Below, in pieces: positions 1-34,093 of a stretch of 34,093 nt of DNA. The stretch's first letter is position 1. Each line of letters starts with the position of its first letter. The notes beneath the pieces are model-generated. The model saw only the letters and a list, made by a program, of their open reading frames with translations. It did no database searches and was not told the DNA's origin. A program made the translations under genes and the position numbers. The DNA is from Patescibacteria group bacterium (GTDB taxonomy: Bacteria > Patescibacteriota > Minisyncoccia > Minisyncoccales > PEYH01). The DNA lies in contig JAHIFQ010000001.1 in assembly GCA_018900835.1 (NCBI GenBank), forward strand, positions 1 to 34,093. The letters run 5' to 3'.

Positions 1-40
1 ATATAGGATAAAATTAATATATAAGTAATCTTATAAAGAT

Positions 41-253
41 ATGTCAAAAGTTTTAATAATAGTTTCAATAATAATACTTATTCTAATATGTTTATCATTG
101 CTGGGCATAGTAAGATTTGTATGGAATAACGAAGATATGGCTGATGAATATACTCTTTTTGCTACAACGTGCAAATATAGGGGCATAGCTATTCAAACTG
201 GAGATAGAGTCGTTCCAATATTACCGATAATAAAATTTTGTATGCCTATATGA
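41..253 (+). CDS. Small single-pass membrane/secreted hypothetical protein (70 aa)
   Basis: This short ORF begins with a strongly hydrophobic stretch (residues about 4-26), so the product is probably a membrane-anchored or exported micro-protein. The remaining 45 residues contain two cysteines and no motif I recognise. A TATAAA sits 3 nt before the ATG and there is no SD. It lies at the window edge ahead of a repeat-rich stretch, so the neighbourhood gives no functional clue. It is plausible as a gene only because of the clean N-terminal membrane segment. Confidence 0.4.
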   Translation: MSKVLIIVSIIILILICLSLLGIVRFVWNNEDMADEYTLFATTCKYRGIAIQTGDRVVPILPIIKFCMPI

Positions 254-317
254 TGTTAAAGGATTAATAAGTTTTATACATTGCGGAAAAAATGCTTGAC
301 CAAAAAAATGGAGTGAA

Positions 318-379
318 AATGGTGGCAGGGCTGGTTTTTGGAGATATTTTGAAAATATTTGAAAACAATGGGGGAGAAG
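318..379. repeat. Degenerate repeat patch upstream of the first NYN gene
   Basis: The motif AAAATGGTGGCAGG followed by a TGGTTT tail recurs near 6099, and a shorter form is near 6488. The 18-mer AAAACAATGGGGGAGAAG at 362-379 recurs exactly at 1103-1120. These resemble decayed members of the small palindromic repeat families seen elsewhere in the window (GTGCCAGGCACC and GGGGACGTGTAC types). Confidence 0.6.
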
Positions 380-393
380 GCGTGTTGCGCAAT

Positions 394-438
394 GGATAAG
401 TCCAAAAAATCGCTTTTTGAACGATTTTTTGGTATAAT
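394..438 (+). promoter_or_regulatory. Hairpin plus -10 cassette, copy 1
   Basis: A hairpin with arms CCAAAAAATCGC and ACGATTTTTTGG (one mismatch, loop TTTTTGA) at 403-432 is followed directly by TATAAT at 433-438, 8 nt before the ATG at 447. A nearly identical 43-bp cassette lies at 7192-7235 before the PIF1-like helicase. The hairpin resembles an intrinsic terminator for upstream transcription, and the -10 would give a nearly leaderless mRNA. Confidence 0.6.
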
Positions 439-446
439 GCGGAGTG

Positions 447-938
447 ATGAGAAAAGAATTAAACAACTACGCTTTTATAGATAGCCAGAATCTCAATTTG
501 GGTATCTTGGAATTGGGCTGGAAATTAGATTTCAGGAAATTTAAGATATATCTTAAAGAAAAATATGGAGTATCGAAAGCGTATCTTTTTATAGGATACT
601 TACCCGAGAATCAAGATATGTATAGATCTCTTCAGGAATATGGATATCTGTTGGTTTTTAAGCCAGTCCTCAAAAATAAAGATGGAGCTGTAAAGGGTAA
701 TGTCGATGCGGATTTAGTTTTGCGGGCCATGATTGATTTTGATAAATATGATAAAGCTGTAATCGTGACAAGCGATGGGGATTTTTATTGTTTAGTTAAA
801 TATTTGTATAATAAGGAGAAACTGGCAAAAGTATTAAGTCCAAGCCATAAAAATTGTTCTATTTTATTGACTCGAGCCGCAAAAGAGAAAATTATTTTTA
901 TGGATAACCTTAGGGTAAAGTTAGAGTATCAGAAATGA
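447..938 (+). CDS. NYN-domain (LabA/PIN-like) ribonuclease-type protein
   Basis: This 163-residue protein has the layout of the NYN domain, a PIN-like metal-dependent RNase fold. Acidic residues lie at D12 (AFIDSQN), D87/D89 (GNVDADL) and D110/D112 (TSDGDF), the usual positions for the Mg2+-binding pocket. NYN proteins of this size generally act on RNA; the substrate here is unknown. A paralogue sits at 5490 with the same motifs at nearly the same positions. I prefer the ATG at 447 to the GTG at 444 because TATAAT ends 8 nt upstream. The GGAG just before the start is too close to act as an SD. The stop codon runs into a structured 3' element shared with the paralogue. Confidence 0.85.
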   Translation: MRKELNNYAFIDSQNLNLGILELGWKLDFRKFKIYLKEKYGVSKAYLFIGYLPENQDMYRSLQEYGYLLVFKPVLKNKDGAVKGNVDADLVLRAMIDFDKYDKAVIVTSDGDFYCLVKYLYNKEKLAKVLSPSHKNCSILLTRAAKEKIIFMDNLRVKLEYQK

Positions 939-1025
939 AAAAGCACTGCTAAGGGACGAAACCCAGAGAAGTGCCTTCTCGTCGTGATTCTATTTAAAGT
1001 ATAGCAACCTATTATATTTTGTCAA
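932..1025 (+). other. Structured 3' element after NYN gene 1
   Basis: An outer pairing GCACT/AGTGC encloses an inner GGG-ACGAAA-CCC hairpin. This is followed by TTCTCGTCGTGATTCTA, a TATAGCA motif and TGTCAA. The paralogous NYN gene carries a matching element at 5984-6075 (hairpin with ACGGAA loop, then TTTTTCGTAGTGATGCTA and TTGTCAA). It may be a terminator or processing element; the function is unknown. Confidence 0.5.
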
Positions 1026-1082
1026 TAGTTTTAGTGTGGATAATCAGGACGAGTAAGGCAGGGACATTTCCGAAGAAAAAAA

Positions 1083-1186
1083 TTGGGTCAGGTCTGGTTT
1101 TTAAAACAATGGGGGAGAAGTAAAATAGTGCCAGGTACCAATTATAGTCGCTTTTTAAGCATTTTTGGCATAATTTTGGTATAATA
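1083..1186 (+). promoter_or_regulatory. Repeat remnants and promoter of the 703-aa membrane protein
   Basis: The stretch holds GGGTCAGGTCTGG, the second copy of AAAACAATGGGGGAGAAG (1103-1120) and AGTGCCAGGTACCAATTA, a near-palindromic repeat also seen at 4397. TATAAT at 1180-1185 lies 8 nt before the ATG at 1194. There is no SD, so a leaderless transcript is expected. Confidence 0.55.
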
Positions 1187-1193
1187 AAAAAAT

Positions 1194-3305
1194 ATGGAAG
1201 AGCAAAAATTTTATTACGCCCCTCCTAGTCAAGGGAATTCTTACCAGGATAGAATCCCAAGAGAAGAATATCTCCAGGGTATCTTTTATCTCCTAAAAGA
1301 AAGCTGGAAGATTTATAAAAAAAGAATCAGAACCTTATTAGGCATATTAATAATTCCAGTAGGATTTTTATTATTTCTTGATATTTTAATTTATTTTTTA
1401 GAAAAGACAGATATAATATACACTATTTGGTTTTCGGGAGTGGGAGCAATCTCCTTCTTTGGCTCCGCTTTTCTTTGGTTTTTGGCATGGCCTTCCTTAA
1501 TCTTTAGTATTAAAGACGATACAGGGATAAAAGAATCTTATCAGAAAGGATGGAAGATATTTTTTTCATACATATGGGTATATCTTTTGTTCATTTTGAT
1601 TATCTCCGGAGGATTTTTACTCTTTTTGGTTCCAGGAGTCCTTTTTTTGATATGGTTTAGCCTATCTGTCTTTGTTTTGGTTTCTGAGGGGGGAAAAGGA
1701 TCCGGCGCCTTGTTTAGAAGTAAATGCTTAGTTCGGGGAAAGTTCTGGAAAATATTATGGAGATTTTTGATTTTAGGACTGATAATTGGGGCAGGATTGT
1801 TTTTGGTCTTTTCTTTAATTTATTTCGGATCAGCGAATAAGCATATAGAATATCAAATAAATGAGGTAATGGGCTATTTGATCCAACTGTTTATTTTGCC
1901 TTTTGTGATAATCTATGCGTTTTTAATTTATAAAAATCTGAAAAAAATTAAGGCCACGATTCCTTGTCAAGAATCACTAAAAAGGCGGAAAATAAAATAT
2001 ATTTTGCCCGGGCTTTTAGGAATAGGGATTATCGGGTTGGGAATAAGCATTTCCTTTTTTAATATATTTTGGGGCAGAGACATTCCTCCCATTGATGATA
2101 GCGATTTGTGGCTTTTAAGAGTAGAAATTCCACTAGAAGAAAATTCATTTTATTATTTTAAAGAAATTGGCGAAAAATTTTATTTGCCCGAAGGGAAGGG
2201 CGATCTTTTTGAGAGAATGGCTACAGGAGAGCAATGGGATCCGGAGTTTGCGCAAGAATTAATAGAAAATAATAAGGAAACTTTCAGATATTTCGAGAAA
2301 GCAGTGGCGCTTCCTTATTTTCAAGAGCTGGAGTGGCAAGACCCAAAAAGCATTAGCTATAATACTAGTATTTTTGGCATGAGAGGGATTAGAGATATGG
2401 TCAATTTGAACTTAATTAAAGCTAATTATCTTTTCGTTCAAGGAGAAGAAGAGGAAGCGTTCGATTTACTCGTTAAAACAATTAAAATGGGGCAGATATT
2501 GCAAGACAGCCCTAGGTCATCGTTGATTCCTTATTTGTTAGGCATGTCTGTAAAAAATAGTGGGTTAGAAAAATTAAGGGAGTTAATATCCGACGCTACC
2601 CTTTCGTCAGAGATATTAAAAAATTACATAGATGAGCTTAAACAGTTTGAAGAGAATAAGGAGGGCTTAGTAGGAAAATGGAAGATGGAGTATGCGGCTT
2701 TTGCTAATGCAAAATTAAAAATTGATGCATATTTTGATGGTAAAATTCCTGATGAAGCATTAGAAGAAGTAGGGATGGAAGGATTACCCATTTCACCGCT
2801 TTTTGTTCGGTTAAATTATCTTTATAAGCCAAACCAAACTCAAAGATTTTTTGTTGAGCATTTTCGTAATTTAGTTAATAATGCAAGAAAAAACTATTAT
2901 AATGAAATGATTTTTTCTGAAACTGAGGCCACGCCTTATTCGGGAATAAAAATATTATTTACTGAAAATGTGATAGGTAAATTATTGCGCGATATTATGA
3001 TGGCGAGCTTCGATGGTGCTTTTAAAAGGAGATGTTTAGAAGATTTTTCTGTGAGGGGGACGCAAATTTTAATGGCGTTTAAGGCCTATCAGGCGGAAAC
3101 AGGAGGACTACCCACTAATTTAAATGAGCTTATCCCCAAATATTTTTCTGAAATTCCCAAAGACCCCTTTGATGGAGAATTAATAAAATATTCGGCTGAA
3201 AGAAAAATAATCTACTCTGTTGGCAAGGATTTACAAGACATTGGTGGAAACGAAGGAGGTGACTGGGGAGCAATGGAAAACCCCACTTTTAAAATTAAAT
3301 TTTAA
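1194..3305 (+). CDS. Polytopic membrane protein with large C-terminal domain (703 aa), function unknown
   Basis: The N-terminal 290 residues contain about seven hydrophobic segments, including a glycine-rich one (PGVLFLIWFSLSVFVLVSEG). This resembles the glycerophosphodiester-phosphodiesterase-type or DUF975-like membrane modules. Residues 290-703 look soluble and mostly helical, presumably extracytoplasmic, with repeat-like helical pairs near 400-460. The last 80 residues (TGGLPTNLNELIPKYF, then IPKDPFDG and an IYSVGKD strand) resemble the pseudopilin-like C-terminal tail often found on large secreted proteins of uncharacterised bacteria. No catalytic motif is evident. A role in the envelope is inference. 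Confidence 0.75.
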   Translation: MEEQKFYYAPPSQGNSYQDRIPREEYLQGIFYLLKESWKIYKKRIRTLLGILIIPVGFLLFLDILIYFLEKTDIIYTIWFSGVGAISFFGSAFLWFLAWPSLIFSIKDDTGIKESYQKGWKIFFSYIWVYLLFILIISGGFLLFLVPGVLFLIWFSLSVFVLVSEGGKGSGALFRSKCLVRGKFWKILWRFLILGLIIGAGLFLVFSLIYFGSANKHIEYQINEVMGYLIQLFILPFVIIYAFLIYKNLKKIKATIPCQESLKRRKIKYILPGLLGIGIIGLGISISFFNIFWGRDIPPIDDSDLWLLRVEIPLEENSFYYFKEIGEKFYLPEGKGDLFERMATGEQWDPEFAQELIENNKETFRYFEKAVALPYFQELEWQDPKSISYNTSIFGMRGIRDMVNLNLIKANYLFVQGEEEEAFDLLVKTIKMGQILQDSPRSSLIPYLLGMSVKNSGLEKLRELISDATLSSEILKNYIDELKQFEENKEGLVGKWKMEYAAFANAKLKIDAYFDGKIPDEALEEVGMEGLPISPLFVRLNYLYKPNQTQRFFVEHFRNLVNNARKNYYNEMIFSETEATPYSGIKILFTENVIGKLLRDIMMASFDGAFKRRCLEDFSVRGTQILMAFKAYQAETGGLPTNLNELIPKYFSEIPKDPFDGELIKYSAERKIIYSVGKDLQDIGGNEGGDWGAMENPTFKIKF

Positions 3306-3459
3306 ATGATTATCGCATTATAGGCACGTAGATAATCTTTGTAATTTATTTTCGCCCACCAGTATAATTTTTGATTAAGGACATCTCTACTAAGTGGTTC
3401 CCTATGGCGAGTGAAAATTGGAAAATTGGTGTCAATTTTATTTTTCCATTCCATTATTT

Positions 3460-4215
3460 ATGTTTAAAAAATTAGCCGAAAAAGATGTAGGAGAAAGACT
3501 GCAAAAGATTATAGCCCAGTATAAACTTAGCGGTGTCTTGAGCGTCGCTCAGGTGAAAGGCTGGATTTTTAATGATTATGGCGATTCAGCGAGCGAGGCC
3601 AGTAATAATTTTCAAAAAAAGTTTTTTCACTGTTTTAAAGATATTAAAGTTATTACTGATATCAAAACTAAAGAATTTGATGAAATTTTGAGAGTCAGCA
3701 CTGATGCGTGGAATGTCTTTCCTCACCGGTCGTTAGGCGGTAAATCTCCGCAGCAGATGGTGGCAGCAGAAATAAAAAAAGAATCCAGCCCCGAAAAGCT
3801 AAGTGATAGCCGTATGCCGAAAGTTATCGTCGGAGGTAGCGAAATGTCTTATGACGGTTATACGGCGATGCTGAAAGAAATGGGAAGACGCCAAAAGCCG
3901 TTTAAGCGACAGGTGGAAAAAGAAATTTTGCCTTCTTATAAAGAATTTTTATCTCAAGAAGAAAAATTATCCAAAAAGGAAGCGGAAGAACATTTTAGAG
4001 TTGTTGAAATTTTCTTTGAAAGAGCTTTCTGGGTCGGTTTTTTAAGATTTGAGGCAATTAGGCCGGAGTTCGCAACATATGAGTTCCCGCATTGGTGGCA
4101 AAACCATGTTCTTTTTCATGATCGGGACGAGAATGAAATCCTATCATCTCTGAAAATGTTCTTGTGTTTTATGAAAACAAAATTCGGCCGAGAATTGAAC
4201 GGCCGAGAAATATAG
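3460..4215 (+). CDS. Unrecognised protein with FPHRSLGGKSPQQM motif (251 aa)
   Basis: I do not recognise this family. The ATG at 3460 is preferred to an in-frame TTG at 3418; no SD precedes either. At residues 87-100 the sequence FPHRSLGGKSPQQM resembles the (N)xPHxSLGGkTPxEM signature at the end of IS3/IS481-type integrase domains. The rest, however, lacks the DDE spacing, so this could be a captured fragment or a convergent motif. The C-terminal half is charged and helical, with several aromatic residues. It is flanked by non-coding repeat remnants on both sides. Confidence 0.65.
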   Translation: MFKKLAEKDVGERLQKIIAQYKLSGVLSVAQVKGWIFNDYGDSASEASNNFQKKFFHCFKDIKVITDIKTKEFDEILRVSTDAWNVFPHRSLGGKSPQQMVAAEIKKESSPEKLSDSRMPKVIVGGSEMSYDGYTAMLKEMGRRQKPFKRQVEKEILPSYKEFLSQEEKLSKKEAEEHFRVVEIFFERAFWVGFLRFEAIRPEFATYEFPHWWQNHVLFHDRDENEILSSLKMFLCFMKTKFGRELNGREI

Positions 4216-4384
4216 ATACAGAAAAAGAAGAAAATGGGGACGACTCTGTTTTTTTATAAAATACCGTTCCACTGTTCCGCTTTGTTGAGAACAACCCCTG
4301 ACCGAGAGAGGTTGCTTGAGAGATAAAATTATCCTTTATAAATCTTCTTCATTTTGGAAGTCCCTAAAAACCCTGATCCCGATA

Positions 4385-4449
4385 AAGAAAAATAGTGCCA
4401 GGCACCAATTAATTCCAATTAATTCAGGCACCAATTAATTTGATATAAT
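4385..4449. repeat. GTGCCAGGCACC-type palindromic repeat
   Basis: AGTGCCAGGCACCAATTAATT is followed by a partial second unit (CAGGCACCAATTAATT). GTGCC/GGCAC forms a short perfect palindrome. This belongs with the REP-like small repeats scattered in the window. The stretch 4216-4384 holds nothing else that I can identify. Confidence 0.6.
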
Positions 4450-4494
4450 GAAACCAGAAAGGTCGAGACCAATAATTTTGTAAGATTATTAAAA

Positions 4495-5367
4495 ATGAAA
4501 AAAATAACTTTAGGAGTTTTTGTCGCAGTAATGATTTTAAGTATTTCCGGCATAGCTGGAGCAGGCAAGTTAATTCCAGTAGCAGACCATGCAAAGGAAA
4601 AAGCAAAAGCAGACAACTCTCCGGTGATAGAAAAAACAGGCGACCACTTGGTTTTATCACCGCCAGGATTAGAAAGAGTTGTTTTTATTCACTATAAGAA
4701 AGGATATGGAGGATTCTGTGACAATGACGGAGTTTGCGAGAAAGACCTCGGAGAGAATCCTAGCTGCGCAGATTGCAAAAACGATAAAGACGAACCAGAA
4801 GATCCAACCACAGCGTGTTATGCCTTCTTGGGGGCCAAGTGGCAAGATCTGCCAGTGGATTATGTCATAGACCCTGATAATCCAGACGGATTAACAGAAG
4901 GATTTGTGGCTAATGCCATGTTTTCGGGGGCAGAAGAATGGGACAATCACACAAGCGCTGACCTTTTTGGAGGTTATGAAATAGATCATAACTCAAGTTG
5001 GGACAGCGATGCTCCTGACGGTAGGAACGAGTTGTTATTCGGAGATTATCCGGAAGACGGAGTCATCGCAGTAACAATAACGTGGGGATATTTCAGAGGG
5101 AGACCCAGTGCTAGAAAAATAGTTGAATTTGATATTTTGTTTGATACTGACTTTATTTGGGGAGATGCCACCATTGATTCTGTAGTAATGGATTTGCAAA
5201 ACATAGCTACTCATGAGTTGGGGCACGGTGTCGGCTTGGCTGATCTATATGAAACAGTCTGTGTCGAAGAAACAATGTATGGTTATTCCAATTACGGAGA
5301 TGTCGGGAAGAGAGACCTAAATACTGGAGATGTTGCCGGGATTCAAACACTGTACGGCGGATTTTAA
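4495..5367 (+). CDS. Secreted matrixin/metzincin-like zinc metalloprotease
   Basis: Residues 1-24 form a typical signal peptide (Lys-rich start, hydrophobic core, AGA cleavage region). A cysteine-rich segment (residues about 76-96, CDNDGVCEKDLGENPSC) resembles small calcium/disulfide motifs of exported proteins. The zinc site is HELGHGVGLAD at residues 240-250, with a Met-turn candidate M261 (EETMYGY) and the matrixin-style ending GIQTLYGG. The third ligand position is Asp250 rather than the usual His of HExxHxxGxxH; snapalysin (M7) also uses Asp there. The protein probably degrades or processes extracellular protein. It appears monocistronic; a TATAAT lies at 4444-4449, 45 nt upstream. Confidence 0.85.
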   Translation: MKKITLGVFVAVMILSISGIAGAGKLIPVADHAKEKAKADNSPVIEKTGDHLVLSPPGLERVVFIHYKKGYGGFCDNDGVCEKDLGENPSCADCKNDKDEPEDPTTACYAFLGAKWQDLPVDYVIDPDNPDGLTEGFVANAMFSGAEEWDNHTSADLFGGYEIDHNSSWDSDAPDGRNELLFGDYPEDGVIAVTITWGYFRGRPSARKIVEFDILFDTDFIWGDATIDSVVMDLQNIATHELGHGVGLADLYETVCVEETMYGYSNYGDVGKRDLNTGDVAGIQTLYGGF

Positions 5368-5477
5368 TCCTTGAATACAAAATAATTTTAATATGAGACA
5401 AAGCGAAATCTTTCAATTTTAGAAGATTTTGTTTTTGTGTGTAAAATTAAAATGTGGTCAGCATATCTATTTTTTGA

Positions 5478-5483
5478 TAGAAT
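5478..5483 (+). promoter_or_regulatory. -10 box (TAGAAT) of the second NYN gene
   Basis: TAGAAT ends 6 nt before the ATG at 5490, so transcription would start at or within a base or two of the start codon. No SD is present. Confidence 0.5.
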
Positions 5484-5489
5484 GAAAAT

Positions 5490-6032
5490 ATGCTGAAAAC
5501 AGAAAACAATTTTGCCTATATAGATGGAGCTAATTTATATGAAGCGGTCAAAGATCTCGGTTGGTCAATTGATTATAAAAGATTCAGAAGATGGTTATCT
5601 GAGAAATATTCTGTCAAGAAAGCATATATTTTCATAGGTCTGATTCCTAAACACAAGAGCATTTATACATATCTTCAAGAGTGCGGATTTACCATTGTGT
5701 TTAAGGAAGTTGTTTATGACGGAGTCGGGAAACCAAAGGGGAATTGTGATGCGGATTTAGTTTTGCAAGTAGTCAGAGATTATTATGAGCATAATTTTTA
5801 TAATGCGTTAATAGTAAGCAGCGATGGCGATTATGCGGGTCTAGTAAAATTTTTATATGAGAAAAACAAGTTATTAGGCATATTATCTCCAGCGCCCAAG
5901 GGAAAATGCTCAATACTTCTGAAAAGGACTGGGGCTAAAATATCCTATATCAATGACCAGATATCTATTTTGAATACGAGAAATGAAAAAGCCCCCAATG
6001 TGGACGGAACCGCACCAGGGTCTTTTTCGTAG
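5490..6032 (+). CDS. NYN-domain (LabA/PIN-like) ribonuclease-type protein, paralogue 2
   Basis: This 180-residue paralogue of the protein at 447 keeps the acidic pocket: D12 (AYIDGAN), D87/D89 (GNCDADL) and D112/D114 (SSDGDY). The pair most likely arose by duplication, and both are expected to be metal-dependent RNases of unknown target. The last 15 or so residues (from NEKAPNV onward) are translated from the structured 3' element that lies beyond the stop codon in copy 1. Copy 2 therefore appears to have lost its original stop and reads through the element. The start is fixed by TAGAAT 6 nt upstream. Confidence 0.85.
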   Translation: MLKTENNFAYIDGANLYEAVKDLGWSIDYKRFRRWLSEKYSVKKAYIFIGLIPKHKSIYTYLQECGFTIVFKEVVYDGVGKPKGNCDADLVLQVVRDYYEHNFYNALIVSSDGDYAGLVKFLYEKNKLLGILSPAPKGKCSILLKRTGAKISYINDQISILNTRNEKAPNVDGTAPGSFS

Positions 6033-6075
6033 TGATGCTATCATATTATCAAACGCATGATGCTTGTCAAGTCAT
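5984..6075 (+). other. Structured 3' element of NYN gene 2 (overlaps its coding end)
   Basis: This is the counterpart of the element at 932-1025. It shares AATGAAAAAGC at its start, a small hairpin with loop ACGGAA between GTGG and CCGC, then TTTTTCGTAGTGATGCTA and a terminal TTGTCAA. The first half is inside the reading frame of the NYN gene. A loosely similar end (ACTATAGCA then TGTCAA) also follows the gene at 6532, around 7112-7145. Confidence 0.5.
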
Positions 6076-6142
6076 TTTCTGGATTGTAGGGATGTGAAAA
6101 ATGGTGGCAGGGTTGGTTTGAAATTAAAATGCATTATTAGTT

Positions 6143-6481
6143 ATGAGTCCTCCAATTGTTGAAAAAATAAGTAGTCCGGGTCCAGTATTTCTGATTATTC
6201 CATTTATTATAGTGGTGCTTTTTATGATTAATTTTAATCGGACAAATAATGGAAACGATAAAATAGATTGTCTGACGCATAGCGTCACATTTGGAGAGTT
6301 AACATCTCTTTCAACAGGAACAGTAGTCACACAAGAGGATGTTGACGAAATTAACCAAAAGCCCCTATGCAGAGATATTTGTTTAGAACAGATAAGATAT
6401 TCCAAAGAAAATCCGCACTGGCAGGCGAACAATGGTTTGAGGAATATTTGCAGGGATATAGGGTTGCCGTTGCCTATTTGA
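6143..6481 (+). CDS. Small membrane-anchored hypothetical protein (112 aa)
   Basis: One hydrophobic segment (residues about 12-30) follows a short polar start, then a soluble domain with four cysteines (DCLT, LCRDIC, NICRDI). The Cys pairs suggest an extracytoplasmic, disulfide-containing domain. I recognise no family. A degenerate GTGGCAGG repeat lies just before it and another just after (6488). Confidence 0.5.
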   Translation: MSPPIVEKISSPGPVFLIIPFIIVVLFMINFNRTNNGNDKIDCLTHSVTFGELTSLSTGTVVTQEDVDEINQKPLCRDICLEQIRYSKENPHWQANNGLRNICRDIGLPLPI

Positions 6482-6531
6482 TAAATAAAATAGTGGCAGG
6501 CGAGATTACGCTCAATTACTAAATCATTAAT

Positions 6532-7017
6532 ATGGGGAAATTTAATTTTAAAGACGAAGAAGATTTTTTGAGGATCAAAAATGAAGCCGAAAGATTTTAT
6601 CAAGAGATAGGGGTAGTTTATTGTCCTTATTTTAAGGTCAATATCGCATTTAACACAAAGGGACTAAAACATCTTAAATTTAAATCAAACAGGCAGGCCA
6701 GGCCGCGCAAAGATCAATATTCGAGATTTAAACTTATAGATTTGGCTCCCAAGGTTTTAGAAGAGTCACATACACTACAAGGCGTTTGGCAGATAAGAAG
6801 GTTTGAATCTCAAAAGACGAATAGTAGATGGGAGCGAGTTATGAAAGATGTAATTTATTACGAATTCATTGCAGTCATAAATAATGTGAGAGTAAAAGTT
6901 ATTATTAAGCAAACATTAGGTGGGGAGAAGCATTTTTGGAGCATAATTCCATTTTGGGGCATTAATAAAGAGACGAGCAAGAGGATTTTACACAGCGGGG
7001 ACCCGGAAAATGATTAA
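6532..7017 (+). CDS. Possible PBECR-type (barnase/EndoU/RelE-like) nuclease domain protein
   Basis: The 161 residues include a strand-rich region with YCPYFKVNIAFNTKGLKHL, a conserved-looking basic patch (KSNRQARPRKDQYSRFKLI), and the ending VKVIIKQTLGGEKHFWSII. This arrangement resembles the phage-Barnase-EndoU-ColicinE5/D-RelE (PBECR) families. In those, a central His/Lys and a C-terminal Lys-His-x-x-Ser act in RNA cleavage; the match here is by memory only. No partner antitoxin or larger polymorphic-toxin scaffold adjoins it. A strong terminator follows the stop directly. Confidence 0.5.
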   Translation: MGKFNFKDEEDFLRIKNEAERFYQEIGVVYCPYFKVNIAFNTKGLKHLKFKSNRQARPRKDQYSRFKLIDLAPKVLEESHTLQGVWQIRRFESQKTNSRWERVMKDVIYYEFIAVINNVRVKVIIKQTLGGEKHFWSIIPFWGINKETSKRILHSGDPEND

Positions 7018-7022
7018 ATCAA

Positions 7023-7053
7023 CCAAAAAATACCGTTTTGCGGTATTTTTTGG
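7023..7053 (+). terminator. Intrinsic terminator after the PBECR-like gene
   Basis: Perfect 13-bp arms CCAAAAAATACCG and CGGTATTTTTTGG flank the loop TTTTG, with a T-rich 3' side. It starts 6 nt after the stop codon. Confidence 0.8.
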
Positions 7054-7191
7054 TGGCGCTTGGTTACAGCTTGAATATAGCCGTGACAGGGCCAATGCCC
7101 TCCAAACACCATTTACACTATAGCATAGAATAAGATGTCAAACAAGAGTTATTAACAGTTGATTGAAATGATAGCGGCGGGCGCTAGATAA

Positions 7192-7235
7192 GATAAGTCC
7201 AAAAAATCGCTTTTTGAGCGATTTTTTGGTATTAT
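7192..7235 (+). promoter_or_regulatory. Hairpin plus -10 cassette, copy 2 (helicase promoter)
   Basis: The hairpin at 7199-7230 has perfect 12-bp arms (CCAAAAAATCGC/GCGATTTTTTGG) and runs into TATTAT at 7230-7235. It is almost identical to the cassette at 394-438. Because the -10 overlaps the ATG at 7234, that ATG cannot be in the transcript; the start at 7252 fits. Confidence 0.6.
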
Positions 7236-7251
7236 GGAATGGAATAAAAAT

Positions 7252-8547
7252 ATGACACAGGAGGAATCGTTGAACACAATGAAAATGGGATACAATGTAT
7301 TCTTAACTGGCCCGCCGGGAAGCGGGAAAACTTTTTTATTGAATAAGTATATTGATTATTTAAAAGAGAATGACCAATCAGTGGCAGTTACAGCCAGCAC
7401 AGGGATTGCCGCGACCCATATGAACGGGACAACTTTGCATTCGTGGTCTGGGCTTGGAATAAAAGGAACTCTTACAAAAAGCGATATTAAAAAGTTAATG
7501 AGAAAGCCATACTTAAGAAAACATTACAAGAATACTAAAGTTTTGATTATTGATGAGGTTTCAATGCTCACAGCAGACCAGTTTGACGCAGTGGACCATG
7601 CTTGTCGGCAGTTTAAGGGAAGTTTTATGCCATTTGGAGGAATGCAGGTTGTTTGCTCTGGAGACCTTTTTCAACTTCCGCCGATAAACAAAAGCGGTAA
7701 GGAAAAATTTGTGGTTGAAGCAAGGGCGTGGAAAAATATGGATATGAAAATTTGTTATTTGGAAGAACAGCACAGGCACAAAGACAAGGATTTATTTGCT
7801 TTGTTAAATCATATTAGAAGCAACAATATTGAAGAATCCAAAAAGATATTAATGAAAAGGTCTCAACAAAAAGACCTTTTGGGAATACCTACGAAATTAT
7901 ATACCCACAACATTGATGTTGACCAGGTAAACAGTATTGAGTTGGAAAAGATTGTGAGCAAAGAGTTTGTTTACCATATGACTGCCACAGGAAAACGAGA
8001 GGTTATAGACACATTAAAAAGGGGGTGTTTGGCGCCAGAGCGTTTAGCGTTAAAAAAAGGAGCGCGGGTGATGTTTTTAAAAAATAATTTTGAAGTTGGG
8101 TATGTAAATGGAACGCAGGGCATGGTGGTTAATTTTGATATTGAAGGACTGCCGGTTGTTAAAACCATTTATGGCGAAAAAATTACTGCGAAATTAGCCA
8201 GCTGGACAATTGACGAAGAGGGGAAAATAATAGCCAGAGTAAATCAGTTGCCATTGCGATTAGCATGGGCCATAACAGTGCATAAAAGCCAAGGAATGAA
8301 CTTGGATGCTGCAGAAATTGACCTTTCCAAATGTTTTGTTGAGGGAATGGGATATGTGGCATTATCCAGGTTGCGTTCTTTAACTGGCCTAAAGCTTATA
8401 GCAATAAATGACATGGCGTTTTATATAAACGAGAAAGCGCTTAATATAGATGAAGAGTTAAGAGAAGCGTCTAAAATAATAGCCCAAGAATTAAAAAAGA
8501 TTTCTCCAAGTGAAATAGAAAAGAGGCATAACCAATTTTTGATATAA
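7252..8547 (+). CDS. PIF1/RRM3-like superfamily 1 DNA helicase
   Basis: The ATG at 7252 gives MTQEESLNTMKMGYNVFLTG, the standard start of compact bacterial PIF1 helicases; the ATG at 7234 overlaps the predicted -10 box. Walker A is GPPGSGKT (residues 20-27), and Walker B is DEVSM starting at D101. There is a Gln in the GGMQVVCSGDLFQLPPI stretch, and a C-terminal motif set around WAITVHKSQGMNLDAAEIDL and YVALSRLRS. The enzyme would unwind DNA 5'-3', with family roles at G-quadruplexes, R-loops or stalled forks. At 431 residues it is a minimal helicase core. The gene after it starts 16 nt downstream but has its own -10 box. Confidence 0.93.
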   Translation: MTQEESLNTMKMGYNVFLTGPPGSGKTFLLNKYIDYLKENDQSVAVTASTGIAATHMNGTTLHSWSGLGIKGTLTKSDIKKLMRKPYLRKHYKNTKVLIIDEVSMLTADQFDAVDHACRQFKGSFMPFGGMQVVCSGDLFQLPPINKSGKEKFVVEARAWKNMDMKICYLEEQHRHKDKDLFALLNHIRSNNIEESKKILMKRSQQKDLLGIPTKLYTHNIDVDQVNSIELEKIVSKEFVYHMTATGKREVIDTLKRGCLAPERLALKKGARVMFLKNNFEVGYVNGTQGMVVNFDIEGLPVVKTIYGEKITAKLASWTIDEEGKIIARVNQLPLRLAWAITVHKSQGMNLDAAEIDLSKCFVEGMGYVALSRLRSLTGLKLIAINDMAFYINEKALNIDEELREASKIIAQELKKISPSEIEKRHNQFLI

Positions 8548-8562
8548 TGGTATAATTAATAT

Positions 8563-8949
8563 ATGATAAAAACCAATCCAATGCCATTGCGAATACTTTT
8601 CTTTTGGTCAGGAATAATTGCCACCCTGTCTTACAGGGCAGTGATTGTTTTAACTTATTTTGACCCACTGTGGATTAAAGTGGCTTGGTATGTCGGGACA
8701 GTCGGTTTTATTATTTATTTTGGACACAGGTACAGCATAGAGAAGAAGAGAGCTCAATTGGTTGAGGATTTGCAATTGATAAAAGCAGTGCAAGATGCCA
8801 AAGATATCAATAAAGAAAAAACAGAAGCATTATGTTATCTTGTGGAAACAACATTAACCTCTAAAGCACGCTGGAACTCAATGTTTATTTTCATAACATC
8901 CATAATTGCGCTAATTATTGGTTTGGTGTTGGATATAATAAAAATGTAA
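8563..8949 (+). CDS. Small membrane protein with central helix (128 aa)
   Basis: Hydrophobic segments lie near residues 10-30, 37-54 and 105-125, with a charged helical stretch (about 55-100) between the second and third. The ATG is preceded by two TATAAT boxes (8543-8548 and 8551-8556, the nearer ending 6 nt upstream), and no SD is seen. I recognise no family. It could be part of the helicase transcription unit, but promoter placement argues for separate leaderless transcription. Confidence 0.6.
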   Translation: MIKTNPMPLRILFFWSGIIATLSYRAVIVLTYFDPLWIKVAWYVGTVGFIIYFGHRYSIEKKRAQLVEDLQLIKAVQDAKDINKEKTEALCYLVETTLTSKARWNSMFIFITSIIALIIGLVLDIIKM

Positions 8950-8953
8950 AATT

Positions 8954-9001
8954 GTGTTTATCGTATCAAAATGATACGATAAACACGCATAATTGATACG
9001 A
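8954..9001. promoter_or_regulatory. Palindromic operator upstream of the HTH-Fic pseudogene
   Basis: The arms GTGTTTATCGTATCA (8954-8968) and TGATACGATAAACAC (8972-8986) are perfectly complementary over 15 bp around AAA. An extra half-site TGATACGA occurs at 8994-9001, 5 nt before the ATG. Such an operator fits autoregulation by the winged-helix N-terminus of the downstream protein. It would also form a hairpin in RNA, but it lacks a T tract. Confidence 0.75.
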
Positions 9002-9006
9002 AAGAC

Positions 9007-9797
9007 ATGGAAATGAGCCAAAGACAATCAGAAATACTTTTAACAATCCTTAAAAATGGAGCATTGTCGTCTTCTGCTATTTATACAAAAATAACAGAAA
9101 TTGGCGATAAGATTTCTCTTGTCACTATTAAGCGAGCGCTTTCTGATATGGCGGAATCTGGACTTCTTGTTGTCTCTGGTTCTGGGCCGTCTACAATTTA
9201 CGAAGCAAGCGCCAAAGGCCGCTTATTTTTTCCTATTGATGCAAGAGAATATTGCACTGTAGAGCCGGACAAAAGATTTGGCTTAAACCGATATAATTTC
9301 GAACTATTTCCAGATGTGCCTGCGAACATATTCAATGAGAATGAATTGAAAGCCCTTAATACTGCAACAGCGGAATACAAGAAGCGGACGAAAAATATAT
9401 CTGCAGTTATTCAAAAGAAAGAACTGGAGAGATTGATTATTGAGCTTGCATGGAAATCATCAAAAATTGAAGGCAACACATACACTTTGAGGAAGCAGTG
9501 GAAAATCTTTCAAGGGTCATCTCAAAAGCGAATACAGCTTATGCCAAAGCACTGCTCGCTCTTGTTGGAATTAGCTATATTCAACCATTTGAAGATGGCA
9601 ATAAACGAACAGCGCGTCTAATGGCTAACGCATTATTGATTTCTAATGGCGTTGCTCCGCTTTCGTACCGGAGCGTAGACGAGAATGAATATCGCGAAGC
9701 AATGTTGGTGTTTTATGAAATTAACTCGCTTATGCCTTTCAAAAAAATATTTGTTGGTCAGTATGAATTCGCTGCCACGAATTACGCAGTTAAGTAA
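9007..9797 (+). pseudogene. Winged-helix Fic/DOC family protein, disrupted by an out-of-frame deletion
   Basis: Frame 1 (9007 to about 9490) encodes an N-terminal winged helix (residues 5-75) and the Fic inhibitory helix motif SSKIEGN. From about 9487 the sense switches to frame 3: FEEAVENLSRV, then SYIQPFEDGNKRTARL and the Fic C-terminal part ending at 9797. Between the inhibitory helix and the FEEAVENL part, intact homologues have several tens more residues, so a deletion has both removed sequence and shifted frame. The catalytic-loop His is Gln here (QPFEDGNKR). Fic enzymes transfer AMP or related groups to proteins; this copy is probably inactive. Sequencing error is less likely because sequence is missing, not merely shifted. 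Confidence 0.75.
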
Positions 9798-9832
9798 AAG
9801 AATCTAAAATACTGCGCAAGAAAGGTGTCAAA

Positions 9833-9870
9833 AAATCGTCCCTCGCCGTGCTCGGCGCGGGACGATTTTT
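9833..9870. terminator. Strong intrinsic terminator
   Basis: The arms AAAAAATCGTCCC and GGGACGATTTTTT flank an inner CGCC/GGCG stem. A- and T-runs on both sides make it a potential bidirectional terminator between the Fic pseudogene and the toxin-antitoxin operon. Confidence 0.8.
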
Positions 9871-9964
9871 TAATAATTATGTGTGTATAATTTATTTACA
9901 TTGCTATTGACAAATAATTTTACATAAATTAAGATTGAATAATTGGTAATGAAATAATACTTTT

Positions 9965-10738
9965 ATGTTTTCAAAATTTATTCAACAATTGAGAAAAAAG
10001 GGCAATTTTACGCAGGAATTTTTGGCATCGGAGCTAAACATCTCTCGACCCACATATGTCCAAATAGAAAAAGGAGAAAGAGACCTGACTATTTCAGAAG
10101 CTAAAAAATTGGCTGCTATTTTTGGCATCTCTTTCGAGAATTTTTTATCTTGCAAGTCGCCGAATCCGAAAATTATTTTAGAAAATACATTGAAAAAAAA
10201 GAAGTCAACTGGCAATCTTGAAATTAGAGTAACGAGAAAAAATTTAGAAAAATTTAAACAAGTCCTATTATATGTGTTGGGGAAAATAGGGAGCAAGCCG
10301 AATGTCGGCGAAGCCGTGCTCCACAAACTGCTCTATTTTATTGATTTTGATTATTACGAAAAATTTGAAGAGAATTTGATGGGCGCAACATTTATTAAAA
10401 ATTATCATGGTCCAACATCTGTTGAATTAGGGGCGATTATGAAGAAAATGCAGAAAGATGGAGAGATAGAGCCGGTAAAGAGCCGATATTTTAAATATGA
10501 CCAGAAAAAGTATTTGCCTCTTAAGCGTCCGAATCTCAATATCCTTTCCGCTCGGGAAATAGGGCATATTGATGATGTTTTAGCGCGACTTTCGGATAAA
10601 AACGCAAAAGAGCTGGAGGATTATTCTCATGGAGATATTCCTTGGAAGGCGGGCGAGGAGGGACAGCCTCTTTCTTACGAAAGCGTGTTTTATCGGGATG
10701 AGCGTTATTCAGTAAGAAATTACGAAGATGAGCTTTAA
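9965..10738 (+). CDS. HTH-XRE plus Panacea (SocA-like, DUF4065) antitoxin
   Basis: Residues 4-60 are a Cro/C1-type helix-turn-helix (FTQEFLASELNISRPTYVQI). Residues about 85-250 match the Panacea/SocA domain, with VGEAVLHKLLYFIDFDYYEKF, YHGPTSVELGAIMKKM and the ending SHGDIPWKAGEEGQPL. Panacea domains act as versatile antitoxins fused or linked to many toxin types, and the HTH suggests autoregulation of the operon. The gene overlaps the downstream toxin ORF by 11 nt, so the two are translationally coupled. Confidence 0.92.
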   Translation: MFSKFIQQLRKKGNFTQEFLASELNISRPTYVQIEKGERDLTISEAKKLAAIFGISFENFLSCKSPNPKIILENTLKKKKSTGNLEIRVTRKNLEKFKQVLLYVLGKIGSKPNVGEAVLHKLLYFIDFDYYEKFEENLMGATFIKNYHGPTSVELGAIMKKMQKDGEIEPVKSRYFKYDQKKYLPLKRPNLNILSAREIGHIDDVLARLSDKNAKELEDYSHGDIPWKAGEEGQPLSYESVFYRDERYSVRNYEDEL

Positions 10739-11063
10739 TGAGCTTCCGGAATTCTCTAAAGAATTTAATCAATTAGCGAAAAAATATAAATCGCTTCCTG
10801 GTGATTTAGAAGTATTTAAGCGCGTAATAGCCATAGTGCCTTTGGGGAATGGCAAGCATTTCAATGTTATCACTAAAAATAATCAATGCGCTATTGTAAA
10901 AGCGAGATTGTTTTGCAGGTATTTGAAGGGCTCGACTAAGCTTAGAATTATTTACGCATACCACGCAGAACCCCTTTCTTTCTGTTTTTTGGAAATATAT
11001 TTCAAAGGCAAAAAAGAAAATGAAGACCGTGACAGAATAAAATTGTATCTAGAAAATATTTAA
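10728..11063 (+). CDS. Putative toxin of the Panacea toxin-antitoxin pair, RelE/HigB-like
   Basis: The 111 residues begin inside the 3' end of the antitoxin gene. Composition and layout (N-terminal helices EFSKEFNQLAKKYKSLPGDLEVF, then strands with ARLFCRYLKG, LRIIYAYH and FCFLEIYFKGKKEN, and a terminal helix) resemble the RelE/ParE fold of mRNA interferases. The position after a Panacea antitoxin supports a toxin role. The exact catalytic residues cannot be assigned with confidence; Lys/Arg near the centre are candidates. Confidence 0.75.
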   Translation: MSFNELPEFSKEFNQLAKKYKSLPGDLEVFKRVIAIVPLGNGKHFNVITKNNQCAIVKARLFCRYLKGSTKLRIIYAYHAEPLSFCFLEIYFKGKKENEDRDRIKLYLENI

Positions 11064-11087
11064 ACAACAATTTTTATTGGTAGAAAA

Positions 11088-11129
11088 AACCGTCCCGAGC
11101 TTTCGCTCGGGACGGTTTTTTGATAGAAT
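11088..11129 (+). terminator. Terminator joined to the uppP -10 box
   Basis: Arms CCGTCCCGAGC and GCTCGGGACGG around TTTC, then TTTTTT, form an excellent intrinsic terminator. TAGAAT at 11124-11129 follows within 3 nt of the T tract and ends 6 nt before the uppP ATG. Termination of one unit and leaderless initiation of the next are therefore packed together. Confidence 0.8.
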
Positions 11130-11135
11130 TAAAAA

Positions 11136-11873
11136 ATGATTGTTTATATCTTATTGGGTTTTATGCAAGGGATATTTGAGTGGATTCCCATTTCCAGCGA
11201 AGGAGTAGTGGCTTTGGCAAGCCAATTCCTTGTGAAGGGCATCAACCCTGTTGATATTGCTTTATTTTTGCATTTGGGAACTTTTTTAGCAGTTATGGTG
11301 TATTTTTGGAAGGACTGGAAAGAAGTTTTATTATTGAAGAATAAGGAATTATTAAAGTTTTTGACAATCGCAACTTTGGTTTCTTTAGCTATTGGATTTG
11401 TTTTGTATAATTTTGTCAGCAAAGTGGTTTTGGGAACTGGCCTTTTATTCATCACTGGCTTTGGTTTGTTGTTTACTGCTTTTTTCAACAAACGCAGGGA
11501 AGAAGTTGGGATAGCAGGCAATAAGCTCGCCTTGGTTGCTGGTATTTTTCAGGGCTTGGCAGTCATCCCGGGATTTTCTCGTTCTGCTTCCACGATTTTT
11601 GCCTTATCTTTGGGCAAGAAATCCCCTTTTGATATTTTGAAATTATCATATATGATGTCAGCTCCAGTTGTATTGGCTTCGTCTGGATATATTTTCCTTA
11701 AAAACCCCGCGATTTTAATAAACGGCTGGATTGCCTTGCCAATAAGCTTTTTGGTCGGGCTGGCAAGTTTGAAAATTTTGTTAAATATTTCTTCAAGAAT
11801 AAGCTTTGTTAAGTTTGCCGTTATTTTTGGTATTATTTGCTTACTCGGGGGACTAATGGGTTTAGTTATCTGA
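11136..11873 (+). CDS. uppP: Undecaprenyl-diphosphatase (UppP/BacA family)
   Basis: This polytopic membrane enzyme dephosphorylates undecaprenyl diphosphate to recycle the lipid carrier of peptidoglycan synthesis. Family motifs are present: EWIPISSEG at residues 15-23 (usual form E-F-L-P-I-S-S-T-G) and PGFSRSAS at 145-152 (usual PGxSRSG). About seven hydrophobic segments are predicted. The 245-residue length is slightly short of the 265-280 typical for the family. It is preceded by a terminator/-10 fusion and no SD. Together with murC at 17067 it indicates cell-wall synthesis. Confidence 0.93.
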   Translation: MIVYILLGFMQGIFEWIPISSEGVVALASQFLVKGINPVDIALFLHLGTFLAVMVYFWKDWKEVLLLKNKELLKFLTIATLVSLAIGFVLYNFVSKVVLGTGLLFITGFGLLFTAFFNKRREEVGIAGNKLALVAGIFQGLAVIPGFSRSASTIFALSLGKKSPFDILKLSYMMSAPVVLASSGYIFLKNPAILINGWIALPISFLVGLASLKILLNISSRISFVKFAVIFGIICLLGGLMGLVI

Positions 11874-11887
11874 TTATTTCATAAAAA

Positions 11888-11922
11888 GAGGCGCCACCCA
11901 GAGTCATCCGGGCGGCGCTGTT
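11888..11922 (-). terminator. Terminator of the DUF502 gene
   Basis: On the minus strand GCGCCGCCC and GGGTGGCGC pair around a short loop and are followed by CTCTTTTTATG. The TGA stop of the DUF502 gene (11904-11906) lies within the loop, so the last residues of the protein are encoded by the terminator arm. Confidence 0.7.
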
Positions 11923-12470
11923 TGTGACTTTTTGCCACGATGCTGATTGTTGTTTGAGAGAGGACAAGGAGAACTATCAAGCTTTTCTGGGAAATCTCCG
12001 AACCCCATGGATGTCAGTATGGCCAAGTGTGCTGGTATAGATAGGTTGATGAAGGTTATATTGGAGAGTGGAACCAACATCAATTGTCCAGAAATAGGGA
12101 GCGGAGCAGAAGGCACGAGCACAATGTAGAGAATTTCCTCATCAATTTGAGTCACGCCTGTTAGCCAGCCCAGAAACCGATTGCTTCCCCACTCAACCAG
12201 GACTACGCCTTTTGCCTGCCTTGTTTTGATCCTGAGGATCTTATACATTATGGCTCTGAATGGATGGGAGAGCATAATTACATAACCAATAGCAGCCAGA
12301 GCTGCCAGTGTCAAGGCGCAAGCAACAGACCACTTCAGTATAGTGTTTTTCAGTCCAATGATTTCGAGAATGGGTTCCCATATGTCATTGGATACTCGCA
12401 GAGCCCCAATCACAATGTAGGAAATGGCTGCAACAGCCACTCCCCAAAGCATTGCCTTCTTTAGCTTCAT
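11904..12470 (-). CDS. DUF502-family membrane protein
   Basis: Two hydrophobic segments (near residues 8-25 and 45-67) precede a soluble domain. Its strands match DUF502 proteins: KGVVLVEWGSNRFLGWLTGV, ILYIVLVPSAPLPISGQLML and VPLSNITFINLSIPAHLAIL. The function of the family is unknown. The ATG at 12470 is chosen because GGAGGTGA ends 2 nt before it, giving a classical SD (GGAGG at 12476-12480). That SD stands out, since most genes here have none and the 16S lacks the anti-SD. GC content also appears higher than in its neighbours, consistent with recent transfer. Confidence 0.8.
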   Translation of the reverse strand: MKLKKAMLWGVAVAAISYIVIGALRVSNDIWEPILEIIGLKNTILKWSVACALTLAALAAIGYVIMLSHPFRAIMYKILRIKTRQAKGVVLVEWGSNRFLGWLTGVTQIDEEILYIVLVPSAPLPISGQLMLVPLSNITFINLSIPAHLAILTSMGFGDFPEKLDSSPCPLSNNNQHRGKKSQTAPPG

Positions 12471-12568
12471 ATTCACCTCCAGTTTATCGCTGTTTATTTG
12501 TTAAAGACCGGTCGTAGATTGTAATAATCTTATTCTTAACCAAAAATCGTTTGCTGTCAATTTTATGT

Positions 12569-12597
12569 TTGCCAAAAAAGAGCATAAAAGTTAGAAT
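12569..12597 (+). promoter_or_regulatory. Sigma70-type promoter of the HD-domain gene
   Basis: TTGCCA and TAGAAT are separated by 17 bp. The ATG is 32 nt beyond the -10, so this is one of the few leadered transcripts in the window, although no SD is visible. Confidence 0.55.
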
Positions 12598-12629
12598 AAA
12601 TAATCAGAGATTAACAGATTAATAAAAAT

Positions 12630-13301
12630 ATGAAGAAAAATATTACGCTTGAGGATGTTAAGGCAGACCCCCAGATTGATGAGTATATAAAGAGGAGTAC
12701 AGAATTTTTGAGCATTTACCATTATACAGACCACGGAATCGACCATTGTAATCTTGTGTCAGAAAGGGCGCGATATTTGGCAAAGGAAATCGGATTATCG
12801 GAAAAAGACCAGGAGCTAACATCCATTGCTTCTTATGCGCATGATATAGGCAATGTTTTAGATAGAAAAAATCATGAATATTGGGGAGCCCTAATGTTCC
12901 ACAGTATATTTCAGGACAGAATGCCTGCCAATGAATTAGCAACTATTATGCAAGCCATTGCCACCCACGACAATTATCGGGCCCGGATTGTGAATGCTGT
13001 TGCTGCAGTTGGGATGATAGCGGATAAATCGGATGTGAGACGGAGCAGAGTAACTGAAAAAAATAAAAATCAGATTGCGAGGGATATTCACAACAGGGTC
13101 AATTTTGCCGCTACGAATAATAAATTTGAGGTGGATAAGAAAAATAAAAAGATTATATTAACATTAGAGATAGACACCTCTTTTGTGCCAGTTATGGAAT
13201 ATTTTGAGATTTTTACATACAGAATGGTTCAATGTAGAAAAGCGGCCCAATTTTTGGGCTATAAATTTGGGTTGGTTATCAATGATTTCAAACTTCTTTA
13301 G
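12630..13301 (+). CDS. HD-domain phosphohydrolase
   Basis: The HD superfamily signature is visible: an upstream His (H35/H39 in YTDHGIDHC), the H71-D72 pair in SYAHDIG, H82 downstream, and a later Asp in the stretch AVGMIADKSD. HD domains bind two metals and hydrolyse phosphate esters, commonly of nucleotides. The C-terminal 60 residues form a strand/helix extension typical of small stand-alone HD proteins. The substrate is unknown. A terminator-like hairpin follows. Confidence 0.88.
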   Translation: MKKNITLEDVKADPQIDEYIKRSTEFLSIYHYTDHGIDHCNLVSERARYLAKEIGLSEKDQELTSIASYAHDIGNVLDRKNHEYWGALMFHSIFQDRMPANELATIMQAIATHDNYRARIVNAVAAVGMIADKSDVRRSRVTEKNKNQIARDIHNRVNFAATNNKFEVDKKNKKIILTLEIDTSFVPVMEYFEIFTYRMVQCRKAAQFLGYKFGLVINDFKLL

Positions 13302-13303
13302 AA

Positions 13304-13375
13304 AAGTTAGGGTCAGACCCTAACAAATAAAATCCCGCGTTTCAATAAACTCAATGCGGGGTTTTTGTTTTTTTA
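13304..13375 (+). terminator. Palindrome plus terminator after the HD gene
   Basis: GTTAGGGTC-A-GACCCTAAC (13304-13322) is a perfect palindrome of the GGGTCAGACCC small-repeat family. It is followed by a hairpin CCCGC...GCGGGG and GTTTTTGTTTTTTT at about 13332-13375, which should end transcription from the HD gene and meets the convergent priA gene. Confidence 0.65.
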
Positions 13376-13382
13376 GCTAAAC

Positions 13383-15299
13383 TTAAAGCAATATCTGTGG
13401 TTCGACATCTATTGACCAATCAGGCCCTATCAATTTTTGAATTGTTTTCTTTGTTTCTGACCCATCACCCTTTATTTTCACCACAAGGTGCCAGAAGTAT
13501 TTATTTTTGACTTTTGACACCAAGGCCGGAGCTGGACCGAGTATTTTTAAATTTGGCAGGGGCTTCTGGATTTTTCTTTTGAAATCAAGCGCTTCTTTTT
13601 TTGCAATTGCGTTATCCTTATGAGAGAAACTAAGTTTTATAATTTCTGAAAACGGGGGATAGAGAAATGGCTTACGATGATTTAGCTCTGCTTCAAGAAA
13701 TCCATTAAAATCATTTTTTCTCAAAAAATCAAATAGGTAAAAATCAGGATTGTATGTTTGGATGAGCATTTCTTTTGCCAAGCAGGAAACCTTGAAAAAT
13801 ATCTGCATTAGGCGTTCTGGAGACCGGTATTCTGGAAAATTGAACAGCGGGTCAGCCAAGATAACAACGCCCAAATCCGCTTCTTTTTTAATTCCTAAAG
13901 AAAACAGAAGTTGAGTCCCTATCAAAGTATTGTACTTTCCCATCTGGAAGTCCTGCGATATCTGCTCCTGCCCTTTTCTATCAGGCGCAATGTCGCTGTC
14001 TATAATAACGGCTTTCGCTTTTATTTCTTCTATTTTTTCAAGCCCTTCCATTACTTTTTGCGTGCCAGTTCCAAGATATTTTATCCTCCAGCCATTGCAT
14101 TTTGGACACACAGAAGGCGGGGTCATTGTCTTTCCGCAGTAATGGCAAATCAATAAACCGCTCTTCAAGCCAGGGCCCTTGTGATATACCATTGGCGTAT
14201 CGCATTCCTGGCACTTAATTATATGACCGCAATCTCGGCATAAAATTGCAGTTGCCAGTCCCTTGCGGCCGACAAATATAATAACCTTTTTGTTCTTAGA
14301 AATCACGCTAATAAGTTTTTCTTGAAGTTCTTCGCTGAAAATTGAATAATTTGCTTTTCTCACCTCTTCTTTCATATCCACGATATTAATATTCCGGATA
14401 GACGATTGTTGGTCGCTCGCCGGCTGAAATGATTCGTATTCTCCGATTTTAGCTCTATAAAAAGAGTCAAGAGAAGGAAGTTGGCTCCCAAGAACTATTT
14501 TTGCTTTAAAAATTTCTGCCAATTTCAATGCCACGGTTCGGGTGTGATATTTTGGATGCTGGTCCCAGGATTTATAATTCTCATTTTCCTCTTCGTCAAC
14601 AATTATTAATCCAAGATTAGAGAAAGGCAGGAACAAAGAATTTCTTGTGCCTATTATAATATCAATTTTGTTTTGTTGAACATTTTGCCAGCATTTTGTT
14701 TCTTCAGATGTCTTGAGCTCGCTGTGGAAAACTTTTATGTTTTTTGAAATTTTTTCCAGAAACAAAAGATATTTGTTGATTCTATTTATTTCAGGAACCA
14801 AAAATAGGACAGATTGATTATTTTTAATTGCGATTTTAATTTCTTGAATATAATTTTGGATTCTTTCAGGAGAGTTTAATAGAATAGGGCGGAAAGATTG
14901 GACTTGTTCCTTGTGGGTTGGTCCTGTGGATGAAACTTCTTGGGTAAAAAGCTTTTTTCTCCTAAGAATCGCTTTGGGGATAAATAGTTTCAGCACAATA
15001 CCTATTGGGGAGATGTAATAATCAGACAACCATTGGCATAATTCCATTTGCGGTTTGTGGATAATCGGTTCTTGTGAAATTATTTTTGAAATAGGCTTGA
15101 GTTTGAAATAATTTTTTTTGAGTTTCATTTTTATATTTTCTATCGGCTCAACGGTTTTTACTATTGCCTTAATCTCTGCCTTACTCAAGGGCACTGAAAC
15201 CAAAGAACCGATTTTTAGCTCTTGGCTAAAAAAATAGGTAAGGACTTGGGAATCGCAATAAGCGATTTTCACTAATGGTATCACTTCAATAATATACAT
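13383..15299 (-). CDS. priA: Primosomal protein N' (PriA) homologue with degenerate helicase motifs
   Basis: Length (638 aa) and order match PriA: an N-terminal 3'-DNA-binding domain (1-100), helicase lobes, and eight zinc-binding cysteines (C354, C357, C363, C366, C385, C388, C398, C401), all present. However, Walker A (GVTGSGKT in PriA) is replaced by LNSPERIQ near 141-148. DEEH is DEEE (235-238), GSATPxLE is GSQLPSLDS (271-279), and the QVAGRAGR motif is FKVSCLAKE (502-510). The reading frame is intact. PriA normally restarts replication at forks; this form probably binds forks and partners without ATP-driven unwinding. A sigma70 promoter lies directly upstream. Confidence 0.9.
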   Translation of the reverse strand: MYIIEVIPLVKIAYCDSQVLTYFFSQELKIGSLVSVPLSKAEIKAIVKTVEPIENIKMKLKKNYFKLKPISKIISQEPIIHKPQMELCQWLSDYYISPIGIVLKLFIPKAILRRKKLFTQEVSSTGPTHKEQVQSFRPILLNSPERIQNYIQEIKIAIKNNQSVLFLVPEINRINKYLLFLEKISKNIKVFHSELKTSEETKCWQNVQQNKIDIIIGTRNSLFLPFSNLGLIIVDEEENENYKSWDQHPKYHTRTVALKLAEIFKAKIVLGSQLPSLDSFYRAKIGEYESFQPASDQQSSIRNINIVDMKEEVRKANYSIFSEELQEKLISVISKNKKVIIFVGRKGLATAILCRDCGHIIKCQECDTPMVYHKGPGLKSGLLICHYCGKTMTPPSVCPKCNGWRIKYLGTGTQKVMEGLEKIEEIKAKAVIIDSDIAPDRKGQEQISQDFQMGKYNTLIGTQLLFSLGIKKEADLGVVILADPLFNFPEYRSPERLMQIFFKVSCLAKEMLIQTYNPDFYLFDFLRKNDFNGFLEAELNHRKPFLYPPFSEIIKLSFSHKDNAIAKKEALDFKRKIQKPLPNLKILGPAPALVSKVKNKYFWHLVVKIKGDGSETKKTIQKLIGPDWSIDVEPQILL

Positions 15300-15331
15300 A
15301 ATAAATAAAATAGAATATCGTCAGTGATTTC

Positions 15332-15360
15332 AGTATAATTCCAAGTTACACAAGGGTCAA
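15332..15360 (-). promoter_or_regulatory. Promoter of priA
   Basis: On the minus strand TTGACC and TATACT are separated by 17 bp, with the -10 about 32 nt before the ATG at 15299. No SD is seen. Confidence 0.7.
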
Positions 15361-15400
15361 TTTAGAAAAAAAAAGAAACCCTCAAGGGGTTATAAAAAAG
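15361..15400 (-). terminator. Terminator of the small minus-strand unit
   Basis: On the minus strand AACCC-CTTGA-GGGTT is followed by TCTTTTTTTTT. It closes a short transcription unit whose promoter is at 15606-15634. Confidence 0.7.
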
Positions 15401-15427
15401 GGCGGGCCTGCATCCGTCCTATCCATC

Positions 15428-15526
15428 TCAAAGAGATGGTGGTTGTGGCGCAGGCCCTTGCGGATGTCCGGCACTGGAGTGGCTGACTCCAGTGCAGGAG
15501 AGTTTGTTTTTAGAGAGCTGTTTCAT
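15428..15526 (-). CDS. Possible 32-residue peptide or ncRNA with its own promoter and terminator
   Basis: The minus strand has an ATG (MKQLSKNKLSC...) preceded closely by GGGAAGGAG, then 32 codons ending PQGPAPQPPSL. The DNA is strongly structured: CACTGGAGT/ACTCCAGTG hairpin (15472-15494), CCATCTC/GAGATGG hairpin (15423-15440) and GGGCCTGC/GCAGGCCC pairing. A consensus promoter and a terminator bracket it. The structure may mean the RNA itself is the product. I recognise no known family for either the peptide or the RNA. Confidence 0.4.
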   Translation of the reverse strand: MKQLSKNKLSCTGVSHSSAGHPQGPAPQPPSL

Positions 15527-15605
15527 GTCTCCTTCCCGGGAACGACGAAATGCATACGAAACTACCATGACGCTCCCGAGGAAGGAGGTACTACGTTGAA
15601 TTTTC

Positions 15606-15634
15606 ATAATACCCCTGTTTCTTTCATTTGTCAA
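15606..15634 (-). promoter_or_regulatory. Consensus sigma70 promoter on the minus strand
   Basis: TTGACA (complement of 15629-15634) and TATTAT (complement of 15606-15611) are separated by 17 bp. It drives transcription toward 15361, away from tdk, and does not serve any long gene before the terminator. Confidence 0.75.
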
Positions 15635-15750
15635 TATGTTGATATCTGTTTTTTGACAATTTCTTATAATCAGGTAAAAAGAAAACAGAAAAAAGAAATC
15701 CAGCCCTTTTTGGGACAGCTGTTTCACAATCTAGAGAAGGAGTGGTGGAA

Positions 15751-16359
15751 ATGATTCGCGAAGTAAGAGGGAATAAACAATTGGAGGTTATCGCAGGATG
15801 TATGTTCAGCGGAAAAACCGAGGAATTGATTATTCGGCTAGAACGCGCGAAAATCGCTGGTTTGGATTGTCTCGTTTTCAAGCCAACGACCGATACGCGC
15901 AGAAAGCCAGGAACCATCAACACTTGCAATGGCAGGGAATTCTCGGCCCACGATTTGGAGCCCGGGGCAGAGACCGCAGAAACTATTTCGTCTATCGTCG
16001 GTCGCACTGCCTTCCGAGAAGCTGATGTTATTGCGTTTGATGAGGGACAGTTTTTCTCGGAAAAACTCATAGCTCTCTGTGAAGAGCTAGTTACTATGGG
16101 CAAGCGGGTCATTGTGGCTGGTCTGAACCAGACCTTCGCAGGCGAACCCTTTGGACCAATGCCATATCTTATGGCATTGGCTGACGAAGTAGTCACCTTA
16201 AGCGCTGTTTGCATGAAGTGCAAAAGAATCGGTGCTGCCACTCGCACCCAAAGATTGATTGACAACAAGCCAGCGCCTGTCAACAGCCCAACTATTCAAG
16301 TCGGCGGATTAGAGTCATACGAGGCCCGCTGTCGTGATTGTTGGGAAAAGGGGACATAG
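15751..16359 (+). CDS. tdk: Thymidine kinase (TK1-like)
   Basis: This enzyme phosphorylates thymidine with ATP for salvage into dTMP. Motifs: Walker A GCMFSGKT (residues 16-23), the DEGQFF Walker-B-like motif near residue 88, and the zinc site CMKC plus a C-terminal CRDC. The ATG at 15751 has AAGGAG 8 nt upstream (15736-15741), a clear SD, unlike most neighbours. A TATAAT lies at 15665-15670. Its richer GC content and classical SD suggest a foreign or conserved-leader origin. A terminator follows. Confidence 0.93.
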   Translation: MIREVRGNKQLEVIAGCMFSGKTEELIIRLERAKIAGLDCLVFKPTTDTRRKPGTINTCNGREFSAHDLEPGAETAETISSIVGRTAFREADVIAFDEGQFFSEKLIALCEELVTMGKRVIVAGLNQTFAGEPFGPMPYLMALADEVVTLSAVCMKCKRIGAATRTQRLIDNKPAPVNSPTIQVGGLESYEARCRDCWEKGT

Positions 16360-16394
16360 GTCTCCTCAATATGAGAACTGGCAAGATGCACGAA

Positions 16395-16450
16395 CCCTGC
16401 TGTCTGGATTTCTTATCCAGTCGGCAGGGCTTCTTTTTTTGATTTTTTTG
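16395..16450 (+). terminator. Terminator of tdk, adjoining the thpR -10 box
   Basis: The arms CCCTGC and GCAGGG with inner CTGGAT/ATCCAG are followed by TTCTTTTTTT. GATAAT at 16452-16457 lies just downstream, 10 nt before the thpR ATG. Confidence 0.75.
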
Positions 16451-16467
16451 TGATAATTTAAAGGAAT

Positions 16468-17046
16468 ATGCTGCATAGAGTTTTTATTGCTATTAATTTT
16501 CCAGAAAAGATTAAGGACAGATTATTGGAGTTTGAAAAAGAATACAAGATTCCTGCCAAATGGGTTAGCAGGGATAATTTACATATTACATTGAGTTTTT
16601 TGGGCAATTTGGATGAGAATCAACTCGTGGAGACAATTGAGACAATAAAACGCGTTTGCGTTTCGCATAATCCAGCGAATATTAAATTGAAAAAAATTTG
16701 TTACGGTCCGCCCAAAAAATTTCCGCCCAGAATGGTTTGGGTTGAAATGGAAAAAAACGAAAAAATGGCAAAGCTCCAACTGGATTTAGAAAATAATCTT
16801 TTTAATTTGCCGAGCTATCAGTACAAAGAGAACGAGAATCATTCTTTTCACCCGCACATCACTCTTGCCAGAATTAAAGCATTTGAATTTAGGGCGTTAG
16901 GAGAAAGGCCGGAAATAAACGAGGAATTGGATTTGAGCTTTGAGGTCAATTCTATTGAAGTAATGGAAAGCGATTTAAAGCGAAATGGCGCGGAATACAT
17001 AATATTAGAATCAATATCGCTTGGAGAAGTCGGAGATAATAGTTAG
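16468..17046 (+). CDS. thpR: RNA 2',3'-cyclic phosphodiesterase (2'-5' RNA ligase family)
   Basis: Two HxTx motifs define the 2H phosphoesterase fold: HITL at residues 39-42 and HITL at 130-133. The 192-residue length is normal. The enzyme hydrolyses 2',3'-cyclic phosphates at RNA ends, and the family can also join 2'-5' linkages. Cyclic ends arise from RNases and from RelE-type toxins, and introns and such toxins are encoded in this window, but a direct link is only inference. murC begins 20 nt after its stop, so the two may be cotranscribed. Confidence 0.9.
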   Translation: MLHRVFIAINFPEKIKDRLLEFEKEYKIPAKWVSRDNLHITLSFLGNLDENQLVETIETIKRVCVSHNPANIKLKKICYGPPKKFPPRMVWVEMEKNEKMAKLQLDLENNLFNLPSYQYKENENHSFHPHITLARIKAFEFRALGERPEINEELDLSFEVNSIEVMESDLKRNGAEYIILESISLGEVGDNS

Positions 17047-17066
17047 TTATTAATTCGTATTGCATA

Positions 17067-18446
17067 ATGAAAATACATTTTATCGGAATCGGCGGAATAG
17101 GAATTTCTGCGCTTGCCCAGTATTATCTTGCGAAAGGAGCGGATGTTTCCGGCTCTGATTTGGTTTCTTCAGAAATTACGGAAATGCTGGAGAAAAAAGG
17201 GGTTAAGGTTTTTATCGGCCAGCATAAAACCCAGAACATTTTGCGAGGCATGGATTTAGTTGTTTATAGCCCAGCAGTGCGAGAAGACAACCCAGAATTT
17301 ATGGAGGCCAGAAAAAAGAATATAGAATTATTCAGTTATCCACAGGCGTTGGGTAAATTAAGCAAAGATTATTTTATTATTGCGATTTCTGGAAGTCATG
17401 GAAAAAGTACTACCTCGGCAATGATTGCTTTAATTATTATCAAAGCCGGATTTAACCCCACAGTAATCTTAGGAACTAAATTAAAAGAATTCGGCAATAG
17501 TAATTTTAGATTGGGCGGCATACCAGAAGATGGGTTAGAAAATTCAAAATTCAAAATTCAAAATTCAGAATTTAAATTTCTTGTGATTGAGGCAGACGAA
17601 TATCAGGCGTCATTTCTTAATTACTGGCCAAATATAATTGTGCTCACCAATATTGAGGAGGAGCACCTTGATTATTTTGGCAATTTAGAAAATATTTTTA
17701 GGGCTTTTCGTGATTTCGTTAATCATTTGCCAGAAAGCGGAACTTTAATAATAAATTATGACGACGAAAATGCCAGAAAAATCGAAGAAACGCTAAGCGA
17801 CAGAGATTTGAATATTGTCCCTTATTATTTAGAAATGGAAGAATCTTTTGCTATTAGGGAAATTTTAAAAATTCCGGGCAAACACAATATTTCTAACGCT
17901 CTTGGAGCTTTGATGGTTGGGAGGGCGCTTGGAATAGCGGATGAAGTATCTTTAGGCGCGCTTGCTGATTACAATGGGGCTTGGCGTAGATTTCAAATTT
18001 ATGAAATAGGTCTGGGAGAAAGGGGATTTACTCTTGTTTCTGATTATGCCCATCATCCCACGGAAATCACCGCAACATTTGCCTCTGTCAGAGAAAAATG
18101 GCCGGAAAAGGAAATTTGGGCAGTATTCCAGCCACATCAATATCAACGGACATATTATTTGTTTGATAAATTGGTTGAGGTGTTTTCCAAATCAGAGGCG
18201 AAGAAAATAATAATACTTCCTATATATGATGTTGCTGGCAGGGAGGAGGGAGAGATTAAACAAAAAGTGGATTCTCTGAAATTAGCAGAAGCGATAAAGG
18301 AGCGGGTAGAAAATAAGGAAATTTTTTATCTTGCTGATTTTTTAGAAGCGAAAAGATTTATTGAAAATAATATTAAAGGAGGCGAAGTGGTTGTTATTAT
18401 GGGAGCTGGCGATGTGTATGATTTGGTCAAAAAGTTCTCCACTTGA
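17067..18446 (+). CDS. murC: UDP-N-acetylmuramate--L-alanine ligase
   Basis: MurC adds L-Ala to UDP-MurNAc, the first peptide step of peptidoglycan. Evidence: the N-terminal dinucleotide-like motif IGIGGIGIS, the ATP loop GSHGKST (residues 109-115), EADEYQASFL, and YAHHPTEI in the C-terminal domain. The length of 459 is normal. Residues about 158-171 (ENSKFKIQNSEFKF) are encoded by four tandem AATTCAAA-type units at 17538-17580, an AT-rich repeat inserted in frame ahead of the EADEY motif. Such repeats also occur at 26283 and 27218. No SD is present. Confidence 0.95.
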   Translation: MKIHFIGIGGIGISALAQYYLAKGADVSGSDLVSSEITEMLEKKGVKVFIGQHKTQNILRGMDLVVYSPAVREDNPEFMEARKKNIELFSYPQALGKLSKDYFIIAISGSHGKSTTSAMIALIIIKAGFNPTVILGTKLKEFGNSNFRLGGIPEDGLENSKFKIQNSEFKFLVIEADEYQASFLNYWPNIIVLTNIEEEHLDYFGNLENIFRAFRDFVNHLPESGTLIINYDDENARKIEETLSDRDLNIVPYYLEMEESFAIREILKIPGKHNISNALGALMVGRALGIADEVSLGALADYNGAWRRFQIYEIGLGERGFTLVSDYAHHPTEITATFASVREKWPEKEIWAVFQPHQYQRTYYLFDKLVEVFSKSEAKKIIILPIYDVAGREEGEIKQKVDSLKLAEAIKERVENKEIFYLADFLEAKRFIENNIKGGEVVVIMGAGDVYDLVKKFST

Positions 18447-18540
18447 CGCTAACAAGAGCAAGAGCTAATATATCATAATGTTTTAGTTTCCAAGAATGAA
18501 CACTAAAAGGTCGCGACATGCAAGTTAATTTTTTAAAACT

Positions 18541-18684
18541 ATGAATACAATATATTGGGTTATAATTGGTTTAGTTGTGGTCGGTCTAGCAGTTCTCCTT
18601 GTTAAAAAAGGATGCTGCAAGGGTTTAAAAAAGAAGAATGGCGCACCTGTACCAACTTCAAGCGACACAGAATCAAGCGAATAA
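18541..18684 (+). CDS. Small single-pass membrane peptide (47 aa)
   Basis: The ATG opens MNTIYWVIIGLVVVGLAVLL, one membrane helix, then KKGCCKGLKKK and a Ser/Glu-rich tail. The positive patch after the helix suggests the C-terminus lies in the cytoplasm. Neither an SD nor a clear promoter is seen. A strong terminator follows 37 nt later, which supports real expression. Confidence 0.5.
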   Translation: MNTIYWVIIGLVVVGLAVLLVKKGCCKGLKKKNGAPVPTSSDTESSE

Positions 18685-18720
18685 AAATTTTCAATAGATT
18701 TTGAATAGATAATTTCTCAA

Positions 18721-18750
18721 ACCAAAAAGCGCTTACAGCGCTTTTTGGTT
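18721..18750 (+). terminator. Intrinsic terminator
   Basis: Arms ACCAAAAAGCGC and GCGCTTTTTGGT flank the loop TTACA. Confidence 0.8.
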
Positions 18751-18772
18751 AATCAGGCTAATATTTATCGAA

Positions 18773-18801
18773 ATTCTGCCGAGATCATTTCTCGGCAGAA
18801 T
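18773..18801. repeat. GCCGAGA/TCTCGGC hairpin, copy 1
   Basis: ATTCTGCCGAGA and TCTCGGCAGAAT form a 12-bp stem. A second copy with 14-bp arms lies at 25211-25243, on the opposite side of the second copy of the neighbouring repeat. Confidence 0.65.
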
Positions 18802-18845
18802 CTCAGCCAAATCTCAACAAAACGATGCTAAGTACGATTACGTAC

Positions 18846-18957
18846 GATTACGAGGCCGGGCCTCGTAATTTTCGTAAAATGGCGGAAGCCACGCCAGTAT
18901 TGAGGATTCTCGCAACCCGCCCAGGGCGGGTAATTTTTGGGGGAAAGTTATCCACAG
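18846..18957 (+). repeat. About 112-bp dispersed repeat ending in a DnaA-box-like site, copy 1
   Basis: It contains ATTACGAGGCC/GGCCTCGTAAT (perfect 11-bp palindrome arms), a GGCGGAAGCCACGCCAG stretch, ACCCGCCC/GGGCGGGT, and ends with GGGGGAAAGTTATCCACAG. Copy 2 at 25042-25152 is highly similar. TTATCCACA (18948-18956) equals the DnaA-box consensus. Confidence 0.8.
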
Positions 18958-19094
18958 GCATATTTGTTCATAGTTATCCATAGTTCTTACTTGTATTTAT
19001 CCATATTTATGATTTTAAAACAATCATAATAACTTTGGAAACCAGGTTTTCAAAACCAGGTTTTCAAAATGAGGTTTCCAAAATGAGGTTTTCA
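18948..19094 (+). other. DnaA-box-like cluster with four tandem 14-bp iterons
   Basis: TTATCCACA (18948-18956), TTATCCATA (18974-18982) and TTATCCATA (18997-19005) are in the same direction. They are followed by AT-rich DNA and four direct 14-bp units (AAACCAGGTTTTCA twice, AAATGAGGTTTCCA, AAATGAGGTTTTCA) at 19039-19094. This resembles a replication-origin or initiator-binding layout. No dnaA gene is present in the window. Confidence 0.45.
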
Positions 19095-19151
19095 AAATGG
19101 CTCAAACTGTTGTGGAATTAGCAAATTACTTCAAATAATTTGATTTATTTT

Positions 19152-19180
19152 TTGAATTGTGTTAGTATTTATTTTACAAT
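19152..19180 (+). promoter_or_regulatory. Promoter upstream of the 43-aa peptide and L25
   Basis: TTGAAT and TACAAT are separated by 17 bp, ending 18 nt before the ATG at 19199. Confidence 0.6.
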
Positions 19181-19198
19181 TTCAGAACACACAAAAAT

Positions 19199-19330
19199 AT
19201 GATTAGAAAAATAATTGACATTTTAACAGTAATAGCGATGATTGTCGTAATCATCGTTTTTCTCGTGGAATTGACTCCTGTTTACAGAACAGTAGTTAGC
19301 GTGTTTAGCGCAAGCGCATATGGTTTCTAA
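19199..19330 (+). CDS. 43-residue membrane peptide overlapping the L25 start
   Basis: The ORF encodes MIRKIIDILTVIAMIVVIIVFL then ELTPVYRTVVS and ends 11 nt inside the L25 gene. It has a single membrane helix. A sigma70-like promoter lies upstream. Because L25 has no SD, coupling through this overlap could deliver ribosomes to it. Whether the peptide itself is functional is unknown. Confidence 0.5.
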   Translation: MIRKIIDILTVIAMIVVIIVFLVELTPVYRTVVSVFSASAYGF

Positions 19331-20048
19331 AAATACCATTTCTTTATCCGCAGAATTGCGGGAAATAAAAGGCGAGAAAGTAGAAGGATTGCGCAAGCAG
19401 GGATTTTTGCCTGCTGTTGCTTATGGTCCTAAAATAGGAAACGCTTCGCTTGTTTTGAATTTAAAAGAGTTTGAAAAGGTTTTTGCTGAAGCAGGGGAAC
19501 ACGCCATAATTGATTTAAAAATAAAGGGGGAAAAAGAGAATCATCCTGTTCTGGTTCACGATATTCAAAAAGACGGTGTTTCCGGGAAAATAATTCATAT
19601 TGATTTTTATGCGCCTGACCTTGAAAAGAAAGTTGAAGTGGCTGTTGAGCTTGTGCTTGTTGGTGAATCGCCAGCAATCAAAAAGCTTGGAGGAACGATT
19701 ATTAAGACAGTTTCAGAATTAGAAATAAGAGCATTGCCGACAAATATTCCTGATGAAATCAGGGTTGATATTGGATCCCTTGACGCTATAGGCAAAGAAA
19801 TTTTTGTAAGGGACTTGGTTGTTCCAGATGGTGTTGAAGTTTTGAAGGACCCAGATGAGGTTTTGGTCTTGGTGGCTGCTCCGACTAATGTTGAGGAAGA
19901 ATTAGAAAAGCCGATTGAAGAAAAGATAGATGAGATAGAGGGTATGGTTAAAAAAGGAGACAGCGAAATAGAAGAGGGAGAAGCGGAAGGAAAAGGAGAA
20001 AAGAGAGAAAAACAAGCGCCTGAAAAAGAGTCAAAAGAAAAGGATTAA
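19320..20048 (+). CDS. rplY: 50S ribosomal protein L25 (CTC/TL5 form)
   Basis: bL25 binds 5S rRNA. The N-terminal domain (residues 1-95; ELREIKGEKVEGLRKQGFLP and AVAYGP) and the TL5/CTC C-terminal domain (100-190) are present, followed by an acidic-basic low-complexity tail (about 195-242) unusual for the family. There is no SD; the start overlaps a 43-codon upstream ORF. A transcription unit with the upstream peptide is likely. Confidence 0.95.
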   Translation: MVSKNTISLSAELREIKGEKVEGLRKQGFLPAVAYGPKIGNASLVLNLKEFEKVFAEAGEHAIIDLKIKGEKENHPVLVHDIQKDGVSGKIIHIDFYAPDLEKKVEVAVELVLVGESPAIKKLGGTIIKTVSELEIRALPTNIPDEIRVDIGSLDAIGKEIFVRDLVVPDGVEVLKDPDEVLVLVAAPTNVEEELEKPIEEKIDEIEGMVKKGDSEIEEGEAEGKGEKREKQAPEKESKEKD

Positions 20049-20096
20049 GCCAAGAAAAAAAAGGGACAATAAAGGCGTTTTGTGATAGAATATTGT

Positions 20097-21581
20097 ATGA
20101 TGATTATTTATCACAAAAATAGGATTTTTAAGGTTGCGAGTTGGGCACTTTTGGTGTCTTTTTTATTTTCCATATTCAGCGGGATTAATCCTTTGCTTGG
20201 ACAGGTATCTATTGTTTTGGGAGCAGAGGATTTGGTAAAAACATGCCAAACATTATTAGATGATGATAGTGGCGGGTGTGGGTCTTTGTCAGAAGAACAA
20301 TGCCAAGAGACGCTTAATAAATGTTTGGAGTTTTATCAGGCGCAAAGCTCATATTATGAGGATAAAGTTGGTGAAACGCAAAAAGAGGCAAAGACATTGC
20401 AGAATAAAATTTCTATTTTTAAGAACAAAATCAGTGGGCTGAATAATGAAATCTATAGAAGTAATTTGATGGTCAAAGACCTTAATTTACAGATTGGCGA
20501 TACTCAAGCATCCATCGGAGTAAGTACAGCGCAGATAGAGGACTCAAGATTAAAGTTAGCAGAGCTGTTGAGGACAATTTATGAGCAGGACCAGCGCTCT
20601 CTTTTGGAAATTATGCTTGCTGAAAACGAATTATCTGATTTTTTTGACGAGTTGGCAGCGCTTGAAGCATTGAATATAAAAAATCAGGAGCTGTTGGGGC
20701 ATATTAGGTCATTAAAGGTTCAATTAGAAGTTGAAGAGGGCGCGCTTACCAAAGAAAAGGGGGAGCTTGAGCAGTTAGTTGTGGTGAGCACTCTACAGAA
20801 ACAAGAGAGTCAGAAATTACAAAAAGAACAGGAGTCCATCTTGCAAACCACAAAAGGCAGAGAGGATTTATATCAGGCATATATTAAAGAAACCCAGGTA
20901 AAAGCGTCTGAAATAAGAAAAAGAATTTTTCAATTAGCCCAAGTTTCAGAAGAAGAAGCGCCAAGCTATGAAGAGGCCTATGCAATAGCGAAATATGTGG
21001 AGACAATTACCGGAGTTAGGCCAGCTCTTTTGTTGGGATTAATGCAGACAGAATCAGCTATAGGGAAAAATGTCGGACAATGCAATTGTTCTACTCGTTC
21101 GTATTGCAGATATCCTGATATTGGATATAAAGAAGTTATGCATTCAGGTCAGTGGGACGCATTTTTACAAATTACCGAAGGACTGGGAATGGACATTGGC
21201 ACAACGCCGATTTCCTGCTCTATAAGCGGAGGCAAGGTCCAATGGGGAGGCGCAATGGGGCCTGCGCAGTTTATGCCTAATACTTGGTTAAATCCCTCTA
21301 ACCCGGATAAGGGATATAAGAAGAGGGTGGAAAATATTGTTGGTGGAACAGCTAATCCGTGGAGAGTTAGAGATGCTTTTTTAGCAGCTGGTCTTTATTT
21401 GAGTGATTGGGGAGCTGGGAGCCAAAAACTCCAAAAAGAAGTAGGCGCTGTGACTGCCTACCTATGCGGGACAAGCGTTATGACCAGCCGTTGTCAAACA
21501 GCTGGGGGCTATTCATATAGAAATCAAGTGATGAATAATGCTTCTGAATGGGAGGATTGGATAGAAGAGGGAGTGTTTTAA
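20097..21581 (+). CDS. Secreted coiled-coil lytic transglycosylase-like peptidoglycan hydrolase
   Basis: A hydrophobic N-terminus (residues about 12-40) acts as signal or anchor. A long coiled coil of CwlO/EnvC type (about 70-285) follows. The C-terminal 200 residues resemble the soluble lytic transglycosylase fold: GLMQTESAIGKNVG (catalytic Glu candidate), GGAMGPAQFMPNTW, and NPWRVRDAFLAAGLYLSDWGA, the last two typical of MltB-like enzymes. A role in septal or growth cleavage of peptidoglycan is likely. TAGAAT (20086-20091) ends 5 nt before the ATG at 20097 (8 before 20100), so I reject the GTG at 20082 as start. Confidence 0.9.
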   Translation: MMIIYHKNRIFKVASWALLVSFLFSIFSGINPLLGQVSIVLGAEDLVKTCQTLLDDDSGGCGSLSEEQCQETLNKCLEFYQAQSSYYEDKVGETQKEAKTLQNKISIFKNKISGLNNEIYRSNLMVKDLNLQIGDTQASIGVSTAQIEDSRLKLAELLRTIYEQDQRSLLEIMLAENELSDFFDELAALEALNIKNQELLGHIRSLKVQLEVEEGALTKEKGELEQLVVVSTLQKQESQKLQKEQESILQTTKGREDLYQAYIKETQVKASEIRKRIFQLAQVSEEEAPSYEEAYAIAKYVETITGVRPALLLGLMQTESAIGKNVGQCNCSTRSYCRYPDIGYKEVMHSGQWDAFLQITEGLGMDIGTTPISCSISGGKVQWGGAMGPAQFMPNTWLNPSNPDKGYKKRVENIVGGTANPWRVRDAFLAAGLYLSDWGAGSQKLQKEVGAVTAYLCGTSVMTSRCQTAGGYSYRNQVMNNASEWEDWIEEGVF

Positions 21582-21589
21582 AAATATTT

Positions 21590-22633
21590 TTAGGAACTTA
21601 TTTCTAATTCGCTGGCAATATCGTCTAAAGCCCCTGCCATAACCTGCTCTAAATTGTGCCAGGTTTTTTTGATTCTGTGGTCAGTGATTCTGCTCTGTGG
21701 AAAATTATATGTCCTTATTTTCTCCGCCCGCATTGCCTGTCCGATTTGTCCTTTTCTATCAGAACCCTGTTTCTGTGCCTGTTCTTTGATTTGTCTTTCT
21801 AAAAGTCGGGCTTGGAGAATAGACAGGGCGTTTTCTTTGTTTTGGAGTTGGTTTCTTTCTGTTTGAGAAGTAACCACTAAGCCGGTAGGTATATGGGTAA
21901 TTCTTATGGCTGTTTCTCTTTTGTTGACATTTTGTCCTCCTGCGCCAGAAGATTTGTAAGTATCTATTTGGATTTCATCTGGCTTGATTTGGATTTGGGA
22001 TTTGTTCGGCTTAGGCAATATCGCCACAGAAGCGGTAGATGTGTGTATCCTTCCCATTTTTTCTGTAGTTGGAATCCTTTGAACTCTATGTACGCCTGCC
22101 TCATTTTTCATTTTAGAAAATGCTTGGTCTCCATTAATTTGGAAAATAACTTCTTTGAATCCTCCGAGCCCTGTTTTATGTTGGTCAAGGAGCATTACTC
22201 CCCAGTTTTTGGATTCAGCGTATTTTGAATACATAAAAAATAAATTGGAAGCGAACAAAGATGCCTCTTCTCCGCCGGTACCAGCCCGAATTTCCACAAT
22301 AATCGCATTTGGGTCTTCTCCTTCTCCGCTGATTTCTCTAAATCCTTTCCCAATTTCTTTTTCCAATTTTTGTTTTTGTTTCAAAAGATTTTCTTTTTCC
22401 TCCTGCGCTAAAGCAACAATCTGAATATCTTTTTCAGTTGTGAGTATTTTTTCAGCGTCAATAATTTGGTCGTCAATCTTTTTTAATTCGTCTTGTTTTT
22501 TGACGAGCGAAACATACGCTTCTTTTTGTTTGTTCAATTTACCAAACTCTTCCCAATCCAAGGACTTCTCGGCCTGCGCGAGTTGTTCCAATATTGCCTC
22601 ATATTCTTGTTTAAGTTTTTCTAAATTTTCCAT
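21590..22633 (-). CDS. prfA: Peptide chain release factor 1
   Basis: RF1 terminates translation at UAA/UAG. The GGQ catalytic motif is at residues 222-224 (SSGAGGQNVNKRE) and the stop-codon-reading PxT motif is P188-T189-T190 (RIPTTEKMGRIHTS), which marks RF1 rather than RF2. The length of 347 is typical. A TAAAAT box ends 8 nt before the start and no SD is visible. rpmE lies immediately upstream on the same strand, separated by a terminator. Confidence 0.95.
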   Translation of the reverse strand: MENLEKLKQEYEAILEQLAQAEKSLDWEEFGKLNKQKEAYVSLVKKQDELKKIDDQIIDAEKILTTEKDIQIVALAQEEKENLLKQKQKLEKEIGKGFREISGEGEDPNAIIVEIRAGTGGEEASLFASNLFFMYSKYAESKNWGVMLLDQHKTGLGGFKEVIFQINGDQAFSKMKNEAGVHRVQRIPTTEKMGRIHTSTASVAILPKPNKSQIQIKPDEIQIDTYKSSGAGGQNVNKRETAIRITHIPTGLVVTSQTERNQLQNKENALSILQARLLERQIKEQAQKQGSDRKGQIGQAMRAEKIRTYNFPQSRITDHRIKKTWHNLEQVMAGALDDIASELEISS

Positions 22634-22649
22634 GTTTTATCATTTTAAC

Positions 22650-22680
22650 ACAAAAAACCGCTTAAAGCGGAGTTTTTGTA
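22650..22680 (-). terminator. Terminator between rpmE and prfA
   Basis: On the minus strand ACTCCGCTTTAAGCGG is followed by TTTTTTGTG. It ends rpmE transcription directly before the -10 box of prfA. Confidence 0.7.
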
Positions 22681-22691
22681 TTTTTACAAAG

Positions 22692-22916
22692 TTATTTTTT
22701 CTTCATATCTTCCTTCTTGGCAGCGCGCTTTTTGAATTTCTGAATTTGTCCCATTGAGTCAATCACCTTATCCTTGCCAGTATAAAAAGAATGGCAGCCA
22801 GAGCATACCTCTACATCAATGCTTTCTTGAGTTGAGCCGACTTCAAAAGAGTTCCCACAAGAACAGTGAACTTTTGTTTTTGGATAATATTTCGGATGTA
22901 TATCTTTCTTCGCCAT
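22692..22916 (-). CDS. rpmE: 50S ribosomal protein L31 (zinc form)
   Basis: bL31 of 74 residues has C18, C20, C38 and C41, the zinc-binding (C+) set, plus a lysine-rich C-terminal tail. The start MAKKDIHPKYYP is canonical. The promoter is excellent: TTGACA (complement of 22947-22952), 16 bp, TAATAT (complement of 22925-22930), ending 8 nt before the ATG, which predicts a leaderless mRNA. It is divergent from rpsB. Confidence 0.95.
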   Translation of the reverse strand: MAKKDIHPKYYPKTKVHCSCGNSFEVGSTQESIDVEVCSGCHSFYTGKDKVIDSMGQIQKFKKRAAKKEDMKKK

Positions 22917-22924
22917 ATAACGAT

Positions 22925-22952
22925 ATATTAGCAGAAATCAAATTTCTGTCAA
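22925..22952 (-). promoter_or_regulatory. Promoter of rpmE
   Basis: TTGACA, a 16-bp spacer and TAATAT on the minus strand; the start codon is 8 nt beyond the -10. Confidence 0.75.
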
Positions 22953-22959
22953 ATAGCTC

Positions 22960-23012
22960 TTGATTTAATTTTTGGATAGTGATATATTGGGGATACTTTA
23001 ATTTATTATAAT
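22960..23012 (+). promoter_or_regulatory. Promoter region of rpsB-tsf
   Basis: TTGATT (22960-22965), 17 bp and TATATT (22983-22988) form one candidate. A second -10, TATAAT (23007-23012), ends 7 nt before the rpsB ATG. The first would give a roughly 25-nt leader and the second a leaderless mRNA. Confidence 0.6.
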
Positions 23013-23019
23013 CATATTT

Positions 23020-23748
23020 ATGCCTGAAAAAGAAATTACAAAACCTAAAAAAACAGATTATGGCATCAGCGTTGATGAAATGGCCGAAGCTGGCGTTTAT
23101 TTCGGTCATCGCATTTCCAAATGCCATCCCAAAATGAAGCCATATATTTTGGGCGTTAAAGGAAGCGACCATATTAATATTATTGACCTTGAACAAACCA
23201 AGGCGTTCCTTATCAAGGCCTTAGATTATATCAAGGAACTTACCAAAGAAGGAAAGACCATTCTTTTGGTTGGCACCAAGATTCCGACTAAAAAATTGGT
23301 CCAGGATACAGCAGAAGCGTGCGGTTTGCCTTTTGTTGTCCAAAGATGGATAGGCGGAACCCTTACGAATTTTAAAATAATTCGCAAGAGAATTGAGCAT
23401 TTTAAAGACCTTGAACAAAAGAAGGCGAGTGGAGAGTTGGATAAATACACAAAAAAAGAACAACTTGAACTTGATAAAGACATGAGCCGTTTGGCGATAA
23501 AGTTCAGTGGAATAAAAGATATGGCGAAGATGCCCGATGTTTTGTTTGTGCTTGATATGTGCCGAGATTCTTTGGCCATAAAAGAGGCAAAGATGAAAGG
23601 GCTTAAAATTATTGCGATTGCGGATACGAATGTTGACCCGATAAAAGTGGATTATCCGATTCCAGCAAATGATGACGCTATAACTTCAGTAAAATATATT
23701 TTAGAAAAAGTTAAATCAGTCATTTTAGAAAATAATAAGGAAAAATAA
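23020..23748 (+). CDS. rpsB: 30S ribosomal protein S2
   Basis: uS2 of 242 residues shows typical motifs: MAEAGVYFGHRISKCHPKMKPYI, GSDHINIIDLEQT, QRWIGGTLTNFKIIRKRI, and PDVLFVLDMCRDSLAIKEA near residue 170-190, ending in PIPANDDAITSVKYIL. It forms an operon with tsf, which begins 2 nt after its stop. It has no SD; a TATAAT ends 7 nt before the ATG. Confidence 0.97.
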   Translation: MPEKEITKPKKTDYGISVDEMAEAGVYFGHRISKCHPKMKPYILGVKGSDHINIIDLEQTKAFLIKALDYIKELTKEGKTILLVGTKIPTKKLVQDTAEACGLPFVVQRWIGGTLTNFKIIRKRIEHFKDLEQKKASGELDKYTKKEQLELDKDMSRLAIKFSGIKDMAKMPDVLFVLDMCRDSLAIKEAKMKGLKIIAIADTNVDPIKVDYPIPANDDAITSVKYILEKVKSVILENNKEK

Positions 23749-23749
23749 T

Positions 23750-24328
23750 ATGATAGAAGTGATTAAAAAAATTCGTCAGGAAACAGGCGTGTCTCTTGCC
23801 TTATGCAAGAAAGCGCTTGAAGAAGCGGGGCGAGATGTGGAGAAAGCAAAAGAACTCCTGCGCAAGTGGGGGCAGGAATTGGCAAGCAAGAGAAGCGGGA
23901 GAGGAACCAATCAAGGGATTATAGAAGCGTATATTCATTCCAATAAAAAAATTGGCGTGTTGGTTGATTTGAGGTGCGAGACCGATTTTGTGGCAAGGAA
24001 TAAGGATTTTCAGGAATTAGCTCATGAAATCGCTTTGCATGTTGCGGCGATGAATCCACTCTACTTGAGTACGGAGGACATTCCTTTGCAAGTTGTGGAG
24101 AAAGAAAAAGAGATTTACAGGGAGCAGATGGTAAAAGAGAAGAAGCCAAAAGAGATGATGGAAAAAATAATTGAAGGAAAGCTTGAGAAATTCAAAAAAG
24201 AAAATTGCCTGCTTTTACAGCCATATGTAAAGGATGCGGAAAAAACGATTCAGGGCCTTATTAATGATAATATTGCCAAGATTGGGGAGAATATAATTTT
24301 GGCGAGGTTTGTGCGCTTTGAGATTTAA
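23750..24328 (+). CDS. tsf: Elongation factor Ts (short form)
   Basis: EF-Ts recycles EF-Tu by GDP/GTP exchange. The N-terminal UBA-like helices (RQETGVSLALCKKALEEAGR) and the TDFVARN core motif are clear. At 192 residues it resembles the short one-core-domain forms rather than the roughly 280-residue E. coli type. It starts 2 nt after rpsB; the sequence AAGGAAAAATAAT is only a weak SD-like match, so reinitiation is likely. Confidence 0.95.
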   Translation: MIEVIKKIRQETGVSLALCKKALEEAGRDVEKAKELLRKWGQELASKRSGRGTNQGIIEAYIHSNKKIGVLVDLRCETDFVARNKDFQELAHEIALHVAAMNPLYLSTEDIPLQVVEKEKEIYREQMVKEKKPKEMMEKIIEGKLEKFKKENCLLLQPYVKDAEKTIQGLINDNIAKIGENIILARFVRFEI

Positions 24329-24348
24329 GCTATAATAAAGCAAAGAAT

Positions 24349-24678
24349 ATGCTTAATTTGGCAGCTCTAATAATTTTGGTTATAAGTTTCGGCGGAATGT
24401 TTTTTATTATCATCCGCAAGTGGCCCAAACTAAGGACTGCGGAGATTATGGTGAGCGGAGCAGCCACTCATGAGCCGTTAAGAGAGCGATTCAGGAAAAA
24501 GATGGCCGGATTGGGTTCAACTAATGGATTCAGCACAGAGAAGCTAATGAAAAAAGCGTTGATTAAAACAAAAATTTTATTTCTCAAGGGAGAAAGAAGA
24601 GCAGACCACTATTTGCGGAAGGTTTCTCACTCTCAAAAATTTAAAGAAGATTACTGGGGAGAAATGGACAAGAAATAA
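24349..24678 (+). CDS. Small membrane-anchored hypothetical protein (109 aa)
   Basis: One membrane segment (residues 5-23) precedes a basic, helical, probably cytoplasmic tail. No motif is recognised. TATAAT (24331-24336) ends 12 nt before the ATG, so it may be transcribed independently of tsf. It could otherwise be read through from tsf, since it begins 21 nt after the tsf stop. Confidence 0.65.
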   Translation: MLNLAALIILVISFGGMFFIIIRKWPKLRTAEIMVSGAATHEPLRERFRKKMAGLGSTNGFSTEKLMKKALIKTKILFLKGERRADHYLRKVSHSQKFKEDYWGEMDKK

Positions 24679-24693
24679 TTCAGAGATAATCCC

Positions 24694-24765
24694 GCCCGCC
24701 TAGCTCAGTTGGTAGAGCAGCTGATTTGTAACCAGCAGAGGTCGGTTCGATTCCGGCGGTGGGCT
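24694..24765 (+). tRNA. tRNA-Thr (anticodon TGT)
   Basis: Acceptor GCCCGCC (24694-24700) pairs with GGTGGGC (24758-24764) with one G-T. The D-arm is GCTC...GAGC. The anticodon arm 24720-24736 has loop TTTGTAA, anticodon TGT at 24727-24729. The T-arm is GTCGG-TTCGATT-CCGGC. An A-C mismatch closes the anticodon loop (24724/24732). The discriminator is T and no CCA is encoded. Confidence 0.95.
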
Positions 24766-24771
24766 TTATTA

Positions 24772-25014
24772 ATGTCTTTCATGGCTCATAGTTACTATAA
24801 ATCTTTAGAATATAAAGCAAAACAGAGTGCTATCTCTAAAGAGAATTGGAGGAAAGGTATTTTTGATTTTTGTCGTAAAAGAGAGAAAAGAATTTGCGCA
24901 AGAGAGGGGTGTAATCAAATGTTTGAGACAACGCCATCTGACCCGAGAATCTATTGTAGTAGTAGTTGCGCTACAAGAGAAATACGCAGATTTAATAGAA
25001 AATTGGGAGTATAA
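24772..25014 (+). CDS. Small zinc-finger-like protein directly downstream of tRNA-Thr (80 aa)
   Basis: The ATG is 6 nt after the tRNA 3' end. The 80-residue basic protein contains a possible zinc site of four cysteines: CAREGC and CSSSC (spacing C-x4-C...C-x3-C) in the stretch ending RIYCSSSCATRE. This resembles small CGNR/zinc-ribbon proteins. tRNA 3' processing would free an mRNA with a leader of about 6 nt. A start inside the tRNA (24709) is implausible. The role is unknown; nucleic-acid binding is a guess. Confidence 0.6.
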   Translation: MSFMAHSYYKSLEYKAKQSAISKENWRKGIFDFCRKREKRICAREGCNQMFETTPSDPRIYCSSSCATREIRRFNRKLGV

Positions 25015-25041
25015 AAATAGTCCATTCTCTGATGTGCGAAA

Positions 25042-25152
25042 ATTACGAGGCCGGGCCTCGTAATTTTCGTAAAACGCCGGAAGCCACGTCAGATATAGGG
25101 AATCTCACAACCCGCCCAAGGCGGGTAATTTTTGGGGGAAAGTTATCCACAG
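25042..25152 (+). repeat. About 112-bp dispersed repeat with DnaA-box-like end, copy 2
   Basis: It is highly similar to 18846-18957: the same palindrome ATTACGAGGCC/GGCCTCGTAAT, ACCCGCC/GGCGGGT arms, and the end GGGGGAAAGTTATCCACAG. The TTATCCACA site is at 25143-25151. The iterons of copy 1 are absent. Confidence 0.8.
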
Positions 25153-25210
25153 CCATTCTTTGGTCATCCTTAGTTATTATTAGTCATTCTTTCGATTGTT
25201 TCAATCAGGA

Positions 25211-25243
25211 TAAAATCTGCCGAGATCGTTTCTCGGCAGATTT
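25211..25243. repeat. GCCGAGA/TCTCGGC hairpin, copy 2
   Basis: AAAATCTGCCGAGA and TCTCGGCAGATTTT form a 14-bp stem. Here it lies downstream of the 112-bp repeat, whereas copy 1 lies upstream. The T-run suggests it may also work as a terminator. Confidence 0.65.
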
Positions 25244-25279
25244 TTGGCGATAGAGAAAAGTTGGCTAATTTAATATTGG

Positions 25280-26215
25280 TTATTTAAAAAATACAAGAGA
25301 TGCTGCGCCAATAAGACAGGCGTTTTCTTTGAGAGGAGAGATTATGATTTTGGGGAGAGTAAGAAACTTATCAACATTCTTTTTTATTTCAGGGATAATC
25401 AAGTTATGGTTATTTAAAACAACTGCCCCAGACATAATAATTATTTCCGGATTATAGGCAACAATTATATTAGAAACCCCCCTGGCGTTTATTTTCCCGA
25501 TTTGCTTTAGGAAATTTAGAATATTTTTATCTTTGATTGCGGCCAAGTCAAAAATGTCCTTTGATGTTTTGACCGCATACTTGTTTTTAATTTTTTTGGA
25601 TTTTAGCCAAATTTTAAAGAAAATCGGCATATCGCTTCCAGAGCAATACGCTTCCCAATGGCCACTACCCTTTCCACACGAACAATTAAGGTCATATTCT
25701 GTGTCCACTATGAAATGTCCGACTTCTCCAGCACTTTCATTATATCCGGCCAATTGATGATTGTCCGCAATAATGCCTGCGCCTATACCACTGGAAATCG
25801 TGAGATAGACAAAATTCTTTGATTTTTTTCCAGCTCCAAAATATTTTTCCGCCCGCACTGCTGCGTTGCAATCATTGGCAAGCGCTACAGGAATTGAAAA
25901 ATATTTTTCCAATGGCTTCACAATTGGAACTTTTTTATATGGTAAATTTGGAGGATTTACCATTTCTCCATTTTTGGAATCAATCGGACTTGGGACAACA
26001 ACACCTATGCCTAAAATTCTTTTTTTGTCATAGTTTTCCAAAAGAGAATTTATTAAAACTATAATTGTTTCAGATAAGAGGGTCGGTTGATTTTTAATTT
26101 TTGGAGTTTGTGTTTTAAGCTGTTTTAAAATTTTTCCATTTTTAGAAATAATTCCAGCTCGCAAATTTGTAGCGCCTAAATCTATTGCAATTGCCAAATC
26201 TTTTTTCATAGACAT
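25280..26215 (-). CDS. ROK-family sugar kinase (glucokinase-like)
   Basis: ROK kinases phosphorylate hexoses with ATP. Visible: the N-terminal phosphate loop IAIDLGATNLRAGII, the catalytic NDCNAAVRAEK region, and the ROK signature GEVGHFIVD with a zinc-site variant CSCGKGSGHWEAYCSG in which the third Cys is His. The 311-residue length is standard. Substrate cannot be told from sequence. Start: two in-frame ATGs (26215 and 26209) are close; no SD marks either. Confidence 0.9.
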   Translation of the reverse strand: MSMKKDLAIAIDLGATNLRAGIISKNGKILKQLKTQTPKIKNQPTLLSETIIVLINSLLENYDKKRILGIGVVVPSPIDSKNGEMVNPPNLPYKKVPIVKPLEKYFSIPVALANDCNAAVRAEKYFGAGKKSKNFVYLTISSGIGAGIIADNHQLAGYNESAGEVGHFIVDTEYDLNCSCGKGSGHWEAYCSGSDMPIFFKIWLKSKKIKNKYAVKTSKDIFDLAAIKDKNILNFLKQIGKINARGVSNIIVAYNPEIIIMSGAVVLNNHNLIIPEIKKNVDKFLTLPKIIISPLKENACLIGAASLVFFK

Positions 26216-26282
26216 AAATTTATTTAATATTAATCATTTATTATTTTAGTTTTGCATCCTGGACGAACCTGCAATAATTTTT

Positions 26283-26328
26283 AATTTTGAATTTAAAATT
26301 TTGAATGAATTTTTAATGATTTAATTTT
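26283..26328. repeat. AT-rich dispersed repeat, copy upstream of the 16S promoter
   Basis: This 46-bp stretch (starting AATTTTGAATTTAAAA) matches 27218-27263 inside the 16S helix 17 insertion at 45 of 46 positions. Shorter tandem relatives lie in murC (17538-17580). The remaining 26216-26480 leader-side DNA is AT-rich and shows nothing else. Confidence 0.85.
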
Positions 26329-26487
26329 GAGTTGTGGTTTTTGGTTTTTGGCTTTTTATACTCCCCTCTCTTCTATTTCCAACAAAACAGTGTGGCAGTT
26401 GATAGGGTAGGGGAGCAATTAATCAATAATCAATGATAATTAATTATCAATTAACAATCGTTTATTTATTATATCACTTTATACCAC

Positions 26488-26515
26488 TTGACATATTTTT
26501 GAAAATGGATACAAT
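26488..26515 (+). promoter_or_regulatory. rRNA promoter
   Basis: TTGACA, 16-bp spacer, TACAAT. It lies about 180 nt upstream of the mature 16S. Confidence 0.75.
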
Positions 26516-26521
26516 TGTATA

Positions 26522-26553
26522 TGCGTATAAGAATACGCAGGTTCTTTAAAAAC
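26522..26553 (+). promoter_or_regulatory. boxB-boxA-like antitermination leader
   Basis: TGCGTAT-AAGA-ATACGCA forms a boxB-like hairpin (26522-26539) followed at once by GTTCTTTAAAAAC (26541-26553), close to the boxA consensus bound by NusB/S10. Such sites let polymerase transcribe long rRNA operons through terminators, useful here given about 2.5 kb of introns. Confidence 0.6.
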
Positions 26554-26572
26554 TAAATAGCAAACGCAAGAT

Positions 26573-26594
26573 AAATTTTTAGAGTTGTTCCGAC
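26573..26594 (+). other. 5' strand of the pre-16S processing stem
   Basis: AAATTTTTAGAGTTGTTCCGAC can pair with 31069-31090 over 21 of 22 positions including two G-U pairs. It is the expected RNase III-type stem that encloses the 16S. Confidence 0.7.
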
Positions 26595-26695
26595 TATACC
26601 TGTTTTGTCTGCGAAACTGAGTGTTTACGAAGTTGAGTAGAAACAAAACAGAGTACCCTGAGCGAGTCCGCGAGGACGCGCGAAGGATTTTTTTT

Positions 26696-26726
<31 letters not shown>

Positions 26727-27208
26727 AGCGGCGTGGATAAGGCATGCAAGTCAAACGGTCCCCCACCTATCGAACATTGCGCTTTGCGCAACCAAACGAA
26801 AGTTTATGTTCAATAGGTGGGGGACAGTGGCAAACGGGTTAGTAACACGTGGATACATTCCACTAAGACAGGCATAATCCCGCGAAAGCGGGACTAATTC
26901 CTGATAGTCCCTGCGAGCAATCAAAGGGTAAAGGTTTCGCAAGATTCCACTTAGTGATTGGTCTGCGGCCCATCAGCTAGTTGGTGAGATAATAGCCCAC
27001 CAAGGCAATGACGGGTAGGCGGGGTGAGAGCCCGACCGCCAACAAGGGTATTGAGATACGGACCCTACTCCTACGGGAGGCAGCAGTCAAGGACCCTTCG
27101 CAATGGCCGAAAGGCTGACGAGGCGACGCCGCGTGAAGGATGAAGCCCCGCGGGGTGTAAACTTCTTTTAACTGAGAATAATTCGTGCCTCACTTTTGTT
27201 CAGCACTC

Positions 27209-27323
27209 ATAATTTTGAATTTTGAATTTAAAATTTTTAATGAATTTTTAATGATTTAATTTTTAAACATTAAGTCATTAGGTCATTGATTAGAAATTAA
27301 AAATTAGAAATTAGAAATTGAAC
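27209..27323 (+). repeat. AT-rich insertion in 16S helix 17
   Basis: The helix 17 stem is ATTCGTGCCTC (27181-27191) with GAGGCACGAGT (27341-27351) and GCACTC (27203-27208) with GAGTGC (27324-27329). Between the inner arms lie 115 nt of AT-rich repeat, of which 27218-27263 matches 26283-26328 at 45 of 46 bases. No ORF lies within it. It may remain in mature rRNA or be cut out (fragmentation). Confidence 0.8.
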
Positions 27324-27387
27324 GAGTGCCGAGTGGAAGCGAGGCACGAGTGAATGTACCAGTGGAATAAGGGGCTGCTAATCACGT

Positions 27388-28265
27388 ACATTTTGGTGCG
27401 TCCTTCAGGAGTAATCCTGAAGTGTAATCCTTCTTGGCCCAAGAAGGTGAGTCGGCTTATATGCTGGGAACCCATATTCATTATGGCAATCAGCAGGGAA
27501 GTCGCTTATAATAAAAGCAATGAGATTATCTCACAAAGATTCTATCACCAAAAAACAGCAAGAAATTATTCTTGGCAGTATTTTGGGCGATGGATCGCTG
27601 GAGTTCAATGGATTTCATGGAACGAGGTTACAGATTAAACAATCGGCGAGACACGGGGATTATGTCTTCTGGTTGTATAATCAATTAAAAAATCTCTGTA
27701 ATTTGGAACCAAAACAGCGAAGAGATAATAATCAGTGGTACTTCAGTACGAAGCATTTAGAGAAATTGACAAAGTGGCATAGATTGTTCTACTCGCCAAA
27801 AAAGAAGATTCCTCGGGATATTAAAACTTTATTGATATCGCCGAGAAGCTTGGCGGTTTGGTATATGGATGATGGCTCTCTAGATTGGAGAGTCAGGGAC
27901 CATTATGCCTTCACTCTATGTACAGATTGTTTCTCGCTTGAAGATGTTTCTTTATTAAAAGAAACATTGTTGCGAAATTTCGGAATCGAAGCGTCTGTCA
28001 ATAATGCTTTGTGTAGAAGTATAAGATATCCAAGAATCTATATAGGTGCTAAAGGTAGAGATAAATTTCTATTTTTAATAAGACCATATATCTTGGATTG
28101 TTTTTCCCATAAATTGCCTCCATTATAAGTTGACCCCCCAGAGACTTCTTTGGATAAAACCAAAGAGATGGCAGGTTTAAACTGCCATAACACGCCGAAC
28201 CCCTGTTAGATATATGTCTGATAGGGTGAAGATATAGTCCACATTGATAATTTATATCAATTAAG
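27388..28265 (+). mobile_element. Group I intron after 16S position U516
   Basis: The 5' exon ends TCACGT and the 3' exon begins GCCAGCAG; the intron ends in G (28265). ACGT of the exon can pair with GCGT at 27398-27401, giving the U-G wobble at the splice site (P1). The P7-type elements are AGAGACT near 28140-28146 and GAAGATATAGTCC at 28228-28240. Length 878 nt including the endonuclease ORF. S516 is a known insertion site. Confidence 0.85.
27520..28128 (+). CDS. LAGLIDADG homing endonuclease of intron 1
   Basis: This 202-residue protein has two LAGLIDADG motifs, ILGSILGDGSL (residues 17-27) and LAVWYMDDG (111-119). It is therefore a monomeric two-motif enzyme of the LAGLIDADG_2 type expected to cut intronless 16S genes at the 516 site. 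The ORF fills the space between the intron 5' part and its R/S core. The reading frame is intact, which suggests recent or continuing activity. Confidence 0.92.
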   Translation: MRLSHKDSITKKQQEIILGSILGDGSLEFNGFHGTRLQIKQSARHGDYVFWLYNQLKNLCNLEPKQRRDNNQWYFSTKHLEKLTKWHRLFYSPKKKIPRDIKTLLISPRSLAVWYMDDGSLDWRVRDHYAFTLCTDCFSLEDVSLLKETLLRNFGIEASVNNALCRSIRYPRIYIGAKGRDKFLFLIRPYILDCFSHKLPPL

Positions 28266-29140
28266 GCCAGCAGCAGCGGTAATACGTGAGCCCCGAGCGT
28301 TATCCGGATTTACTGGGCGTAAAGCGTTTGTAGGCGCCTTATTGTGTTTTCTATCAAATCTCTGAGGCTCAACCTTGGAGCAGTAGAAAAAACTAGTAGG
28401 GTAGAGGACGTTAGGGGTTGATGGAACCCTCGGTGTAGGGGTGGAATCCGTTGATATCGAGGGGAACACCAAAAGCGAAGGCATTCAACTAGAGCGATCC
28501 TGACGCTGAGAAACGAAAGCGTGGGCATGGAAGAGGATTAGATACCCTCGTACTCCACGCTGTAAATTATGGACACTGGCTATTGGAAGTGTCGACCCTT
28601 TCAGTGGCGAAGCTAACGCGTTAAGTGTCCCGCCTGGGGAGTACAGCCGCAAGGCTGAAACTTAAAGGAATAGACGGGGACCCACACAAGCGGTGGATCA
28701 CGTGGCTTAATTCGACGATAAGCGAGGAACCTTACCAGGGCTTGACATGCTAATGAAAGTCCGCCGAAAAGCGGACCTACCCACAAGGACATTAGCACAG
28801 GTGCTGCATGGCTGTTGTCAGCATGTGCTTTGAAGTGCTCCCTTAAATGGGGTAACATGCGCAACCCCTACTCTGTGTTACAAGTGTCACAGAGGACTGC
28901 CACATCTTATGTGGAGGAAGGCGGGGATGACACCAAGTCAGCATGGCCCTTTGATGCCCTGGGCCGCACACGTGATACAATGGTTGGTACAGAGGGTTGC
29001 CAAGCCGCAAGGCCAAGCTAATCCCTAAAACCAATCTCAGTTCGGATCGGGGGCTGAAACTCGCCCCCGTGAAGCTGGAATCGCTAGTAATCGCGAATCA
29101 GCTATGTCGCGATGAATATGTTCCTGGGTCTTGTACTCAC

Positions 29141-29978
29141 ATCGTAAAGCGTCTGGCAGTTTATTAAATTAAGCAGTTAAAATCTGCTCCCTCATAAATC
29201 ACCGTCTATGAGGCGTAGCTGAAAGGTAGTCAAGTTTCGTGAGGAATTTGGCGAAGGACCTGGAGGCAAACTGTAGCCCATTTTATAAAAAGCTCTATCG
29301 ACCTATGGACTGGGTGGTGAGCATAGGGAAGATAAAATAATACGAGCTAAATGGGATGCGGGGAATAGTATAATAAATGACCCAGAGAGATCTTTATGGT
29401 AAGATTAAGTTATAAGCCATAAAGAAGTCAGCTAAGTCATAGTACTCAATACATAATTTATTATGTACTGGGGAAGGACTTAACCTATCTATGCTTTCAA
29501 AAGATTATATAATTGGGTTAACTGATGGAGAAGGAACGTTTCTTGTATATATTTGGAAACGCGAAAAAATAACACAAAATCCTAGGGTAGAGTGTTATTA
29601 TGCGATAAAAATGAGAGAAGATGAATTACCATTACTTGAAGAAGTTAAAAAATTCTTTGGGTGTGGCAATATCTATTTTCAAAAAGAATATCGCAAAAAT
29701 CAAAGAAATAATTATCGATTCCAGATAAGGAAAATTGATGAACTAAACAAGAAAGTTATTCCTCTATTTAAGAGAAATCCATTACATAGTCAGAAGAAAA
29801 GAGATTTCGAGATTTTTTGTAAGGTGTTAAATATAGTGAATAAAAAAGAACACCTTAATAAGAAGGGATTAGAAAAAATCAAGAAATTAAAACAAGGAAT
29901 GCATAAATAGGCCTCCGCCGTATGCGGGAAATCCGCACGTACGGTAGGAACGGAAGATAAATTTAATATCATTTCATT
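29141..29978 (+). mobile_element. Group II intron after 16S position C1399
   Basis: Domain V is recognisable at 29912-29948: CCTCCGCCGTATGCGG, GAAA, CCGCACGTACGGTAGG, with a CGC triad where AGC is commoner. Domain VI is GGAAGATA...TATC-A-TTTC at about 29951-29975, with bulged A at 29971 lying 7 nt before the 3' splice site, the expected branch point. GTGAG (29239-29243) can pair with the exon end CTCAC (EBS1-IBS1). The 5' end reads ATCGTAAAGCG rather than GUGYG. It encodes a LAGLIDADG protein, not a reverse transcriptase. Confidence 0.85.
29491..29910 (+). CDS. Single-motif LAGLIDADG homing endonuclease of the group II intron
   Basis: The 139-residue protein has one motif, YIIGLTDGEGTF (residues 6-17), and so should work as a homodimer (LAGLIDADG_1 type). 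It ends 2 nt before domain V. No reverse transcriptase or maturase-X domain is present, so mobility would depend on DNA cutting rather than retrohoming. LAGLIDADG ORFs in group II introns are known mainly from fungal mitochondrial rRNA genes and giant sulfur bacteria. Confidence 0.9.
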   Translation: MLSKDYIIGLTDGEGTFLVYIWKREKITQNPRVECYYAIKMREDELPLLEEVKKFFGCGNIYFQKEYRKNQRNNYRFQIRKIDELNKKVIPLFKRNPLHSQKKRDFEIFCKVLNIVNKKEHLNKKGLEKIKKLKQGMHK

Positions 29979-30063
29979 CGCCCGTCACACCAAGAGAGCT
30001 GGTAGTATCCGAAGTCCCGCTTCTGCGGGCTCAAGGTAAGACCAGTGATAATGGTGAAGTCGT

Positions 30064-30900
30064 CCGATTAAATAATAAAGAAGGCGACCTGTCAACCGTA
30101 AGGTGACAGTAAAATCTAACTGTAACGGTGAAGCCGACCTGCTATTATGTTATAATAAAAACATAATTAGTAAGCGGTAATACCGTGGGAAGTCGAGGAA
30201 ACTTAAAATGGAATAGTTCTGAAGTGAGAGAGCTTAGGCAAAGCTTAAGTTTATCTATAATTCAGAATAACATACTAATAGGTCTAATTTTAGGAGATGG
30301 ATGTCTTTTTAAGAATATAGGGGATAAGAATTTCAGACTACAGATAGAGCAATCAGAGAGGCATAAGAGATATGTCGCTTGGCTATATAGTGAGTTTAAA
30401 GAATGGTCTTTGAATCCACCAAAATATGTAAGGCAACATTGTGCATGGCGATTCCGTACTCTTGCTCATCCTCAGATTACGAGATTTCATGAGATATTCT
30501 ATAAAGATAGAAAGAAGATTATTCCGCCAGACATAGAAGGCATATTTACGTCTCCATTGAGTTTAGCTGTATGGTTCATGGATGATGGAGGAGTAAAATC
30601 AAACAAGACTAATCCTACTATTAGTACACACTGTTTTTCTTTAAAGGAAAACGAAGTGTTGACAAAAATTCTTAAGAAGAATTTTGGAATGAAAGTTAGT
30701 ATACATTGGGACGGAAAAGGTAATCGATTATATATTCCAAGAAAAGAGATTAAAACATTTTTGGATATAGTATCGCCTTATATTCTTCCTTCAATGAAAT
30801 ATAAATTTCCTTTGACCCCGTAGAGACTACACGTTGGCTCCAACAAGTAATGTTGGATGAAGATATAGTCCATGCCTCTGGAAACACGAGGGAAAACATG
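30064..30900 (+). mobile_element. Group I intron after 16S position U1498
   Basis: The 5' exon ends GAAGTCGT, the intron ends ...ACATG with terminal G at 30900, and the 3' exon is AACAAGG. P7-type elements: GTAGAGACTACACG (30820-30833) and AAGATATAGTCC (30860-30871). Length is 837 nt. U1498 lies in the decoding centre near the P site, so splicing is needed for a working ribosome. Confidence 0.85.
30185..30823 (+). CDS. LAGLIDADG homing endonuclease of intron 3
   Basis: Up to 212 residues with two motifs, LIGLILGDGCL (about 31-41) and LAVWFMDDG (127-135). It is similar in layout to the intron 1 enzyme, with WFMDDGGVKS and KLYIPRKEIKTFLD-like regions, so the two probably share ancestry. The start is uncertain (GTG at 30185 or GTG at 30224). 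The stop codon lies inside the R element of the intron core. Confidence 0.92.
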   Translation: MGSRGNLKWNSSEVRELRQSLSLSIIQNNILIGLILGDGCLFKNIGDKNFRLQIEQSERHKRYVAWLYSEFKEWSLNPPKYVRQHCAWRFRTLAHPQITRFHEIFYKDRKKIIPPDIEGIFTSPLSLAVWFMDDGGVKSNKTNPTISTHCFSLKENEVLTKILKKNFGMKVSIHWDGKGNRLYIPRKEIKTFLDIVSPYILPSMKYKFPLTP

Positions 30901-31068
30901 AACAAGGCACGCGTAGCGGAAGCTGTGCGTAGATCACACAATCTTTATCTTTTTAATCTTGTTTACAGGATTAAGAGGATAGAGTGTCGACTATAGTTCA
31001 AGGCCGAGATATCTGCTTTTAACTATAAGGTGTTGACTAAAACACCTTAAAAAATTAGTCATTCATCG

Positions 31069-31090
31069 GTCGGGACAACTCCAAGAATTT
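31069..31090 (+). other. 3' strand of the pre-16S processing stem
   Basis: GTCGGGACAACTCCAAGAATTT pairs with 26573-26594. It lies about 125 nt beyond the mature 3' end. Two smaller hairpins (AATC/GATT near 30955-30977 and AAGGTGTT/AACACCTT near 31027-31049) lie between. Confidence 0.7.
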
Positions 31091-31101
31091 ATCTCAAATT
31101 G

Positions 31102-31135
31102 AAACCCAAAAAGCGCTTAAGCGCTTTTTGGGTTT
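31102..31135 (+). terminator. 16S operon terminator
   Basis: AAACCCAAAAAGCGCTT and its exact complement make a perfect 17-bp palindrome ending in GGGTTTT. Symmetric, so possibly bidirectional. Confidence 0.8.
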
Positions 31136-31158
31136 TGCCACTCCCAGGCGAATTTTGC

Positions 31159-31195
31159 ACTTGACAAGTTATATCATGTACGCTATTGTGTACAT
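31159..31195 (+). promoter_or_regulatory. Promoter and operator of the Phd/RelE operon
   Basis: TTGACA (about 31163-31168), 17 bp and TATTGT (about 31186-31191). ATGTACGC and GTGTACAT form an inverted repeat over the -10 (about 31178-31196), a likely site for antitoxin autoregulation. Confidence 0.6.
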
Positions 31196-31215
31196 ATAAT
31201 AATATCAATAAATAT

Positions 31216-31533
31216 ATGAGCACAAAAACCACTATTTCAATTTCTGAAGCCAGAAAAAGAATTTTTCAACTTACCAAAGAAGTGCAAAGACCATCAGTGT
31301 TTTACACCTTGACCGACAATGGTAGGCCAAAAGCAGTTATAATGTCTGCCCAGGATTTTGAATCTTGGCAGGAAACCTTAGAAGTAATGAATATCTTTCC
31401 TAACTGGAAAAAGAACATAGAAAAGGCAAGAGAAGATTATAAGAAAGGCCGTACTGTTTCTTTAGAAAAATTACTTTTCAAAGATGGTTTCGTATTACAG
31501 AAAAAAGCAAATAAAAGGCCGAAGCATGTATAA
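31216..31533 (+). CDS. Phd/YefM-like antitoxin
   Basis: The ATG at 31216 gives MSTKTTISISEARKRIFQL, the DNA-binding N-terminal pattern of Phd/YefM antitoxins, then PKAVIMSAQDFESWQETLEV and a C-terminal tail that would wrap the toxin. It has 105 residues. It overlaps the toxin ORF by 8 nt. The upstream GTG at 31186 lies in the operator and is not used. Confidence 0.88.
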   Translation: MSTKTTISISEARKRIFQLTKEVQRPSVFYTLTDNGRPKAVIMSAQDFESWQETLEVMNIFPNWKKNIEKAREDYKKGRTVSLEKLLFKDGFVLQKKANKRPKHV

Positions 31534-31777
31534 AGTAGAAATTTCCAGAGCAGCGCAAAAAGATTTAAATAAGATAGATTTTACATATCGTCCGCATATT
31601 TGGGCAGCCATGTATGACCTGCAAAAAAATCCTTTCCTCGGCAAAAAATTAAGCGGTGACTTAAAAAATTGCTATTCTTTACGAGTGGGTGATTATAGAA
31701 TTTTATACGAAATTTCTCATAGAATTTTAATGATTTTGATAATTCGCATCGGTCATCGCCAGGGCATATACAAATAA
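31526..31777 (+). CDS. RelE/ParE-family toxin
   Basis: Starting at ATG 31526, MYKVEISRAAQKDLNKID opens an 83-residue RelE/ParE fold protein. Conserved parts are NPFLGKKLSGDLKNCYSLRVGDYRILYEI and the ending IIRIGHRQGIYK, typical of RelE-type ribosome-dependent mRNA interferases. The basic residues R(VGDYR) and H(RQ) are candidate catalytic residues. It pairs with the antitoxin just upstream. The RNA ends it would produce could be substrates for ThpR (inference). Confidence 0.9.
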   Translation: MYKVEISRAAQKDLNKIDFTYRPHIWAAMYDLQKNPFLGKKLSGDLKNCYSLRVGDYRILYEISHRILMILIIRIGHRQGIYK

Positions 31778-31795
31778 ATAATAAATAAAAATAGT

Positions 31796-31975
31796 AAAAA
31801 TAGTACACGTCCCCAATTTGTATTCCTTTAAGTATACAATAATAGTATACTATGAGAAACTATAATCATTATAAAATTAGAGAAATTATTAATAAAAATA
31901 GTACAGGTCCTCAATTTGATGATTAAAAATAGTACACGTCCCCAATTTGAGTCGTCCCCAATTTGTCAATTTGTA
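31796..31975. repeat. GGGGACGTGTACTATTTTT-type repeats, inverted cluster
   Basis: At least four units read in complement as AATAGTACACGTCCCCAATTTG or partial forms. A perfect AGTATAC-AATAATA-GTATACT hairpin lies at 31832-31852. The same repeats, in the other direction, form the array at 33590-34093. Confidence 0.8.
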
Positions 31976-32006
31976 TTTAATAGTTTGGCTTTTACACAGG
32001 TTGTTG

Positions 32007-32036
32007 TTGACAGGCGTTTGTATAAAGAGATAAGAT
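32007..32036 (+). promoter_or_regulatory. Promoter of the first coiled-coil gene
   Basis: TTGACA, 18 bp, TAAGAT, in a block (CACAGGTTGTTGTTGACAGG) repeated before the second coiled-coil gene at about 32457. Confidence 0.6.
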
Positions 32037-32100
32037 AGAAAATATAAGAATATATTTTTTTGACTACACAATTCATAAACATCTTTATTTTTCCAATATT

Positions 32101-32439
32101 ATGGAAAACATCAAAACTATCTTAAAAGAGCATCAAGAAGAAATAAAAAGGCACATTAGCGTGCTCAAGGAGGATGTTGACCAAAAAATTGGGCTCATAG
32201 GGGAACAGCACGGATCAATAATAGCGAAACTTGATTCTCATAGTGAAATGATAGAATCAATGTCAACACGGCTTGATTCGCATGGTGAAATGATAGCATC
32301 AATAAAAGAGGATACGGAAATCGTGAAAATAAATGTTGAATTAATTAAGGATTCCCTGAAAAGAAAAGTAGATGTTGACGAATTCGCAACTTTGGAAAGG
32401 CGGGTGGGGGTTCTTGAGGCAAGGGCACACAGGGGTTAA
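32101..32439 (+). CDS. Coiled-coil protein (112 aa), paralogue 1
   Basis: The protein is nearly all helix, with heptad-like repeats and a duplicated segment KLDSHSEMIESM / RLDSHGEMIASI (residues about 42-65). No catalytic motif is present. A similar C-terminal ending (ERRVGVLEARA) and a shared upstream block link it to the next gene. I recognise no specific family; a structural or partner-binding role is likely. Confidence 0.7.
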   Translation: MENIKTILKEHQEEIKRHISVLKEDVDQKIGLIGEQHGSIIAKLDSHSEMIESMSTRLDSHGEMIASIKEDTEIVKINVELIKDSLKRKVDVDEFATLERRVGVLEARAHRG

Positions 32440-32468
32440 ACGATTTTTTCTTTCTCCACAGGTTATTA

Positions 32469-32496
32469 TTGACAGGTTTGCGCAAAGAGATAGAAT
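32469..32496 (+). promoter_or_regulatory. Promoter of the second coiled-coil gene
   Basis: TTGACA, 16 bp, TAGAAT, in the duplicated block CACAGGTTATTATTGACAGG. The -10 is 78 nt from the ATG at 32575. Confidence 0.6.
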
Positions 32497-32574
32497 AAAA
32501 GAAGAGAATACGCAATTATTTTAATATTCAGCTATTATTATTGAAGCAAGGTCGGGTCTTGAACATTCAAATTC

Positions 32575-32901
32575 ATGAACAAAAAAGAAAATAATCTACT
32601 AACCAAGAAAGATTTTGAAAAGATATTATGCAAAGCTATGGAAGAGCAGGCCCAAACTATCATTGAGGCAGTGGATTTTGGTTTTGAAAAAGCCAAAGAA
32701 GACCGCAACGAGATTAAGAACAAACTATCAAGCTTAGAAAGAAGAGTTATTTATATCGAGGATGTAATAACAAAACACTCTAAAGAATTAAAAGAAATCA
32801 GGAAAGATTTAAAGGAGTTAAAATCGCAAGAACGACCCTTATTAGAAAGAGTTGCTTTACTTGAGAAAAAAGTGATACAATTGGAGGCAAGGGTAGCTTA
32901 A
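32575..32901 (+). CDS. Coiled-coil protein (108 aa), paralogue 2
   Basis: Nearly all-helical and highly charged, with regular hydrophobic heptads (SSLERRVIYIEDVITKHSKE) and the same ending as paralogue 1 (LEKKVIQLEARV). It appears to be a diverged tandem duplicate whose promoter block is also duplicated. No known family or enzymatic motif is seen. Confidence 0.7.
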   Translation: MNKKENNLLTKKDFEKILCKAMEEQAQTIIEAVDFGFEKAKEDRNEIKNKLSSLERRVIYIEDVITKHSKELKEIRKDLKELKSQERPLLERVALLEKKVIQLEARVA

Positions 32902-32950
32902 TCTATTATCACGATAACTAATGTGTTTTAATAAGTAATATTAAAAAAAA

Positions 32951-33577
32951 ATGAAGATTACTTTCAATAAAGAAACTTTATATACTCTTATAATCGGAAT
33001 GTGCGTTGGAACAGTCGCAATTTTAGTGACTTTAGTGTTAACAGGCGGAGTGCCATGGTTAAGAGCTGCGGGTCAAGGAACCGGAGCTGGGGATGTGAAT
33101 GCTCGTTTTTGGAATGGAGCTGATTGGAATAGTAGCTTAACTTTAACGGGGACTACTACACTAGACTGGAGCAAGACAAATGTTCCTAGTGGGATGATCG
33201 CTATGTTTAACGCCTCTTGCCCTACTGGATGGACGCGATTTACTGCATTGGACGGGAAATTTTTAGTAGGGGGGAGCAGTTATAATGCTACTGCGGGAGG
33301 TAGTAACACAATAACATTAACAACTAATGAATTGCCAGCACATACGCACACCGGGACGACGGCTTCATCGGGAGCCCATACTCACACCACGAGGGCGGGG
33401 TCATATGCGGAAGGATATCCGGAAGGAATAAGTAAGAGTGTTGTTACTGCTAGTACACTCGAGACATCTTCATCTGGGAGCCATACACACGCCTTTACGA
33501 CTGATTCAACTGGTCAAGGTGCGAGCATAGATATTCGTCCTAGCTATGCCACCATTGTGCTTTGTACAAAAAACTAA
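32951..33577 (+). CDS. Membrane-anchored phage tail-collar-like protein
   Basis: An N-terminal membrane segment (residues 11-33) is followed by a short linker, then PSGMIAMFNASCPTGWTRFTALDGKFLVGG (79-108 region), the signature of the phage tail-collar domain. Three HTH triplets (131-133, 143-145, 178-180) recall the HxH metal sites of T4 gp12-type trimeric adhesins. The ending SIDIRPSYATIVLC matches the C-terminus of such domains. As the only phage-like gene here, with its own membrane anchor, it looks like a domesticated surface adhesin. Confidence 0.85.
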   Translation: MKITFNKETLYTLIIGMCVGTVAILVTLVLTGGVPWLRAAGQGTGAGDVNARFWNGADWNSSLTLTGTTTLDWSKTNVPSGMIAMFNASCPTGWTRFTALDGKFLVGGSSYNATAGGSNTITLTTNELPAHTHTGTTASSGAHTHTTRAGSYAEGYPEGISKSVVTASTLETSSSGSHTHAFTTDSTGQGASIDIRPSYATIVLCTKN

Positions 33578-33589
33578 TTGGGATAGAAA

Positions 33590-34093
33590 CTGTGTTAGTT
33601 GGGGACATGTACTATTTTCTTTCTTTTTCCATTTCGCATCTTTTTTTGGTAATGGGGGACGTCTTACTATTTTATTCACTCGCTTCTTTTTAGATGGTTA
33701 ATCGGGGACGTGTACTTAATTGGGGACGTGTTATTTAATTGGGTTAATTGGTTAATTGGGGACGTGGGTTAATTGGGGACGTGTACTATTTATTATTACA
33801 CTCTTCTGTCTTGCCCATAAATTGGGGACGTGCACCATTTTATAAATTGGGGACGTGCACCATTTTATTCTTCTTGCCCAAGGGTTACCCCTTACTTAAT
33901 TGGTTAATTGGGGACGAGTACAATTTTATACTTCTTGCCCAAGGGTTACCCCTTACTTAATTGGCCTTAATTGGTTTAATTGGGGACGTGTACCATTTTA
34001 TTCACTCGCATCTTCTTAGATTTTTAATTGTTAATTGGGGACGTGTAATTGGGGACGTGCACTATTTATTATGCACGAAAATTAATTGGGAAT
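33590..34093. repeat. Dense array of GGGGACGTG(T)AC palindromic repeats
   Basis: About twelve units of AATTGGGGACGTGTACTATTTTATT or variants run to the window end. Longer duplications include CTTCTTGCCCAAGGGTTACC at 33870 and 33931, and TATTCACTCGC at 33672 and 33999. Spacing is irregular and no spacers are conserved, so this is not CRISPR. The units are REP-like; no RAYT transposase is in the window. No gene is evident here. Confidence 0.85.

Follow-up and report, generated by a model that had tools for sequence, protein, structure and literature searches.

The anti-Shine-Dalgarno (anti-SD) sequence is one of the most conserved stretches in bacterial rRNA, and its losses have mainly been recorded in Flavobacteriia, endosymbionts, some mycoplasmas and scattered single genomes. 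The 16S rRNA gene in the window, by which we mean the whole stretch of 34,093 nucleotides of Patescibacteria (Parcubacteria) DNA analysed here, ends without it. This raises the question of whether the sequence is genuinely missing from the organism and, since protein synthesis must begin another way once the anti-SD tail is lost, of how its genes are started.

The 3' end of the 16S rRNA gene

Immediately 3' of helix 45 the gene reads GATCAC-ACAATCTT (30932-30945), that is, GATCA-CACAATCTTTATC as opposed to the usual bacterial GATCA-CCTCCTTTCTA (Table 1), which bears out the claim of a preliminary description of this DNA that the 16S 3' end lacks an anti-SD. The same description held that no CCTCC occurs before the processing stem, and a search of positions 30937-31110 indeed returned none. 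If the loss is true, the mature 16S 3' end is expected to lie within GAUCACACAAUCUUUAUC. The description had also regarded the operon as intact and decay as no simple explanation; for the processing stem and the terminator the former is confirmed, and the latter is upheld by these two elements together with the spliced exons, which account for 1431 of the 1515 positions of the intronless relative used as reference.

Table 1 Features of the window discussed in the text (positions in the window)
Feature	Position	Strand	Remarks
SD-class gene	11904..12470	-	GC 0.47; leader ctggaggtgaatATG
16S processing stem, 5' arm	26569..26595	+	pairs with 31069-31095, -35.1 kcal/mol
16S rRNA gene, split by homing introns	26698..30945	+	Rfam RF00177; exon coverage relative to intronless relative
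Last 16S intron, with LAGLIDADG-type ORF (30185-30823)	30064..30900	+	boundaries inferred from the uninterrupted GTCGTAACAAGG of relatives
Last 16S exon: helix 45, GGAA tetraloop, GATCA	30901..30936	+	reads AACAAGGCACGCGTAGCGGAAGCTGTGCGTAGATCA
16S 3' tail, anti-SD missing	30937..30949	+	CACAATCTTTATC; expected CCTCCTTTCTA
Trailer hairpin, 5' arm formed by the changed tail	30938..30987	+	-21.4 kcal/mol, z = -5.36 relative to shuffles
16S processing stem, 3' arm	31069..31095	+	contains the only downstream CTCC (31079)
rRNA operon terminator hairpin	31100..31137	+	

The trailer hairpin that begins in the changed tail has a 5' arm that is invariant in three species and a 3' arm that varies. More generally, a GTCGAC followed by a hairpin is conserved 3' of the 16S tail in most members of the order (e.g. 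30984-31070 of the window), so that conservation is higher in the trailer than at the anti-SD position. Two further observations concern the DNA beyond the operon: a small gene pair just 3' of it (31186-31777) resembles, by eye, a Phd/YefM antitoxin and a RelE toxin, and many dispersed copies of a GGGGACGTGTAC-type sequence are found in intergenic DNA at 31795-31960 and 33590-34093.

Homing insertions are common in the rRNA genes of CPR bacteria (PMC11270868), and a further intron could in principle mask an exon starting with CTCC. The last intron interrupts the 16S just 5' of helix 45, has the borders of group I introns (exon end T, intron end G) and gave no significant intron match in an Rfam search. 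No intron was found 3' of helix 45: relatives have none, the trailer hairpin and the processing stem follow directly, and with Rfam, the downstream sequence and the intronless relatives in agreement the possibility of a masked exon is ruled out and the loss of the anti-SD stands. Another 16S intron, at ~29150-29980, has group II-like domains (Rfam RF01998, RF00029) and encodes a LAGLIDADG-type ORF (29491-29910) in place of a reverse transcriptase, a combination known from CPR 16S genes (PMC11270868).

Could the organism's real 16S tail nevertheless be normal, and the one in the window stem from an assembly error, a mis-binned contig or a decaying pseudogene? The genome (654.5 kb, listed as 100% complete) is a bin of 20 contigs, rRNA operons frequently assemble poorly, and two other bins contain foreign 16S genes (G087:C43 and, probably, G292:C15). 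Against this, alignment with relatives shows the same changed tail, identical over ~25 nt, in two independently assembled congeners (G001 and G002), an agreement that takes the place of read support, the 16S is complete with its stem and terminator intact, SDs have been lost from the native genes too, and the own 16S genes of all genomes sampled from the order are without CCTCC (see below). A genome search recovered a single 16S gene and a single, unlinked 23S gene, and no second 16S with a normal tail; nor was a second copy found in the other genomes of the order, foreign contigs apart. An artefact is thus barely credible, and neither assembly error nor decay accounts for the missing anti-SD. 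The extra 16S of bin G087 does contain CCTCC, and its contig, of 59% GC, is clearly foreign (G087:C43, L037); together with the apparently foreign second 16S on G292:C15 it serves as a warning for surveys of 16S tails in bins.

Distribution of the loss across the order

The loss of the anti-SD is not peculiar to the genome in which it was first observed. Among bins in which the tail could be located through a helix 45 pattern, and which thus have an assembled 16S with a helix 45 of the usual form, CCTCC was present in the own 16S of none of 48 genomes of the order, drawn from 25 families, in 61 of the 74 genomes of the class outside the order, and in nearly all genomes in the remainder of the phylum, a contrast that chance does not explain. 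A Candidatus Harrisonbacteria record displays the same TAGATCA signature and is likewise without CCTCC. Many tails of the order, for instance CTACATTTCTA, align to CCTCCTTTCTA free of gaps, with C changed to T or A.

Since a 16S tree from which the tail was omitted recovers the order as a clade at 100/100 support, the loss would be ancestral to the order. The tail would have stayed adjacent to helix 45 while T or A took the place of its C residues, a change most simply assigned to the ancestor of the order; the replacement can be read directly from the tails, and its timing depends on the tree. Losses outside the order are interleaved with genomes that have CCTCC, one of them inside a clade of 100/100 support, and several independent losses are therefore likely there, with the reservation that the deep nodes of the tree are weak.

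Translation start in native genes

The preliminary description had combined the altered 16S with SD-less genes into an uncommon translation system. With start codons assigned by a simple rule, an SD precedes 7 of the 563 native ORFs, defined by a GC content below 0.44, compared to 2 in a displaced control, and 29 of all 608 ORFs. The proposed combination thus holds for the single 16S and for the native genes, but not for a GC-rich minority that keeps canonical SDs, a class that is hidden when the count is averaged over GC. A shifted SD that matches the new tail is ruled out as a substitute: no matching motif is enriched, and the pairing of native leaders with the changed tail does not exceed that of shuffled leaders. 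Being without both an SD and a pairing to the tail, the native genes would be started independently of SDs.

Where promoters can be placed, they offer an indication of how this might proceed. Complete promoters ending 10 to 6 bases before the start codon were found for 15 operon-first genes against 2.3 expected, and a -10 box at position -7 of the start codon for 27 against 13.1 expected, whereas the peak is absent from operon-internal genes (2 against 1.6 expected). Such start-codon promoters, which cover a minority of genes, indicate leaderless mRNAs as judged from sequence, and a second group of operon-first genes has its promoters centred 26-40 bases upstream. Leaderless initiation is known in archaea and several bacteria, and in operon-first genes a -10 box at a distance of about 7 bases from the start codon would be in keeping with it; unlike in leaderless systems, only a minority of first genes is of this type here, and leadered genes without SDs are also common. 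Part of the native genes would then start from leaderless mRNAs, and others from leaders rich in A and U, together with a conventional IF3 and an S1-like protein of four domains: the leaders are A/T-rich, and IF3 and S1 domains are present. The protein bS21, which adjoins the SD helix, is rarer in the order (15 of 60 relatives) than in a class-wide sample (70 of 112), and a search for its domain (PF01165) in 10 genomes from the family found none. Relatives that keep CCTCC share the leaderless peak and have SDs in few genes, so that a low dependence on SDs probably preceded the loss of the anti-SD.

Loss of CCUCC accompanied by scarce SDs has been described in Flavobacteriia, haemotropic mycoplasmas, Carsonella and Hodgkinia, and in single CPR genomes of Absconditabacteria SR1, Campbellbacteria, Peribacter and Wolfebacteria (PMC10783764, PMC6107228). 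Our genome resembles the SD-scarce group iv of genomes without CCUCC (PMC10783764) in that no 16S copy carries the motif (here a single 16S with the tail CACAATCTTTATC), the variant is common to close relatives (identical in G001 and G002, and 0/48 for CCTCC in the order), SD mRNAs are few (29/608 overall, 7/563 native) and no replacement pairing between leader and tail is seen, the native leaders behaving as shuffled ones. It departs from the known CCUCC-less cases in that the loss extends to a whole order (25 families read) and recurs elsewhere in the class, and in that canonical SDs are conserved in a GC-rich class of genes. In Bacteroidia, as represented by Flavobacterium johnsoniae, the anti-SD is hidden by bS21, bS18 and bS6, and rpsU has an extended SD (PMC9976891). 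That system likewise has mostly SD-less genes and a few with an extended, conserved SD; here, by contrast, CCTCC is missing from the 16S, not occluded, bS21 has no match in the family genomes, and the SD genes are other than rpsU.

Taken together, it is highly probable that the anti-SD is truly absent and the trait inherited throughout the order, that native genes are started without SDs, and that a GC-rich class keeps them. Single CCUCC-less CPR genomes have already been published; an order-wide loss in Patescibacteria and a retained, conserved SD class in a lineage without anti-SD did not turn up in the literature examined. That literature, mostly without subscription papers, yielded PMC10783764 alone on the anti-SD of Patescibacteria, and novelty is accordingly unproven.

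GC-rich genes that keep Shine-Dalgarno sequences

An SD precedes 22 of the 45 ORFs with a GC content of at least 0.44, compared to 7 of the 563 others (p = 5e-22). The class comprises about 30 genes dispersed over the genome, with a GC content of 0.44-0.56 against ~0.37. Their SDs, of which AAGGAGGTGA is an example, are perfect, extended and normally spaced; besides the gene in the window (Table 1), loci in the same genome include C10:11215-12022, C14:50546, C15:33556-36536 and 62659, C16:761-4897 and C17:3089-4843. Their products include a GGDEF protein, a deoxynucleoside kinase, an NDK fusion, a phosphoribosyltransferase, an acyl carrier protein, PKD proteins with lipoprotein-like signals, a Mu Gam-like protein, a PIG-L deacetylase and proteins without assigned function. 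Contamination by whole contigs is ruled out, because the genes sit singly among native genes, several of them in conserved synteny. Two other members of the order, G097 and G073, have few such genes. A conserved class of this kind is not predicted by the picture of an order-wide loss.

The SDs are kept between species. In a comparison covering ~560 kb of G001 and ~210 kb of G002, the SD was retained in 9 of 12 alignable G001 relatives of the class, against a native background of 7 of 370 (p = 5.5e-12), and in 5 of the 6 orthologs in strict synteny. The G001 ortholog of the gene in the window, for example, is 66% identical, has two syntenic flanking genes and carries the leader aaaggagatggaaaaaATG. 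At fourfold sites 46% of positions differ between the species, so that SDs that were relics should have decayed. For a gene encoding a HAD-like protein, the motif recurs across three genera of the family and extends to a second one. Something, then, seems to read the SD class. That, in a lineage whose own ribosomes are unable to pair with SDs, those of the ~30 genes are under purifying selection and are read by a hidden anti-SD RNA, by a protein or by another cell's ribosomes is a tentative reading to which we give somewhat less than an even chance.

Set against it is the possibility, which comes close to an even chance, that the genes were acquired from SD-using bacteria and phages and that their SDs are functionless relics. 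Such an origin would agree with their high GC content and few conserved functions, with the 62% identity between the kinase and a gene carried by a viral contig that also has a terminase-like ORF, with the 34 viral relatives of the Mu Gam-like protein, and with the finding that some genes have no ortholog in the congener sequence sampled. It fits poorly with the several genes that are syntenic in the genus and have kept their SD after near-saturating fourfold divergence, and with the wide retention of the HAD-like gene's SD. The viral contig in question (L288, IMGVR_UViG_3300033141_001667) has its deoxynucleoside kinase, the counterpart of C5:12907-13635, near the terminase-like ORF; no viral counterpart was found in scans with the HAD-like protein or with the PKD proteins.

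If the SDs are read within the cell itself, the hidden anti-SD might be a second 16S missed in assembly, a trans-acting RNA or an RNA-binding protein. The conservation of SD position and sequence in spite of the fourfold divergence speaks for such a reader, but we regard it as unlikely. Foreign contigs apart, no genome of the order has a second 16S; the leaders of the class, which would pair with a canonical tail at a mean of -13.8 kcal/mol, pair with the organism's own tail no better than shuffled leaders; and no obvious candidate emerged for a trans-acting RNA, the inspected TCACCTCC or CACCTCCT sites being mostly antisense to SDs, in genes or at tRNA ends.

Alternatively, the class could be addressed to the ribosomes of a different cell, for instance an episymbiont's host. 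The SD is canonical and extended, 7 of 36 genes have their own promoters with leaders and none is leaderless, and the GC content is high regardless of that of the genome (0.46-0.49 for the HAD-like gene in genomes of ~0.36-0.41). We nonetheless consider this quite improbable, as there is no known route of transfer, many of the products carry signal peptides and resemble ordinary surface proteins, and the genes are scattered single loci on the chromosome.

An entire large order without an anti-SD, with further losses nearby, turns what was a curiosity into an experiment on SD-free translation start at the level of a lineage, and gene callers that rely on ribosome binding sites may misplace starts within it. 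The retained SD class provides a direct test of what, besides an anti-SD, can read an SD.
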